NCBI RefSeq assembly: GCF_039403185.1
Contig: NZ_CP135047.1
Location: forward strand, 248,001 to 312,000
Reading direction: 5' to 3'
Origin: Buchnera aphidicola (Formosaphis micheliae)
Lineage (GTDB): Bacteria; Pseudomonadota; Gammaproteobacteria; Enterobacterales; Enterobacteriaceae
DNA: 64,000 nt
The notes beneath the pieces are model-generated. The model did not search any database, was not told the DNA's origin, and saw nothing but the letters and a program-made list of their open reading frames with translations. The translations under genes and the position numbers were made by a program. How positions within the stretch are numbered: position 1 is the stretch's first letter; the number at the start of each line of letters is the position of its first letter. This document shows, in pieces, positions 1-64,000 of this stretch.

Positions 1-152
1 GCTAAGAAATTAATTTTATTTTTTTTTGTAAGATATTCATACCATTCATTGTCTGATAAAATACGTTTAGCAAAATCACTTCCTGAATATTTAATTATTT
101 TTTTTATACGACAAATATTAACGATATCTATTCCAATTCCAACAATAGCCAT
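1..152 (-). CDS. acpS: Holo-[acyl-carrier-protein] synthase AcpS, partial (3' end beyond window)
   Basis: AcpS transfers the 4'-phosphopantetheine arm of CoA to acyl carrier protein, making it active for fatty acid synthesis in the cytoplasm. The first 50 codons are visible, starting with ATG at 152 on the minus strand. The start MAIVGIGIDIV matches the family opening (Mg-binding Asp in GxDIV), and RILSDNEWYEY matches the next conserved block around residue 33-43. The gene runs off the left window edge, so the C-terminal half is not seen. It follows era by 61 bases on the same strand, as the last visible member of the lepA-lepB-rnc-era-acpS cluster. Identification is good; completeness cannot be judged. 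Confidence 0.88.
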   Translation of the reverse strand, partial: MAIVGIGIDIVNICRIKKIIKYSGSDFAKRILSDNEWYEYLTKKNKINFL

Positions 153-213
153 TTTAAAAGATGTTCCTTGTTTTCAAGATTTAGAATACATTCTCATGAT
201 ATATTATAAATAA

Positions 214-1065
214 TTAATCATGTAAATCAATTTTTACCCATAAAAACAAACATATTTTTTTTTGTAATTTATTAGAAATTTCTTTTCTAGCCAATATATT
301 AAATAATTTTATTTTTTTTCCTTTATTTCCAATAATAATTTTTTTATGATTTACGTTTTTTACTAAAATAATAGCATGAATTTTAATGTTTTTTTTAGTG
401 TAATAATAAGACTCTATTTTAACTTTAATAGAATAAGGTAATTCCTGGTTAAAACAATAGATGATTTTTTCACGAATAATTTCAGATATTATGAAATATT
501 TAGAACAATTTGTAATTTGTTTTTTAGGAAATTGATGTACAGAAATAGGCAAATGATTTTTAACGATATTAGATAATATTTCTATATTTTCTCCAGTTTT
601 AGCTGAAACAAAAATTATTTCATTAGATAATATTTTACTTTTTAAAAAGTTAATATGAGGTAACAATTGATTTTTATTTTTTATTAAATCTATTTTATTT
701 ATTACTATTATTGTAGGAATGTTGTTTTTTTTTATTTTTTTTGCTATCAATTCATCGTTATTATTCCATTTTATGTTTTCCGTAACAAATATAATTATAT
801 TAGATGAATATATTGTTCTATCTATTTTTTTTTCTATTATTGATTTAGTATCTTTTTTTATTTGATATAGACCAGGAGTATCAATATAGATTGCTTGATA
901 ATTATTATCTGTTTTAATACCTATCATATTTTCTTGAGTAGTATGAAGTTTAGGAGAAATAATAGATATTTTCTCTCCTATTAATTTGTTTAATATACTA
1001 GATTTTCCAGCATTAGACTTACCTATTATAGCAATTGTTCCAGAATACTGTGTATTATTTTTCAC
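214..1065 (-). CDS. era: GTPase Era, ribosome assembly
   Basis: Era is a GTPase that binds the 3' end of 16S rRNA and checks small-subunit maturation. The N-terminal G domain shows the P-loop GKSNAGKS (residues 15-22; usual form GRPNVGKS), DTPG at 62-65 and NKID at 123-126. The C-terminal KH domain has GNKGKKIK near residue 247. At 283 residues it is a little shorter than the E. coli protein (301), mostly by small internal and terminal trims. Its start overlaps the rnc stop by 4 bases, the usual translationally coupled arrangement of rnc-era. No key residue appears to be missing. Confidence 0.95.
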
Positions 1066-1742
1066 TCTATCCCCAATTTTATTAATGCATTTTGAGCAGC
1101 ATTTTGTTCTGCTTTTCGACGACTAGCTCCTATTCCAATGGAATATTCTATAATTCCACTAATTGCACAATGAATTGTAAATTCTTGATTATGTGCTTCT
1201 CCATAAACTTGTTCAATTAAATAAGTAGGTAATGGTAAACGTTTTGCTTGTAAGTATTCTTGTAATCTTGTTTTTGGATCTTTTTGAGTATCTCCAGGGC
1301 TTATTTTTTTTAATCTTTTTGCATACCATGTTAAAATTAATTTTTCTACTGTATTTATATCACTATCTAAAAAAATACTACCAATTAAAGCTTCTACTGT
1401 ATTTGCTAAAATAGATTCTCGACGGAATCCTCCACTTTTTAATTCTCCTTGTCCTAATTGTAAATAATTTCCTAAATCAAATTCACTAGCTATTTCAGCT
1501 AAAGTATTACCTCTAACTAAAGTAGCTCGCATTCTACTCATGTCTCCTTCATCTACGTAAGGAAAATAATGATATAAAGCATTTGCAATTACAAAACTTA
1601 AAATAGAATCTCCTAAAAATTCTAGACGTTCATTATGTTTACTATTAGCACTTCGATGAGTTAAAGCTTGAGTTAAAAGTTCTTTTCTAATAAAAGTGTA
1701 ACCAAGTGTTTCTTGTAACTGATTTATTAGGATGCAATTCAT
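1062..1742 (-). CDS. rnc: Ribonuclease III
   Basis: RNase III cuts double-stranded RNA and processes rRNA precursors and some mRNAs in the cytoplasm. The catalytic signature ERLEFLGDS is at residues 38-46, with the second acidic cluster [13 protein letters not shown] near residues 114-126. A C-terminal double-stranded RNA-binding domain ends with the typical [13 protein letters not shown] block. Length (226) equals that of E. coli. It lies between lepB (127 bases upstream) and era (4-base overlap). Its codon and amino acid composition is less AT-driven than that of its neighbours, which suggests strong constraint. Confidence 0.97.
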
Positions 1743-1869
1743 ATTATTATATATTTTAATATTTTTTATTTAATTTTTGAAATAGTAATTTATAGTTATA
1801 AAAATTAATGTTCATTTTTTTAGGTACACCTAATTTATATGCGTAAAAATTTAGTTTAATAGAAATTGT

Positions 1870-2739
1870 TTAATTTAGAGTTCCAATTCTATTTAAGCGA
1901 ATTCCAGAAATCCATTTATGATCATTTTTTTCAATACTCATCCATATATATGTTGCTTTTCCTATTAAATTTTTAATTGGTACGAATCCCCAATAGCGAC
2001 TATCTAAACTATTATCTCTATTATCTCCTATCATAAAATATTGATTTTTAGGAACTATCCAGTGTCCTATTTTTTTTCCTGTTTGTTTAAAATATTCATT
2101 TTCTTGGTCATACAACTTTGAATGTAAAATTATTTTAAATATTTTTTTTTCTATTTTTTCTTGAAAAACGTTGTATAAAAGATGGTTCATATATTGTTGG
2201 ATATTTTGTTCTGTATTATTATCTAACTTAAACTGTGAACGAGTGATAGAGACTGGTTCTTGATAATGTATTTTATCAATATATGTTGGATAAATTATGA
2301 AATTTTTATTAATGGTATCATAAATAATTTTATCTCCTGGTATACCGATGATACGTTTAATGTATTTTATTTTTTCATTCTTTGGGTGTCTAAAAACTAC
2401 TATATCGCCTCTTTTTGGATGATTGAAATTTATTAAAGTAGTATGCTTAATAGGATCTTTAATTCCATAGGAAAATTTTTCTACTAAAATAAAGTCTCCT
2501 GGTAATATTGTAGGCATCATAGATCCAGAAGGTACTTGAAATGGTTCATACAGAAATGAACGAATTATAAATATAATAAATAATATTGGAAAAAATGAAG
2601 CTATATATAAAATAAATTTTCTTTTTCTTTTACAAAATATAGTAGAGTTTATATGATTACATTTTTTTTTACTGATGATCCAAAAACATAATGTTATTAA
2701 AGTAATTATCACGAATATATTTGTCATTAAGTCAGACAT
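1870..2739 (-). CDS. lepB: Signal peptidase I
   Basis: LepB is the inner-membrane serine protease that removes signal peptides from exported proteins. Two hydrophobic segments are seen at about residues 7-23 and 42-62. The Ser/Lys dyad is present: Ser73 in PSGSM and Lys128 in KYIKR, followed by the conserved GDNRDNSLDSRYWG block near the C-terminus. At 289 residues it is shorter than in E. coli (324), mainly in the periplasmic loops. It begins 9 bases after the lepA stop, so the two are surely co-transcribed, as in E. coli. Confidence 0.95.
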   Translation of the reverse strand: MSDLMTNIFVIITLITLCFWIISKKKCNHINSTIFCKRKRKFILYIASFFPILFIIFIIRSFLYEPFQVPSGSMMPTILPGDFILVEKFSYGIKDPIKHTTLINFNHPKRGDIVVFRHPKNEKIKYIKRIIGIPGDKIIYDTINKNFIIYPTYIDKIHYQEPVSITRSQFKLDNNTEQNIQQYMNHLLYNVFQEKIEKKIFKIILHSKLYDQENEYFKQTGKKIGHWIVPKNQYFMIGDNRDNSLDSRYWGFVPIKNLIGKATYIWMSIEKNDHKWISGIRLNRIGTLN

Positions 2740-2748
2740 ATGATTTCC

Positions 2749-4551
2749 TTATTGTTTTTTTTGATCAATATTAAGTATTGCGAGAAATACATTTTTTGGA
2801 ATATTTATATTTCCTATTTGTTTCATTCTTTTTTTTCCTATTTTTTGTTTTTCTAATAATTTTTTCTTCCGACTTATATCTCCTCCATAACATTTTGCTA
2901 AAACATTTTTACGTAATTGTTTAATTGTTTCTCGAGCTACAATTTTGCTTCCAATAGAAGCTTGAATTGGAATGTCAAATTGATGTCTAGGAATTAATTC
3001 TTTTATTTTTTTAACAATTTCACGTGCTTGAAATTGAGAATTATTTTTATGTATAATGGTTGATAAAGCATCAACTTTTTTTGTATTAACTAATATATCT
3101 ATACATACTAAATCAGATTTTTGAAACATTTTAAATTTATATTCTAAAGAAGCGTAACCACTAGAAATAGATTTTAATTGATCAAAAAAATTAAGAACAA
3201 TTTCCGCTATAGGAATATCATAAGTTAGTATAATTTGATGTGTATGATAGATTAATTTTTTTTGTTTACCACGTTTTTCTGTGCATAATTTAATTACATG
3301 ACCCAAATATTTTTCAGGTAATAGAATATTACATTCTGCTATAGGTTCTCTAATTTCTTTAATGTTTTTTAACGTAGATAATTTATATGGAGCATCTATA
3401 TATATAACAGAATTATCAATATTAATAATTTCATATATAACTGAAGGCATAGTAGAAATTAATTCTAAATTATATTCTCTTTCTAATCTAGCCTGAATTA
3501 TCTCCATATGTAATAATCCCAAAAAACCACATCGAAAACCAAACCCAAAAGCAGAAGAGTTTTCTAATTCATAAAACAATGAAGAGTCATTTAAACTGAG
3601 TTTACCTAAGGCATCTTTAAATATTTCATATTGTTCTGCACAAATTGGAAATAAACTTGCATAAATTTGTGGTTTAATTTTCTTAAAACTAGTTAATTTA
3701 TATTTAGCAGGATTAATGCATGACGTTAAAGTAGTTCCCACAGGTATATCTGTTATTTTTTTAACTCCATATATTACCCATCCTACTTCTCCACATGTTA
3801 AAAAAGATTTATCTTTTCTTTTAGGTGTAAAAATTCCTAAATTTTCAACTTGATATATTTTATTTGAATTTATTACTTTTATTTTATCGTTTTTTTTAAG
3901 ACATCCATTCTTAATACATACTAATGATACTATACCTTTATAAGTATCAAACCATGAATCAATAATCAATGCTTGTAAAGATTTATTTGAATTTCCTGAT
4001 GGATGTGGAATTTCATGTATTATTTTTTCTAATAATTCAACGATACCTTGACCTGTTTTAGCAGAACATTGAACAGCATTGGTAATAGAAATACCAATAA
4101 TATCTTTTATTTCTTTTAGTGTACGTTCAGGACGTGCAGTAGGTAAATCTATTTTGTTTAGTACAGGGATAATTTTTAAGTTCATTTCTAATGCTGTACG
4201 ACAAGTTGCTACTGTTTGTGCTTCGACTCCTTGTGTTGTATCAACGACTAAAAGAGCTCCTTCACATGCTGATAAAGATCGTAATACTTCAGAAGAAAAA
4301 TTAACATGTCCTGGAGTATCTATAAAATTTAATTGAAATTTTTCTTGTTTTTTACTTTGATAATTAATAGTTACGCTTTGAGCTTTTATTGTAATACCTC
4401 TTTCTTTTTCAAGATCCATAGTATCTAAAACTTGTTCATGCATTTCTCTTGTTGATAAACCATGACATATTTGAATAAATCGATCAGATAGAGTTGATTT
4501 TCCATGGTCAATATGTGCAATAATAGAAAAATTTCTTATTTTTGTTATCAT
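2749..4551 (-). CDS. lepA: Elongation factor 4 (LepA), ribosomal back-translocase
   Basis: LepA is a translation GTPase related to EF-G that acts on stalled or assembling ribosomes. The G domain shows the P-loop AHIDHGKS (residues 12-19), RGIT switch I, DTPGH and NKIDLP. The LepA-specific C-terminal domain is intact, including the [17 protein letters not shown] block just before the end. Length (600) matches E. coli (599). It is the first gene of the leftward lepA-lepB-rnc-era-acpS cluster, so the promoter should lie in the 323-base region before mnmA. Confidence 0.97.
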
Positions 4552-4874
4552 TTGATTATCATTATTATGTTAAAAATTAAATTTTATTTTTTATATTTAT
4601 TAATCGAGTACAATAATTGAATATATAAATAGATAAAATTTTTTTGATATAAAACAATATTATATATATATATTATACTAATATATTATTTAATATAAAA
4701 TGTCATTTTTAATCAAAAAAATATTTTTTTAATAACATATATTTTATTGTAGAATACATTTCTTAATAAAAAAATAAAAATTATTTTTTAAGAATTTACA
4801 TAGTGTATACCTAAGATAAATATTTTATTAAAGGTACTAACTAACAGATTAATTAATATTTACATATTGATAAT
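4552..4874. other. Intergenic region between divergent lepA and mnmA
   Basis: This 323-base, very AT-rich stretch must carry the promoters for the leftward lepA cluster and for mnmA. No single promoter stands out from the background of TATAAT-like strings, and no RNA gene or ORF is seen. Confidence 0.6.
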
Positions 4875-6038
4875 ATGTTATCATATCAATATTTTATAAA
4901 TAGAATATGTCAAAATATGTATAAAAAACATCGGAAAAAAGTTATTGTTGCTATGTCAGGAGGAGTTGATTCTTCTGTATCTGCGTGGTTATTACTAAAA
5001 AAAAATTATCATGTAGAAGGTTGTTTTATGAAAAATTGGGAAGAAGAAGACAATAATAATTATTGTTCAGCATATAAAGATTTATCAGATGCAAAAAAAG
5101 TATGTGATCAGCTAGGCATTTACTTACATAAAATAAATTTTTCTTCCGAATACTGGGAATATGTTTTTAAAAACTTTATATCAGAGTATAAAAATGGAAA
5201 TACACCTAATCCTGATATTTTATGTAATAAAGAAATAAAATTTAAAACATTTTTAAATTTTGCATTGGAAGAATTAGGAGCTAATTTTATTGCTACAGGT
5301 CATTATGTTCGAAAAAAAGTAATTTGTAATCAAATTCGTCTTTTACGAGGAATTGATGAAAATAAAGATCAGAGTTATTTTTTATATACTTTAAATGCAG
5401 AACAAATAAAAAAAACTTTGTTTCCAATAGGTATGTTAAAAAAATCACAAGTACGTTATATTGCAAAAAAAATAGATATTGTAGTAGCTCATAAAAAAGA
5501 TTCAACAGGAATATGTTTTATTGAACCAAAAAAATTTAGTAATTTTTTAAATCGTTATTTGTCAGGAAAAAAAGGTAATATAGTAAATACATTAGGTCAA
5601 ATTATTGGAACACATACAGGAGTAATTTACTATACATTAGGACAAAGAAAAGGTTTAGGTATAGGTGGTATACGTGATTCAAAAAATAATAGCCCATGGT
5701 ACGTTGTTGATAAAAATATTATTACTAATACTTTAACAGTAGCTCAAGGTAATAAAAATATTTATTTAATGTCATTAGGATGTATAGTTACTAAATTAAG
5801 TTGGGTTAATAATAAAATTTTAAAAAAATCATTGATTTGTACAGTAAAAACTAGATATCGACAAGAAGATATACCCTGTTGTTTAGTACCTATCAATTCA
5901 GATTGTATAAAAGTTATTTTCAAAAAATCAGTGTTTTCAGTCACTCCAGGCCAATCAGCAGTTTTTTACTTACTAGAAGTATGTATTGGAGGTGGAATAA
6001 TTAATAAAAGAATACCTGTTTATAATGAAAATAATTAA
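4875..6038 (+). CDS. mnmA: tRNA-specific 2-thiouridylase MnmA (TrmU)
   Basis: MnmA puts the 2-thio group on U34 of tRNA-Lys, -Glu and -Gln using ATP and sulfur relayed by the Tus system. The PP-loop [15 protein letters not shown] opens the protein, [12 protein letters not shown] carries the first catalytic Cys, and DSTGICFI carries the second. Length is 387 from this ATG; an in-frame ATG at 4917 gives 373 residues, closer to E. coli (368), and starts nearer the conserved [10 protein letters not shown]. Neither has a clear Shine-Dalgarno sequence, so 4917 is an equally good or better start. In E. coli hflD sits between purB and mnmA; here it is absent. Confidence 0.95.
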
Positions 6039-6395
6039 TAAATTTATTTAAAAAAATAACATGACGTTAATATATTATATATAATTAAATATCATAAAAA
6101 TATTATAAGAAAATAAAATGTATTCTGTTAAATTAATATTTTTAATTTTAGTATAAAATATATAATGAATATTTCTGCATAAATATATTTTATTAATATA
6201 AAGAATAGTTTCATTAATGTACAATATAATAAATAAAATTAATTTTAAAGAGACCTATATATCAAATTAATATATTTCTTATAAAAATAAATAAAAAAAT
6301 AAGAGAATTAATATTACAATATATATTAAACAAACAATATATAATAAAACTATTAATTATAAGTATATTTTAAGAAAATAATAATGAGCTAATAT
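6039..6395. other. Gene-free gap where hflD would be expected
   Basis: These 357 bases lie between mnmA and purB. In E. coli the order is purB-hflD-mnmA. No ORF, RNA gene or recognisable hflD remnant is visible; the sequence is almost only A and T. Confidence 0.6.
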
Positions 6396-7787
6396 ATGAA
6401 ATTATCAAATTTAACAGCAATTTCTCCCGTTGATGGACGTTACGAAAAAATTACTATTCCTTTACGAAATATATTTAGTGAATATGCTTTATTAAAATTT
6501 CGAATTAAAATTGAAATTCATTGGATTAAAAAATTATCTGATATTTTATTAATACCAGAAATACCTAAATTTAGTCAAAAAACTATAATTTTTTTAGATA
6601 ATATTGTCAATAATTTTAATGAAAATGATGCAAAATATATCAAATTATTAGAAAAAAATATCAATCATGACGTAAAATCTATAGAATATTTTTTAAAAGA
6701 AAAATTTTCTCAAATTTTAGAATTGAAGGAAATATCGCAATATATTCATTTTGCTTGCACATCAGAAGATATTAATAATCTATCTTATGCTTTGATGTTA
6801 AAAACTGCCAGAAAAGAAATAATCGTACCTATATGGAATTCTATTATTAAAAATATTAATAATATGGCTTTAAAATATAAAGAAATTCCTATGTTATCTA
6901 GAACACATGGACAACCAGCTACTCCATCTACTGTAGGTAAGGAATTTTTAAATTTTTCTTATAGAATGCAACGTCAATTAAATCAATTTAATTATATAGA
7001 AATATTGGGAAAATTTAATGGAGCTACCGGAAACTATAATGCACATTTAGCTGCTTATCCTAACATTAATTGGCATAAAATTAGTCAAGAATTTGTATTA
7101 TCATTAGATATCGGATGGAATCCGTATACTACTCAAATTGAGCCGCATGATTACATAGCTGAATTTTTTAATTGTATGTTACTATTTAATAATATTTTAT
7201 TAGATTTTAATCAAGATATGTGGGGTTACATTTCTAAAGATTATTTTACACAAAAAATTATTTTTAATGAGATTGGATCTTCAACTATGCCTCATAAAGT
7301 TAATCCAATATACTTTGAAAATTCAGAAGGAAATTTAGGTTTAGCTAACGCTTTAATCAAACATATTACATCAAAACTATTAATTTCTCGTTGGCAAAGA
7401 GATTTAAGTGATTCTACTGTATTAAGAAATTTAGGAATTATTATATCGTATTCAATAATAGCATATGATTCTGTTTTATCAGGAATTAAAAGAATAGAAG
7501 TTAATGATAAAAAAATATTATATGATTTAAATATTCATTGGGAAGTTTTATCTGAAGCTATACAAACCGTAATGAAGAAATACAATATTAATAACGCATA
7601 TGAACAATTAAAAAAATTTACATGTGGAAAAAAAATTAATTCTACTAATTTACATGTATTTATTAATAATCTTCCTATTCCTATTCAAGAAAAAAAAAGA
7701 TTAATTAAGTTTACTCCTAGTAATTATATAGGAGATGCAGTACAATTAGTAATTAGTAATAATAAAGATATGTTAAATAAAAATTAA
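6396..7787 (+). CDS. purB: Adenylosuccinate lyase
   Basis: PurB cleaves SAICAR to AICAR and adenylosuccinate to AMP in purine synthesis. The fumarase/aspartase superfamily signature GSSTMPHKVNP is at about residues 292-302, and the conserved LSRTHGQPATPST block with a catalytic His is at about 166-178. Length is 463 versus 456 in E. coli. The ATG at 6396 gives MKLSNLTAISPVDGRY, matching the family N-terminus exactly. It is probably transcribed alone or with mnmA; no terminator is obvious. Confidence 0.97.
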   Translation: MKLSNLTAISPVDGRYEKITIPLRNIFSEYALLKFRIKIEIHWIKKLSDILLIPEIPKFSQKTIIFLDNIVNNFNENDAKYIKLLEKNINHDVKSIEYFLKEKFSQILELKEISQYIHFACTSEDINNLSYALMLKTARKEIIVPIWNSIIKNINNMALKYKEIPMLSRTHGQPATPSTVGKEFLNFSYRMQRQLNQFNYIEILGKFNGATGNYNAHLAAYPNINWHKISQEFVLSLDIGWNPYTTQIEPHDYIAEFFNCMLLFNNILLDFNQDMWGYISKDYFTQKIIFNEIGSSTMPHKVNPIYFENSEGNLGLANALIKHITSKLLISRWQRDLSDSTVLRNLGIIISYSIIAYDSVLSGIKRIEVNDKKILYDLNIHWEVLSEAIQTVMKKYNINNAYEQLKKFTCGKKINSTNLHVFINNLPIPIQEKKRLIKFTPSNYIGDAVQLVISNNKDMLNKN

Positions 7788-8201
7788 TTATATATAATAT
7801 CTCTATGTATAATATTTTATAGTATTTTACGATTTAATTATTCTATTGTTGTTACTAATTAATAAATTATTTCTATTTTATAGAATTTTATATATTTAAA
7901 TAATATTTAAATAAGAAAATAGATATAATATGTTTAATATTGTATAATAATATTTAAATTTTTAAAATATATATATAATATTGTTCAATTGATAAAAAAT
8001 TAAATTAAAATTAATTATTTCATATTTTTTATATTGTTTTAAACATATCGATCTAATTATAAAATATATGTTATTTGTTGTCATAGTAAGTTATATATAT
8101 GATAAATGTTATTGATTAACTAAATACAATAATTTTTCAAAATATTTAAAATATTATCAATTTTAGTAAAAATTAATCTTAAAAAAATATTTACAAAATA
8201 T
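7788..8201. other. AT-rich gap between purB and fabI
   Basis: This 414-base stretch has no ORF of note and no RNA gene. It must hold the fabI promoter. No decayed gene could be recognised by eye. Confidence 0.55.
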
Positions 8202-8990
8202 ATGTATAATCAAGGTATATTAAAAGGAAAAAGAATATTAATTACTGGTATATCAAGTAAATCATCTATAGCATTTGGGATTGCCAAGGCTATGTATCAA
8301 CAGGGAGCAAATTTAGCTTTTAGTTGTAAAACTAATAAATTGAAAAATAAAATATCATTATTTTCAAGTGAATTAGGTTCAAGTATCGTCATACCTTGTG
8401 ATGTTGATAAAGACCAGGATATTAAAGATTTATTTAAAAAATTGTCAAATATTTGGATAAATTTTGACGGATTTGTACATTCTATTGCATATGCTGAAAA
8501 ATGTAATTTACATGGAGATTTTGTAGATACTATTAGTAAAGATATATTTCAAACAGCACATAATATTAGTTCTTATAGTTTTATTGCTATGGCTAAAGAA
8601 TGTAAAAAAATGTTGAATAAAAATGCTTCGTTAGTGACATTAACTTATGAAGGATCTCAAAAAGTAATTCCATATTATAATATTATGGGATTAGCTAAAG
8701 CGTCTTTAGAAGCAAATGTACGTTATATGGCATACACATTGGGAGAAAATATGATTAGAGTAAATGCTATCTCTGCAGGACCTATAAGTACTACATCCTC
8801 ATATAGCATAAAAGATTTTAAAAAAATATTTAATTTTTCCAAATTAATATCTCCTATGCGTAAATTAGTTACTTCTAAAGAAATAGGTAATACTGCCGCT
8901 TTTTTGTGTTCTGATTTATCTAAAGGTATTACAGGACAGGTAATTTATGTTGATGGTGGTGTGAATATTTCAAAAATTAATATTTCATAA
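8202..8990 (+). CDS. fabI: Enoyl-[acyl-carrier-protein] reductase (NADH)
   Basis: FabI carries out the last reduction in each round of type II fatty acid elongation. It is a short-chain dehydrogenase with the nucleotide-binding start ITGISSKSSIAFGIA, the catalytic region IPYYNIMGLAKAS (Tyr and Lys), and the RVNAISAGPI substrate loop. Length (262) equals E. coli. One visible difference is LTYEG where E. coli has LSYLG, just before the catalytic Tyr; whether this alters activity cannot be judged. It sits upstream of rnb, as in the E. coli neighbourhood. Confidence 0.95.
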   Translation: MYNQGILKGKRILITGISSKSSIAFGIAKAMYQQGANLAFSCKTNKLKNKISLFSSELGSSIVIPCDVDKDQDIKDLFKKLSNIWINFDGFVHSIAYAEKCNLHGDFVDTISKDIFQTAHNISSYSFIAMAKECKKMLNKNASLVTLTYEGSQKVIPYYNIMGLAKASLEANVRYMAYTLGENMIRVNAISAGPISTTSSYSIKDFKKIFNFSKLISPMRKLVTSKEIGNTAAFLCSDLSKGITGQVIYVDGGVNISKINIS

Positions 8991-9191
8991 ATATTAATAT
9001 ATTATTAGTTGCGTAATGTACTTATAGTTTATGTAATTTTTTATATTTAGTATTGTAAAAAAATATTACTTTTTTATATTAATAATTCGTGACTTGTATT
9101 TATTTATTATTTAAAAATATAATTAATATAAAAATATTAATTTATTATATTAAGTATATAAATTTTATTATGACATTTAGGTGTAATTATT

Positions 9192-11138
9192 ATGTTTCTA
9201 AATAATCCATTGCTGAAAAAGTTAAAAAAAAAATTACACAATACGTCACCAAAAGTAGAAGGAATTGTAAAATGTACTAAAAGAAATTTTGGTTTTTTAG
9301 ATGTAGATTCAAAAACAAGTTATTTTATTACACCTAATGATATGAAACAAGTCATGAACGGTGACCGAATTAGTGCACAAATTAAATTAGATAAATCGAG
9401 AGAAATAGCAATACCGAAAAAATTAATTGTACCATTTTTAAATATATTTGTTGGGAAAATATATACAAAAAATAATCAATTATTTATCTCACCTTATTAT
9501 CCTGTATTAAAAGAATTAATTCTATGTTATATCAATATAAATTGTACTCATGATTTTAAGTCAGGTGATTGGGTGACTGCTAAATTAGTACAGCATAAAT
9601 TAAATGGTTATCCTTATTTTTATGCTAAAATTTTACAATTTATTATAGAAGGAAATAATTTATTAGCACCATGGCGTGTTACTTTGTTTCGTCATAATTT
9701 AGAATATAATGAACCTAACATATTATTTATTAGTAACAGTACTAATTGTGATTCTTTTCCTAGAAAAGATTTAACTCATTTAGATTTTATTACTATTGAT
9801 AACATAAACACTAAAGATATAGATGATGCCCTATTTATAGAACAAAAATCTAAAGATTTTATAAATTTATTCGTTGCTATTGCAGATCCTACATATTATA
9901 TTCCATATAACAGTGAAATAGATAAGTTAGCTTGTAGAAGAGGATTTACAAATTATTTACCAGGTTTCAATATTCCTATGTTACCTAGAATTTTATCTGA
10001 AGAGGTATGTTCTTTACAACCAAATATCGTAAAACCTTCTCTCGTATGTTTAATTGTAATGGACAAATATGGAAATATTTTAGATGAAAAAATTAATTTT
10101 TTTTTGGCGTGGATTAAATCAAAAGAAAAATTAATTTATGAAAATATATCTAATTGGTTAGAAAAAAAAGGATCATGGCAACCAAAAAACAAAAATATTG
10201 CTAATCAAATTTCATTATTACATAATTTTTTTAAAATACGAAAAATATGGCGTAAAAAATATTCTTTTGTGTCTAAAGAACGTTTAGAATATAAATTTAA
10301 TATTTCTGAAAATGGTGAAATAGTTAATATTATACCTCAAATAAGAAATATAGGTCATAAAATAGTAGAAGAAGCTATGATTGTAGCTAATACATGTGCT
10401 GCAAAAATATTATCTAATAATCTTGGATTTGGTATATATAACACACATACTGGTTTTGAATATGCTAATGCTGAGAATGTTGTATCTTTGTTAATAAATT
10501 ATGGAATTTATGTTTCTGCAAAAAAAATTGTAACGTTGGAAGGATTTTGTAATTTACATAGAATTTTAAATAAATTATCTAATAATTATTTAAATAGTAG
10601 AATTCGTCGTCTTCAGTCATTTGTAGAAATTAGTTTAAAACCAGCGCCCCATTTTGGTTTAGGCGTAGAATCTTACGCAACATGGACTTCTCCAATTAGA
10701 AAATATGGTGATATGATGAATCATCGTTTTTTAAAATCAATTATTCAAAATACACAAATAAGTAAACCAACTTCAATGCTGACTTCTAAAATTAGTGATT
10801 GCCGTCGTTTACATAGGATAGCTACAAGAGATGTCGAAGATTGGTTATATACCATATTTTTAAGTAATATTAAAAAAGATAATTCAATTATTTTTAATGC
10901 AGAAATATTTGACATTTCTCGTGGTGGAATGAGAGCATATTTAATTGAAAATGGAGCAAAAGTATTTATTCCTGCTTCATTTATACATATAAATAGAAAT
11001 GAATTAATATGTGATCCAGAACAAGGTACAGTATATATTATGGGAAATATTGTTTATCGAATTTCTGATATTATTCAAGTAAAATTAGAAGAAATAATAA
11101 TTGAATCACGTAATATTTTAGTTAGACCTATATTATAA
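9192..11138 (+). CDS. rnb: Exoribonuclease II (RNase II)
   Basis: RNase II degrades mRNA 3' to 5', releasing nucleotides. The protein has two N-terminal cold-shock/OB domains, a central RNB domain with the metal-binding cluster NTKDIDDAL (about residues 206-214), and a C-terminal S1 domain. Start MFLNNPLLKKLKKKLH matches the E. coli N-terminus and length (648 vs 644) agrees, which distinguishes it from the longer RNase R. The RNB core block TSPIRKYGDMMNHR is intact. A weak stem-loop follows at 11200-11221. Confidence 0.97.
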   Translation: MFLNNPLLKKLKKKLHNTSPKVEGIVKCTKRNFGFLDVDSKTSYFITPNDMKQVMNGDRISAQIKLDKSREIAIPKKLIVPFLNIFVGKIYTKNNQLFISPYYPVLKELILCYININCTHDFKSGDWVTAKLVQHKLNGYPYFYAKILQFIIEGNNLLAPWRVTLFRHNLEYNEPNILFISNSTNCDSFPRKDLTHLDFITIDNINTKDIDDALFIEQKSKDFINLFVAIADPTYYIPYNSEIDKLACRRGFTNYLPGFNIPMLPRILSEEVCSLQPNIVKPSLVCLIVMDKYGNILDEKINFFLAWIKSKEKLIYENISNWLEKKGSWQPKNKNIANQISLLHNFFKIRKIWRKKYSFVSKERLEYKFNISENGEIVNIIPQIRNIGHKIVEEAMIVANTCAAKILSNNLGFGIYNTHTGFEYANAENVVSLLINYGIYVSAKKIVTLEGFCNLHRILNKLSNNYLNSRIRRLQSFVEISLKPAPHFGLGVESYATWTSPIRKYGDMMNHRFLKSIIQNTQISKPTSMLTSKISDCRRLHRIATRDVEDWLYTIFLSNIKKDNSIIFNAEIFDISRGGMRAYLIENGAKVFIPASFIHINRNELICDPEQGTVYIMGNIVYRISDIIQVKLEEIIIESRNILVRPIL

Positions 11139-11461
11139 ATATACATTCATCTATTACTTTATCAATTTATTAAATATAAAAAAATTATTTATACTAAATT
11201 AATGTTATTATATTAACATTACATAATTTTAAATATATTAATATATATTAATCAATTCTGAATTTATTTTTTTATTTATATATAAAAGAATTATATTAAA
11301 ATTAATTTGTTATAACAATAATCTATTTAATTATTTTTTTTATTTATATTAATAGTGATTATATTATTAAACATAGAATCTTAATGGTAAAATATTTTAT
11401 CAATATTAATATTTTTCATTATATTTTTAATGAATACACTTGTTTACTTTAGGAACAAAAT
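11139..11461. other. Gap between rnb and ychE
   Basis: This 323-base region contains a small dyad (11200-11221) after rnb and, at its end, an AGGA ribosome binding site at 11451-11454 before the GTG start of ychE. Nothing else is seen. Confidence 0.5.
11200..11221 (+). terminator. Weak candidate terminator of rnb
   Basis: TAATGTTA at 11200-11207 pairs with TAACATTA at 11214-11221 around a 6-base loop. It lies 60 bases after rnb. The stem is AT-rich and the T tract is poor, so it could be a chance dyad. Confidence 0.3.
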
Positions 11462-12097
11462 GTGAATATTGAGATGTCTGATTTTTCTACTTATATAAAA
11501 TTTTTTATTAGTTTATGTGCTTTAGTTAATCCTATAGGTATGATTCCTATCTTTACAAGTATAACTAGTCATCAAAATAGAACAGAAAGAAATAATACTA
11601 ACTTTATAGCTAATTTGTCAGTAGTAATTATTTTATGTACATCTTTATTTTTGGGTAATTATATTTTAGAATTGTTTGGTATTTCTATCAATTCTTTTAG
11701 AATAGCAGGTGGTATATTAATTATTATGATTGCGTTATCTATGTTAAACGGTAAATTAATGTCAGATATGAGACAAAAAAATCAAATTAAATCTTCTATT
11801 TCTAAAAATATAGCAGTAGTACCATTAGCAATGCCTTTAATTGCAGGACCTGGTGCAATTAGTTCAACCATTGTATGGAGTACAAATTATTCTGGTATTG
11901 GTAACATATTAGGATGTACTATAGTTATTATTTTATTTTCTATATTATGTTGGTTATTATTTAAAGCCGCTCCATTTTTTGTATTTTTGTTAGGAAATAC
12001 AGGAATTAATATTATAACACGTATAATGGGCTTACTTTTAATGTCTTTAGGAATTGAGTTTATAATTACTGGTATTAAAACTTGGTTATCTATTTAA
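11462..12097 (+). CDS. ychE: MarC-family inner-membrane protein YchE
   Basis: This is a six-helix membrane protein of the MarC family; the function is not established. It resembles E. coli YchE (215 residues) more than YhgN: it shares the FALVNPIG-type start, FGISINSFRIAGGIL near residue 75, PLAMPLIAGPGAISSTIVW in the middle and ITRIMGLLLMSLGIEFI at the end. The start is GTG at 11462, supported by AGGA seven bases upstream; the in-frame ATG at 11474 is too far from it. lipB follows after 22 bases and is probably translated from the same transcript. Confidence 0.9.
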   Translation: MNIEMSDFSTYIKFFISLCALVNPIGMIPIFTSITSHQNRTERNNTNFIANLSVVIILCTSLFLGNYILELFGISINSFRIAGGILIIMIALSMLNGKLMSDMRQKNQIKSSISKNIAVVPLAMPLIAGPGAISSTIVWSTNYSGIGNILGCTIVIILFSILCWLLFKAAPFFVFLLGNTGINIITRIMGLLLMSLGIEFIITGIKTWLSI

Positions 12098-12119
12098 TTA
12101 ACACTATTTAAATTTATAT

Positions 12120-12782
12120 TTGGAAATATTCTTGTATAACAATACTATCATAGTTCGTCAATTAGGACTTCAATGTTGGAAAAAAATATTTAATTTAATG
12201 GAAGATTTTACTATTTCTCGTAACAAAAATACATTAGATGAATTATGGTGTGTTCAACATTATCCAATTTTTACTCTAGGTAGATTAAGTCAAGAACAAG
12301 ACTTAATTTTTTCTAATAAGATAGAGGTAATACAAACTAATAGAGGAGGAAGAATAACGTATCATGGTCCTGGTCAACAAATAATTTATTTATTAATTGA
12401 TATTAATAGAAGACAAATTACTCCGAGAAAATTAATACAATTAATAGAATGTACAGTTTTATCTACATTACAACATTTTTGTATTAAAGCACATTTAATA
12501 AAAGAATATCCTGGAATATATGTCGATAATAAAAAAATTTGTTCTTTTGGTTTACGTATTACAAAAGGATGTTCATTACATGGTTTTGCATTAAACATTA
12601 ATATGGATATGTCTCCATTTTTACAAATTTATCCTTGTGGTAATAGAAACATTAAAATGACTCAACTTATTGAGTTTAAAAAAAAAGTTAATATTATAAA
12701 TGTAACTTCGATATTACTAAAACAAATAATTAATTTATTAAATATAAAAACAGTATATTATGAATACATGTTAAACGATTAA
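12120..12782 (+). CDS. lipB: Octanoyltransferase LipB (non-ATG start)
   Basis: LipB moves octanoate from acyl carrier protein to the lipoyl domains of E2 proteins, such as SucB in this window. Conserved blocks are DRGGxxTYHGPGQ (here NRGGRITYHGPGQ), the catalytic Lys in KKICSFGLRI, and the catalytic Cys in YPCGN. Length is 220 versus 213 in E. coli. No ATG lies before the conserved core, so the start must be TTG at 12120 or TTG at 12132; both leave the whole domain. lipA follows after 141 bases. Confidence 0.93.
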   Translation: MEIFLYNNTIIVRQLGLQCWKKIFNLMEDFTISRNKNTLDELWCVQHYPIFTLGRLSQEQDLIFSNKIEVIQTNRGGRITYHGPGQQIIYLLIDINRRQITPRKLIQLIECTVLSTLQHFCIKAHLIKEYPGIYVDNKKICSFGLRITKGCSLHGFALNINMDMSPFLQIYPCGNRNIKMTQLIEFKKKVNIINVTSILLKQIINLLNIKTVYYEYMLND

Positions 12783-12923
12783 TATTTGTTAGTTGAATGC
12801 ATATAATTAATATGATTCAGTAATATTTTTTTATAAATATTATATTTAATTTTTAAAATATTTTATAAATGTGAATAATTTTATATTAAATAGCTTCTAA
12901 TAAATTAAATAATAGATAATAAT

Positions 12924-13823
12924 ATGATATCAAAAAAAATACCAGTAAAAGAAATTTTTACAAATAATACAATATTGAAGAAACCTAATTGGATAAAAAT
13001 TAAGATTCAAACTAATTCGAGACGAATTAATGAAATAAAACAAACATTGAGACAGAATAATCTTCATTCTGTTTGTGAAGAAGCTTTATGTCCCAATTTA
13101 TCAGAATGTTTTAATAATAATACAGCAACATTTATGATTTTAGGAGATATATGTACTCGACGTTGTGGATTTTGCGCTGTAAAAAGTGGTAGACCTAAAA
13201 TACCGGATATGAATGAATCAAAAAGATTAGCAAAAGTTATTAAAAGTATGAATATAAATTATGTAGTAATTACGTCTGTAACACGAGATGATTTACATGA
13301 CGGTGGAGCACAACATTTTACTAATTGCATTAAAGAAATTAGAAAAAATAAAAATGTAAAAATAGAAATTTTAGTACCCGATTTTAGAGGATGCGAAGAA
13401 AAAGCGTTAAATATTATCAATTCTAATCCACCAGATATATTTAATCATAACTTAGAAAATGTACCTCGTTTGTATGAATACGTTCGTCCAGGAGCAAACT
13501 ATGCTTCTTCACTAAATTTATTAAAAAATTTTAAATTATCTAATCCTAAAATACCCACAAAATCAGGTTTAATGTTAGGATTAGGAGAAACAAATGAAGA
13601 AATTATATCAGTAATGTATGATTTGCGGATGAATGGTGTAGATTTACTGACATTAGGTCAATATTTACAACCTAGTGTACAACATATACCGGTACAAAGA
13701 TATATCACTCCAATAGAATTTTATAATTTTCAAAAAAAAGCTATTTCCATGGGATTTTCTAATGCTTTTTGCGGTCCTTTAGTAAGATCATCATATCATG
13801 CTAATTTGCAAAATTATGTTTAA
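12924..13823 (+). CDS. lipA: Lipoyl synthase
   Basis: LipA is a radical SAM enzyme that inserts two sulfurs into octanoyl-E2 to make lipoate. Both iron-sulfur motifs are present: the auxiliary cluster in [12 protein letters not shown] and the radical SAM cluster in CTRRCGFC. The C-terminal RSSYHA carries the Ser ligand of the auxiliary cluster. At 299 residues it is shorter than E. coli LipA (321), chiefly at the N-terminus. Together with LipB it provides lipoate for the 2-oxoglutarate dehydrogenase encoded here (sucAB). Confidence 0.96.
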
Positions 13824-13895
13824 ATAAGTTTAACATCATTATCAATTAATAAACATATATTAATAGCACTATTATATTTCATTGAGGTAATACTA

Positions 13896-14612
13896 ATGTT
13901 ACAGATTTCTTCTAAATATAAATATTCTAAAAAAATAATCATTGCATTAGATTATTTTGATCAATATAAAGCAATGCAATTAATAAATTGTTTAGATCCG
14001 AAATTGTATAGCGTAAAAATTGGTAATCAAATGTTCATTCTTTTTGGAAAAAAATTCATTGTTAAGTTAAAAAAACTTGGATTTGATATTTTTCTTGATT
14101 TAAAATTTCATGATATTCCCAATACGATTTTTAATGCTGTTTCAGCTGTAGCAGATTTAGGAGTATGGATGATTAGTGTTCATATATCTGGAGGAAGTAA
14201 AATGTTACAATCAGCTAAATTAGCTTTAAAATCCTTTCATAAAAATGCACCTTTATTAATTGGAATTACAGTTTTAACTAGTTTTATTTCACATAATTTA
14301 AAAGAAATTGGAATTAATACATCTATTTCAAAACAAGTATTAAATTTATCTATTTTAGCTAAAGAAAATGGTTTAGATGGTGTAGTATGTCCAGGAGAAG
14401 AATCAACTAAAATAAAAAAGATATTAGGACATAAATTTAAAGTTATTTCACCTGCTGTTAGGTTTAACACATTATCTGTTGATGATCAAAATCAAATTAT
14501 AACACCAGAATTAATTAATCAGTTTAATATAGATTATATTATTGTTGGACGAGTTGTTACTGCGTCTAATGATCCTATGTATACATTAAATAAAATAGTA
14601 TCTTTTTTATAA
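13896..14612 (+). CDS. pyrF: Orotidine 5'-phosphate decarboxylase
   Basis: PyrF makes UMP from OMP, the last step of de novo pyrimidine synthesis. The active-site motif DLKFHDIPNT is at about residues 67-76 and the phosphate-binding end IDYIIVGRVVT is present. Length is 238 versus 245 in E. coli. An AGGTAA sequence lies just before the ATG. It is the last gene of the plus-strand run; hns beyond it is convergent. Confidence 0.97.
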   Translation: MLQISSKYKYSKKIIIALDYFDQYKAMQLINCLDPKLYSVKIGNQMFILFGKKFIVKLKKLGFDIFLDLKFHDIPNTIFNAVSAVADLGVWMISVHISGGSKMLQSAKLALKSFHKNAPLLIGITVLTSFISHNLKEIGINTSISKQVLNLSILAKENGLDGVVCPGEESTKIKKILGHKFKVISPAVRFNTLSVDDQNQIITPELINQFNIDYIIVGRVVTASNDPMYTLNKIVSFL

Positions 14613-15743
14613 TATATATTATAGTAATAATAGTGATTATAAATTAAAAAAATTAATATTATTAATATAGAATGTATTTTTATATAATCATTGATTGATT
14701 ATTAATTATTAATTATTTTATTCTAAATACAAATTAAAATTATTTTTTTTATGCTTAAAAAATAAAGTGTGTCTTATTGTTAAATAATATATTTTTTATA
14801 TATTTATATTATGATATAATTTTATATATTTATTATATTTGTAAATTTTACAAATTTCAAAAGAAATATATTATTTTTTATTTACTCAACAAAGTAATTT
14901 TGTGACAATTAGATTTAAAAAAAATAAATAAAGTAATTTTAGTTATAATTTGTTTTAACTGTTTAATTAATCATAATTCATTTTGTAAAATATGATTATA
15001 TATTGTAACTAAAATGAGAATTATACAAAAAAGATCAAGATGAAAATAGTGTAAATTAATAGTAATAACATATGTGTGATAAATATTGATTTATTAATTA
15101 AAATTATTATCGTATTTAAATAAATAGATTAGATTAATTTAATAAGAATAATTTAATTAAAGTTGTTTCTTATGAATATAATATAATAAATGTACTTAAA
15201 AAAATATATTTAATTGTAATAAAAATATTAAAAATATAAATTACTTACATATTCAAGTTAATATAATAAATCCTTTTTAGATTAATGAAATATTTTAAAA
15301 AGTTAAAATTATATTACAATATAATTTTATAAGTTATGTAGATATATTAAATAAAATAGAATTATATATTATGTTAAACAAAATTAATTATTTATTAATA
15401 TTTTAATATTAATTTATATATGATTTATATTAATTGAATATTCAGATAATATTAAACCTTCTACGTTAAAATAATAGAAGGTTTAAAAAAATATTAAAAT
15501 AATATTTTAGTAAAACATTATAATTTATAACTAAAATAATATATCTTTATTATATAAAATATAAATGATTATATTGTTTTTTTATTTATTATTTAATAAA
15601 TTAAAATAAATACTTTTTATTAAAAAAATAGTATTCTATTAACATAGTATTATTAAACATTAAATATATATTAATGTTTTGTAGGTTATAATATAGTAAT
15701 ATTTATATATTAGTTTTTTATATTAATAAGTGTTTTATTTGAA
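14613..15743. other. 1.1 kb gene-free gap between convergent pyrF and hns
   Basis: No ORF with recognisable content and no RNA gene is visible in these 1131 bases. The only structured element is the stem-loop at 15453-15485. The rest is almost pure A/T and is probably the remains of one or more lost genes, none identifiable. Confidence 0.55.
15453..15485. terminator. Candidate bidirectional terminator between pyrF and hns
   Basis: TAAACCTTCTA at 15453-15463 pairs perfectly with TAGAAGGTTTA at 15475-15485 around an 11-base loop. The four G-C pairs stand out in this AT-rich gap. It sits between two convergent genes and closer to the hns end (259 bases), with A/T runs on both sides, so either direction is possible. 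Confidence 0.55.
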
Positions 15744-16151
15744 TTATAGTAAAAAATCTTCTAAATTTTTTTTATGATCTAAAATAGCATTTTTAATAAT
15801 AGCAGGTGTTCTACCTTGACCTGTCCACGTTTTAAAATCTCCTTTTTCATTTATATATTTATATTTTGCTGGTCTAATTTTTTTTTTTGATTTACTAGTA
15901 TGTTTATGAGTATTCATAGTATCTAATAATTCATTTGGATTAATTCCATCTGCTATTAACATTTCTCGATATTGTTTTAATTTCTTTGTTTTTTCTTTAA
16001 TTTCAGCTTTAACTTGATTTTCTTCTTCTCTACGTTCATGTACAATTGCTTCTAATTTTTCTAACATTTCTTCTAAGGTTTCTAAAGAACAATCCCGAGC
16101 TTGTGCTCGTAAAATACGAATATTGTTTAGAATTTTCAGTGTTTCGTTCAT
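15744..16151 (-). CDS. hns: DNA-binding protein H-NS
   Basis: H-NS is a nucleoid protein that binds curved AT-rich DNA and represses transcription. The N-terminal coiled-coil oligomerisation region is clear (residues 1-60, ending [14 protein letters not shown]). The C-terminal DNA-binding domain contains TWTGQGRTP at about residues 109-117, the AT-hook-like loop. Length is 135 versus 137 in E. coli. In a genome as AT-rich as this almost every region should be a potential target, so its specificity is an open question. Confidence 0.95.
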
Positions 16152-16477
16152 ATCACCATCTCACGAGATAATAAAATAAATTTTATTCATTCAACAATAA
16201 AATAATAATGTAATATAAATAAAAGAGCATATATATTTTATTTTGATAAAAATAAATTTTTAATATTTAATTATTCATGCTTATTTATATATATATATAT
16301 TATTAAAATTAAATATCTTATATATTAAAGTAATATATTTTTGTATAAAGATATTATATAATATAACTATTTATTTAATAACGTTATTATGTTAATGTAT
16401 TTTTTTTTAAAAATAAAGTAAAAATATATAACATATTTTCATAAAAAAAAACAAATAAATTAAAAATAATAAATTAT
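16152..16477. other. Gap between cls and hns
   Basis: This 326-base AT-rich region includes a short TA repeat near 16288-16302. It should contain the hns promoter. No gene or clear terminator is seen. Confidence 0.5.
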
Positions 16478-17824
16478 TTATAATAAAGGATTTAAACAAT
16501 AAAATAAATTTTCTAATATTCTATTCCAATACGATCGAATAGACCATAATCTTTTATCTAATAATGTTGAATTATTAATGTATTCATATTGTATAGATGC
16601 TAAATTTTTTCCAAATTGATTATTGTCTATAACTAACGTAATCTCAAAATTTAACCAGATACTCCTCATATCTAAATTAACTGTTCCAACTAAACTTAAT
16701 TGATGGTCTATTAAAATACTTTTAGTATGTAATAAACCTTTTTCAAATAAATATATTTTAACTCCAGCTTCTAATAATTCACTATAAAATGAACGACTAG
16801 CCCATTTCACAAAAATAGAATCATTATATCTAGGAATAATAATACTTACAGATATTCCTTTTTGTGCTGCAGTACATATTGCATAAAATAAATCGTTACT
16901 AGGTACTAAATAAGGTGTTGTAATTATTAATTCTTTTGTAGCAGAATAAATAGCAGTTAATAAAGCTTTATGTATAGTATCTTTTGGAAAATATGGACCA
17001 GAAGTTATAACCTGTATAGAATTATTTTTTATTAAAGTGTTTAAATTTATTTTATATTTATTTGGTATTTTTGGTAAAATTTGTTTACCAGTTTCCATTT
17101 CCCAATCATAAGAATAAATAATTCCAATGGTACCAGCTATAGGTCCTTCTATACGAATCATTAAATCTATCCATTGACCAACACCTGCTGATTTTTTAAA
17201 TAAAGAAGGATCTACTAAATTCATGCTACCTGTATACGTAATATGATTATCAATTAAAATTATTTTTTTATGTTGTCTTAAATCTATTCTATCAATAAAT
17301 ATTCTTAATATATTAATCTTTAATGCTTCAACAATTTGTATTCCAGAATTTTTCATAATATTTACCCATTTACTACGAAAAAAATCTGTACTACCAGATG
17401 AATCTAACATCAAACGACAATAAATACCTCTTTTTGCTGATAGAATTAAAGCATTGGCAACATCATCTGCTAAACCACCTGGTTTCCAAATGTAAAACAC
17501 TATTTCTATGTTATTTTTAGCTAAATAAATATCATGAATTAATGTGTTTATTGTTTCTGTAAAATTAGTTAATAATGTTAATTTATTACATTTTATCCCT
17601 AACAGACCTTGTCTATGTTTGCATAATTGAAATAATGCAGAAGCTACTTTACTATTTTTTTTTTCAAAAATATCATCAAAAGATTTAAAGTTAGTTAACC
17701 AAATATTAGCTTTTGACCATATTTTTTTAGCTAACTTAAATTGTTTTTTTTTAAAATAATATTTTTTAATAAATATACAAAGAATTATTCCAATTATAGG
17801 CAATATGCACATTATTGACACCAT
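16478..17824 (-). CDS. cls: Cardiolipin synthase A, lacking the first membrane segment
   Basis: Cardiolipin synthase joins two phosphatidylglycerols to cardiolipin at the inner membrane. Both phospholipase D motifs are intact: HxKxxxxD as HKKIILID and HTKSILID, each followed by the GSMN or GTVN block. The C-terminal WLNFEITLVID block is present. Length is 448 versus 486 in E. coli; the protein starts at the second of the two N-terminal membrane segments (MCILPIIGIILCIF), so the first is missing. It lies between hns and yciA on the same strand. Confidence 0.93.
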   Translation of the reverse strand: MVSIMCILPIIGIILCIFIKKYYFKKKQFKLAKKIWSKANIWLTNFKSFDDIFEKKNSKVASALFQLCKHRQGLLGIKCNKLTLLTNFTETINTLIHDIYLAKNNIEIVFYIWKPGGLADDVANALILSAKRGIYCRLMLDSSGSTDFFRSKWVNIMKNSGIQIVEALKINILRIFIDRIDLRQHKKIILIDNHITYTGSMNLVDPSLFKKSAGVGQWIDLMIRIEGPIAGTIGIIYSYDWEMETGKQILPKIPNKYKINLNTLIKNNSIQVITSGPYFPKDTIHKALLTAIYSATKELIITTPYLVPSNDLFYAICTAAQKGISVSIIIPRYNDSIFVKWASRSFYSELLEAGVKIYLFEKGLLHTKSILIDHQLSLVGTVNLDMRSIWLNFEITLVIDNNQFGKNLASIQYEYINNSTLLDKRLWSIRSYWNRILENLFYCLNPLL

Positions 17825-17984
17825 ACTATTTATAAATATATTATAAATAACGTTAGGTAATTATTAAAATAATAGATATACAAAAAACATATATAAATTT
17901 ATTTTTTTATTATCTATTTATTTATAATAACAAGTAAAAATATATCTTTTATAAATTTATTAGATATAAAATATAATAAATTAA

Positions 17985-18407
17985 TTACAAGATACTCATA
18001 GGTAATAATTTTCTTGATTTTCCATTGTTATCTACAGCAACGTAAATAAATAGTGCTTCGCTAGTACAATAAAATTGACCTGTTTTTATAGCACACATTT
18101 TTTTAATCCATATTTCTATGCTAATAGTTAAAGAACTTTTTCCTATAGATAAACATTTTGCATAACAACTAACTAAATCACCTATAGAAATAGAATGTAA
18201 AAAAACAATGTTACTTACACATCCTGTTACTACTCTACCTCCAGAAATTTCTTTTGCTAAAATTCCTCCACCTATATCCATTTGAGACATAATCCATCCA
18301 CCAAATATATTTCCATTAGCATTAATATGAGCAGGCATAGCAATAGTTTGTAGAACTATAGTTCCTCGTGGAAATATTTTTTTTTTTTCTATTTTTTTTA
18401 TAGTCAT
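17985..18407 (-). CDS. yciA: Acyl-CoA thioester hydrolase YciA
   Basis: YciA is a hotdog-fold thioesterase with broad acyl-CoA range, possibly supporting membrane lipid turnover or CoA recycling. The conserved NANGNIFGGWIMSQMD block (about residues 30-45) contains the catalytic Asp position, and KMCAIKTGQFYCTSEALFIYVAV closes the fold. Length is 140 versus 132 in E. coli. In E. coli it lies beside yciB and yciC; those are not found here. Confidence 0.94.
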   Translation of the reverse strand: MTIKKIEKKKIFPRGTIVLQTIAMPAHINANGNIFGGWIMSQMDIGGGILAKEISGGRVVTGCVSNIVFLHSISIGDLVSCYAKCLSIGKSSLTISIEIWIKKMCAIKTGQFYCTSEALFIYVAVDNNGKSRKLLPMSIL

Positions 18408-19721
18408 AATTAAACTAATATCTTTATTAATGAGAATTATTTATTTTTGATATTAAATATATTATATATATATTCTAAGAAATAATTACAAATATTAAAG
18501 TTAACAATGAAAATAAAAAGTAAAAATTAAATACCATATTATAAAAAATATAATAATTTAAAAATTAATAATACTATATAATAAATAAAATAACCTAAAA
18601 AATATATTTTTTATATTAAATTATATGCAAAAAGTTTATAATTTAAAATTATTTAATAAAAATTTACCATTTAATATTTTATTAATACTTCAATATGATT
18701 AAATAATCATTTATTAATAATACTTCACTATTAAAATTTATATTTATATTTACTATAAAAAGAAAAAAAGTTATATAAACCTATGTATATCTATTTTATA
18801 TAATATAATCAATAAAAAATTTTTAATCTTATAAAAAATATTTTTTTTTAAAAATATTAATATATAAAAAATATATTGATAAATAACAAATTTAATTAAA
18901 ATATATTAATACTTTAAATGTAAATAATAATGTATATAATAGAAATAAATAAATAACAAAAATAGATAAAATTAAATTTTTATAAAGATAAATAATATGT
19001 AAGTTAAATTAAAATAAAATAATTTATATATATTCATTACTTATAAAAAATATAATTCATAGAATAACTATCATATAATTATATATCATCATATTAAACG
19101 TACTTTTATCAGAAATATAAATATTAGATAGTAGTGATGTTTTAATAGAACTTTTTAAAAATCTAAACTAATAAAAGATAATAATAATATATAACATATT
19201 TCTATATTATAAATAATAAATATTACAAAATTAATTTATCTTAATATTGTTAAAATAATTATTAATATTGATAAATAATTAAATAACAACTTAAATTTAA
19301 AAAAAATTTTGAAACTGAAATATTTTTTCAATTTATTTAAAAGAATAATTAAACTTAATAAATTAATTAATAACATTATTTTTCTTAAAATAGATGATAA
19401 AATTTATTCTATTAACGTTATAAGTAATATATTTTGTTTATTCAACATTCAGTTAATGTATTATCATTAATATTGAAAATATTTTTTCAAGTTGAATTAA
19501 TATACAATAAATATTTTCTGAATATCATGTGTTAGTAAAATCTCTAAATGTTACTAATAAAATTATAGTAAAAAATAAATATATGTAATATATATTATAT
19601 AATTAAAAAATGACACGTATTACAAATTAATGAATGGATATTTATTTACATGTATTCTCTTGATTTTAAATACATTATTATATATGAACGCATTTATATT
19701 ATATAAATAACTAAGAAGGAT
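18408..19721. other. 1.3 kb gene-free gap between yciA and trpA
   Basis: The 1314 bases between two minus-strand genes contain no recognisable ORF or RNA. In E. coli yciC and yciB (ispZ) are adjacent to yciA on the trp side, so this is the place where they would have been lost. No residual protein motif could be read in any frame by eye. Confidence 0.55.
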
Positions 19722-20525
19722 TTATTTAGTTGCACATTTTAGTTGATTAATTAAATATTTTAATTTATTAAACATAATTTCTAATGTATGACAATTTTCT
19801 TCTATTATTTTTATAATTACAGAACCACAAATTACTCCTGATACATTAGATGAAATAGCTTCTTTTATTTCTACAATATTAGAAATTCCAAAACCTTGAA
19901 TAATAGGTGCAACATTATATGTTTTTAATTTAGTTATTAAATTAATTAATGATTTTTTTTTGTATTGATTGATGCCAGTCACGCCAGGTCTAGATAATAA
20001 ATAAGTATATCCTGAACTATATTTAGAAAGTTTTGACATTAAATCATCGTTTGCATTAGGAGGGCAAATAAAAATAGATTGTATATTATTTTTAATAGCA
20101 GATAAATAAAATATTTTAGATTCTTCAATAGGCATATCAGCTATTAAGATAGAATCTACTCCTGCTTGAAAACAATCGAAATAAAAATTATTTATTCCTT
20201 TATTAAATACAATATTAGCATAAGTTAATAATCCAATAGGTAATAAAGGATAACATTTTCTTATTTTTAATAGCATAGTAAAACATTTTTTTAACGTTAT
20301 ACCTGATGATAAAGCACGTAAATTAGCTTTTTGTACAGTAATACCATCAGCAACTGGATCTGAAAATGGAATACCTAATTCTAAAGCATCTGCTCCATTA
20401 TCAATTAATATATTAATAATTTGAAAAGATATTTCTAAAGATGGGTCACCTAATGTAACGAAAGGTATAAAGCAAGCTTCTTTTTTAATCTTTAATCGAT
20501 TAAAAAGTATTTGATACCTATTCAT
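19722..20525 (-). CDS. trpA: Tryptophan synthase alpha chain
   Basis: TrpA splits indole-3-glycerol phosphate to indole and glyceraldehyde 3-phosphate; indole passes through a tunnel to TrpB. The catalytic Glu and Asp are in [14 protein letters not shown] (about residues 48-61), and the phosphate loop VICGSVI is near residue 232. Length is 267 versus 268 in E. coli. Its start overlaps the end of trpB by 8 bases, indicating translational coupling for equal subunit output. Confidence 0.97.
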
Positions 20526-21717
20526 GAATTATTTTTCCTCTATTATTTAAATAATTATGTACAGTAGATATATCTTTATCACCACGACCAGATAAATTAA
20601 CAACGATAATTTGCTCTCTTTTTGGATATTGATTAATTTCTTTTAATGCATATCCAACGGCATGAGCTGACTCAAGAGCTGGAATGATTCCTTCTTTGCA
20701 AGATAATATTCGAAATGCTTCTATAGCTTCATTATCTGTAATCGTTGTATAAACAGCACGTCCAATATTTTTTAACCATGCATGTTCAGGTCCTACAGAA
20801 GGAAAATCTAATCCAGCTGAAATAGACCATGATTCTTTAATTTGACCTTCCTCTGTTTGCATTAAAGGTGATTTCATACCAAAATATATACCAGTTCGTC
20901 CTGAATGTAATGTAGCTCCATGATTATTTGTATGCAATCCTTCTCCAGCAGGTTCTACTCCTATTAACTTTACTGCTTTTGTTTGTATAAATGAAGAAAA
21001 TATTCCTATTGCATTTGATCCTCCGCCTATACAGGCAATAATTTGATCAGGTAATCTTCCTTCTTTTTGTAAAATTTGAGCTTTTGTTTCTTTTCCAATA
21101 ATACTTTGAAATTCACGTACCATAGTAGGATATGGATGAGGTCCTGCAGCTGTACCGATCATATAATGAGAATTTTCATAATTTTCACACCAATCTCGCA
21201 ATGCTTCGTTACATGCATCTTTTAAAGTAAATGATCCATTTTCAACAGATATCACCTGAGCATTCATCAGTTTCATTCGAAATACGTTAGTAGATTGTCT
21301 TTGAAAATCTTTTTTACCCATATAAATTTTACATTTTAAACCTAATAGAGAAGATGCCATAGCTGCAGCAACGCCATGTTGACCTGCACCAGTTTCTGCA
21401 ATAATATTCTTTTTCCCCATTTTTAACGCTAATAATGCTTGACCTAAGACTTGATTTGTTTTATGAGCTCCTCCATGCAATAAATCTTCTCTTTTCAGAT
21501 ACAGTTTAGTTTTAGTTCCATGAGTTACATTTTTACAAAGAGTAAGTGGAGTTGGTCTACCTGCATAATTTTTTAATAAATCTTTAAGAGTTTTATTAAA
21601 AGTAGCATCATGTTGAGATTGCATAAATTTTTTTTCTAAATTATATAATTCTGGAATTAATATCTGAGGTACATACATTCCACCAAATTCACCGAAATAA
21701 GAGTTAAGTAACGTCAT
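20518..21717 (-). CDS. trpB: Tryptophan synthase beta chain
   Basis: TrpB is the PLP enzyme that joins indole and serine to form tryptophan. The PLP lysine is in GGAHKTNQ (about residue 86), the glycine-rich phosphate loop is CIGGGSNA, and the ETGAGQHG block is intact. Length is 399 versus 397 in E. coli, and the sequence is the most conserved of the four trp genes. It follows trpCF by 25 bases. Confidence 0.98.
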
Positions 21718-21742
21718 ATTATAAAATATTCCTTAATTACAC

Positions 21743-23110
21743 CTATGTGTAATAATATCTTAAAGAATGAAATACAGAAATAATTTTTTTTTTATTTTTT
21801 TTTCCTTGTGAATCTTCTACTCCAGAATTAAAATCTAATCCAGCGCATCCTAATTTTGAAGCATAAATACAATTTTTTAGATTTATACCTCCAGCTAAAA
21901 TTATATTAGATAAGTTATGATTAAATAATATAGACCAGTTAAATTGAGTTCCACTACCTCCATATATACTATCAAATAAATAGTAATCAATAAATTTCAA
22001 ATTTAAAATAGGAAATTTATCTTTAATAGATAATGCTTTCCAGATATATGTTGAAGAAGGTATTTTTTCTCGTAAAACATTAATATAATTTTGATTTTCA
22101 TTACCATGTAATTGTATGGCGTATAAAGACAGTTCTTTTACTAGAGAAACAATTAAATTAATGTCTTCATTTTGAAATACTCCAACATATTGTAAATATG
22201 CAGTATTAATAATTTTTATTGCTTGTTCTATATTAATATAACGTTTTGAGTTTTTAACAAAAATCAATCCCCCGTAAACAGCACCAGCTTCTTCAGATAT
22301 TTTAGAATCAATTGTTTGAGTTAAACCACATATTTTATTTTGTCCAATAATAATCTTACGTATCTCAAAATCTAAATTGTGTGATTTCATTAATGTTGAA
22401 CCAATTAAGAAACCGTTAACTAATGCACTTAATTCTCTAACTTGACTATAACTATTAATTCCTGATTCGCTAATAATATGAATATGATTAGGAATTAATG
22501 GAGCTAATGTTTTAGTACGATTTATATCTATAGATAAATCATGTAAATTACGATTATTTATTCCAATTATTTCAGATTTTAAATTAATAGCCCTCTCTAA
22601 TTCTTTGATATTATTTATTTCAGTAATAACACCCATATTTAAAAATTTTGCAGTATATGAAAGTATATTATATTGTTCATCATTTAAAACAGACAACATT
22701 AATAAAATAGCATCAGCTTGATAATAACGAGCTAAATATATTTGGTAAACATCAATAAAAAAATCTTTGCATAATATAGGTTGTGTAATTATTGATCTTA
22801 CTATTGACAAAAATTCAAATTTTCCATGAAAATATTGTTCATCAGTTAATACAGAAACAACAGAAGCATATTTTTTGTATACATTACAAATTTTATTTAA
22901 ATCGAAAGTTGAATTAATTAAACCTAATGATGGAGAATATTTTTTACATTCTAGAATAAAAAAAGGATGAACATTTTGTATTTGTTTAAGGAAATTTATT
23001 CTTGTTCTATGAACATTATTATAAAAACTGTTTAACGGTTGTTTTTTTTTTCTTTCTTTCAACCAAATTAATTTATTACTAATAATTTCTTGTAATATTG
23101 TTTTATGCAT
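21743..23110 (-). CDS. trpC: Bifunctional indole-3-glycerol phosphate synthase / phosphoribosylanthranilate isomerase
   Basis: This fused enzyme carries out the third and fourth steps after anthranilate in tryptophan synthesis. The N-terminal IGPS barrel has the catalytic Lys in ILECKKYSPS (about residue 54) and ESGINS; the C-terminal PRAI barrel begins with KICGLT (about residue 257) and ends with LAGGINLKN. The TrpC-TrpF fusion is typical of enteric bacteria. Length is 455 versus 453 in E. coli. It begins 3 bases after trpD. Confidence 0.96.
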   Translation of the reverse strand: MHKTILQEIISNKLIWLKERKKKQPLNSFYNNVHRTRINFLKQIQNVHPFFILECKKYSPSLGLINSTFDLNKICNVYKKYASVVSVLTDEQYFHGKFEFLSIVRSIITQPILCKDFFIDVYQIYLARYYQADAILLMLSVLNDEQYNILSYTAKFLNMGVITEINNIKELERAINLKSEIIGINNRNLHDLSIDINRTKTLAPLIPNHIHIISESGINSYSQVRELSALVNGFLIGSTLMKSHNLDFEIRKIIIGQNKICGLTQTIDSKISEEAGAVYGGLIFVKNSKRYINIEQAIKIINTAYLQYVGVFQNEDINLIVSLVKELSLYAIQLHGNENQNYINVLREKIPSSTYIWKALSIKDKFPILNLKFIDYYLFDSIYGGSGTQFNWSILFNHNLSNIILAGGINLKNCIYASKLGCAGLDFNSGVEDSQGKKNKKKIISVFHSLRYYYT

Positions 23111-23113
23111 ATA

Positions 23114-24112
23114 TTACCTTTTTTCTATCAATTTTTTTAATGTGTGATAAGTTTCTCCACTACGAATTATTTTCAATGCATATTGGGCATTATCTTTTAT
23201 GTTTTCATTTCCGAATATCTTTAATAATAGTGCTACATTTGCTGCTATTGTTTCTTCTTGAGCTAAAGAACCATACCCTTTAAATATTTTCTTTAAAATA
23301 TCTGAATTTTCTTTTGGATTACCTCCTTTTAATGTCACATTAGAATGGTAATGAAATCCAAAATCTTTAGCTTCTACTGTATATGAAATAATTTTATTAT
23401 TTTTTAATTCAGAGATATACGTTTTTCCAGATAATGTAACTTCATCGCAATCACTACTATATAATACAATAGCTCTTTTATAATTTAATTTATTTAAGAT
23501 ATTGATTATTATTGTAATTAATTTCTTATCATATACTCCTATAATACTGAATATAGGTTTAGCTGGATTCAATAAAGGACCTAAAATATTAAATAATGTT
23601 TTTGTTTTTAATATTGTTCGAACTTTTTCAATATTTTTAAATCCGTCATTATATATAGGAGCAGATAAAAAACAAATATTAAAAGTATCTAACATATATC
23701 GTGATTTTTCAGAAGATATATTAAGGTTAATACCTAATTCAGTTAATACATCAGAAGATCCTGTTTGACTAGATATCTTATGATTACAATGTTTGACAAT
23801 TTTATAACCACATGTAGCAGCAACTAAAGCACTAGCAGTAGATAAATTAATTGAATTAATTGTATCTCCACCTGTTCCTGTACAATCAGAAAAATTATAA
23901 CAAGGAGCAGGAAAAAATTTAAATTTTTCTGAATATGCTTGAATGGCGCCAATAATTTCGTTTTCTGATAAACCTCTCATCTTTATAGCAATTAATAAAG
24001 AAGATAATTGAATATCGTTCATTCGACCTTTAATTATAGATCGAAATAATTCATAACTTTCTATTTCAGTTAAAAATTGTGACTGATATAATTTTTTTAA
24101 GATATGATGCAT
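23114..24112 (-). CDS. trpD: Anthranilate phosphoribosyltransferase
   Basis: TrpD attaches phosphoribose from PRPP to anthranilate. The motif CTGTGGDTINSINLSTA (about residues 80-96) binds PRPP, and NHKISSQTGSSDVLTELG follows. Length is 332 residues: only the transferase domain, without the TrpG glutaminase domain fused to it in E. coli. It is the first gene of the trpD-CF-B-A unit, so trpE and trpG must be elsewhere; in Buchnera they are often on a plasmid (family knowledge). No leader peptide or attenuator was seen upstream. Confidence 0.96.
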   Translation of the reverse strand: MHHILKKLYQSQFLTEIESYELFRSIIKGRMNDIQLSSLLIAIKMRGLSENEIIGAIQAYSEKFKFFPAPCYNFSDCTGTGGDTINSINLSTASALVAATCGYKIVKHCNHKISSQTGSSDVLTELGINLNISSEKSRYMLDTFNICFLSAPIYNDGFKNIEKVRTILKTKTLFNILGPLLNPAKPIFSIIGVYDKKLITIIINILNKLNYKRAIVLYSSDCDEVTLSGKTYISELKNNKIISYTVEAKDFGFHYHSNVTLKGGNPKENSDILKKIFKGYGSLAQEETIAANVALLLKIFGNENIKDNAQYALKIIRSGETYHTLKKLIEKR

Positions 24113-24632
24113 ATATAAGTCTCATAATTTGTAAATTATGATATTTTATACAAAATTAGTGATATAATTTGTACAATCATCTAATACTAAAATATCTATA
24201 ATAAAATAATAATTAATAAAATACGTATAAATTCAATATTAATATACACAACATTTTTTGTATTTAAAGATATAAATAATTTATTTTTTAATATGATATA
24301 ATTATATAAATTATTATATTAAGTATTTGTTAAAATATAATTTTTAATAATAACAAAATAAAATTCAAATATTATGAATTACTAATAGTTATTATTGAAT
24401 AATATTTTTTTATTTAAACTATGTTATTCATATATAATAAACTATTATGATTTAATTTAATAGTATCACTTTTATTGAAAAATTAGATAAAATTGATATA
24501 TAAAATTTAATATTAAGTGATGTAAATTTATCCTGGATAGTTATATTTTTATTTTTCGCATACATTGTTAATCAATCTAAGGAAAATAACTTTTTATTAA
24601 ATTTTTATCATTTTAGCATCAGAGAGACTAGT
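24113..24632. other. 520-base divergent promoter region between trpD and yedA
   Basis: The region must contain the promoters of the leftward trp unit and of yedA. On the minus strand TTGTAC and TATAAA are spaced by 20 bases about 50 bases before trpD, a poor match. Just before yedA there is AGAGAG as a ribosome binding site. No trp leader with repeated Trp codons or operator-like dyad was recognised. Confidence 0.45.
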
Positions 24633-25517
24633 ATGCGTAAATTTATAATTATATTATTATTTGTGATAGTATCCATTACATGGGGAACTACTTGGTTAGC
24701 TATGGCAATTGTTATAAAAACTATTCCTCCATTTTTTGCTACAGGTATACGATTTTTATCTGCCGTTCCTACATTAATTTTGATAGCTTTCTTAAATAAA
24801 ACTCCTTTACTGTTTCCACCAGGTAAAAGGTTTTTTCAATTTATAATAAGTATATTTTATTTTGCAGTTCCATTTTCATTAATGTTATATAGTGGATTAT
24901 ACGTTAATGTATACCTTTCATCTATAATTTTCTCTAGTATGCCAAGTTTTATTTTAATAGTGTCATATTTTGTATTAAACAAGAAAATCTTTTTTTTTCA
25001 AAAAATAGGTTTATTTATTACTGTTATTACATTTATATTCATTTTATACAATTCAATTTATGTAGTTCATGATTGTTTTTTACAAGGTATCATTGCATTA
25101 ATGATTGCAGTAATTAGTCATGCAATTATTTATGTTCAATGTAAAAAAAGACATTCAAATATTTCAGTATTAACTTTTAATACATTACCTTCTTTAATAG
25201 CAGGAATTATTTTGTTAATTGGATCTTTCATATTTGAACATCCAATTATTACTCAGTTTTCATTACAATCAATTTTAGCAATAATATACTTAGGAAATTT
25301 TTCTGGAATTTTTGGAATAATTTCTTATTTTTATTTACAAAAACAAGTAAATTCATTTTATGCTTCCATTGTCTTTTTAATTTTTCCGTTTATTGCAATA
25401 AGTTTAGATTATTATTTTTTTTATTATACAATTTCTTTATATCAATTTATGTTAATCATACTTTTTTGTTTAGGAATTGTTGTAACATTATCATCAAATA
25501 ATTTTAAAATTAATTAA
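24633..25517 (+). CDS. yedA: DMT superfamily (EamA) transporter, YedA-like
   Basis: This is an inner-membrane transporter with about ten hydrophobic segments in two EamA repeats. The N-terminal TWGTTWLAMAIVIKTIPP and GIRFLSA blocks match the EamA signature (WGSxF, P, RF). Length is 294 versus 306 for E. coli YedA. Family members export amino acids or other metabolites, but the substrate cannot be read from sequence. It is divergent from the trp genes; whether it moves a product useful to the host is speculation. AGAGAG precedes the ATG. Confidence 0.82.
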   Translation: MRKFIIILLFVIVSITWGTTWLAMAIVIKTIPPFFATGIRFLSAVPTLILIAFLNKTPLLFPPGKRFFQFIISIFYFAVPFSLMLYSGLYVNVYLSSIIFSSMPSFILIVSYFVLNKKIFFFQKIGLFITVITFIFILYNSIYVVHDCFLQGIIALMIAVISHAIIYVQCKKRHSNISVLTFNTLPSLIAGIILLIGSFIFEHPIITQFSLQSILAIIYLGNFSGIFGIISYFYLQKQVNSFYASIVFLIFPFIAISLDYYFFYYTISLYQFMLIILFCLGIVVTLSSNNFKIN

Positions 25518-25718
25518 TAATAAATTAATAAAAAATTTATAAAATATAATTTTAAGAAATAGTATAATTTACTGTAATGTATCTATCTATTTTAATAGTA
25601 TTTTATAAATAATTACAAAAAAAAATAGGATCTTTGTAATAGATGTGTGTTTAGTTTGTGTTTTTTAATATATATTATGTTGAATTAAATATATTTATAT
25701 ACATGAGACAGAATAGGT

Positions 25719-26468
25719 ATGTATGAAAAAATACAGAAAATCTTAGCTAGATTAGGATATGGATCAAGAAGAACATTAGAAACAATGATTCAAGCTAATT
25801 GTATATATGTAAATGGATATCAAGTAAAAATTGGTCAAAGGTATTGTATACATGAAATTAAAGTAATTCAAATTAATAATAAAATAGTTACTTTAACTAA
25901 ATTAAAACCATGTTTATTAATGTACAATAAACCAAAAGGATTAATTTGTACACGAAAAGATCCTAAAGAAAGAAATACAGTATTTAATATGATTCCTGAA
26001 TTGAAAAAATCTAGATGGATTATTGTAGGAAGGCTAGATTATAACAGTTGTGGACTTTTATTGTTTACTAATGATGGAGAATTAGCTTATAGATTAATGC
26101 ATCCTAAATTTAAAATAATTAGAGAATATTTAGTTAATACGTTTGGTACTATAAATTTAAAAAAAATAAATAAATTAAAATCAGGTATATATCTTCAAGA
26201 TGGTTACGCTAAATTTCAAAATATTCAATGGAATGAAAGTGTGATGCAAAATAATTGGATAAAAGTATCATTAACTGAAGGAAGAAATCGTGAAGTTAGG
26301 CGTATGTGTGAAAAAGTTGGATTACGAGTTAATAAATTGATTCGAATTCGTTATGGTAATATAATGTTACCAAATAATATGCGTTCTGGATCGTTTATAT
26401 ATTTAAAAAGTAATGTAATAAGAACTTTATATAAATTAGTAAATTTAAAATATATGTCAATTAATTAA
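25719..26468 (+). CDS. rluB: 23S rRNA pseudouridine-2605 synthase RluB
   Basis: RluB makes one pseudouridine in the peptidyl-transferase region of 23S rRNA. The N-terminal S4 domain (IQKILARLGYGSRR) is followed by the catalytic loop GRLDYNSCGLLL with the nucleophilic Asp, and the late block LTEGRNREVRRM. Length is 249 versus 291 in E. coli; the missing part is the basic C-terminal tail. The S4 domain and catalytic core are complete. RluE and RluF belong to the same family, but the start and length fit RluB best, and in E. coli rluB lies between trp and sohB. Confidence 0.88.
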   Translation: MYEKIQKILARLGYGSRRTLETMIQANCIYVNGYQVKIGQRYCIHEIKVIQINNKIVTLTKLKPCLLMYNKPKGLICTRKDPKERNTVFNMIPELKKSRWIIVGRLDYNSCGLLLFTNDGELAYRLMHPKFKIIREYLVNTFGTINLKKINKLKSGIYLQDGYAKFQNIQWNESVMQNNWIKVSLTEGRNREVRRMCEKVGLRVNKLIRIRYGNIMLPNNMRSGSFIYLKSNVIRTLYKLVNLKYMSIN

Positions 26469-26541
26469 TTTTATCATGATAGATATTTTTTTATATGAGT
26501 TTATATACTATATGTAATAATATTATTATAAGGTAATTAAT

Positions 26542-27579
26542 ATGTATTTTATTTATAACTATGGATTTTTTTTAATTAAAACTATAACTATATGTTCAAT
26601 TGCACTGATAAGTATACTATTTATCACACATTTTTCAAAACGTGCATCTACCGATAAAGGAGATTTTAAAATAACTCATTTAAAATATGATTATCATGAA
26701 TTTCAAAAAAATATAGCATTTTTGACTATGACATCTTATGAAAAAAAAATATGGATAAAACAAAATCAACAAAAAGAAAAAAGAATAGAAAAAAATATTC
26801 ATAAATTATCTTTATTAAATAAAAAAAATAATATTTATGTTAATAAACCTATATTATATGTATTAGATTTTAAAGGAAATATAAATGCCAGTGAAGTTAA
26901 TCATTTAAGAGAAGAAATATCTGCAATTGTTTCAATTGCTAAAGAAAATGATGAAGTTTTTTTAAGATTAGAAAGTTCTGGTGGAATTGTGAATAGTTAT
27001 GGTTTTGCTGCTTGTCAATTAAAAAGATTACGTCAAAAAGGAATTTATTTAACTGTTGCTATAGATAAAATTGCTGCTAGTGGAGGTTATATGATGGCTA
27101 GTGTAGCTAATTATATTATAGCTGCTCCGTTTGCTATTGTTGGTTCAATTGGAGTAGTAGCTCAATTACCTAATTTTAATAATTTTTTAAAAAAAAATAA
27201 TATTGATATTGAATTACATACAGCTGGAAAATATAAACGTACGTTAACACTATTTGGCGAAAATACAAAAGAAGGTCGTGAAAAATTTTGTAAAGAATTA
27301 CAGATTACTTATAATCTTTTTAAAAGTTTTATTCATAAAATGCGACCAAATTTAGATATTGATAATGTTTCTACAGGAGAATATTGGTTTGGTAGTATTG
27401 CTTTAGAAAAAAAGTTAATTGATCATATTTCTACTAGTGATGATTTTTTAATCGCTAAGAAAAATAAATTTACTGTATTAAATATAAAATATTTACCTCA
27501 CGTTAATTTGTTAGATCGATGTTTACATAATATTATAAAAAATATCTATTCTGTTTTTTTTAATAAAATAAAAAAATAA
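26542..27579 (+). CDS. sohB: Inner-membrane peptidase SohB (signal peptide peptidase family)
   Basis: SohB is a membrane-anchored serine protease of the S49 family. An N-terminal membrane segment spans about residues 8-30. The catalytic Ser is in AASGGYMMAS (about residue 180) and the Lys in TAGKYKRT (about residue 231). Length is 345 versus 349 in E. coli. It follows rluB by 73 bases with AAGGTAA before the ATG. In E. coli topA lies close downstream; here suhB follows in the opposite direction. Confidence 0.93.
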   Translation: MYFIYNYGFFLIKTITICSIALISILFITHFSKRASTDKGDFKITHLKYDYHEFQKNIAFLTMTSYEKKIWIKQNQQKEKRIEKNIHKLSLLNKKNNIYVNKPILYVLDFKGNINASEVNHLREEISAIVSIAKENDEVFLRLESSGGIVNSYGFAACQLKRLRQKGIYLTVAIDKIAASGGYMMASVANYIIAAPFAIVGSIGVVAQLPNFNNFLKKNNIDIELHTAGKYKRTLTLFGENTKEGREKFCKELQITYNLFKSFIHKMRPNLDIDNVSTGEYWFGSIALEKKLIDHISTSDDFLIAKKNKFTVLNIKYLPHVNLLDRCLHNIIKNIYSVFFNKIKK

Positions 27580-27723
27580 TAAAATATAAAAAAATATGTT
27601 ATAAATAAGGTAATTTGTTTTACTATTATTATTTAACTATATATTACATGTTATATATAAGATATTTTATATTTTTATTAATTTATATAATTTAATAAAA
27701 TTTAAATATTTTTTTAAAGTTAT

Positions 27724-27747
27724 ATTATTATATAATAATTTTTTTTC
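27724..27747 (+). terminator. Candidate terminator of sohB overlapping the suhB stop
   Basis: A perfect 16-base dyad of A and T (27724-27739) is followed directly by a run of T. It is placed 145 bases after sohB and reaches into the 3' end of convergent suhB. With no G-C pairs the stem would be weak. Confidence 0.35.
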
Positions 27748-28525
27748 CTTTTATATCAGATACAATTATTCTAAGTAGTTTAGAATTACCAATGATTACA
27801 GATTTAGAATGTAAATTATTGTAACAATTACCGGTTAATTCGCTAATAATTCCACCTGATTCTCGAATTTGTAATGCACCAGAAAAAAAATTGTTTTGTT
27901 CTATACATAGATCAAATAAACCATCTAATCGACCTGAAGCTAAATAAGCTAAATTTAATACAGAAGAACCGGATGATATATAATTAATATTATTAGACAA
28001 TAAAAATTCTATAATTTTAAAATAATTAATTTTATCAAATTTATTATTTGTAGGAATATTAATGCCTATCATACTATTTTTCAGAACATTAACTTCTGAA
28101 CATCTCATACGATATCCATTTAATTGAGCACCTTTTCCTCTAATAGAACTAAATAATTCATTTTTTAAAGGATCATATATTAATGAAGTTTCAATTTTAT
28201 TTTTAATGATAACTGCAATAGATAAACAAAAATGTGGAATTTTTTTTTTAAAATTAATTATTCCATCTAATGTATTTATTATCCAATAAATTTTATTTGT
28301 TTTTAATTGAAAATTATCATGTATAGTATATACAAAATGATTTGGATATGCTTTATGGATAATATTAATCATTTTTTTATAAATAGTATATTGTATAGTA
28401 TTAATGATATTTTCTTTACCATTATAATTTTCTACACTAGAGTATATTTTACCATCATAATTTTGAATTATTGTATTTCCTGCTTGTCTAGCAGCTCTTA
28501 CAGCAATATTAAGTACAGGATGCAT
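27728..28525 (-). CDS. suhB: SuhB-like inositol monophosphatase family protein with degraded active site
   Basis: The protein is clearly SuhB (start MHPVLNIAVRAARQAGN; YDPLKNELF, GKGAQLNGYRMR and NLAYLASGRLDG blocks; 265 residues versus 267 in E. coli). SuhB is both an inositol phosphatase and a structural part of the rRNA antitermination complex. Four of the five metal ligands are changed: E. coli D44 is Ile, E67 is Ile, D84 is Asn (NTLDG for DPLDG) and D212 is Asn (NNFFSG for WDFAAG); only D87 remains. Phosphatase activity is therefore unlikely, while the fold is kept. The simplest reading is retention for antitermination. It is flanked by convergent sohB and divergent rlmN. Confidence 0.9.
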   Translation of the reverse strand: MHPVLNIAVRAARQAGNTIIQNYDGKIYSSVENYNGKENIINTIQYTIYKKMINIIHKAYPNHFVYTIHDNFQLKTNKIYWIINTLDGIINFKKKIPHFCLSIAVIIKNKIETSLIYDPLKNELFSSIRGKGAQLNGYRMRCSEVNVLKNSMIGINIPTNNKFDKINYFKIIEFLLSNNINYISSGSSVLNLAYLASGRLDGLFDLCIEQNNFFSGALQIRESGGIISELTGNCYNNLHSKSVIIGNSKLLRIIVSDIKGKKIII

Positions 28526-28851
28526 TATTTTTCCACTTTTAGTAATTAATAATTTTAAAATATGGATTATATATTATACATATTTTATTTATATTCATAA
28601 ATTACATATAAAAATATATATCCAAATATAATGATATTTTTTTATAAAAAAAGTATATTATATGTATAAGAATTATGTAGAGTCTATTTGTAATTAATTC
28701 TGTATATCTTATATTAACATATGTTTTTTTTAAATGAATATGTTATTAATATATTTAATTAATGATATTTAATCTACTCATAAAAATTATTAATATTTTT
28801 TAAAATTGATAATTTATACAACAAATCAATTTAGTATTTAGGATTATTGAC
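28526..28851. other. Divergent intergenic region, suhB / rlmN
   Basis: These 326 AT-rich bases should hold the promoters of suhB and rlmN. No RNA gene or distinctive site is seen; the rlmN ATG is preceded by AGGATTATTGAC. Confidence 0.45.
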
Positions 28852-29934
28852 ATGACAAACAATTTAAGTCAATTTAATACTATAAATAATAAAATTAATT
28901 TATTAAGTTTCAATTATGTGCAAATGTGTAATTTTTTTTTATCTATTGGAGAAAAAAAATACTGTGCAGATCAAATTATGTATTGGATTTATCAAAAATA
29001 TTGTAATGATTTTAATAAAATGACAAATTTAAGCATATTATTACGAAATAAATTAAATAATATATGCATAATTTCAGCTCCTAAATTTATAGAAGAAGTA
29101 AAATCTATCGATGGTACTATAAAATGGAAAGTAATTGTTAATAAAAATTTTATTGAAACAGTATTTATACCTGAACGTAATCGTTCTACTTTATGTATAT
29201 CTTCTCAAATTGGATGTCCTTTAAAATGTACATTTTGTGCTACAGGTCAACAAAAATTTAAAGGTAATTTGAATGTTGAACATATAATTGGACAAATATG
29301 GACTGTATGTAAAATTCTTAATTATAATAACGTAAGTAAAATTCGTCCTATAACTAATATAGTAATGATGGGAATGGGAGAACCATTATTAAATTTGAAA
29401 AATGTTATTAATGCTTTAGAAATAATGGTAGACAATTTTTGTTTTAATTTCTCTAAGCATAAAATTACTTTATCTACTTCAGGGATTATACCAGCGTTAG
29501 ACAAATTAAAAAATTCAATTGATGTTAATTTAGCTATTTCATTACATGCTCCAAATAATTTTATACGTAATCAATTAATGTCTATTAATAAAAAATATAA
29601 TATTCAAAATTTGTTATGTGCAGTTAAACGTTATTTAAAAAAATCTAAAATTAAACAAAAAAGAGTTACGATAGAATATGTCATGTTAGATCATATTAAT
29701 GATGAAATATGTCATGCTGAAGAATTAGCTTCTATTTTAAAGGATATACCAAGTAAAATTAATTTAATTCCATGGAATATTTTTCCGAATTCTAAATATA
29801 AAACTAGTAATATGATAAGAATTAAAAGATTTTCTGATATTTTAATTAATAAAGGATTTCTTACTATTATTAGAAAAAATCGCGGAATAGATATCAATGC
29901 TGCATGTGGACAATTAGTAGGTAGATTTGTTTAA
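28852..29934 (+). CDS. rlmN: Dual-specificity RNA methyltransferase RlmN
   Basis: RlmN is a radical SAM enzyme that methylates A2503 of 23S rRNA and A37 of some tRNAs. The radical SAM motif CPLKCTFCATG (CX3CX2C) is at about residues 123-133, the SAM-binding GMGEPL follows, and the C-terminal catalytic Cys is Cys352 in AACGQL. Length is 360 versus 384 in E. coli. In E. coli ispG lies between rlmN and hisS with other genes; here hisS follows after a 379-base gap. Confidence 0.96.
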   Translation: MTNNLSQFNTINNKINLLSFNYVQMCNFFLSIGEKKYCADQIMYWIYQKYCNDFNKMTNLSILLRNKLNNICIISAPKFIEEVKSIDGTIKWKVIVNKNFIETVFIPERNRSTLCISSQIGCPLKCTFCATGQQKFKGNLNVEHIIGQIWTVCKILNYNNVSKIRPITNIVMMGMGEPLLNLKNVINALEIMVDNFCFNFSKHKITLSTSGIIPALDKLKNSIDVNLAISLHAPNNFIRNQLMSINKKYNIQNLLCAVKRYLKKSKIKQKRVTIEYVMLDHINDEICHAEELASILKDIPSKINLIPWNIFPNSKYKTSNMIRIKRFSDILINKGFLTIIRKNRGIDINAACGQLVGRFV

Positions 29935-30313
29935 ATAAATAGATATATTATAAAAAAATATAAAACATTATTTATTAAGTAAATATTTCAATATAAAATA
30001 TATCTATTTCAATAATTTATAATTTTTAAAATATCATGTATTGAAATATTATAATATAAATCTAAAAATAAAAAAATAAATAAGGAATAATATACTATAT
30101 AAATCAAATTATTTTATTTAACAAAATGTTTTATTTCATAAATTTTATAAAAATGTTAAATATTTATAAATTCAATTGTATACATCATACAGTAATTAAT
30201 ATTATTGAGACACATTTTTTATTATGATAAAATCACATATTTAAATAAAATAATTTTTTTGTATTTTATAATTACGTACCTTTAATTATTAAAAAAATAT
30301 AAGAGAAATTTTA
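29935..30313. other. Gap between rlmN and hisS with interleaved inverted repeats
   Basis: No gene is seen. Two inverted repeats are interleaved: 29937-29949 with 29997-30009 (13 bp) and 29982-29993 with 30039-30050 (12 bp), an order that would permit a pseudoknot in RNA. All pairs but a few are A-T, so chance is quite possible. An ispG gene, expected here from E. coli order, is absent. Confidence 0.4.
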
Positions 30314-31606
30314 ATGATTAATAAATATCAGTCTATTAGAGGCATGCACGACTATCTTCCAAAAGAAATAAAACATTGGAATTATGTAGAATCAATTATA
30401 AAAAAAATATTATCAAGTTATGGTTATCATGAGATTCGTTTACCTATAATAGAATATACAGAATTATTTTATCGTACCATAGGAAATGATACAGATGTTA
30501 TAGAAAAAGAAATGTATTCATTTAAAGATCGTAGTAAACATAATGTAACATTACGACCAGAAGGTACTGTCGGATGTGCTCGAGCTAATATTAATAATGG
30601 TTTATTAAATGATCAATTTCAAAAATTATGGTATTTTGGTCCAATGTTTAGATATGAACGTCCACAAAAAGGAAGATATCGACAATTTTATCAAATGGGA
30701 TTAGAGGTATTTGGATTTAAAGGTCCTTATATAGACATAGAATTAATTTTACTTATTTCAAGATGTTGGAAAAAATTAGGTATTGATAAATATTTAAGAT
30801 TAGAAATTAATTCTATTGGTTCTACTAAATCAAGAGAAGTATATAAAAAAGATTTAATAACATTTTTAGAAAATAATCAATTACTATTAGATATTGATTC
30901 AAAGCGTCGTTTATATATTAATCCATTAAGAATTTTAGATACTAAAAATAAATCTATACAACTTTTGTTAAAAAAAGGTCCTTTATTGATAAATTATATT
31001 GATAAAAATTCTATGATTTATTTTAAAAATATATGCAATTTTATGTTAGAAATGGGTATTGAATATACAATAAACAATAATTTAATTCGTGGTTTAGATT
31101 ATTATAATGATATTGTATTTGAATGGAAGACTAATAAATTAGGGACTCAAGATACTATCTGTGCTGGAGGTCGTTACGATAAATTAATAGAAACTTTAGG
31201 AGGACCAAAAACACCTGCTATTGGATGTGCTATCGGAATGGAACGATTAATTTTATTAATTAAAGAAATGTCATCTTCAATGATGTCCTGTTATATAGAT
31301 ATATATCTAGTTGTATTTAACGAATGTAATAAATTAAATATTATAAAAATAGGAGAAATTTTACATAATAGTTTCCCTATGTTCAAAATAATTATTAATT
31401 ATTATAATGGTAGTTTAAAAAGACAATTTCAACTAGCTAATAAATATCATTCAAAAGTAGTTTTATTATTAGGACCAGATGAACAAGAAAAAAATACTAT
31501 TATTATAAAAGATCTAAGAAATAAAATTCAAAAAGAGATTCTACAATTTAATTTAGTAAAAGAACTTTCTTATTTATTATCACAGAAAAATTGTGATTAT
31601 CTATAA
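30314..31606 (+). CDS. hisS: Histidyl-tRNA synthetase
   Basis: HisS charges tRNA-His. It is a class II enzyme: motif 2 reads FRYERPQKGRYRQFYQ (about residues 111-126), the histidine-binding loop is GLDYYND (about residue 258), motif 3 is AIGCAIGMERL (about residue 298), and the PEGT substrate motif is present. The C-terminal anticodon-binding domain is complete. Length is 430 versus 424 in E. coli. AAGAGAAA precedes the ATG. Confidence 0.97.
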   Translation: MINKYQSIRGMHDYLPKEIKHWNYVESIIKKILSSYGYHEIRLPIIEYTELFYRTIGNDTDVIEKEMYSFKDRSKHNVTLRPEGTVGCARANINNGLLNDQFQKLWYFGPMFRYERPQKGRYRQFYQMGLEVFGFKGPYIDIELILLISRCWKKLGIDKYLRLEINSIGSTKSREVYKKDLITFLENNQLLLDIDSKRRLYINPLRILDTKNKSIQLLLKKGPLLINYIDKNSMIYFKNICNFMLEMGIEYTINNNLIRGLDYYNDIVFEWKTNKLGTQDTICAGGRYDKLIETLGGPKTPAIGCAIGMERLILLIKEMSSSMMSCYIDIYLVVFNECNKLNIIKIGEILHNSFPMFKIIINYYNGSLKRQFQLANKYHSKVVLLLGPDEQEKNTIIIKDLRNKIQKEILQFNLVKELSYLLSQKNCDYL

Positions 31607-31971
31607 AATTTATATTTATAATAATAGTATATTGATTATACAAATGTTTATTAAATTCTTAATTTAGTTATGTATTGTTATACTATATAGTTATTAGACT
31701 ATAATATATCTATTATTATATAATAATATTTTTTAATATAAATTGAAATAACACTTCATTATATTTACATTTATTTAATAAATAATATGTGTAAATTATT
31801 TTAAATATAAAATAATGATTATTTATACTGTTCCTATTGTTAAATAACTATAAAAATTATATCTTAAATATATGATGTTATATTATCAATATTTATATTT
31901 TTTATAAAAAGATTAAATATAATTTATTGCAAATTAAATTAGATATTTAATAAAAAATAGGAAATAAAAAA
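31607..31971. other. Gap between hisS and glyA
   Basis: The 365 bases show no ORF or RNA gene. They should carry the glyA promoter; at the end AGGAAATAAAAAA serves as the ribosome binding site for the GTG start. Confidence 0.45.
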
Positions 31972-33225
31972 GTGTTCAATAACATATTAAATGTTAAACA
32001 ATATGATAATGAAATATGGAATATCATAAATCAAGAAAAAATACGACAACAAAATCATCTTGAATTAATTGCTTCGGAGAATTATGTTAGTGATCAAGTA
32101 ATGTCTGCTCAAGGTTCTCAATTAACTAATAAATATGCAGAAGGATATCCTCAGAAAAGATATTACGGTGGATGTGAATATGTTGATAACATAGAAACTA
32201 TAGCAATTAATAGAGCTAAAAAATTATTTAATGTAAATTATGCTAATGTACAACCTCATTCTGGATCTCAAGCAAATTTTGCAGTATATAATGCACTATT
32301 AAATCCAGGTGATTTAATATTAGGTATGAAATTATCTCATGGGGGTCATTTGACCCATGGAGCAAATATAAATTTTTCTGGTAAAATATACAAATCTATT
32401 ACATATGGAGTGGATGATAATGGAATAATTGATTATAAAAACATAGAAAAATTAGCAAAATTATATAATCCGAAAATAATTGTAGGAGGATTTTCGGCTT
32501 ATTCAGGTTTATGTGATTGGGAAAGAATGCGTTATATAGCAGATAGTATTAACGCATTTTTTTTAGTAGATATAGCACATGTTGCTGGTTTAGTAGCTAC
32601 TGGTTTGTATCCAGATCCATTATCTTTTGCTCATGTAGTTACATCTACAACACATAAAACATTAGCTGGTCCAAGAGGAGGATTAATTTTAATACGACAC
32701 GATAATAAAGATCTATTTCGTAAAATAGATGCTTCAGTTTTTCCAGGTGTTCAAGGAGGTCCTTTAATGCATGTTATTGCAGCTAAAGCGATAGCATTTA
32801 AAGAAGCTATGGAACCTAATTTTAAAAAATATCAAATACAAGTATTAAGAAATGCACAATGTATGGTAAATGTATTCATTTCAAGTAAATATAAAGTACT
32901 ATCTAACGGTACACATAATCATCTTTTTTTATTAGATTTAACTGATAAAAATATAACAGGTAAAGATGCTGAAATAGCTTTAGGAAAAGTTAATATTACT
33001 GTTAATAAAAATAGTATACCTTATGATACTAAAAATCCTTTTATTACATCTGGAATTAGAATAGGTACTCCAGCTATTACTCGTCGTGGATTGCAAGAAA
33101 AAGAAGTTATTAGTGTATCACATTTTATTATAGATGTATTAAATAAAATAAATAGTCAAGAAAATATGAATCATATAAAAAATAATGTTATAAAATTATG
33201 TAAAAAATTTCCAGTGTATTTATAA
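31972..33225 (+). CDS. glyA: Serine hydroxymethyltransferase (GTG start)
   Basis: GlyA is the PLP enzyme that interconverts serine and glycine and loads one-carbon units onto tetrahydrofolate. The PLP lysine is in [12 protein letters not shown] (about residue 229); LELIASENY and [10 protein letters not shown] are intact. Length is 417, equal to E. coli. The start is GTG at 31972: no ATG is available before the conserved N-terminus and an AGGA sequence lies just upstream. A strong terminator follows at 33305. Together with SerC (55526) it supplies serine and glycine. Confidence 0.97.
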
Positions 33226-33304
33226 TTTACTAAAATATAAAGTCATACTGTAAATATTTAATAATAGATAAATATTAAATTTTAATTAGTTATATAATAT
33301 TTTT

Positions 33305-33339
33305 GATTCCATCAACATATATAATATTTTGATGGAATC
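33305..33339 (+). terminator. Rho-independent terminator of glyA
   Basis: GATTCCATCAA at 33305-33315 pairs perfectly with TTGATGGAATC at 33329-33339; the stem can be lengthened by outer T-A pairs. The loop is 13 bases. It lies 80 bases after the glyA stop and has four G-C pairs in AT-only surroundings. The downstream T tract is short (AAGAATTTT). Confidence 0.7.
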
Positions 33340-33477
33340 AAGAATTTTAAAACTTATTAAACAATATATTTTACCTATATTATTTAGTTTAAATAATTTT
33401 AAAAAATAATAAGTAAAAACAGCTTATTTTAAAACAATCCTTGTTTTTTATTTATTAATAATTTTTAATAAAAAATG

Positions 33478-33540
33478 ACTCAATATTATGTGTTTAAATA
33501 TGTACATTAAAAATAAGCACTTATTAAACATGCATTGAGT
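33478..33540. repeat. Imperfect inverted repeat, possible structured RNA
   Basis: ACTCAAT (33478-33484) pairs with ATTGAGT (33534-33540), and TGTTTAA (33491-33497) with TTAAACA (33524-33530). An inner AATAAG/CTTATT hairpin (about 33512-33525) is an alternative fold. The function is unknown; chance or a decayed gene are possible. Confidence 0.3.
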
Positions 33541-35057
33541 AATATTAAAGATAAAGTTAATGTAATCAATTTATTTATTTTCTTTTATGTAAAATATTAA
33601 AATTGGCAATATATTTATGTTGATCTAAAATATAATAAATTGTATGAATATTCTACTTTTTATTATTTAATAAAACAAAATAATTATATATGATAAAACT
33701 ATCAATGATAAAAAATTTTTACCGTAATGCTATTAAATTAATAATTAATTTAATTTATATGATTTATTAATTTTAATTTAATAATTAATCGTAATATATA
33801 ATAATATTATAAAAAAATAAATCTATTTTTTAAATTTTATATACATATTTTATATATACTTATAAAAATATTATTAAAAAATTAATTAACTATATTAAAT
33901 AGTATATATACTATTAAATAACTCGAATAAATAATACATTATTTATCTGTATGTGTATAGATTAATTATTTTAAATACATTTTAAAATAAAATTAAACAG
34001 TTTTTAACTAATTTTTTAAATATTAGTAAATTACATATTTACATAAAAATATGAATTAATTTTACTACATAAAATATATTTAATTAAATTAAAAATTATA
34101 TATATATATATAAAACATTTATTTTTTAAATTTATTTTAAACATATAATGATGAATCAATAAAAATATATATATATAAATTCATAAAAAAATTTAATTAA
34201 TTAAATAATTAAACTAAATTATATCTCGTATCAATACTTCTAATAATACTTATATTTTATAATGGAATTATACTATTATATTAATTGATAATATATTTTA
34301 AAATATAATAAATCAACTGTTTATAAAAAACATTTTATTAGATAGTTAATAATATAACTTTTTTAATAATTATCAAACAATTTTAAATTATATTTACTAA
34401 TATAAAATCATAATTTTAATTTATTTTATTTTTCTAAAAAAAATACCTAAATTACTAAATTGATTAATATTTTTATGCTATTTATAAACTGCCAGTACTA
34501 ACCACTTAAAATGATAAAGAAATAAATTAGATTATATAACATACATAAGATTTATGTTTATTCATTTATATTTTTTGTAATCAAAAAAGTAAAGATATGT
34601 ATTATAAATACAGTATCAATAAATAAGTTATACTGATGTATTTATATTAAATTAAACGTATTAATTATTTTTTTATTTTTCAAAGATGTATATTAAATAT
34701 TTACAAGTATATTAATCAGTATAAACCATTAGGAAAGATAGATAAGTGAACTAACGTCATTAAAAAAAATTCTATTCTATATTTAATTTATTATTGCAAG
34801 TAAATAATGTCTATAGAAATATAGTTCACTCTAATGAATTTAAATTATGAATATATTTAAATTATTCCTATAAGTATCATTAATAAAAATATTACTTATA
34901 AAATAAATTAGAAAACTATATTAATTAGTATCCATATACGTCTAAAATATTGATGTAGTTAATTTATTTGTTTATGTTTTATTTAATCAACTTAAGGTTA
35001 TATATTTTTACATATCTATTGATTTGTTTTTTTTAATATTTTAAAAATATAGTATAC

Positions 35058-35086
35058 TTGACAGTGTACATTATTCTAAGTAATAC
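35058..35086 (+). promoter_or_regulatory. Orphan sigma-70-like promoter in the gene desert
   Basis: A perfect TTGACA (35058-35063) is followed after exactly 17 bases by TAATAC (35081-35086). It points right, toward the 3' end of the oppositely directed pgl gene, so it has no gene to serve. It may be a relic of a lost gene or drive a small RNA. Confidence 0.4.
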
Positions 35087-35564
35087 CCATAAAAAGCCTG
35101 ATAAAATAAATTATTTCTTTTACGCTATTCTAATATTTTATCTACTTTAAATTAATTTTTTATTTTTATATATACTATATATTGTAAATATTAAATATAA
35201 AAAATTTATTTTAAAAAATAGTTAAATATCTTTTAATTTTATTTTTAAATCATTTTTAATAAATAAAATTATATATAATATTAGATTATATCTATAAATT
35301 AATAAAATAAAAACAATCATAAAATAATTTTTATTAAAAAATATAAATATATTACTTTATTGAACGTAATTTATATGCTCATAATTTTATTATATCATGT
35401 ATCATAAAATATTTTTGTTACATAAAAAAAATTATTTTATATTTATTAAAATAAAATTTAAATATAATGAATGCAAATTATTTTTTCTTAAATGGTAAAC
35501 AGTTTTAAGTATTTTATTTATCTTGATTAATTAATCTATAATTTTATGTTAAATTAATTTAATA

Positions 35565-36560
35565 TTATAATAATTTATGTAAATGAACCCATATTGGTCT
35601 TTTTCCTACACCTATTTTTATATGTTCAATAATATGATGTGCATTTTTTTTTATTTTATAAAGTGTTATACTATTAGATATTTCACCAGCCACAATTAAA
35701 AATGTACCATCTTTACTAATACTAAATGATCTAGGCTGATGTTCTGTAGTATAATCAGCAATTTTTTTTAAGTGATGATTGTTAGAATTAATTTGAAATA
35801 TTGATATTACATTAGCAATGCGATCAGATGCATATATATATAATCCAGATGGATGTATATGTATATCAGCAGCCCAAAATTGATTGAAATATTTTTTTGA
35901 TATAACATCAATATTTTGAATAGATTGTATTAGTTTATTATCTTCATTAATTAATCTCCATACATCTATGGTACTATTTAATTCATTAATACTATATACA
36001 TATTTTTTATTAGGATGAAATACCATATGACGCGGTCCATATCCTTTGTTTACATTTAAAATAAATTGTTTATTTTTTATTAATAATCCATTATTCTGTA
36101 CACGATATAAATAAATACAATCGTTTTTTAAAGAGGTAACAAATAAAATTTTATTATCATAATCGATATCACAATAATGGCATCCTGCAATATTATATAA
36201 CACTTGTATTGGTTTATTAGGTATACCAAATTCATTTATTGAACTAACACTAAGGCAATTAGATTTATATGATGCACAAAATATAAATTTATTTTCTCTA
36301 TCTATAGATAAATAATTAGGACTACCAGGTATCGGAGATTCTCCTATTTTATTTAATAGCCCATTTTTTTTTATTTTATATGTTATTATACGACAATTCG
36401 GTCTAATTCCTGCATAAAGAAAATTTTCAGTTGTATGTATAGGTTGAACTTCTCCATCAGTATTTATTACTTGAATTTGTTCTAAAGAGAAATCAACACC
36501 AATACTGAAAACTTCTATTTGCTTACTACCTGGTGTAGATAAATATAAAATATTATTCAT
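35565..36560 (-). CDS. pgl: 6-phosphogluconolactonase
   Basis: Pgl (formerly YbhE) hydrolyses 6-phosphogluconolactone in the oxidative pentose phosphate pathway, which supplies NADPH. It has the seven-bladed beta-propeller pattern of repeated strands; conserved blocks are PRHMVFHPNKKYVYSINE (about residues 183-200), ADIHIHPSGLYIYASDR and QPRSFSISKDGTFLIVAGE. Length is 331, equal to E. coli. Downstream lies the gene desert; upstream is mfd, 208 bases away on the same strand. Confidence 0.94.
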   Translation of the reverse strand: MNNILYLSTPGSKQIEVFSIGVDFSLEQIQVINTDGEVQPIHTTENFLYAGIRPNCRIITYKIKKNGLLNKIGESPIPGSPNYLSIDRENKFIFCASYKSNCLSVSSINEFGIPNKPIQVLYNIAGCHYCDIDYDNKILFVTSLKNDCIYLYRVQNNGLLIKNKQFILNVNKGYGPRHMVFHPNKKYVYSINELNSTIDVWRLINEDNKLIQSIQNIDVISKKYFNQFWAADIHIHPSGLYIYASDRIANVISIFQINSNNHHLKKIADYTTEHQPRSFSISKDGTFLIVAGEISNSITLYKIKKNAHHIIEHIKIGVGKRPIWVHLHKLL

Positions 36561-36768
36561 ATTTCCTCAATAATATACTTTGCATGTAAAGTTATCTAAA
36601 TTATTTAAATATTTACTTCATGTAAAATAGTTTATAGAATTTTAATTCATCAACGTTAATTTTATAATTAACTTGTTTTAATAATAAAAAAATATATTTT
36701 TTTATAATATTATGTAGTAAAAATTAAACCTTTATTATTATTAATATAATTTATATTTTTTAAAAAAA

Positions 36769-38862
36769 TTAAGAATTATTTTGATGGTTTATTTTTTCCA
36801 AAAAATTTAATATCCATGTTATTCTAGAATTACAATTTATAATTTTATGTTTCAATTTTAATTGATTTACTGTATTAAATTTCCATTCTATTAATTCTTT
36901 TTTTAAAATTACTAATAAATATTCAATGTTAATAGAATTAATTTGACAAAAATCAATAATACTATTTAATTTATTAGATTTTATATAATTAATTCCTATT
37001 TTTTTAGATAAAATACGTATTTTAGAAACAGTAATCAAATTATGTATTTCTTGGGGTATAGATCCAAATTGATAAATTAACTCATATTTTAAATCAACTA
37101 ATTCTTTTAAATCTTGAACACTAGAAATTTTTTTGTAATAATCAAGTCTAATATTCATACTATTAATATATGACTCAGGAATTAACGCTGTAACAGATAA
37201 TTCTATTTCTGGTTGATTATTCAGAATTTCTTCTAAAGATAGAATATTATTATTTTTTATGTTAATAACAGCTTGATTTAATAATTCTGTATATAAAGTA
37301 ATGCCAATATTGTTTACATGGCCACTTTGCTCAATTCCTAAAATTTCACCTATACCTCTAATTTCAAGATCTTGCATAGATAAAGTTAGTCCAGATCCAA
37401 AATCTTTTAATGATATTATTGCTTCAAATCTTTTTTTTGCTTCTGGTGTTATTTTTTCGTAATTAGATACTAGAAGCCAAGCGTATGCTTGATGGTATGA
37501 TCTACCTACTCTACCACGTAATTGATGCAATTGGGCTAAACCAAAACGATCTGCTTTTTCAACAATAATTGTATTAACATTAGGTATGTCAATTCCTGTT
37601 TCAATAATTGCTGTACAAACAAGAACGTTAATTTTATTTTGAGTAAAATTTAACATAACTTTTTTTAATTCATGTGTACTCATTTGACCATGTCCAATAT
37701 CTATTTTTACTTCTGGTACTAATGTACATATTTTTTTTGCTGTATTTTTAATTTTTTTTACTTCATTACATAAGTAAAAAACTTGACCTCCTCTTAATAT
37801 TTCTTTAATAATTACTCTTTTAATTAATGAGTCATTATATTCTCGAATAAAAGTTTTTACTGTTAATCTCTTTTCTGGTGGAGTAGAAATAATTGACATA
37901 TCTCTAATACCACTCATACCCATATTTAATGTACGTGGAATTGGTGTGGCCGTTAGTGTTATAATATCTATATTTAAAAACATAGATTTAATATATTCTT
38001 TTTGTTGAACACCAAATCTATGCTCTTCATCAATAATCAATAAACCTAAATTATTCCATCTAATTTTTTTAAATAATAACAAATGAGTTCCAATTAATAT
38101 ATTTACTGTACTATCATGTACACTTTTAATACTAACAGATTGTTTTTTGTTACTACATAATCTAGATAAAATTTCAATTTTATAAGAAAAGTTAGAAAAC
38201 CGTTTTTTAAAGCTATTATAATGTTGTTGAGCTAAAAGAGTTGTAGGTACTAATACAACGACTTGTTTATTGTTACTAACAGCTAAAAAAGCTGCTCTCA
38301 TTGCTACTTCGGTTTTTCCAAATCCAACATCTCCACATATAATTCTATCCATAGGAACTGATTTTTTCATATCGCATAATACTGAATTAATTGCATTACT
38401 TTGGTCAGAAGTAATTTCAAAAGGACAGTCTTTACAAAATAAATTATATTTATTTTTATCTAAATGAAAAGCAAATCCTTTTTTTGCTATTCTGCTAGAA
38501 TATGTATCTAATAACATAGTAGCTACATCATTTATTTTTTTAATAGCTTTTTTTTTGACTTTATTCCAGCTATCAGATCCTAACTTATTTAAAGATATAT
38601 TTTTTTGTGAAAAATTTGTATAACGACTAATCAAATATAAATAAGTAACTGGTACATACAATTTTGCTTTATTGGCATATTCCAATATTAAATATTCATT
38701 TTTTACACCAGTAATTTCGATCACTTTTAATCCTTTATATCGACCAATTCCATGTGTAAAATGTACCACTATTTGATCTTTTTTAAGTTCAGATAGATTA
38801 TTAAAATATGTGTTAAAATTATTTTTTTTAACTTCAAAAAAATTATTATTATAGTGTAACAT
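36769..38862 (-). CDS. mfd: Transcription-repair coupling factor Mfd, N-terminally truncated
   Basis: Mfd pushes stalled RNA polymerase off DNA and, in full form, recruits UvrA. This protein has 697 residues versus 1148 in E. coli. It starts just before the RNA polymerase interaction domain (HFTHGIGRYKGL at about residue 34), then has the complete helicase core: GDVGFGKTEVA (Walker A), DEEHRFG (Walker B), TATPIPRTL, and QLRGRVGRSHHQ-type TRG motif (QLRGRVGRSYHQ), and the C-terminal domain 7. The UvrB-like, UvrA-binding N-terminal modules are absent; an in-frame TAA lies 24 bases before the ATG, so no extension is possible in this frame. A role in clearing stalled polymerase is plausible; coupling to repair is not. 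Confidence 0.9.
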   Translation of the reverse strand: MLHYNNNFFEVKKNNFNTYFNNLSELKKDQIVVHFTHGIGRYKGLKVIEITGVKNEYLILEYANKAKLYVPVTYLYLISRYTNFSQKNISLNKLGSDSWNKVKKKAIKKINDVATMLLDTYSSRIAKKGFAFHLDKNKYNLFCKDCPFEITSDQSNAINSVLCDMKKSVPMDRIICGDVGFGKTEVAMRAAFLAVSNNKQVVVLVPTTLLAQQHYNSFKKRFSNFSYKIEILSRLCSNKKQSVSIKSVHDSTVNILIGTHLLLFKKIRWNNLGLLIIDEEHRFGVQQKEYIKSMFLNIDIITLTATPIPRTLNMGMSGIRDMSIISTPPEKRLTVKTFIREYNDSLIKRVIIKEILRGGQVFYLCNEVKKIKNTAKKICTLVPEVKIDIGHGQMSTHELKKVMLNFTQNKINVLVCTAIIETGIDIPNVNTIIVEKADRFGLAQLHQLRGRVGRSYHQAYAWLLVSNYEKITPEAKKRFEAIISLKDFGSGLTLSMQDLEIRGIGEILGIEQSGHVNNIGITLYTELLNQAVINIKNNNILSLEEILNNQPEIELSVTALIPESYINSMNIRLDYYKKISSVQDLKELVDLKYELIYQFGSIPQEIHNLITVSKIRILSKKIGINYIKSNKLNSIIDFCQINSINIEYLLVILKKELIEWKFNTVNQLKLKHKIINCNSRITWILNFLEKINHQNNS

Positions 38863-40651
<1,789 letters not shown>

Positions 40652-40680
40652 AATAATAATTTTATATACTGTTAAACATT

Positions 40681-40711
40681 AAAAAAAATAAAATTTTATT
40701 TTATTTTTTTT
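40681..40711. terminator. Bidirectional terminator between gapA and fldA
   Basis: A perfect 14-bp stem (40681-40694 with 40698-40711) with a TTT loop begins with eight A and ends with eight T, so it gives a U tract for either direction. It sits between convergent gapA and fldA, 30 and 59 bases from their stops. There are no G-C pairs. Confidence 0.65.
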
Positions 40712-40769
40712 AATGCTGAAATGAAAACAAAATATTTTAATAAATATTATTTTTAAAAAATATATTACT

Positions 40770-41297
40770 TTATGAAATATTGTTTGACATAAATAACTCA
40801 TTTTTTATTTGATTTACCCATATTTTTGTTCTTTTTTCACTTTTTTCAGGTTGTCTATCTTCATCTATAACTAAACCATAAAAAAATTCACTATTTTTTA
40901 CTGCCTTAGATGATTCAAATGTATACCCTTTAATAGGCCATTGCCCAATAATTTTTGCTCCTTTAGATTTAACTATATTATAAATAATTCCAATTGCATC
41001 ACAAAAATATTCCGTATAATCACTTTGATCTCCACATCCAAATAAAGCAATAATTTTATTGTTAAAATCTATTGTTTTAAATATCGGTAAAAAATTATCC
41101 CAATCACACTGTAATTCACCATAATACCATGTTGGAATACCTAATATTAATACATCACACACTTCTAAATCTTTTTTTGTAACATATTCAATGTCATATA
41201 ATTTGCATAAATTAATTCCAATGAATTTGTGAATTAATTTTGCAATTTTTTCTGTATTTCCAGTATCGCTTCCAAAAAAAATACCAATTTTTTTCAT
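40770..41297 (-). CDS. fldA: Flavodoxin 1
   Basis: FldA is a small FMN protein that gives electrons to radical SAM and other enzymes (LipA and RlmN in this window are likely clients). The phosphate-binding loop [12 protein letters not shown] is at residues 8-19; the FMN-stacking blocks are [13 protein letters not shown] (about 55-67) and [17 protein letters not shown]. Length is 175 versus 176 in E. coli. TCTCCTTTC before the start gives GAAAGGAGA on the coding strand, one of the best ribosome binding sites in the window. Confidence 0.97.
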
Positions 41298-41662
41298 TTA
41301 TTCTCCTTTCAAAGTAATGTATTATATATTTATATAATATAATCAAATAATATTTTTTATGAAAATAACAGATAAAAAATTTTCAATGTGATGTATCATA
41401 AAATATTTTTTTATTATAAGAAAATATATTTATTTATAATAATTAAATTAAATATATATTATTAGTATATTTTATATAATAAAACTATAACGTATTTTAA
41501 ATAATAGATATTAAACGTAATTTTTTTAAATATGTTAGTTTATTATAATAATATATAGATAAATTAATTAAAATGTTAAAATAGATATGAATAATTCAAT
41601 TATCTCCATTTTTATTACATATACAAATATAAAATACAATTTATATTTTATTGGCAAAATAT
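41298..41662. other. Divergent region between fldA and phrB
   Basis: These 365 AT-rich bases carry the promoters of fldA and phrB; no Fur-like box or RNA gene was recognised. An ATTGGCAAAA string lies just before the phrB ATG, as it also does before gapA. Confidence 0.45.
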
Positions 41663-43084
41663 ATGAAAATACATCTTATGTGGTTTCGTAATGATTTACG
41701 TATACATGATAATACCGCATTACATTTTTGTTGTAAAGATCCATTAATCAAAGTACTATCAATTTTTATTTCTACTCCTTCTCAATGGCAAAAACATGAC
41801 ATGTCATTTAAAAAATCAGAATATATTTATAAAAATTTATTAGAATTAAAAAAAAATATGCTTTCATTAGGTATTCCTCTTGATATACATGAATCAATGA
41901 ATTTTGCAACATCTATTCAATTTATAATACAATTTTGTAAAAAAAATAAAATAACTGATATGTTTTATAATTATGAATATGAAATTAATGAAAAAAAAAG
42001 AGATGTATCTATAACTCAATTACTAAATAAAGAAAATATTTTGATACATAGATTTCATGATAGTGTTATATTACCTCCAGATAAAATCTGTACTAAAAAT
42101 GGAAAAATATATCAATGTTTTTATTTTTTTAAAAAAAATATAATTAATCAATTAAAAGAAACTTCTCTTAAATGTTGGCCTAAACCTAATATAAGAAATA
42201 GTATAAAATATACTAAAAAAAAAATACCATTTACTTATAAACGTGAAAAAATTCAAACTAAAATATATCCTATTGGAGAAGAACAGGCTTTAAATCAATT
42301 AATTTTTTTTATTGAAAAAAACATAGAAAATTATGAATTAACTTATAATATTCCTTATCTCAATACTACCAGTTTATTATCTGTCTGTTTATCTATCGGA
42401 GTTTTATCACCTCGACAATGTTTGTATTTTCTATTTAAAAAAACAATGTTTACATCAAAAAAAAAATATCAATGTAGATGGTTTAATGAATTATTATGGC
42501 GTGAGTTTTATAAATATTTATTAATTAATAATCCTCAATTAAGTAAATATGAATCTTTATTAAATTTTGAAAAAAAAATAAAATGGAATAGTAATGAAAA
42601 TCATTTGTTAGCTTGGAAAAATGGAAAAACTGGTTATCCAATAATTGATGCTGGAATGAGACAATTAAAAGAATACGGTTGGATTCATAATAGAATACGA
42701 ATGATTTGTGCTTGTTTTTTAGTAAAAAATCTTTTAATAGATTGGAGGATTGGAGAAAAATATTTTATATCAAAATTAATTGATGGAGATTTAGCTATAA
42801 ATAATGGTAATTGGCAATGGATCGCTTCTGTAGGAATTAATAGCATGCCATATTTTCAAATATTTAATCCAATTAATCAAATTAAAAAATTTGATAGTCA
42901 AGGATTATATATAAAAAAATATTTACCTGAATTACGTAAAGTACCACCATCTGATATTTCTATACCTTATAATTGGTCTTATAAAACAGGAAAAAAAATT
43001 AATTATCCTATTCCAATAATTGATTATAACGTAACAAAAAAAAAATTCTTGTTTACTATTCTTTCAGCAAAACGTAGTTTTTAA
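41663..43084 (+). CDS. phrB: Deoxyribodipyrimidine photolyase
   Basis: PhrB repairs UV-made cyclobutane pyrimidine dimers with light, using FAD and an antenna chromophore. The N-terminal antenna domain starts HLMWFRNDLRIHDNTAL; the FAD domain has WFNELLWREFYKYLL (about 278), WKNGKTGYPIIDAGMRQL and NGNWQWIASVG. The ATG at 41663 gives 473 residues, close to E. coli (472); a TTG at 41651 would add four. Retaining photolyase in a symbiont living inside an insect is notable but known for Buchnera. ybgI follows after 14 bases. Confidence 0.96.
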   Translation: MKIHLMWFRNDLRIHDNTALHFCCKDPLIKVLSIFISTPSQWQKHDMSFKKSEYIYKNLLELKKNMLSLGIPLDIHESMNFATSIQFIIQFCKKNKITDMFYNYEYEINEKKRDVSITQLLNKENILIHRFHDSVILPPDKICTKNGKIYQCFYFFKKNIINQLKETSLKCWPKPNIRNSIKYTKKKIPFTYKREKIQTKIYPIGEEQALNQLIFFIEKNIENYELTYNIPYLNTTSLLSVCLSIGVLSPRQCLYFLFKKTMFTSKKKYQCRWFNELLWREFYKYLLINNPQLSKYESLLNFEKKIKWNSNENHLLAWKNGKTGYPIIDAGMRQLKEYGWIHNRIRMICACFLVKNLLIDWRIGEKYFISKLIDGDLAINNGNWQWIASVGINSMPYFQIFNPINQIKKFDSQGLYIKKYLPELRKVPPSDISIPYNWSYKTGKKINYPIPIIDYNVTKKKFLFTILSAKRSF

Positions 43085-43098
43085 AAAGTGATAATTTA

Positions 43099-43842
43099 AT
43101 GAATAATTTTGATTTAGAAAACATTATTAATATAAAATTAAATAGTCATCAATTTGATGATTTTTCGCCAAATGGATTACAAATAGAAGGTGCTAAAAAT
43201 ATAAAAAAAATTGTTTCTGGCGTAAGTATATGTCAAGAATTACTTAACAAAGCTATCGAATTAAAAGCTTCAGCAATTATTGTACATCATGGGTGTTTTT
43301 GGAATAAAACAAAACAGGTTATTACAGGAATACAAAAAAAAAGATTAAAAACTCTTATGTTACATAATATTAATTTATACAGTTGGCATTTACCTTTAGA
43401 TGCACATCCTGAAATTGGTAACAATGCACAAATAGCAAAAAAGTTAAATATTACTATTCAAGGACATTTGTTACCTTATGTACCATGGGGTACATTAAAA
43501 AATAATTTATCTGGAAAAGAATTATCAGATGAAATAATAAAACATTACAATCGAGTTCCTTTTCATGAACGCTCTGAGAAAAACTGTAATATTTCTAAAT
43601 TAGCTTGGTGCAGTGGAAAAGGACAAGGTTTTATGAAAGATATTAATTTATCAAAATTAGATGCTTTTTTGACTGGAGAAATATCAGAAGAAACAATTTA
43701 CATGGCTAGAGAAAATAATTTACATTTTTATGCAATAGGGCATTATGCTAGCGAAAGAGATGGAATAATAGCATTAGGCGACTGGTTAACTAAAAAATAT
43801 AATTTAAATATAACGTTTGTTGATATTAATAATCCTATTTAA
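43099..43842 (+). CDS. ybgI: Nif3-like dinuclear metal protein YbgI
   Basis: YbgI belongs to the NIF3/GTP cyclohydrolase-like family with a two-metal centre; its cellular role is unclear. Metal ligands are visible in IVHHGCFWNK (two His, about residue 63), YSWHLPLDAHPEIGNN (about residue 94) and in the late IGHYASERDG block (His and Glu). Length is 247, equal to E. coli. It lies 14 bases after phrB, as in E. coli, where the two genes are adjacent. Confidence 0.93.
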   Translation: MNNFDLENIINIKLNSHQFDDFSPNGLQIEGAKNIKKIVSGVSICQELLNKAIELKASAIIVHHGCFWNKTKQVITGIQKKRLKTLMLHNINLYSWHLPLDAHPEIGNNAQIAKKLNITIQGHLLPYVPWGTLKNNLSGKELSDEIIKHYNRVPFHERSEKNCNISKLAWCSGKGQGFMKDINLSKLDAFLTGEISEETIYMARENNLHFYAIGHYASERDGIIALGDWLTKKYNLNITFVDINNPI

Positions 43843-44123
43843 TCATAATAAAAATTTTAAGTTATGCTTATTTTTAAATAAATAATGTATAATTATAGTT
43901 AATTATATAAATAATATACATGTAGCTATATTATTAAAAACATAATAATATCATAAATAAACTTAAATAATATAATGTAATTAACTGTAATCAATATTTA
44001 TTAACATAAAAAATCATTTAATTTCTTCATATTTATACATTACATTATAAATATAAATTATAATTTAATTAATCATAATATCATTTGTATAAATATTATC
44101 ATACAAAAAATTAAGAGAGTGAC

Positions 44124-46909
44124 ATGAATTATAAAAATATATTAATTCCTTTAATTAATGTTTCATGTTTATCAAAAGATAATGAAAATTATATAGAACA
44201 TATATATAATTTATTTTTATCTAATCCTAACTCCGTTGATATATTATGGAAAAATTTTTTTTTAGATATTTGTAATAAAAAAAAAAAAATGATTATGTAT
44301 ATTACTCCAGTAATAATTCTTATGACACAAAATATATTACTGATAATAATGAAAAAGTAAATCAAACATATCATACTCAAGAAAAACTATCAAAATTAAT
44401 TAATTTTTTTCGTAAATATGGACATATATTTGCTAAATTAGATCCATTAAATGTTAATATAAACGAAAAAATTACTAATTTTAATAAAAATTTTAATTAT
44501 TCTAATAATATAATATCAAGTAATGAAGATATTTCTACTGTATTAAAAATGTGTAATAATTCCAAATCTATAAAAAATATACGGAACAAATTTCAAAACA
44601 TATATTGTAATTATATTGGATTTGAATATATGCATATTACAAATAGTAAAGAAAAAAAATGGTTACAAAATTATATAGAATGTTCAATTTATAAAGAACA
44701 TTTCAATACAGAAAATAAAATGCATATATTAAATTTATTAACATATGCAGAAGAATTAGAAAAATTTATATCCAATAAATTTCCAGGTACTAAACGATTT
44801 TCTTTAGAAGGTGCTGAAACTCTAATTCCTATGTTACATGAAGCAATGTACTATGCAGGGAATCTAAATGTTTCTAAAATAATATGTTCAATGGCTCATC
44901 GTGGTAGATTAAACGTATTAGTTAATATATTTGGGAAAAAAGAACGATATTTATTTAAAGAATTTTCTAATCTATATTATGATAAAAACAAAAGCGGAGA
45001 TGTTAAATATCATTTAGGTTATCAAAATACAATAAATGTTAATAATAATATAATTGATATTATATTAAAATGTAACCCTTCTCATTTAGAAATCATAAAT
45101 TCAGTAGTTATTGGTTCTGCACGCGCCCATATAGATCTTATGGAGATAAAAAATTCCAATAAAATATTACCAATTATTATTCATGGAGACGCCGCTATTA
45201 CGGGACAAGGTATAGTTCAAGAGACATTAAATATGTCACAAGTTCAGGGTTATGAAGTAGGTGGTACTATACATATAGTCATTAATAATCAAATTGGTTT
45301 TACCACTTCTCAAAAAAAATATTTACAATCAAGTCGTTATTGTACTGATATAGCTAAAATGATTGATTCTCCTATATTTCATGTAAATGCTGACTATCCA
45401 GAATGTGCTATACTAATAATAAAAATGGCTTTAAATTTTCGTTTTTTATTTAAAAAAGATGTATTTATAGATTTTGTTTGTTACAGAAGACATGGCCATA
45501 ATGAAGTTGATGATCCTTCAGTTACACAACCTATTCTTTATCAAAAAATTAAAAAACATACTCCTGTTCCAAAAGTTTATAATGACTATTTGGTCATGAA
45601 CAAAATAGTTATGCCAGACTACATAGAAAAAATAAAAAGTAGAAATAAAAATAAATTAGAAAAGGAATATGAATATTCCACAAAAACAAAAATGTATTAT
45701 GATAATACAAACGAAATTTATAATAATATTACTTGTACTCAACAACTAATTGATTTTAAAAAAATTAAAAAAATTGCTAGTGAAATTAATACAATTCCAC
45801 ATGAAATTAATGTACATCCTTTAGTAAAAAAAATTTATGATAATAGATACAATATGGCTCTTAATAAAATTCCATGGGATTGGGGAGCTGCAGAAAATTT
45901 AGCATATGCTACTTTAGTTAGTCAAGGTATTTCATGCCGTCTTTCTGGAGAAGATATTAGTCGTGGTACATTTTTTCATCGTCATGCAATAATTCACGAT
46001 CAAAAAAATGGGTCTATATATATACCTATACAACATATCCAAAATAAAAAAGGAAAATTTTATATTTGGGATTCTGTACTATCAGAAGAATCAGTCTTAG
46101 CTTTTGAATATGGTTATTCAACCACTAATAATTCCATGTTAACAGTATGGGAAGCTCAATTTGGTGATTTTTCGAATGTAGCTCAGGTCGTCATAGATCA
46201 ATTTATAAGTTCAGGTGAACAAAAATGGGGTTATAAATGTGGGTTAGTAATGTTATTACCACATGGATATGAAGGTCAAGGTCCTGAACATTCTTCAGCT
46301 CGATTAGAACGTTATCTACAATTGTCCGCAGAAAACAATATACAAATATGTATACCTACTACAGCAGCACAAATATATCACCTATTACGTAGACAAGCAT
46401 TTCAAATTAATAAAACACCATTAATTATTATGTCTCCAAAATCAAATTTACGAAACCCTTTAACTTTTTCTAGTTTCGAAAATATTATAAATGGAAAATT
46501 TACAGAAATTATAGATGAAATAGATGACATAGAGATGTCAGAATTAAAGCGTATTATATTTTGTTCAGGAAAAATATATTACGATTTATTAGAGAAACGT
46601 CGAGAAATTAAAAAAAAATATGTTGTAATTTTACGTCTTGAACAATTGTATCCATTTCCTAAATCATTAATATTACAAATATTAAAAAAATATTCTCATA
46701 TATCTGATTTTATATGGTGTCAAGAAGAACCAATTAATCAAGGAGCATGGAATTATGTTCAACATTACTTTCGTAATATATTAGCTATAAATTCATCTTT
46801 AAAATATATCGGAAGAAAAGCGTCTGCTTCACCAGCTGTAGGAAATTTACACTCTCATAAAAAACAGCAACAAAAAATAATAAATGATGCGTTAAATATA
46901 TATTCATAA
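44124..46909 (+). CDS. sucA: 2-oxoglutarate dehydrogenase E1, interrupted by a poly(A) frameshift
   Basis: SucA is the thiamine-diphosphate E1 subunit that decarboxylates 2-oxoglutarate. The reading frame starts at ATG 44124 (AGAGAG upstream) and gives the E1 N-terminus ([19 protein letters not shown]) until a run of 13 A at 44277-44289; after it that frame stops at 44360. The frame starting from 44291 is open without a stop through to 46909 and resumes with [14 protein letters not shown], which is the expected continuation. One extra A (or loss of two) would give about 928 residues versus 933 in E. coli. Downstream motifs are intact: [31 protein letters not shown]. An internal start at 44549 would lack 142 residues. 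Transcript slippage at the A tract is the likely rescue; an assembly error is the alternative. Confidence 0.92.
44277..44289 (+). other. Run of 13 A causing a frame break in sucA
   Basis: Thirteen consecutive A in codons 52-56 of sucA. The upstream frame (position modulo 3 equal to that of 44124) and the downstream frame differ by one, and both encode clear E1 sequence. This is the exact point of the shift, a classical site of RNA polymerase slippage. Confidence 0.85.
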
Positions 46910-46922
46910 AAAGGATAAAAAA

Positions 46923-48131
46923 ATGAACAGTGTAAATATTCTAACTCCAAATTTACCAGAATCTGTCAAGACAGCAACAATTATTGTATGGCACAAAAAA
47001 ATAGGTGATTTTATTAAAAAAGATGAAATTTTAGTAGAAATAGAAACTGATAAAATTATACTTGAAGTACCTGCTATATCTGATGGTATATTATATTCAA
47101 TATTAGAAAAAACGGGAAATATAGTAAATTCTCAACAAATTTTAGGAACTATGACTACTGTTGCAAATAATACTCACAACAATCCTGAAAAAAAATCAGA
47201 AAAAATTATTAATGATATTAGTCAAAATATGTTACAAAGAAATGTAAACAATAATTTTAGCCCAACAGTCAGACGTTTATTATCATCCAACAATATGAAA
47301 ACAGATAATATTCAAGGTACTGGTATAAATCATAGAATTACTAAACAAGATATTGAAAAAACTCTTGATCAAACAAATAATACTCATGAAAAAAATATAA
47401 ATAATCAGCAACAAACAAAACATTTGCTACAAAGAAATAAAACTAGAATTAAAATGACACATATAAGAAAATGCATAGCTGATAGATTAGTACATGTAAA
47501 ACGTAATACAGCTATGTTAACTACTTTTAATGAAGTTAATATGCAACAAATTGTAAAATTAAGAAAAAAATATGGACAATCTTTTCAAGAAAGACATAGT
47601 ATTAAACTTGGATTAATGTCTTTTTATGTAAAAGCTGTTGTGGAAGGATTAAAACGTATTCCAGAAATTAATACTTCAGTTGATAATGAAGATATTATAT
47701 ATTATAACTATTTTGACATTAACGTTGCTATTTCTACTCCTAAAGGTTTAGTAACACCAGTTATAAGAAATGCTAATTTAATGAGTATGGCTGATATTGA
47801 AAAAAAAATTAAAAAATTTGCTACAAAAGCAAAATTATCTCAATTAAGTATATCAGATTTAATTGGAGGAAACTTTACTATTACGAATGGAGGTGTATTC
47901 GGTTCATTATTATCAACCCCTATTATTAATCCACCTCAAACAGCAATATTAGGTATACATAATATTCATGATCGACCTATTGCTATAAATAATGAAGTAT
48001 GTATACGTCCTATGATGTATATTGCTTTATCTTATGACCACCGTATTATAGATGGAAAAGAAGCTATTAGTTTTTTATTGGTTGTTAAAAACATATTAGA
48101 AGATTTTAATCGTATCATATTGGACATATAA
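46923..48131 (+). CDS. sucB: 2-oxoglutarate dehydrogenase E2, dihydrolipoyl succinyltransferase
   Basis: SucB carries the lipoyl arm and transfers succinyl to CoA. Domains in order: lipoyl domain with Lys in [11 protein letters not shown] (about residues 40-50), a low-complexity Asn/Gln/Lys linker, the E3-binding domain [18 protein letters not shown] (about 115), and the catalytic domain with the C-terminal [12 protein letters not shown] (catalytic His and Asp). Length is 402 versus 405 in E. coli. It begins 13 bases after sucA with AAGGAT. sucC and sucD do not follow, so succinyl-CoA is not turned to succinate by genes at this locus. Confidence 0.97.
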
Positions 48132-48169
48132 TTGATTATATTTATACAAATAATAAATATTACATATTA

Positions 48170-48195
48170 TGGTGCTATGTTAAATCTTAGCACCA
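48170..48195 (+). terminator. Candidate terminator of sucAB
   Basis: TGGTGCTA at 48170-48177 pairs with TAGCACCA at 48188-48195 around a 10-base loop, 39 bases after the sucB stop. The stem has four G-C pairs, rare here. There is no good T tract, so it may act as an mRNA-stabilising hairpin. Confidence 0.55.
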
Positions 48196-48331
48196 CCTGT
48201 TATAAAACATTATACTCATATTCTTAATGACTACTAATAACTCTTGTCTATTATTAAAATAGAATTATATATTATATAATTATTTTTTGCTAATATATTA
48301 AATAAAACTTATATATAATAAAAAATATAAC

Positions 48332-48383
48332 TTTTTTGTTTAAAGTTAATTTTATAACTTTAATAACTTTAATAAACAAAAAA
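48332..48383. repeat. Long A/T hairpin downstream of sucB
   Basis: A T-rich left arm (48332-48348) pairs with 48364-48383 except for a 3-base bulge; the left arm starts with six T and the right ends in a run of A. The GTTTAAAGTTA core is repeated in inverted form. It could be a leftward terminator with no gene, or a chance feature of AT-rich DNA. Confidence 0.3.
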
Positions 48384-48897
48384 AATTGTCTTTAATAATT
48401 ATTTATTTCATAATATTTTTATGTTTATAGTTTATTAAATTCAACATGAATGATTTTAACTTAAATAGAAAAATGTAATTAATTAAATATTTTATATACT
48501 TTTAAAATAATATTATTTAAATAAAATTTTATAAATAAGGTTATCTAAAATAATTAATTGTTATATTTTCAATAATGATTTTTAATTTGATATTTAATAT
48601 TATTATTAAAACATTATATAAATTATATATTACATTATGTTGATCATAAAAATAGTTAATATTAATCGAATTATCTTAGATTATTATTTTATAATGTAAC
48701 AAATTTATTTTATATATATATAAACACATAATAAGTGTATTATATAAATAATTACAAACTGTATGTATTTTTTATAAATTTAAAATTATTACATATATTA
48801 ATATATATACATATTCAAGAACTATTTTCACTATTTATCTTACAAATAATAATAAATTAAACTAATAACATAATAAAAAATATATGGCATAATACTA

Positions 48898-49596
48898 ATG
48901 AATCATAAATTAATTTTAATTAGACATGGTGAAAGTGAATGGAATCGATTAAATAAATTTACTGGTTGGACAGATATAGATTTATCAAAGAATGGAAAAA
49001 AAGAAGCTATAGATGCTGCAAAACTTCTGTTATTAAATAAAATTACAGTTGATTTAGCATATACATCAATGCTTAAAAGATCAATTCACACATTATGGTA
49101 TATTTTAAAATATTTAGATCGTTCTTGGATTCCTGTAAAAAAATCTTGGAATTTAAATGAAAGACACTATGGTGCTTTACAAGGATTAAACAAATTAGAT
49201 ACAATAAAAGAATATGGAGCAGAACAAGTACAAAAATGGAGAAGAAGTTTTGATGAAACTCCACCTAAACTCACTCCCTCTGATATACGTTGTCCAGGAA
49301 ATGATATACGTTATAGTAATGTAGAAATAGATAAATTACCAATGTCTGAAAGTTTGGAGTCAACGATTAATAGAGTAGTCGATTATTGGAAAATAGATAT
49401 TTTACCTAATTTTAAAAAAAATAAAAAAATTATTATTGTTGCCCATGGAAATTCATTACGTGCTTTAATAAAATATTTAAATAAAATTAATAACAACGAT
49501 ATAGTAAAATTAGATATACCTACAGGAACACCAATAATATATGAATTTAACAAAAAATTTGTTCCAATTAAATATTTTTATTTAAAAGATATTTAA
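48898..49596 (+). CDS. gpmA: 2,3-bisphosphoglycerate-dependent phosphoglycerate mutase
   Basis: GpmA interconverts 3- and 2-phosphoglycerate in glycolysis. The phosphohistidine motif LIRHGESEWN is at residues 7-16, LNERHYGALQG near residue 85 and the second catalytic His in VAHGNSLRAL near residue 181. Length is 232 versus 250 in E. coli; the difference is the flexible C-terminal tail, which in many dPGMs closes over the active site. pfkA follows after 45 bases, a Buchnera-like pairing of glycolytic genes. Confidence 0.96.
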   Translation: MNHKLILIRHGESEWNRLNKFTGWTDIDLSKNGKKEAIDAAKLLLLNKITVDLAYTSMLKRSIHTLWYILKYLDRSWIPVKKSWNLNERHYGALQGLNKLDTIKEYGAEQVQKWRRSFDETPPKLTPSDIRCPGNDIRYSNVEIDKLPMSESLESTINRVVDYWKIDILPNFKKNKKIIIVAHGNSLRALIKYLNKINNNDIVKLDIPTGTPIIYEFNKKFVPIKYFYLKDI

Positions 49597-49641
49597 CTGA
49601 AAAAATATAAATTTTTTTAATAAATAAAAAATGGAAGTAAC

Positions 49642-50604
49642 ATGATAAAAAAAATAGGAGTACTAACTAGCGGGGGGGATGCTCCTGGTATGAACGCAGC
49701 TATTAGAAGTATTGTTAAAATGGGTTTAAAAAAAGAACTAAAAATATTTGGTATATTTAATGGATTTTTAGGTTTATATGAAAATCGCATTCATGAATTA
49801 AATCAATATAGTGTATCAAATATTATTAATAAAGGAGGAACATTTTTAGGATCAGCTAGGTTTCCTAAATTCAAAAATAAAAAAATTAGAAAAATAGCTG
49901 TTAATAATTTAACAAAACAAGGGATTGATAGTTTAATAGTGATTGGTGGTGATGGTTCATACATTGGAGCAAAATTACTAACAGAAATGGGATTACCATG
50001 TATTAGTTTACCAGGTACTATTGATAACGATGTTGTAGGCACAGATTATACAATAGGATATTTCACAGCATTACAAACTATTGTAGACGCAATTGATAGA
50101 TTACGTGATACATCTTTATCACATCAACGTATTTCTATTATAGAAGTTATGGGTAGATATTGTGGAGATTTAACATTATCTTCTGCTATTGCTGGAGGAT
50201 GTGACGTTATTATACTACCAGAAGTTACATATAATAAAAAAGAGTTGTTATATACCATTAAAAATAATATAAAATTAGGGAAAAAACATGCAATAATAAT
50301 TATAACAGAACATATTTGTGATGTAAAAGAACTAGCAAAATATATCGAACATGGAACAAAAAAAGAAACAAGAGCGACTATTTTGGGTCACATACAAAGA
50401 GGAGGATCACCTGTAGCTTATGATAGAATATTAGCATCTAGAATGGGGGCATATTCAATAGAATTATTGTTACAAGGATGTCAAGGTCGCTGTATAGGTT
50501 TAAAAAATGAAAATTTGGTACATAATGATATTCATTATGCACTAAAAAATATGAAACGTTCTTTTAAACAAGATTGGTTCAATGTTGCTAATAATCTTGC
50601 TTAA
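49642..50604 (+). CDS. pfkA: 6-phosphofructokinase
   Basis: PfkA phosphorylates fructose 6-phosphate with ATP, the committed step of glycolysis. The ATP loop [12 protein letters not shown] is at the N-terminus, GGDGSY near residue 103, and the catalytic Asp in GTIDNDV near residue 127. Length is 320, equal to E. coli. GGAAG precedes the ATG. It is convergent with tpiA, 85 bases away. Confidence 0.98.
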
Positions 50605-50689
50605 TAAATTATATTTCTCTTAAAAACTTTATATTTATTAAAATAAAAAAAATTAAAAAATATTTCTTGAAAAAATAAAGATAATATTT

Positions 50690-51457
50690 TTAATAATTTT
50701 TAATTATATTAATAATTTTAGAAAAACGTTTATAATCTAAGGAAGCTCCTCCTATTAAAACTCCATCTACATCAGGTTGTGATATCAATGAATATATATT
50801 ATTTTCATCAACGGATCCTCCATACTGTACAAACGTATTTTTCCAGTTAATATTATTATGCTGATTAATATAATTTTTTATAAAATTATGGACTGTTTGA
50901 ATATAGTTAAGAGAAGCAACCTGACCGGTACCAATAGACCAAATTGGTTCATACGCAATAATAGAATTTTCAAATGCCTGAGATCCTAATAAATTTAAAA
51001 TATCATTTAATTGTTTTTGACACACTAACTGCGTTTGTCCTAATTTTTTTTCTTTTTCGTTTTCACCAATACATAATATAGGAATTAAATTAGCATCTTT
51101 AACTAATTTAAATTTTTTAGCAATTATATTATTATTTTCTTTATGATACATACGACGTTCTGAATGTCCTATTATAACATAACGTACTCCAATATCTTGC
51201 AACATGTTAACAGAAATTTCTCCTGTAAAGGAACCATACAAATTAACATCCACATTTTGAGCGCACATAAAAATATTTTTTTGATTAATAATAGAATTAG
51301 CTAAATGTATATACATAATTGGAAATGCCATTACTACTAACGTATTTAATTCTTCTTCTTTATTAAAATAAAATTGATTTAATAATGTTAAAAACTTAAT
51401 AATAGATTTTTTATTACCGTTTAATTTCCAATTAGCTATAATAATTTTTTTTCTCAT
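50690..51457 (-). CDS. tpiA: Triosephosphate isomerase
   Basis: TpiA interconverts dihydroxyacetone phosphate and glyceraldehyde 3-phosphate. The catalytic residues are visible: Lys in NWKLNG (residue 11), His in IIGHSERR (about 96) and Glu in AYEPIWSIGTG (about 168). The phosphate-binding GGSVDENN is present. Length is 255, equal to E. coli. It is separated from ihfB by a terminator (51504-51551), so it has its own promoter between 51457 and that hairpin. Confidence 0.98.
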   Translation of the reverse strand: MRKKIIIANWKLNGNKKSIIKFLTLLNQFYFNKEEELNTLVVMAFPIMYIHLANSIINQKNIFMCAQNVDVNLYGSFTGEISVNMLQDIGVRYVIIGHSERRMYHKENNNIIAKKFKLVKDANLIPILCIGENEKEKKLGQTQLVCQKQLNDILNLLGSQAFENSIIAYEPIWSIGTGQVASLNYIQTVHNFIKNYINQHNNINWKNTFVQYGGSVDENNIYSLISQPDVDGVLIGGASLDYKRFSKIINIIKNY

Positions 51458-51503
51458 AGTATAAATATTATCTCTTGATTATTATGATATAATCTGTAAT
51501 ATA

Positions 51504-51551
51504 AAACAACTAAGTTAATATCTATAATGAATAAAAGAAACTTAGTTGTTT
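51504..51551 (-). terminator. Terminator of the rpsA-ihfB unit
   Basis: AAACAACTAAGTT (51504-51516) pairs perfectly with AACTTAGTTGTTT (51539-51551), a 13-bp stem with a 22-base loop. On the minus strand it lies 46 bases after the ihfB stop and ends in GTTTTATATTA. The clean stem and its place argue for termination between ihfB and tpiA. Confidence 0.6.
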
Positions 51552-51597
51552 AATATAAAAATAAATAATTCATTATTTATAACGTAATTTAAAATAA

Positions 51598-51876
51598 TTA
51601 TAAATTTATTCGATTACGTAATCTCTTTCCAGCTCTAAAAAAAGGTACATATTTTTCTTCTAACATTAATAGGTTACCTGTTTTAGGATTTCTTCCTGTT
51701 CTAGTAGATCTATAATTTATAAAAAAACAACCAAATCCTCTAATATCTACTTTTTTACCTTTTTTTAAAGAAAAAACTATATGTTCTAAAATTTCTTTTA
51801 TAGCTGTTTTAATAATTTTTTTAGGAATATAATGAATAATTTTAGAAATTTTTTTTATTAATTCCGATGTAGTCAT
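51598..51876 (-). CDS. ihfB: Integration host factor beta subunit
   Basis: IHF-beta pairs with IHF-alpha to bend DNA at specific sites. The HU/IHF fold is clear, with the arm GRNPKTGNL (about residues 63-71) followed by the FRAGKRLRNRI end. Length is 92 versus 94 in E. coli. It lies 78 bases after rpsA on the same strand, the E. coli order. It is with H-NS one of two nucleoid proteins in the window. Confidence 0.96.
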   Translation of the reverse strand: MTTSELIKKISKIIHYIPKKIIKTAIKEILEHIVFSLKKGKKVDIRGFGCFFINYRSTRTGRNPKTGNLLMLEEKYVPFFRAGKRLRNRINL

Positions 51877-51954
51877 AAAACCTCTAGTAAATATTTTATT
51901 TAAAATAATAACAAACTAGAAGTTTAACAAATTATGGGTAATATATCTAAATAA

Positions 51955-53637
51955 TTATTCTACATTTTGAGCTGCTTTAAATGCTTCAACCATAGTATTA
52001 GAAAACTGTTTATCTTCTGTTGTATTTACATCACTCAATATAGATTCTTTAACTTTAACTGGTTCATTAATTGATATTATTAAATATATAAGTCTATTTT
52101 TTCTATCAATATTAATAATTTTAGCTTCCACTAAATCTCCGATATTTAATTTTAACTCTTTTTTTACCCCATTATTAGTCATATATGTTATATCAGAATT
52201 TTTACAAAATCCTTCAATACCTTCTGACAATTTGATTTTTATACCATTAATATCATATTTTTTTATTATTCCTGTAACTAATGATCCTTTTTTATTTTTT
52301 GATATATAAATATTAAAAGGATCTTCTGATAATTGCTTAATACCCAGTGATATTCTTTCTCTATCTGCATCTACTTGTAATACTATAGCAGAAATGTCAT
52401 CATTTTTCTTATATTTTTTGACTGCTTCTTCTCCTAATTTATCCCAAGAAATATCAGATAAATGTACTAATCCATCAATCCCTCCTGATAAACCAATAAA
52501 AATACCAAAATCTGTTATAGACTTAATTTTTCCTACTACTTTATGTCCTTTTTTATATTTTTCTGCAAATTCTTTCCAAGGATTAATTTTGCATTGTTTC
52601 AAACCTAATGACACTCTTCTACGATCTTCATCTATATCTAATATCATAACGTCAACTGTATCATTGACATTAACCACTTTAGATGGATGAATATTTTTAT
52701 TAGTCCAATCCATTTCTGATACATGAACTAATCCTTCAACTCCTTCTTCAATTTCAACAAAACATCCATAATCTGTTAAATTTGTCACTCTTCCAGTAAT
52801 TTTAATTTTCGTTGGGTATCTTTTAGAAATAGCAATCCATGGATCTTCTCCTAATTGTTTTAAACCCAAAGATACTCTAGTCCGTTCACGATCAAATTTT
52901 AAAATCTTTACATAAATTTCATCACCAATATTAACTATTTCGTTTGGATGCTTGACTCGTTTCCATGCCATATCTGTAATATGTAATAATCCATCAACAC
53001 CCCCTAAATCTACAAAAGCACCATAATCAGTTAGATTCTTTATTATTCCTTTTACATTCATACCTTCTTGTAGTTTTTTTAATAAAATATCACGTTCAGC
53101 ACTATTTTCTGATTCAATAACAGCTCTTCGAGAAACTACTACATTATTTCTTTTTTGATCTAATTTTATCACTTTAAACTCTAATACCTTACCTTCTAAA
53201 TGCAAAGTTTCACGAATTGGTCTTATGTCTACTAATGAACCTGGAAGAAAAGCACGGATTTCATTTAATTCAACAGTGAAACCGCCTTTTACTTTTCCAT
53301 TAATTACTCCTAGTACAGTAGTAGATTTTTCATGTGCTTTTTCTAGAAGAATCCATGCTTCGTGACGTTTTGCTTTGTCACGTGATAAAATCGTTTCACC
53401 AAAACCATCTTCTATTGCATCCAAAGCAACATCTACCATATCTCCTAAGTTTATTTCCAATTCTCCTTTAGAATTTTTAAATTGTTCTAAAGGAATTGCT
53501 GATTCAGATTTTAATCCAGCATCAACTAATATAAAATCCTTTTCTATTGCAATAACTTTTCCAGGTATAATAGAACCTGGTTTTGTTTTAATCTGTTTGA
53601 GAGATTCAGTAAATAATTCAATAAAAGATTCAGTCAT
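51955..53637 (-). CDS. rpsA: 30S ribosomal protein S1
   Basis: S1 binds mRNA upstream of the start codon and is needed to initiate on messages with weak Shine-Dalgarno sequences, which most genes here have. Six S1 repeats can be counted; repeats 3 to 5 show the [20 protein letters not shown]-type pattern most clearly. Length is 560 versus 557 in E. coli. The composition is less AT-driven than that of neighbours. In E. coli cmk precedes rpsA; here a 533-base gap does. Confidence 0.97.
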
Positions 53638-54170
53638 GTCAATAATGTTACTTCTTTATCAACGCTAATTTAATATCCTAATAAATTAATGTTATTTAAT
53701 ATGTATTATGATTATCCTTTATCATAATATAATACTATAAAATAAAATATAATATTTTATTATTAAAAATAATTAAAATATTCAGTAATATATAATAATT
53801 TTATTACAGTATATATACTTACACATATAATTTGCTTTATAATATCCATTATTTCTGTCTAATTTCATATATGAAATTACATCAAAATTAGCATTAATAA
53901 TTAGGTTATGCAACTGTAAAATATGTATTTTACTTTAGTTTTATATTTAACCATAAAAAATATTTTTTAGTTATATTTAATTATAAAAAAATAAAGATTA
54001 ATAATTTTTTAAAATAAAAGTATAAGTAAAAATTAATTTATACGTTAAAAAAATAGAAAATAATTATTTATATAAATTTATATTTTTCATATAGAAATAT
54101 ATATTCCTACTGAATGAATGGTGTTATGTACTTATTTTCTATTGATGTTATGAATATATATAATTATAAA
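53638..54170. other. Gap between aroA and rpsA, site of a missing cmk
   Basis: 533 bases without a recognisable gene. E. coli has cmk between aroA and rpsA; no P-loop or kinase motif is readable here. The region must hold the rpsA promoter and includes the perfect 20-base dyad at 53860-53879. Confidence 0.5.
53860..53879. repeat. Perfect 20-base dyad upstream of rpsA
   Basis: TAATTTCATATATGAAATTA reads the same on both strands. It is 223 bases before rpsA and 292 bases after aroA on the minus strand. It could be a protein-binding operator or part of a terminator; no factor can be assigned. Confidence 0.35.
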
Positions 54171-55460
54171 TTAATTTATACTAATACTAGATAAAACAGA
54201 AAAATAATTTGGAAAAGTTTTGGAAGTACATCGAGGATCAATAATAGTAACTGAAGTTCCTGATAATGAAATTAAAGAAAAACACATTGCTATACGATGA
54301 TCATTATAAGTTTCAATTACTGTATTATTAAATTTTTTTGGTGGACAAATCGATATAAAATCTTTTCCTTCATTTATGATTGCTCCTATTTTTCTTAATT
54401 CCGTACTCATAGCAGACAATCGATCACTTTCTTTTACTCTCCAATTATATATATTGCGGATAGTAGTAACTCCTGAAGAAAATAACGCAAGTATAGCTAT
54501 AGTCATTGCTGAGTCTGGAATATCATTCATATCTAAATCAACTGATTTTAAAACATTTCTAGTACAAGAAATAAAGTTATTACCCCAAGTAATTATAGCA
54601 CCCATTTTTTCTAAAATATTTGCAAAATAAATATCTCCTTGTATACTTTGTGAATTTAAACCAGTAACACAAACTGTACCTCCCTTTATAGCAGCAGCAG
54701 CTAAAAAATATGATGCTGAAGAAGCATCTCCTTCTATAAAATAATTTCCAGGAGATTTATATTCTTGCTTACCGGAAATATAAAAAATTCGATAAGAGTC
54801 ATGAGTAATATTTACTCCAAATAATTTTATTAATTTTAATGTAAGATTAACGTAAGGTTGAGATACTAGTTTACCATCAATCATGATTTCTGTGTTTAAT
54901 GGAGCAAGAGGCGCTGACATTAATAATGCACTTAAAAACTGACTGGAAATATTTCCTTTTATTGTTAATTTGCCACCTAAAAAACCACCCTTTATTTTAA
55001 TAGGAAGATAAAATTTTTTTTCACAATATATAATTTTAGCACTACCTTGTCTTAGTGTATCTATTAAATCATGAATAGGACGTTCTTTCATTCTTTTGTC
55101 ACCAGTCAGTAATATATTATTATTATTCCCTAAAGATAACATAGCTACTAAAGGTCTTAAAGCAGTACCAGCATTTCCTAAAAACAAAGAAATGTTTTTA
55201 TGTTTCATATTCAAAAATTGATTGTTACCGTATATTTTACAAGTTGTATTATTGTCAGATAAAACATATTTTATACCAATAGCTTTTAATGCATATAACA
55301 TATATTGAACATCATCACTATCTAATAAATTAGTTACATAAGTTATTCCACACGATACGGCAGATAATAATAATACTCTGTTAGAAATACTTTTTGAACC
55401 AGGTAACTGTACATTCCCATTAATGTAATGAATAGGATTTAATGTTAGAACATTTTTCAT
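54171..55460 (-). CDS. aroA: 3-phosphoshikimate 1-carboxyvinyltransferase (EPSP synthase)
   Basis: AroA adds the enolpyruvyl group to shikimate 3-phosphate on the route to chorismate, the precursor of tryptophan made by the trp genes here. The substrate motif [13 protein letters not shown] is at about residues 21-33, [10 protein letters not shown] near 94-103, and the C-terminal KESDRL and DHRIAM blocks are intact. Length is 429 versus 427 in E. coli. It follows serC by 65 bases in the classical serC-aroA pair. Confidence 0.97.
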
Positions 55461-55525
55461 CTATAAAAAATTCCTCTTTTAAAAAATTCTTATGCACTTA
55501 TAGAAAAGTTATCATCAATTTAATA

Positions 55526-56611
55526 TTAACCATATTTATTTTCAAAATAGACCATAAATTCTATCAACTTTTTAACTCCTTTAATTGACATAGCATTATA
55601 AATTGAAGCCCTAAAACCACCTACAATACGATGACCTTTTAATGCATATAAACCATTTTCTAACGATTCTTCTAAAAATATTTTATTTAATTTATAATTC
55701 GATAATTTAAACGTAACATTCATATATGATCTGTTGTTTTTATCGATATTGTTTATATATAAATTACTTTTATCTATTGTATTATATAATAAATTTGCTT
55801 TAACTGTATTAATATTTTGAATATTCTTAACTCCTCCTTTATTTTTTAACCATTTAAAAACTAATCCTGAGACATACCAAGAAAATGTACTTGGAGTATT
55901 AAAAAGAGAGGAATGCTTAGCTATTTTTTTATAGTCTAATATGGAAGGAATAACAATATTTTTTGTATGTAATAAATCATTTCTAATAATAATTAAAGTA
56001 ATACCAGAAACACCAATATTTTTTTGAGCACTAGCATAAATTATTCCATATTTTTTTATATTAATTACACGTGATAAAATAGTAGAAGAAAAATCACCTA
56101 CTATTAATTTATCGTTAAAAAATGGTTCTTCGTTAATAGCTATGCCTTCTATTGTTTCATTAGGACAATAATGAATGTACGAAGATTTAGTGCTAATTTT
56201 CCAATCGTGCATAGGTAAAATATAAACATTGTTATTAACTATCTTTTGCACTTTTATTAAATTAGGACTGCAATATTTTTTTGCTTCTACAAAAGCTGCA
56301 TGCGACCAATAACCATTATCAATATAATCAGGATTACTATTTGTATTTAATAAATTCATAGGAACAGCAGAAAATTGTCCTCTTGCACCGCCATGACAAA
56401 ATAATACTTTATAATTTTCTGGTATATTTAGTAACTCTCGTAAATCCATTTCAATATCATAAATATGTTCCATAAATTGTTCGCTTCTATGACTAATTTC
56501 TAGAATTGATATTCCTAATTTTTTCCAATTATTAAACTCTTCTTTAACACGTTTCATTACTGAAACAGGTAACATGGCTGGACCAGCGCTAAAGTTATAG
56601 ATTATTTTCAT
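55526..56611 (-). CDS. serC: Phosphoserine aminotransferase
   Basis: SerC makes phosphoserine from 3-phosphohydroxypyruvate, and also acts in pyridoxal phosphate synthesis. The N-terminal NFSAGPAMLP is at residues 5-14, the PLP lysine in SAQKNIG near residue 197, and GGFRASIYN near the C-terminus. Length is 361 versus 362 in E. coli. With serC, glyA and trpB the window covers part of serine production and use. aroA follows on the same strand. Confidence 0.97.
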   Translation of the reverse strand: MKIIYNFSAGPAMLPVSVMKRVKEEFNNWKKLGISILEISHRSEQFMEHIYDIEMDLRELLNIPENYKVLFCHGGARGQFSAVPMNLLNTNSNPDYIDNGYWSHAAFVEAKKYCSPNLIKVQKIVNNNVYILPMHDWKISTKSSYIHYCPNETIEGIAINEEPFFNDKLIVGDFSSTILSRVINIKKYGIIYASAQKNIGVSGITLIIIRNDLLHTKNIVIPSILDYKKIAKHSSLFNTPSTFSWYVSGLVFKWLKNKGGVKNIQNINTVKANLLYNTIDKSNLYINNIDKNNRSYMNVTFKLSNYKLNKIFLEESLENGLYALKGHRIVGGFRASIYNAMSIKGVKKLIEFMVYFENKYG

Positions 56612-56764
56612 TAATTTTTCTTTATTATATATATGATTTTCTATGACAAATCATCCATTATTAAGGTTATGTTGTATTATTTATCAGTATTACAGATTAT
56701 TTTAAATAATAAGGAAGTAGTATTTATCAAATATAATATATTTATTTAAAATATATATATTTTT

Positions 56765-58069
56765 TTAATGATATAATGATATCAATTTTAGTCCATTCAT
56801 ATAAGGTATTTGTAAAATTTTAGGAATAGAAATACTACCATCAGAGTGTTGATAATTTTCTAAAATAGCAGCTAATGTTCTACCTATAGCTAATCCAGAT
56901 CCATTAATTGTATGTAAAAAACATGTTTTATTCATACAATTACTACGAAAACGAGATTTCATTCTACGTGATTGAAAATCAGACATATTAGAACATGATG
57001 AAACTTCTCGATAAGTATTTTGACTAGGAAACCACACTTCTAAGTCATATGTTTTATTTGCAGAAAATCCTAAATCTCCAGTACATAAAAGTATTTTCCT
57101 ATATGGCAAATCCAACAATTGTAATACTTTTTCTGCATGATTGGTTAGTTCTTCTAATTTTTCTATCGATTTTTTCGGATGAACAATTTGTACTATTTCT
57201 ACTTTTTCAAACTGATGCATACGAATTAAACCTCTCGTATCTTGTCCATAAGAAGATGACTCAGAACGAAAACAAGGTGTTAACGCTGTTAACTTAATTG
57301 GTAATTCATTTTCTTTAATAATTTTATTTCTTATAAAATTTGTTAAAGGTACTTCAGAAGTTGGTATTAATGCATATTTTTCTTTATTTGATCCTTCTGA
57401 AAAATGATTAACATAAAATAAATCATTTTTAAATTTAGGAAATTGCCCTGTTCCATATAAACTATTATAATTTACTAAATAAGGTACGTTAACTTCCGTA
57501 TATCCATGTTGTCTTGTATGTACATCTAACATAAATTGTCCTAAAGCTCTGTGTAATAAAGCTATATGACCTTTCATTAATACAAATCTAGATCCAGACA
57601 TTTCCGCAGCTGAATTCCAATCAAAACCACATACATTATTTCCTAAAGTCACATGATCTTTAATAAAAAAATCATATTTTTTTATATTTCCCCACAAGCT
57701 AATAACTTTATTATCTATAGATGATAATCCATTAGGTATATCTTTATCTGGAATATTTGGTATTTCTATTAAAAAAATATGAATTTTATTTTTTAATATA
57801 TTTAATTCAGATTTTATAATCTTTAATTTTTGATTAATTTCTAATACTTGATCTATTAATAATTTGACATTATTATGAGTATTCTTTTTCTGTCCTATTA
57901 ATTTAGATAAAACATTACGACGTGCCTGTAGAGTTTCAGTATTTATTTGTAATTTTTTTCTTTCTTTTTCCATAGATATAAAATGTTGTATATCTAATAT
58001 AAAACCTCGTTTTAATAACTGTTTAGCAATTAATTCAGGATTATTCTTTAATAAATTAGGGTCAATCAT
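56765..58069 (-). CDS. serS: Seryl-tRNA synthetase
   Basis: SerS charges tRNA-Ser and tRNA-Sec. The N-terminal long antiparallel coiled coil that grips the tRNA variable arm spans about residues 30-100. Class II motif 2 is in PCFRSESSSYGQDTRG (about residue 264) and motif 3 in GSGLAIGRTLAAILE (about residue 379). Length is 434 versus 430 in E. coli. It is the first gene of the leftward serS-serC-aroA run, 153 bases before serC. Confidence 0.97.
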   Translation of the reverse strand: MIDPNLLKNNPELIAKQLLKRGFILDIQHFISMEKERKKLQINTETLQARRNVLSKLIGQKKNTHNNVKLLIDQVLEINQKLKIIKSELNILKNKIHIFLIEIPNIPDKDIPNGLSSIDNKVISLWGNIKKYDFFIKDHVTLGNNVCGFDWNSAAEMSGSRFVLMKGHIALLHRALGQFMLDVHTRQHGYTEVNVPYLVNYNSLYGTGQFPKFKNDLFYVNHFSEGSNKEKYALIPTSEVPLTNFIRNKIIKENELPIKLTALTPCFRSESSSYGQDTRGLIRMHQFEKVEIVQIVHPKKSIEKLEELTNHAEKVLQLLDLPYRKILLCTGDLGFSANKTYDLEVWFPSQNTYREVSSCSNMSDFQSRRMKSRFRSNCMNKTCFLHTINGSGLAIGRTLAAILENYQHSDGSISIPKILQIPYMNGLKLISLYH

Positions 58070-58228
58070 AATATTTTAAATTCATTAATTAATAGTTAAA
58101 AGTAATGTATTTGTATAAGACTTAAATTTATCATTTATATTATAATAATCAATATTTTTAGATAAAATAACTATAAAAATATATTTTTTATCCTTAAAAT
58201 AATATGTATATATTACATTATTATACAG

Positions 58229-58247
58229 TAATAGTATAATACTATTA
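58229..58247. repeat. Short dyad between serS and trxB
   Basis: TAATAGTA (58229-58236) pairs with TACTATTA (58240-58247) around TAA. It is a possible operator half-site pair or chance. Confidence 0.25.
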
Positions 58248-58280
58248 TAGTAATTTGAAATTGTTATACAAACTGTTCTA

Positions 58281-58311
58281 TTAGCAATATATAAAAAATA
58301 AATATTGCTAA
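58281..58311. repeat. Hairpin between serS and trxB
   Basis: TTAGCAATAT (58281-58290) pairs perfectly with ATATTGCTAA (58302-58311); the loop is 11 bases of A/T. It lies 159 bases before trxB. It has no gene just upstream on either strand to terminate, so it could be a leader structure or a relic. Confidence 0.35.
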
Positions 58312-58470
58312 AAATTAATATAATTTTAGTTAATAAAATATATGCTTTTTTACCTTTTTTTATATCAATAAAAATAACTCAATTGTATTATTTAGTAGTA
58401 TTAGAAAATGTTTTTTTTATATATAATATAAAATACATTTATTCATATTTAAGTACATTCAATACTAAAA

Positions 58471-59421
58471 ATGACAAAAAAATTGATTATTATAGGTTCC
58501 GGTCCAGCTGGATATACTGCAGCTATATATGCCGCAAGAGCTAATCTAAATCCCATATTAATTACCGGTGATAATGCGGGAGGTCAATTAATTAACACTG
58601 ACAAGATTGAAAATTGGCCAGGAGATCATACAACAATATCTGGATTTGAATTAATGCATCGTATGTATATACATGCAACAAAATTAAATACTTATATATT
58701 AAATGATCACGTAATTACTATTGACTTAAAAAGAAAACCTTTTTTTCTCATAACTAAAACCAAAAAAGAATATACTGCTCATACAATAATAATTGCTACA
58801 GGAGCATTAGCACGTTATTTAGGATTGCCTTCTGAAAAAAAATTTCAAGGACGCGGTGTATCAACATGTGCTATTTGTGATGGATTTTTTCATAAAAATA
58901 AAAGTGTAGCAGTCGTAGGTGGAGGAAATACAGCCATAGAAGAAGCGCTGTACTTATCAAATATAGCTAATAAAGTATATTTAATTCATAGAAGAAATAC
59001 ATTTCGAGCAGAAAAAATATTAGTTAAACGTCTTTATGATAAAATAAATAATAATCAAATTGTACTATGTACTAACTACATAATATCAGAAATTATTGGT
59101 GATACATCAGGTGTTACTGGAGTTAAAATTTGTTCTATAAATAATATTAATAATTATAAAATATTAAATATCTCAGGATTATTTATTGCTATTGGAAATA
59201 TTCCAAATAGTAATTTATTTAAAAATCAACTAGACATGAATAATGGATATATAAAAGTAAATTATAATATTCATGAAAACTCTACTCAGACAAGTATTCC
59301 TGGTGTTTTTGCTGCAGGAGATATTGTAGATCATATTTATCGACAAGCCATAACTGCTTCAGCTTCTGGATGTATGGCAGCATTAGATGCTGAACGATAT
59401 ATAGAAAAATATATTTCATAA
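58471..59421 (+). CDS. trxB: Thioredoxin reductase
   Basis: TrxB reduces thioredoxin with NADPH through FAD and a Cys pair. The FAD-binding motif [17 protein letters not shown] is at residues 7-23; the redox pair is CAIC (about residues 136-139); the NADPH motif is [12 protein letters not shown]; and the end has [13 protein letters not shown]. Length is 316 versus 321 in E. coli. No Shine-Dalgarno sequence is evident before this ATG. Confidence 0.97.
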
Positions 59422-59655
59422 TTTTTTAATAAATTTTAATAAATAAAGAACAATACAATTAATTTATATAATCAATTTAAAATTATTTAATATTATAAAA
59501 ATTTGATATAAAATTAAAAAAAATGAATATATTATTCAGTTAATTATTTTTTTATAAAATAAACACTATATAATATAAAAATATATTTTATATTATTATA
59601 ATTTATATTTTTTTAAATTAACTTTTGTGACAATTAAACAAATCTAGAGACAATA

Positions 59656-59874
59656 ATGAGCAAAGAAGAAAATATAGAAATACAAGGCACAGTTATAGAT
59701 ACTTTACCAAATACCACATTTCGAGTAGAATTAGATAATCAACATATTATTACTGCACATATTTCAGGTAAAATGAGAAAAAATTATATCCGTATACTAA
59801 CTGGCGATAAAGTTACTGTTGCACTTACTCCTTATGATTTAAGTAAAGGTAGAATTATTTTTAGAAGTAGATAA
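59656..59874 (+). CDS. infA: Translation initiation factor IF-1
   Basis: IF-1 is an OB-fold protein that sits in the ribosomal A site during initiation. The sequence has [34 protein letters not shown] and the end [11 protein letters not shown], all near-identical to E. coli, and the same length (72). It follows trxB by 234 bases. A very clean stem-loop lies downstream at 60083-60119. Confidence 0.97.
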
Positions 59875-60214
59875 TATATTTTAAATATAAATATAATTAA
59901 TTTATTTAAAATAATTAATATAAAATATTTATATATTTTAAATTATAATATATAAAGTATATAATTAATATACACTTAATTAAACAGAAATTAATGTATA
60001 ATACTAATGCATATTTTTTATTCTAATACAATATTTTTTATATTAAATAAACGTATTCATAGATATATGAATACAAACATCAATTTAAAATGGTTTCATA
60101 TTATGAAACCATTTTAAATACACTAAAAACATATAATAAATAATTAAAATATATATATAAAATATATAATTCAAAATTAAACAACAATTTTTAATTTATT
60201 AATATAAGAAAAAA
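59875..60214. other. Gap between infA and aspS
   Basis: 340 bases with one strong inverted repeat (60083-60119) and no gene. In E. coli serW (tRNA-Ser) follows infA; no tRNA is recognisable here. Confidence 0.5.
60083..60119 (+). terminator. 17-bp perfect stem-loop after infA
   Basis: Positions 60083-60099 pair with 60103-60119 without mismatch around a 3-base loop; the core is ATGGTTTCAT / ATGAAACCAT with outer A/T pairs ending in ATTTTAAAT. It lies 208 bases after infA and 95 before aspS. It is the longest perfect stem in the window. A terminator for infA is the likeliest role, though distance and lack of a free T tract leave room for another one. Confidence 0.5.
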
Positions 60215-61960
60215 ATGAGAACTAAATATTGTGGTGAATTAAGATTAACTGATGTAAACACAAAAGTAGTATTATGTGGTTGGGTAAATCAACATAGGAT
60301 ATTTAAGAAAGTAGTTTTTATAGAAATTCGTGATCAAACAGGTTTAGTTCAAGTATGTTTTGATAAAAATACTGTAGAATTTAAAAATTCTTTAAAATTA
60401 AAAAATGAATTTTGTATTCAAATAGTAGGATTTGTTAAAGAAAGAGATAATAAAAATAAGAACACCAATATATTAACAGGAGATATTGAAATATTAGCAA
60501 CACAACTAATTATAATCAATAATTCTGATCCTTTACCTTTAGACTATAAAAAAAATAATTCTGAAGAACTACGTTTAAAATATAGATATTTAGATCTTCG
60601 TAGATTTGATATGATTCATAGAATTAAAATTCGTAATAAAATTTTAAATATTGTAAGATTATTTATGCAAGATAACTTATTTTTAGAAATTGAAACTCCA
60701 ATATTAACTAAATCTACTCCTGAAGGTGCTAGAGATTATGTTATTCCAAGTAGAATACATTCTGGAAAATTCTACGCCTTACCTCAATCTCCTCAATTAT
60801 TTAAACAAATATTAATGATGTCAGGTATTGATAGGTATTATCAAATTGCGAAATGTTTTCGAGATGAAGACTTACGTTCTGATAGACAACCAGAATTTAC
60901 ACAAATAGATATTGAAGTGTCTTTTATGAATACTAATAACTTTTGTTATATGATGGAACAAATGATTACTAAAATATGGAAAAAAATAAAAAATGTAAAT
61001 TTAACTAATTTTCCTAAAATAACATTTGATGAATCTATAAAACGATTTGGATCTGATAAACCAGATTTAAGAAATCCAATAGAATTTGTAAACGTAACAA
61101 ATATATTAAGTCATATTGACAATAGTACATCATTATCTCATGAAACTAAAAATTCTATTATCGCTATATGTATTCCACAAGGCATTACTTTATCCAATAA
61201 AAAGTTAATTTATTATAATAATTTTGTAAAAAAATATGGCGTAAAAGAATTAATTTATATTAAAATTAAAAATATAGAATTAGGAGTAAATGGTATTAAA
61301 AGTTCAATATTAAACCATTTGAACGATACTATCATTTTACAATTAATTAAAAAAATATGTGCAAAAAATGGAGACTTAATATTAATTATATCTGATAAAA
61401 TTAATATTGTAAATCAATCCTTAAGTGCTTTGCGTTTAAAAATAGGAAATGATTTAAATATTACTAATCGATTAATTTGGAAACCTGTTTGGATCACTGA
61501 TTTTCCTTTATTTAAAAAAAATAAAGAAAATTGTTTTTCTGCAATACATCATCCTTTTACAGCTCCTAAAAATATAACAATAGAACAAATAAAAAAAACA
61601 CCAGAAAAAGTTATTGCAAATTCTTATGACATGATTATTAATGGATATGAAATCGGAGGTGGTTCTGTAAGAAATCATATTAAAAAAATGCAACAAACTA
61701 TTTTTGAAATTTTAAATATTAACACTACTGTTCAAAACGAACAGTTTGGTTTTTTTATGGACGCTTTAAATTACGGAGCACCTCCCCATGCTGGAATGGC
61801 TTTCGGACTAGATCGATTAACTATGCTATTAACAGATTGCCAAAATATTCGAGATGTTATCGCATTTCCAAAAACTACTACAGCATATTGCCCAATGACT
61901 AATGCTCCCAGTCGTATTAATTCGGATTTTTTGAAAGAATTATCTATTAATATAAAATAA
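60215..61960 (+). CDS. aspS: Aspartyl-tRNA synthetase
   Basis: AspS charges tRNA-Asp. The N-terminal OB anticodon-binding domain (about residues 1-105) is followed by the class II core: motif 2 in [17 protein letters not shown] (about residues 215-231), the flipping loop, the bacterial insertion domain (about 285-410), and motif 3 in [12 protein letters not shown] near residue 530. Length is 581 versus 590 in E. coli. The insertion domain is the most diverged section. It is convergent with znuB. Confidence 0.97.
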
Positions 61961-62822
61961 ATTATTAAAATTTTAAAACAATAAAAAACAAACTTAATTT
62001 TTTAAATAAAAATAATATATACATTTATTATATAAATAAAATTATTTTAAATTTTATTCAAAACTAAGATTATATAATATAAATTAATAGACAATGAAAT
62101 TAATAGAAAACAGACTAATACAAAAATAAAAAATAGTAAAAAATATTAAAAAAAGTAAATTATTTTAAAAAAAATATTAAATAATTAACTATTTCTATAA
62201 AATGTAGAGAAAAAATTTGAATATAATTGATTTATCAAACACTACTATAAAACAAATGAAATTTTCATCTACTGAAATAAATTATACAAAAAAACTATTT
62301 TTTAAAGAGTTTATTTTAAAAAATTACATTAATCAAATAAAATATAAAAGTTTTTAAAAAAAATTGATATGATATTAAATTTTTATAGTAATAATAAAAA
62401 TATATAGTGTATGAAATGCAAATATATTTTTCTAAATATAACTTGACTGTAGAACTGATTAAATCAGTAACCATTGATTAAAAAATAATAATATTTAAAA
62501 ACAAATGAATATTATTAAAAAACAAAACAATATATGACTCATAACATAAAAATTATTAATTATATATATATTATTATTACTAACAATATGATAAAAATAA
62601 AATTAATAAATATGTTGATAATTCTATCAGTTTAACTATTAATTATACAGAATGTATTTTTTAATACTCAAATGATAATTATATTAGATGAATAAGATAC
62701 TATATCAGTTAATTATTGACTAAAACAGTTATATTAAAACAAAAATATAAAAAATTATAAGATTTTTAAAGAAAAAACCTTATAATATATTTATATCATG
62801 AAAAATATTTTTTAAATAAAAA
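61961..62822. other. 862-base gap between convergent aspS and znuB
   Basis: No gene or RNA is recognisable. A 15-base dyad (ACTGATT-A-AATCAGT, 62454-62468) is the only notable structure; a clear terminator for aspS was not found. Confidence 0.5.
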
Positions 62823-63605
62823 TTATTTTATCATATAACTTATTACAAAAAAAATTAATAAACTCAATACTATAGAAGAACTAATTGGAAAACTAAATAA
62901 TATAGATATAATTATACCACTTGTCATACCGAACATACCAATGATAGTAGCCAAAATAGCCATTTGTTCTGGAGAACTAGAAAACCTTTTGGAAATTGCA
63001 GCTGGCATAATCAATAGTGACGTAATTATCAAAGAACCAATTAATTTAATAGCTATAATTATAGTTAATGTTGTAATAAACATAAAAATTAAACGAATTT
63101 TAAAAATATTTACACCTTCAATAATAGCTAATTCTGGATTAATTGAACATAATAAAATTTTATTCCAATAAATGTATAATATTAATAAAATAATTGTAAT
63201 TATCATTGCAACCATAACAACATCAAACAATGTTATTTTCAATAAATTACCAAAAAAGTAATTAGAAACATCAATACGATTTTTTTCTGATATACAATTA
63301 AATATAATCATACTTAAAGATACTGCACTATTAGTCATAATACCTAATATTAAATCTAAAGAAAGATATAAATCTTGTTCTAAAATAACAATAAACAAGG
63401 ACAGTATTAATAATAAAAATAATACCATATAAAATGGATTAATATTAAAAAATATACCTCCAGCTAATCCCAATAAAGAAGAATGAGATAATGTATCACT
63501 GAGAAAAGTCATACGACGCCATACTATAAATGAACCTAAAGGACCAGTAACTAACGTTAATAACATTCCTGCTAACCATCCTTGTAAAAATAGTTCAGTT
63601 ATCAT
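62823..63605 (-). CDS. znuB: Zinc ABC transporter membrane subunit ZnuB
   Basis: ZnuB is the inner-membrane channel of the high-affinity zinc importer. About seven or eight hydrophobic helices are seen. Family blocks are GPLGSFIVWRRMTFLSDTLSHSSLLGLA (residues 21-48; the coupling region, with the His pattern of ABC-3 proteins) and GSLIITSLLIMPAAISKRFS near residue 190. Length is 260 versus 261 in E. coli. It follows znuC by 40 bases. znuA is not in the window. Confidence 0.95.
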   Translation of the reverse strand: MITELFLQGWLAGMLLTLVTGPLGSFIVWRRMTFLSDTLSHSSLLGLAGGIFFNINPFYMVLFLLLILSLFIVILEQDLYLSLDLILGIMTNSAVSLSMIIFNCISEKNRIDVSNYFFGNLLKITLFDVVMVAMIITIILLILYIYWNKILLCSINPELAIIEGVNIFKIRLIFMFITTLTIIIAIKLIGSLIITSLLIMPAAISKRFSSSPEQMAILATIIGMFGMTSGIIISILFSFPISSSIVLSLLIFFVISYMIK

Positions 63606-63645
63606 AGTTAAAATAGTTTTCCACCTAAGGAGATATTAAACGTTA

Positions 63646-64000
63646 TTACGACGTTTTTTTGTGTTGATGATAATATACAGCAAAATTTTTTATACCAGTT
63701 AAACCAAACATAGCAATAAATTCTTTATTTCTACATACTATCTCAGGTGTTCCTGAACAACATATGTAAGTGTTTAAACAATAAACTTCATCTGTATATG
63801 ACATTACTAAATTTAAATCATGCGATACCATTAAAATAGCACATTTAAATTCACAATGAATTTGATTTATTAATGAATATAATTCAACTTGTCCTTGAAT
63901 ATCTATCCCTTGTGTAAATTCATCTAAAATTAATAAATCAGGTTTATTAAGCAAAGCCCTAGCTAATAACATCCGTTGCATTTCACCACCAGATAATTGA
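63646..64000 (-). CDS. znuC: Zinc ABC transporter ATPase ZnuC, partial (5' end beyond window)
   Basis: ZnuC is the ATP-hydrolysing subunit of the zinc importer. Reading in frame to the window edge gives the ABC signature LSGGE directly before [11 protein letters not shown], then Walker B (LLILDEF) and the switch His in MVSHDLNLV. The N-terminal Walker A part lies outside the window. After Walker B the text is DEFTQGID where most ABC proteins have DEPT. The C-terminal tail is shorter than in E. coli. It is co-directed with znuB. Confidence 0.94.

Follow-up and report, generated by a model that had tools for sequence, protein, structure and literature searches.

Why would a genome of 563 kb retain an intact gene for an inositol-monophosphatase-family protein in which most of the catalytic metal ligands have been replaced? 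The gene in question, suhB, lies in the window, as we call the whole 64,000-nucleotide stretch of DNA analysed here, and its product is the sole PF00459 protein found in the window genome. According to PMC6614801, E. coli SuhB contacts both NusA AR2 and the RNA signal, and the integration of NusB/E as well as antitermination depend on it; the KL251/254AA exchange destroys AR2 binding, SuhB variants without RNA polymerase binding fail to complement, and the effects of suhB mutants can be relieved without phosphatase activity. SuhB was presented as a Nus factor in PMC4807359 (2016), which reports enzyme activity without an obvious metabolic need in E. coli, and calls a link between the rRNA role and the enzyme activity possible while leaving it open. 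Phosphatase-dead E. coli SuhB mutants retain the growth-supporting function, according to PMC6614801 and PMC4807359, which refer to Chen and Roberts 2000 and Wang 2007 on this point. In window SuhB, by contrast, the change was made by nature, and it struck several ligands together in numerous lineages.

The suhB open reading frame begins with an ATG codon, encodes 265 aa and contains zero internal stops; the claim of the preliminary description that the frame is intact over 265 residues is thus borne out by a single open frame. The protein is a member of PF00459 (Pfam, 1.3e-30), and its top NCBIfam model is PRK10757 (SuhB; 1e-65, 221.4 bits), in a near full-length alignment that places window residues 1-259 on profile positions 1-258 of 267. 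The score lies below the curated PRK10757 cut-off of 332 bits: window SuhB is an orthologue divergent enough to go unnamed in an automatic annotation that relied on this model only. The best sequence matches in the PDB were chains of E. coli SuhB (phmmer, 3.5e-57), its orthologue by best match, to which it is 36-38% identical over the whole length (PDB 2qfl, 6ib7, 6ib8 and 6tqn). Structure modelling, a check proposed in the preliminary description, yielded an AlphaFold2 model with a mean pLDDT of 85.6, whose predicted fold is the same as, and comes closest to, that of E. coli SuhB (2qfl: Z 33.4, rmsd 2.9, 260 residues aligned). The model also matches the SuhB chains of the antitermination complex 6tqn. 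Since the input alignment consisted mostly of intact SuhB, the model indicates compatibility with this fold and is no proof of it. The gene is flanked by sohB and rlmN, whose identities are backed by Pfam, with, judging from sequence features, rluB before and hisS after; the order rluB/sohB/suhB/rlmN/hisS is common to three congeneric genomes (G001-G003).

Table 1. Position of suhB in the window, of the codons aligned with the metal ligands of E. coli SuhB, and of the stretch aligned with its NusA-AR2 contact. In residue pairs, the E. coli SuhB number stands first and the window SuhB number second.
Feature	Position	Strand	Basis
suhB, disarmed inositol-monophosphatase-family protein (SuhB orthologue)	27728..28525	-	family models, PDB matches, predicted fold
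codon at metal ligand D44: CAA, Gln45 (lost)	28391..28393	-	alignment to E. coli SuhB
codon at metal ligand E67: ATA, Ile68 (lost)	28322..28324	-	alignment to E. coli SuhB
codon at metal ligand D84: AAT, Asn84 (lost)	28274..28276	-	alignment to E. coli SuhB
codon at metal ligand D87: GAT, Asp87 (kept)	28265..28267	-	alignment to E. coli SuhB
codon at metal ligand D212: AAT, Asn212 (lost)	27890..27892	-	alignment to E. coli SuhB
stretch aligned with E. coli SuhB K251 to L254 (NusA-AR2 contact in PMC6614801)	27761..27772	-	alignment

E. coli SuhB carries five metal ligands, whereas window SuhB lacks four of them and has other pocket residues changed as well (Table 1). The ligand states were identical in three alignments, obtained with phmmer, with MAFFT and with a profile of large-genome SuhB. 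The preliminary description was therefore right that four of the five ligands are lost and that D87 is the sole survivor, and wrong in naming Ile as the replacement of D44: Ile is the residue at raw position 44, and the residue aligned with D44 is Gln45. The same four ligands are lost in three congeneric genomes, with partly different replacements (ITNDN, VTNDN and ITNDN at positions 44/67/84/87/212). Further active-site changes in window SuhB comprise T89 to Ile, A188 to Ser and E205 to Asp, at positions that, by comparison with human IMPase, line the pocket. Of the five ligands expected in a catalytically active inositol monophosphatase, window SuhB possesses D87 alone and, judging from these residues, it has probably lost its phosphatase activity.

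To place this protein among its relatives, 145 SuhB genes were read from genomes of the family in three size classes. All five ligands were present in 52 of the 53 copies from genomes of at least 3 Mb, a proportion that may overstate the purity of this class since its copies are mostly best-scoring loci and not a random choice, and that leaves out G173 (3.1 Mb, weak match of 2.4e-87). The complete set was found in 5 of 16 copies from genomes of 1.3 to 3 Mb, and in none of the 76 copies from genomes below 1.3 Mb, which represent 41 genera. These 76 copies keep no ligand in 20 cases, one in 36 (35 if L125, a copy clipped by the read region and not by the genome, is dropped), two in 14 and three in 6; the second alignment, based on the profile of large-genome SuhB, gave a split of 18/38/14/6. 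Ligand loss is the rule among the family's small genomes and no peculiarity of the window genome, and an alignment of many SuhB copies, which the preliminary description had recommended for endosymbionts, reveals it as recurrent. Within the sample, SuhB was present in 96 of the 112 family genomes below 1.3 Mb, and was read in 76 of those 96; the 16 genomes without a usable SuhB include one fragmented assembly (G347). Across the entire sample the presence count was 379/392 genomes, which takes in those having a paralogue or a fragment as their sole match (G031, G121, G126, G347 and G385). Judged by gene content, size and base composition, our guess is that the small genomes of the family belong to insect symbionts in general. 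The matches listed in a scan of named organisms came mostly from free-living bacteria; among them, lost SuhB ligands were seen in at least two symbionts, Candidatus Steffania adelgidicola and the secondary endosymbiont of Heteropsylla cubana.

The losses did not stem from a single event. Replacement residues at the ligand positions differ among lineages, and a ligand can be present in one member of a genus and lost in another, as observed for E67 in g63, D44 in g140 and D87 in g19. In genus g72, the 3.6-Mb member is intact and three members of 0.7-0.9 Mb are disarmed; no single lost ligand is common to all three, which implies at least two losses within this genus. Moreover, the sets of lost ligands in G063 {44}, G116 {87, 212} and G074 {67, 84} do not overlap, so that at least three losses can be counted with no need of a tree. 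Trees of rpoB, with irreversible loss assumed, gave 14 (LG, FastTree) or 25 (Dayhoff-recoded) independent losses of the full ligand set, counts that are only rough because single-gene trees of AT-rich symbionts are unreliable.

In genus g94, SuhB is already disarmed in G096 and G217 (3.3 and 2.1 Mb; loci L124 and L123). G096 is the single exception among the 53 large-genome copies, and its case indicates that ligand loss can precede strong genome shrinkage.

As a control for mutation pressure we used CysQ, the 3'(2'),5'-bisphosphate nucleotidase, which has PF00459 and the fold family in common with SuhB as well as the same five ligands. Among the 25 small genomes with both CysQ and a complete SuhB, the five ligands are kept by CysQ in 25 and by SuhB in 0. 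A first CysQ set, drawn from the SuhB profile, was intact in 31/31 cases, one of them (L159) being a relative but no true CysQ. The possibility that CysQ is found only when intact was rejected when a repeat with TIGR01331 in 80 genomes again gave all five ligands in 27/27 clear copies; the weaker TIGR01331 matches were SuhB itself, partial frames located on one G016 contig, a second family member in G121 and a near-chance match in G236. Intact CysQ and disarmed SuhB thus occur in the same genomes, with the same base composition and the same fold family, which rules out AT drift alone as the cause, a candidate that is also rejected by AT-rich genomes outside the family in which the ligands are kept. 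Intact CysQ stands alongside SuhB in the three congeneric genomes (the sisters L043, L044 and L045); in the window genome (G000), searches with PF00459 and TIGR01331 found no CysQ.

Beyond the family but within the class, 20 SuhB-like copies were examined in genomes of at most 1.5 Mb, the weak matches L372 and L373 being omitted as not SuhB-like. All five ligands are kept in 15 of these copies. Several of the genomes with complete copies are AT-rich, for instance G694 (0.9 Mb, 31% GC at the locus) and G454 (1.1 Mb, 29% GC at the locus). Small size alone is consequently insufficient, and the ligand-loss rule is not universal for small genomes. The five incomplete copies (in G587, G666, G696, G556 and G764) show that the SuhB change arose beyond the family too.

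One of these copies, L355 (G587; genus g206, family f52), has lost only D212 when compared with the related L354 and L356 (G442 and G694), and is possibly a fresh case of disarming.

We then asked how the disarmed genes evolve. All 75 complete small-genome SuhB frames are open and span 249-294 aa. Within genera, dN/dS according to NG86 was 0.12-0.52 for small-genome SuhB (46 pairs) and 0.12-0.44 for CysQ (11 pairs). Among four congeneric genomes it amounted to 0.18-0.34 for suhB, 0.14-0.31 for rlmN, 0.17-0.34 for hisS, 0.13-0.33 for rluB and 0.12-0.45 for sohB; NG86 ignores codon bias, so that all these values are approximate, and the gene-to-gene comparison is like with like. A dN/dS near 1, set beforehand as the outcome speaking against a maintained protein, was not seen, the values of suhB being similar to those of its neighbours. 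Since the dN/dS of the disarmed genes is like that of CysQ and of the neighbouring genes, SuhB is not decaying.

The residue pattern points in the same direction. For the 159 columns whose conservation in large genomes reaches at least 97%, mean retention in small genomes, weighted by genus, was 57%. The metal ligands are retained less than other conserved columns (p = 0.004), with 13% for D44, 14% for D84, 16% for E67, 22% for D212 and 58% for D87, and the other pocket positions reach 10% (A188), 17% (T89) and 24% (E205). Furthermore, large genomes have 21 invariant acidic columns; retention in small genomes averages 25% for the five ligands among them and 56% for the remaining 16 (genus-weighted means; Mann-Whitney p = 0.009), with 82-99% at E222, E123, D118, D201 and D191. 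Retention is 99-100% at Y59, W81, N91, Y117, F125, N136, L190, Y194, P97, R141 and E222. Some non-catalytic positions, namely G35, the C-terminal tail and R184, are poorly retained too; residue loss in SuhB is concentrated on the active site, yet not confined there.

Ligand loss under selection is therefore well shown: the ligands are lost, the frame and the predicted fold are kept, and dN/dS is well below 1. The reading that we prefer, with a probability of about 0.78, is that window suhB encodes a pseudoenzyme under purifying selection which most likely works solely as a structural Nus factor. The earlier proposal of a pseudoenzyme kept for work other than that of a phosphatase gains strength from the parallel cases, the intact CysQ paralogue and the low dN/dS. 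A phosphatase centre deprived of four of its five ligands and of further pocket residues would no longer hold its metal ions; the folded protein would still be made, and purifying selection would keep it. SuhB would join the rRNA transcription complex together with NusA, NusB/NusE, NusG and the boxA of the nascent leader. Its preserved body would bind NusA and the leader RNA, allow NusB/E to enter when NusA is present and counteract termination, as in E. coli. The same disarming has arisen many times among small-genome lineages of the family, by all appearances at an early stage of genome reduction, and suhB would have survived because even a tiny genome cannot do without rRNA, whereas it can probably dispense with inositol phosphate chemistry. 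That suhB is expressed and fulfils a Nus role in these small-genome bacteria is what we infer.

The E. coli SuhB system includes a NusA with both repeats, NusB and boxA, and all three are also found in the window genome. The boxA sequence TGCTCTTTAA has its sole exact copy in that genome 101 nt upstream of the mature 16S, in the rRNA leader. Genome-wide, near-matches are no more frequent than those of the reversed pattern (17 and 16 vs 44 and 41); what is informative is solely where the one exact copy lies. NusA is encoded by an open frame of 510 codons with two matches to TIGR01954 (C-terminal acidic repeat), both just below the cut-off. NusB is recognised at 3.2e-43, and in the 392-genome sample it is missing only from genus g102. 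The AR2-binding residues of window SuhB are conservatively replaced, K251 by Arg and L254 by Val; K or R occupies position 251 in 59 of the 76 small-genome copies, and the AR2-binding C-terminal helix is moderately conserved. Helix conservation and presence of AR2 were compared across too few cases for any trend. Antitermination as the remaining role, suggested in the preliminary description, is consistent with boxA, the NusA repeats, NusB and the E. coli work.

The NusA repeats also bear on another reading, according to which SuhB is a maintained pseudoenzyme with a job other than antitermination, such as ribosome association or another protein contact. The repeats were not detected in 19 genomes of the 392-genome sample, and several genera, g77 and g147, retain SuhB without a detectable NusA repeat; in those genera SuhB would have either a role that does not depend on the repeat or another use. 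Among the 112 family genomes below 1.3 Mb, the repeats are lacking in 9 of the 16 without SuhB and in 10 of the 96 with it (p = 0.0001). This co-loss is suggestive when counted by genome, and not when counted by genus (p = 0.08, not significant), a result that leaves room for another job, as does a title in the reference list of PMC6614801, in which P. aeruginosa SuhB is described as ribosome-associated. Against this stand the presence of boxA and NusB in the window genome and the recruitment of SuhB to the E. coli complex, which excerpts of PMC6614801 describe as independent of AR2, so that an absent repeat does not exclude a Nus role. We regard a different job as unlikely, albeit as the competing explanation with the most to be said for it.

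The best kept of the five ligands, D87 (43 of 76 small-genome copies), might instead indicate that SuhB still catalyses a reaction or binds a ligand, though in an altered way, through D87 or new residues, the more so as the adjacent G88 is kept at 80% and N91 at 100% (genus-weighted). However, 20 of the 76 small copies are devoid of any ligand and 33 of D87, the replacements vary by lineage, T89 and E205 are lost too (17% and 24% kept), and D87 could serve the fold as a turn before a helix; a changed activity thus appears very doubtful. Decay of a SuhB no longer needed, with the ligand losses as its first visible damage, is the least probable explanation and is largely refuted by dN/dS and intact frames: the genome is AT-rich and divergence high, the commonest change, D to N, takes a single G-to-A step (Asn at position 84 in 57/76), and SuhB is broken in G121 (a remnant with stops) and absent from several of the smallest genomes, but the 75/75 open frames, a dN/dS resembling that of CysQ and of neighbouring genes, and a loss that centres on the active site and spares other invariant acidic residues all argue to the contrary.

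If the pseudoenzyme under selection is accepted, it is conceivable, though in our view rather unlikely, that loss of the metal site was favoured and not merely tolerated once inositol-phosphate chemistry had become irrelevant. A cluster of five carboxylates that no longer coordinates a useful metal ion could destabilise the protein; alternatively, a form carrying metal and substrate could compete with the one bound to RNA and NusA. Lineages of the family that are restricted to hosts would then repeatedly turn SuhB into a dedicated Nus factor, early and before most of their genome shrinkage.

Returning to SuhB as a structural Nus factor, the pattern suggests that its job as antitermination helper alone matters in small genomes. 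The experiment of removing the catalytic centre and leaving the protein in place seems to have been carried out in dozens of small genomes. A known moonlighting protein would have been turned repeatedly into a pure scaffold, a finding broader than the single genome considered at the outset. If this is true, SuhB can fulfil its conserved role without enzyme activity, and the residues common to the disarmed copies (Y59, W81, N91, Y117, F125, N136, L190, Y194 and others) map the needs of the Nus role and of the fold. In the openly licensed PMC literature we found no earlier report of recurrent SuhB ligand loss. Elsewhere, suhB is listed among the ancestrally essential genes of the family (PMC11481867), Buchnera suhB was omitted from a metabolic model as unconnected (PMC2649895), and a Buchnera gene table lists suhB for Calaphidinae plus Phyllaphidinae (PMC11188193), where losses are supposedly meant; the accessible portion of PMC12508126 makes no mention of SuhB. 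In Blochmannia floridanus, Bfl535, which may be suhB or another family member, has been assigned to the inositol pathway as a putative inositol monophosphatase (excerpt of PMC1360075), and caution is due when such genes are annotated into inositol metabolism.

Further observations were made in passing. The SuhB proteins L154 and L155, from G251 and G149 of genus g147, measure about 294 aa, and their C-terminal part lies off the profile (positions 1-227 of 258); the C-terminal repeat of NusA was not detected in these two genomes. An Mfd-like frame in the window (36769-38862, minus strand) encodes only 697 aa. E. coli Mfd has about 1150 aa, so the N-terminal part is seemingly missing. Finally, suhB persists in G121 (1.2 Mb) as a remnant with several stops (L156). 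This genome has kept CysQ, another member of the family and the two NusA repeats, and its NusB gives an unusually weak match (2.1e-16).

Follow-up and report, generated by a model that had tools for sequence, protein, structure and literature searches.

The window analysed in this study, a stretch of 64,000 nucleotides, covers positions 248001-312000 of the chromosome (554,353 long) in the two-contig genome of Buchnera aphidicola from Formosaphis micheliae, strain 28 (CP135047; PMC11193766), and positions below are those of the window unless a contig is named. The gene sucA occupies 44124-46909 on the forward strand and is divided between two reading frames. The N-terminal frame (44124-44360, +) runs from the ATG at 44124 to the TAA at 44358-44360 if the A run is read unchanged, and encodes 78 aa with the E2-binding N-terminal domain PF16078 at aa 14-49 (E 9e-11). 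The frame is broken at 44277-44289 (+), a tract of exactly 13 A (A13), which is also the proposed slippage site. The continuing frame (44279-46909, +) has a TAA directly before it (44276-44278), is then uninterrupted until its stop codon at 46907-46909, and comprises 876 codons without any further lesion. It carries E1_dh, Transket_pyr and OxoGdeHyase_C (PF00676, PF02779 and PF16870, all above the cut-off) and aligns to residues 87-932 of E. coli SucA (2JGD); its earliest start codon is the ATG at 44549. The next gene, sucB (46923-48131, +), is the intact partner gene with lipoyl, E3-binding and catalytic domains.

Stop codons close the downstream frame at 44276-44278 and the upstream one at 44358-44360, which confines the switch between frames to 44277-44357, where the A run is the sole slippery sequence. 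The SucA linker has diverged so far (10-29% identity) that alignment to homologues does not place the switch at a particular base. With the frames joined at the protein level, the product is 928 aa long, compared with 923-926 aa in relatives. The segment between the tract and the ATG at 44549 retains SucA features, such as FRKxGH..AKLDPLN, that can be read only after a frame change. All the features expected of SucA are present, namely the four Pfam domains in order, each found on one or other side of the break, the active-site motifs and the adjoining sucB. The preliminary description had taken the gene for genuine SucA with one lesion at the 13-A run, the next frame open to 46909 and continuing the same protein, about 928 residues on restoration and an intact sucB directly after it. 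These claims are all borne out by the domains, the alignment and the frames described above. It had also named further lesions in the gene as a sign of decay; a search of sucA for pseudogene signs (several independent lesions, lost domains) found none, and no second lesion was seen in either frame.

Base composition alone predicts 1.1 A13 runs per window, and such a run appeared in 43 of 100 shuffles. Chance can therefore account for the run, but not for one break in an otherwise intact gene. There are 97 A/T runs of at least 8 inside the ORFs of the window, and only the A13 of sucA disrupts a gene of which two relatives have an intact version. Comparison with the ORFs of the relatives revealed no broken gene in the window apart from sucA. 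A second copy of sucA was excluded, as the genome contains a single match.

Conservation and constraint of sucA

In three Pemphigus-type Buchnera genomes (G001, G002 and G003), SucA is intact. The preliminary description had proposed comparing the tract in related genomes, and this comparison went against a conserved tract: sucA of G001-G003 contains no long A run, and the tract is private to the lineage among the genomes compared. An old, selectively kept break is thus no more than a possibility, and the nearest relative, only about two-thirds identical, is too distant to date it. In all 15 of the retrieved genomes with a detectable SucA N-terminus, the N-terminus and the core lie in one frame. 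A SucA match is absent from 14 of 119 family genomes, several of them small. A second small-genome SucA that contained a stop (G008) was rejected as a parallel, since this stop is the natural end of the gene there.

A three-point distance test was applied to 46 genes of the window, with the ratio of the gene's own branch to the divergence of the relatives as the measure. For sucA from codon 44549 onwards, the ratio was 0.99, the fifth lowest of the 46 genes, and for the SucA core alone it was 1.16 (0.93-1.43). For the first 142 residues, the ratio was 2.5 (1.6-4.1), and Tajima tests with five outgroups were not significant. There is thus no sign of relaxed constraint in the catalytic core, but the sequence upstream of the ATG at 44549 may be relaxed. 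The earlier view that the gene is under selection thus stood for the core, whose rate is not raised, but the N-terminal part may be less constrained. The highest ratio in the window (4.4) belonged to a small H-NS-like gene (15744-16151, -), which is intact and has a T11 run.

Homopolymer breaks elsewhere in the genome

The genome contains 92 A/T runs of at least 10, and the reading frame was inspected at each of them. At these runs the frame is broken eight times, in seven genes: sucA and ung at A13, rsmC at A11, pheA at two A11 runs, recD at A10, aroE at T10 and lgt at A10, where the exact broken run is uncertain among the clustered A10, A7 and A9. Pfam profiles were interrupted at the tract in pheA, rsmC, recD, aroE and lgt, and the remainder of each broken gene was readable. 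In pheA (C1:373500-377500), the A11 runs lie at 1584 and 2024 of that stretch, both breaks need one added base, and the first is located where the chorismate mutase and prephenate dehydratase domains meet. Three of the broken genes, pheA, aroE and lgt, are genes that Buchnera is expected to need; pheA is required for phenylalanine supply. The remaining A12-A14 runs are in frame, namely A14 in rsmD, A13 in grpE and holB, and A12 in nrdB, yciA and ybeX. A candidate ninth break at a T10 run in a flagellar region (C1:74444) could be assigned to no family and was excluded from the count; sucA is thus one of at least seven genes of the genome affected in this manner.

Homopolymer breaks in related Buchnera

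Similar breaks were present in the relatives, whose A10 runs were surveyed in part and several of whose genes were named by inspecting the peptides. The rsmD tract is out of frame as A12 in G001, G002 and G003 and in frame as A14 in this genome. In three Buchnera, ung keeps its N-terminal codons and loses the frame about 15 codons in, at an A run whose length differs (A13 here, A10 and A12 in relatives). For rsmC, the tract is out of frame as A11 here and as A10 in G002, and in frame as A9. The gene rnpA encodes the RNase P protein, which is essential in bacteria; it appears to be frameshifted at one shared A run, A11 in G001 and A10 in G002, and the two shifts have opposite signs. The gene rluB is out of frame at A11 in G002 and G003, again with opposite signs; in this genome rluB (25719-26468, +) is intact and has no A run. 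Further out-of-frame genes were fabI, tilS and rsmH in G003, and trkH, purH and fliO in G002. Some breaks of the clade are common to several genomes (rsmD, ung). An identical tract that is out of frame at differing lengths, with intact coding sequence on both sides, matches the prediction of tolerated slippage.

Proposed expression of sucA and alternative explanations

The observation of the broken frame is correct, and its interpretation as a gene rescued by slippage is plausible. We believe, with somewhat better than even confidence, that the A13 is real and that sucA is still used through transcript slippage. The genome would carry a genuine A13, RNA polymerase would slip on it and give a mixed transcript pool, and full-length SucA would be encoded by those transcripts that had gained one A or lost two. 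The enzyme would then be made at a reduced level, with a possible contribution from -1 ribosomal slipping on this run. We infer both the correct run length and transcript slippage as the rescuer. What the sequences demonstrate is a single break, a gene that is otherwise intact, undiminished constraint on the core over the lineage, and breaks recurring at other runs here and in relatives.

Previous work lends weight to this mechanism. The preliminary description had held that rescue by slippage is known in Buchnera, and the literature agrees for another locus: slippage correction was shown in Buchnera of R. padi, according to the account that PMC3164680 gives in citing it. Between 1 and 18 homopolymeric frameshifts have been counted per Buchnera genome (PMC3164680), and full-length transcripts from such genes amount to about 30% (PMC3017870). 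Insertions in Buchnera transcripts increase exponentially with run length, and 151 of 157 lie inside runs (PMC5574713). In Buchnera LSR1, where runs reach up to 11, no frame-restoring transcripts were seen (PMC5574713). The A11 of Citrobacter rodentium gives 20-25% frameshifting (PMC4256274).

The main doubt about the sucA break is the run length. The genome was produced from Illumina NovaSeq reads with MEGAHIT/NOVOPlasty assembly and Pilon correction (PMC11193766), and the library was PCR-amplified (PMC11193766). If PCR stutter in the short reads and the polishing had settled on A13 where the true run is one A longer, the gene would be plainly intact. All eight breaks in this genome need one added base, as undercalling would give, and the relatives show both signs at about 8:8 (Fisher p 0.02, post hoc). 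This uniform need would equally be given by insertion-biased transcript slippage. Against an undercall stand the Pilon correction itself, the other A12, A13 and A14 runs that are in frame, and the breaks at A10 and A11. Furthermore, none of the 18 one- or two-base indels tested that separate the strain 28 plasmid from that of strain 27 falls in an annotated gene, compared with 56% coding sequence (p 4e-7). Since these small indels are all outside genes, length differences at the runs covered, up to 10, appear to reflect real evolution rather than noise. The pTrp plasmid is 99.5% identical to Formi27 pTrp over the stretch searched; many one-base indels in short A/T runs separate the two strains there, nearly all outside annotated genes, and the sole pTrp indel in a gene is of three bases. 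We regard an assembly artefact as unlikely, although it is a chance to be kept in mind. It also seems improbable to us that sucA is an early pseudogene, knocked out in this strain or species by an indel too recent for decay to show. Such a pseudogene would agree with the relatives lacking the tract, with the family genomes that have no SucA match and thus show that sucA can be lost, with the possible relaxation of the N-terminal part, and with the finding that losing a gene in Buchnera usually begins with an indel in a run (PMC3164680). However, no second lesion has appeared across 2.6 kb in a homopolymer-rich genome, sucB is intact, and the core rate is among the lowest in the window. An A13 is also expected to yield mixed transcripts at any DNA length, which makes it unlikely that a break here would abolish the gene cleanly.

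The rescue could also take place during translation, with the transcript unchanged. The ribosome frame change required in sucA is -1, and the tract contains, in the right frame, A_AAA_AAA, a classic slippery heptamer known from dnaX. An oligoA frameshift in plastid atpB is corrected by ribosomes (PMC8254509). However, no stem-loop beyond chance was predicted downstream of the tract (z -0.07 and 0.51 against shuffles), and no Shine-Dalgarno-like sequence was found upstream of it. As the folding is no better than that of shuffled sequences, structure-stimulated frameshifting was rejected; a hairpin between the T9 at 44255-44263 and the tract (U9/A13) was likewise weak and not above shuffles. Slipping by -1 could not correct the opposite-sign breaks of the relatives in rsmD, ung, rnpA in G002 and purH, and we consider ribosomal slipping as the sole rescuer very unlikely. 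Fission of the gene is the least probable reading, and we give it hardly any weight: the core of 786 aa would be translated alone by re-initiation from the ATG at 44549, and the first 78 aa would form a separate or useless peptide. The break does separate the N-terminal domain from the core, every catalytic Pfam domain is encoded after this ATG, and the part before it diverges faster. However, no evident ribosome-binding sequence precedes 44549, and the tract-to-ATG segment keeps its SucA features. The N-terminal segment of E. coli SucA binds E2; a free peptide therefore could not dock the core.

We also speculated that, in this lineage, insertion-prone transcript slippage filters the persisting DNA indels, with only runs one base short surviving, extra-A transcripts being common; this idea is quite doubtful. 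If true, it would explain why all eight breaks in the seven genes need one added base, and the dosage of amino-acid and 2-oxoglutarate enzymes (doubly broken pheA, aroE, sucA) would be tied to polymerase slippage.

Comparison with known systems

The sucA break adds one more example to a class already on record. The slippage-corrected genes known from Buchnera and Blochmannia (Tamas et al. 2008; Wernegreen et al. 2010) are likewise genes of AT-rich insect endosymbionts in which a single indel in a long poly(A) run is the only defect. The class is also alike in showing no rate acceleration of the core and in affecting several genes per genome (PMC3164680, PMC3017870, PMC4389277). Some members of that class, though not all, are shared between strains or species; the sucA break is absent in G001-G003, and the rescue proposed for it is predicted from sequence. 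The run of 13 is longer than the up-to-12 given for such genomes in PMC3017870.

Two other systems are comparable. For example, tssM1 of Citrobacter rodentium (PMC4256274) likewise has a poly(A) run (A11) before a premature stop, and an extra A restores the long frame. Both products of tssM1 are needed and their ratio matters, whereas the 78-aa short product of sucA has no evident role. The plastid atpB of Oenothera (PMC8254509) is likewise a core metabolic gene with an oligo-A frameshift near the 5' end. Its correction is ribosomal with a downstream stem-loop, a structure not predicted at sucA, and atpB still gives full-length protein, which for sucA is our proposal.

Formosaphis is a member of Pemphigini, and no earlier report of such a break in sucA or in the Formosaphis/Pemphigus clade was found in the literature searched. 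The clade is a good natural system for gauging how far slippage protects against homopolymer indels. Annotation pipelines tend to label such genes as pseudogenes, and metabolism is misread as a result. With sucA, a central metabolic enzyme joins the genes that Buchnera apparently still uses despite broken frames, together with others including the doubly broken pheA.
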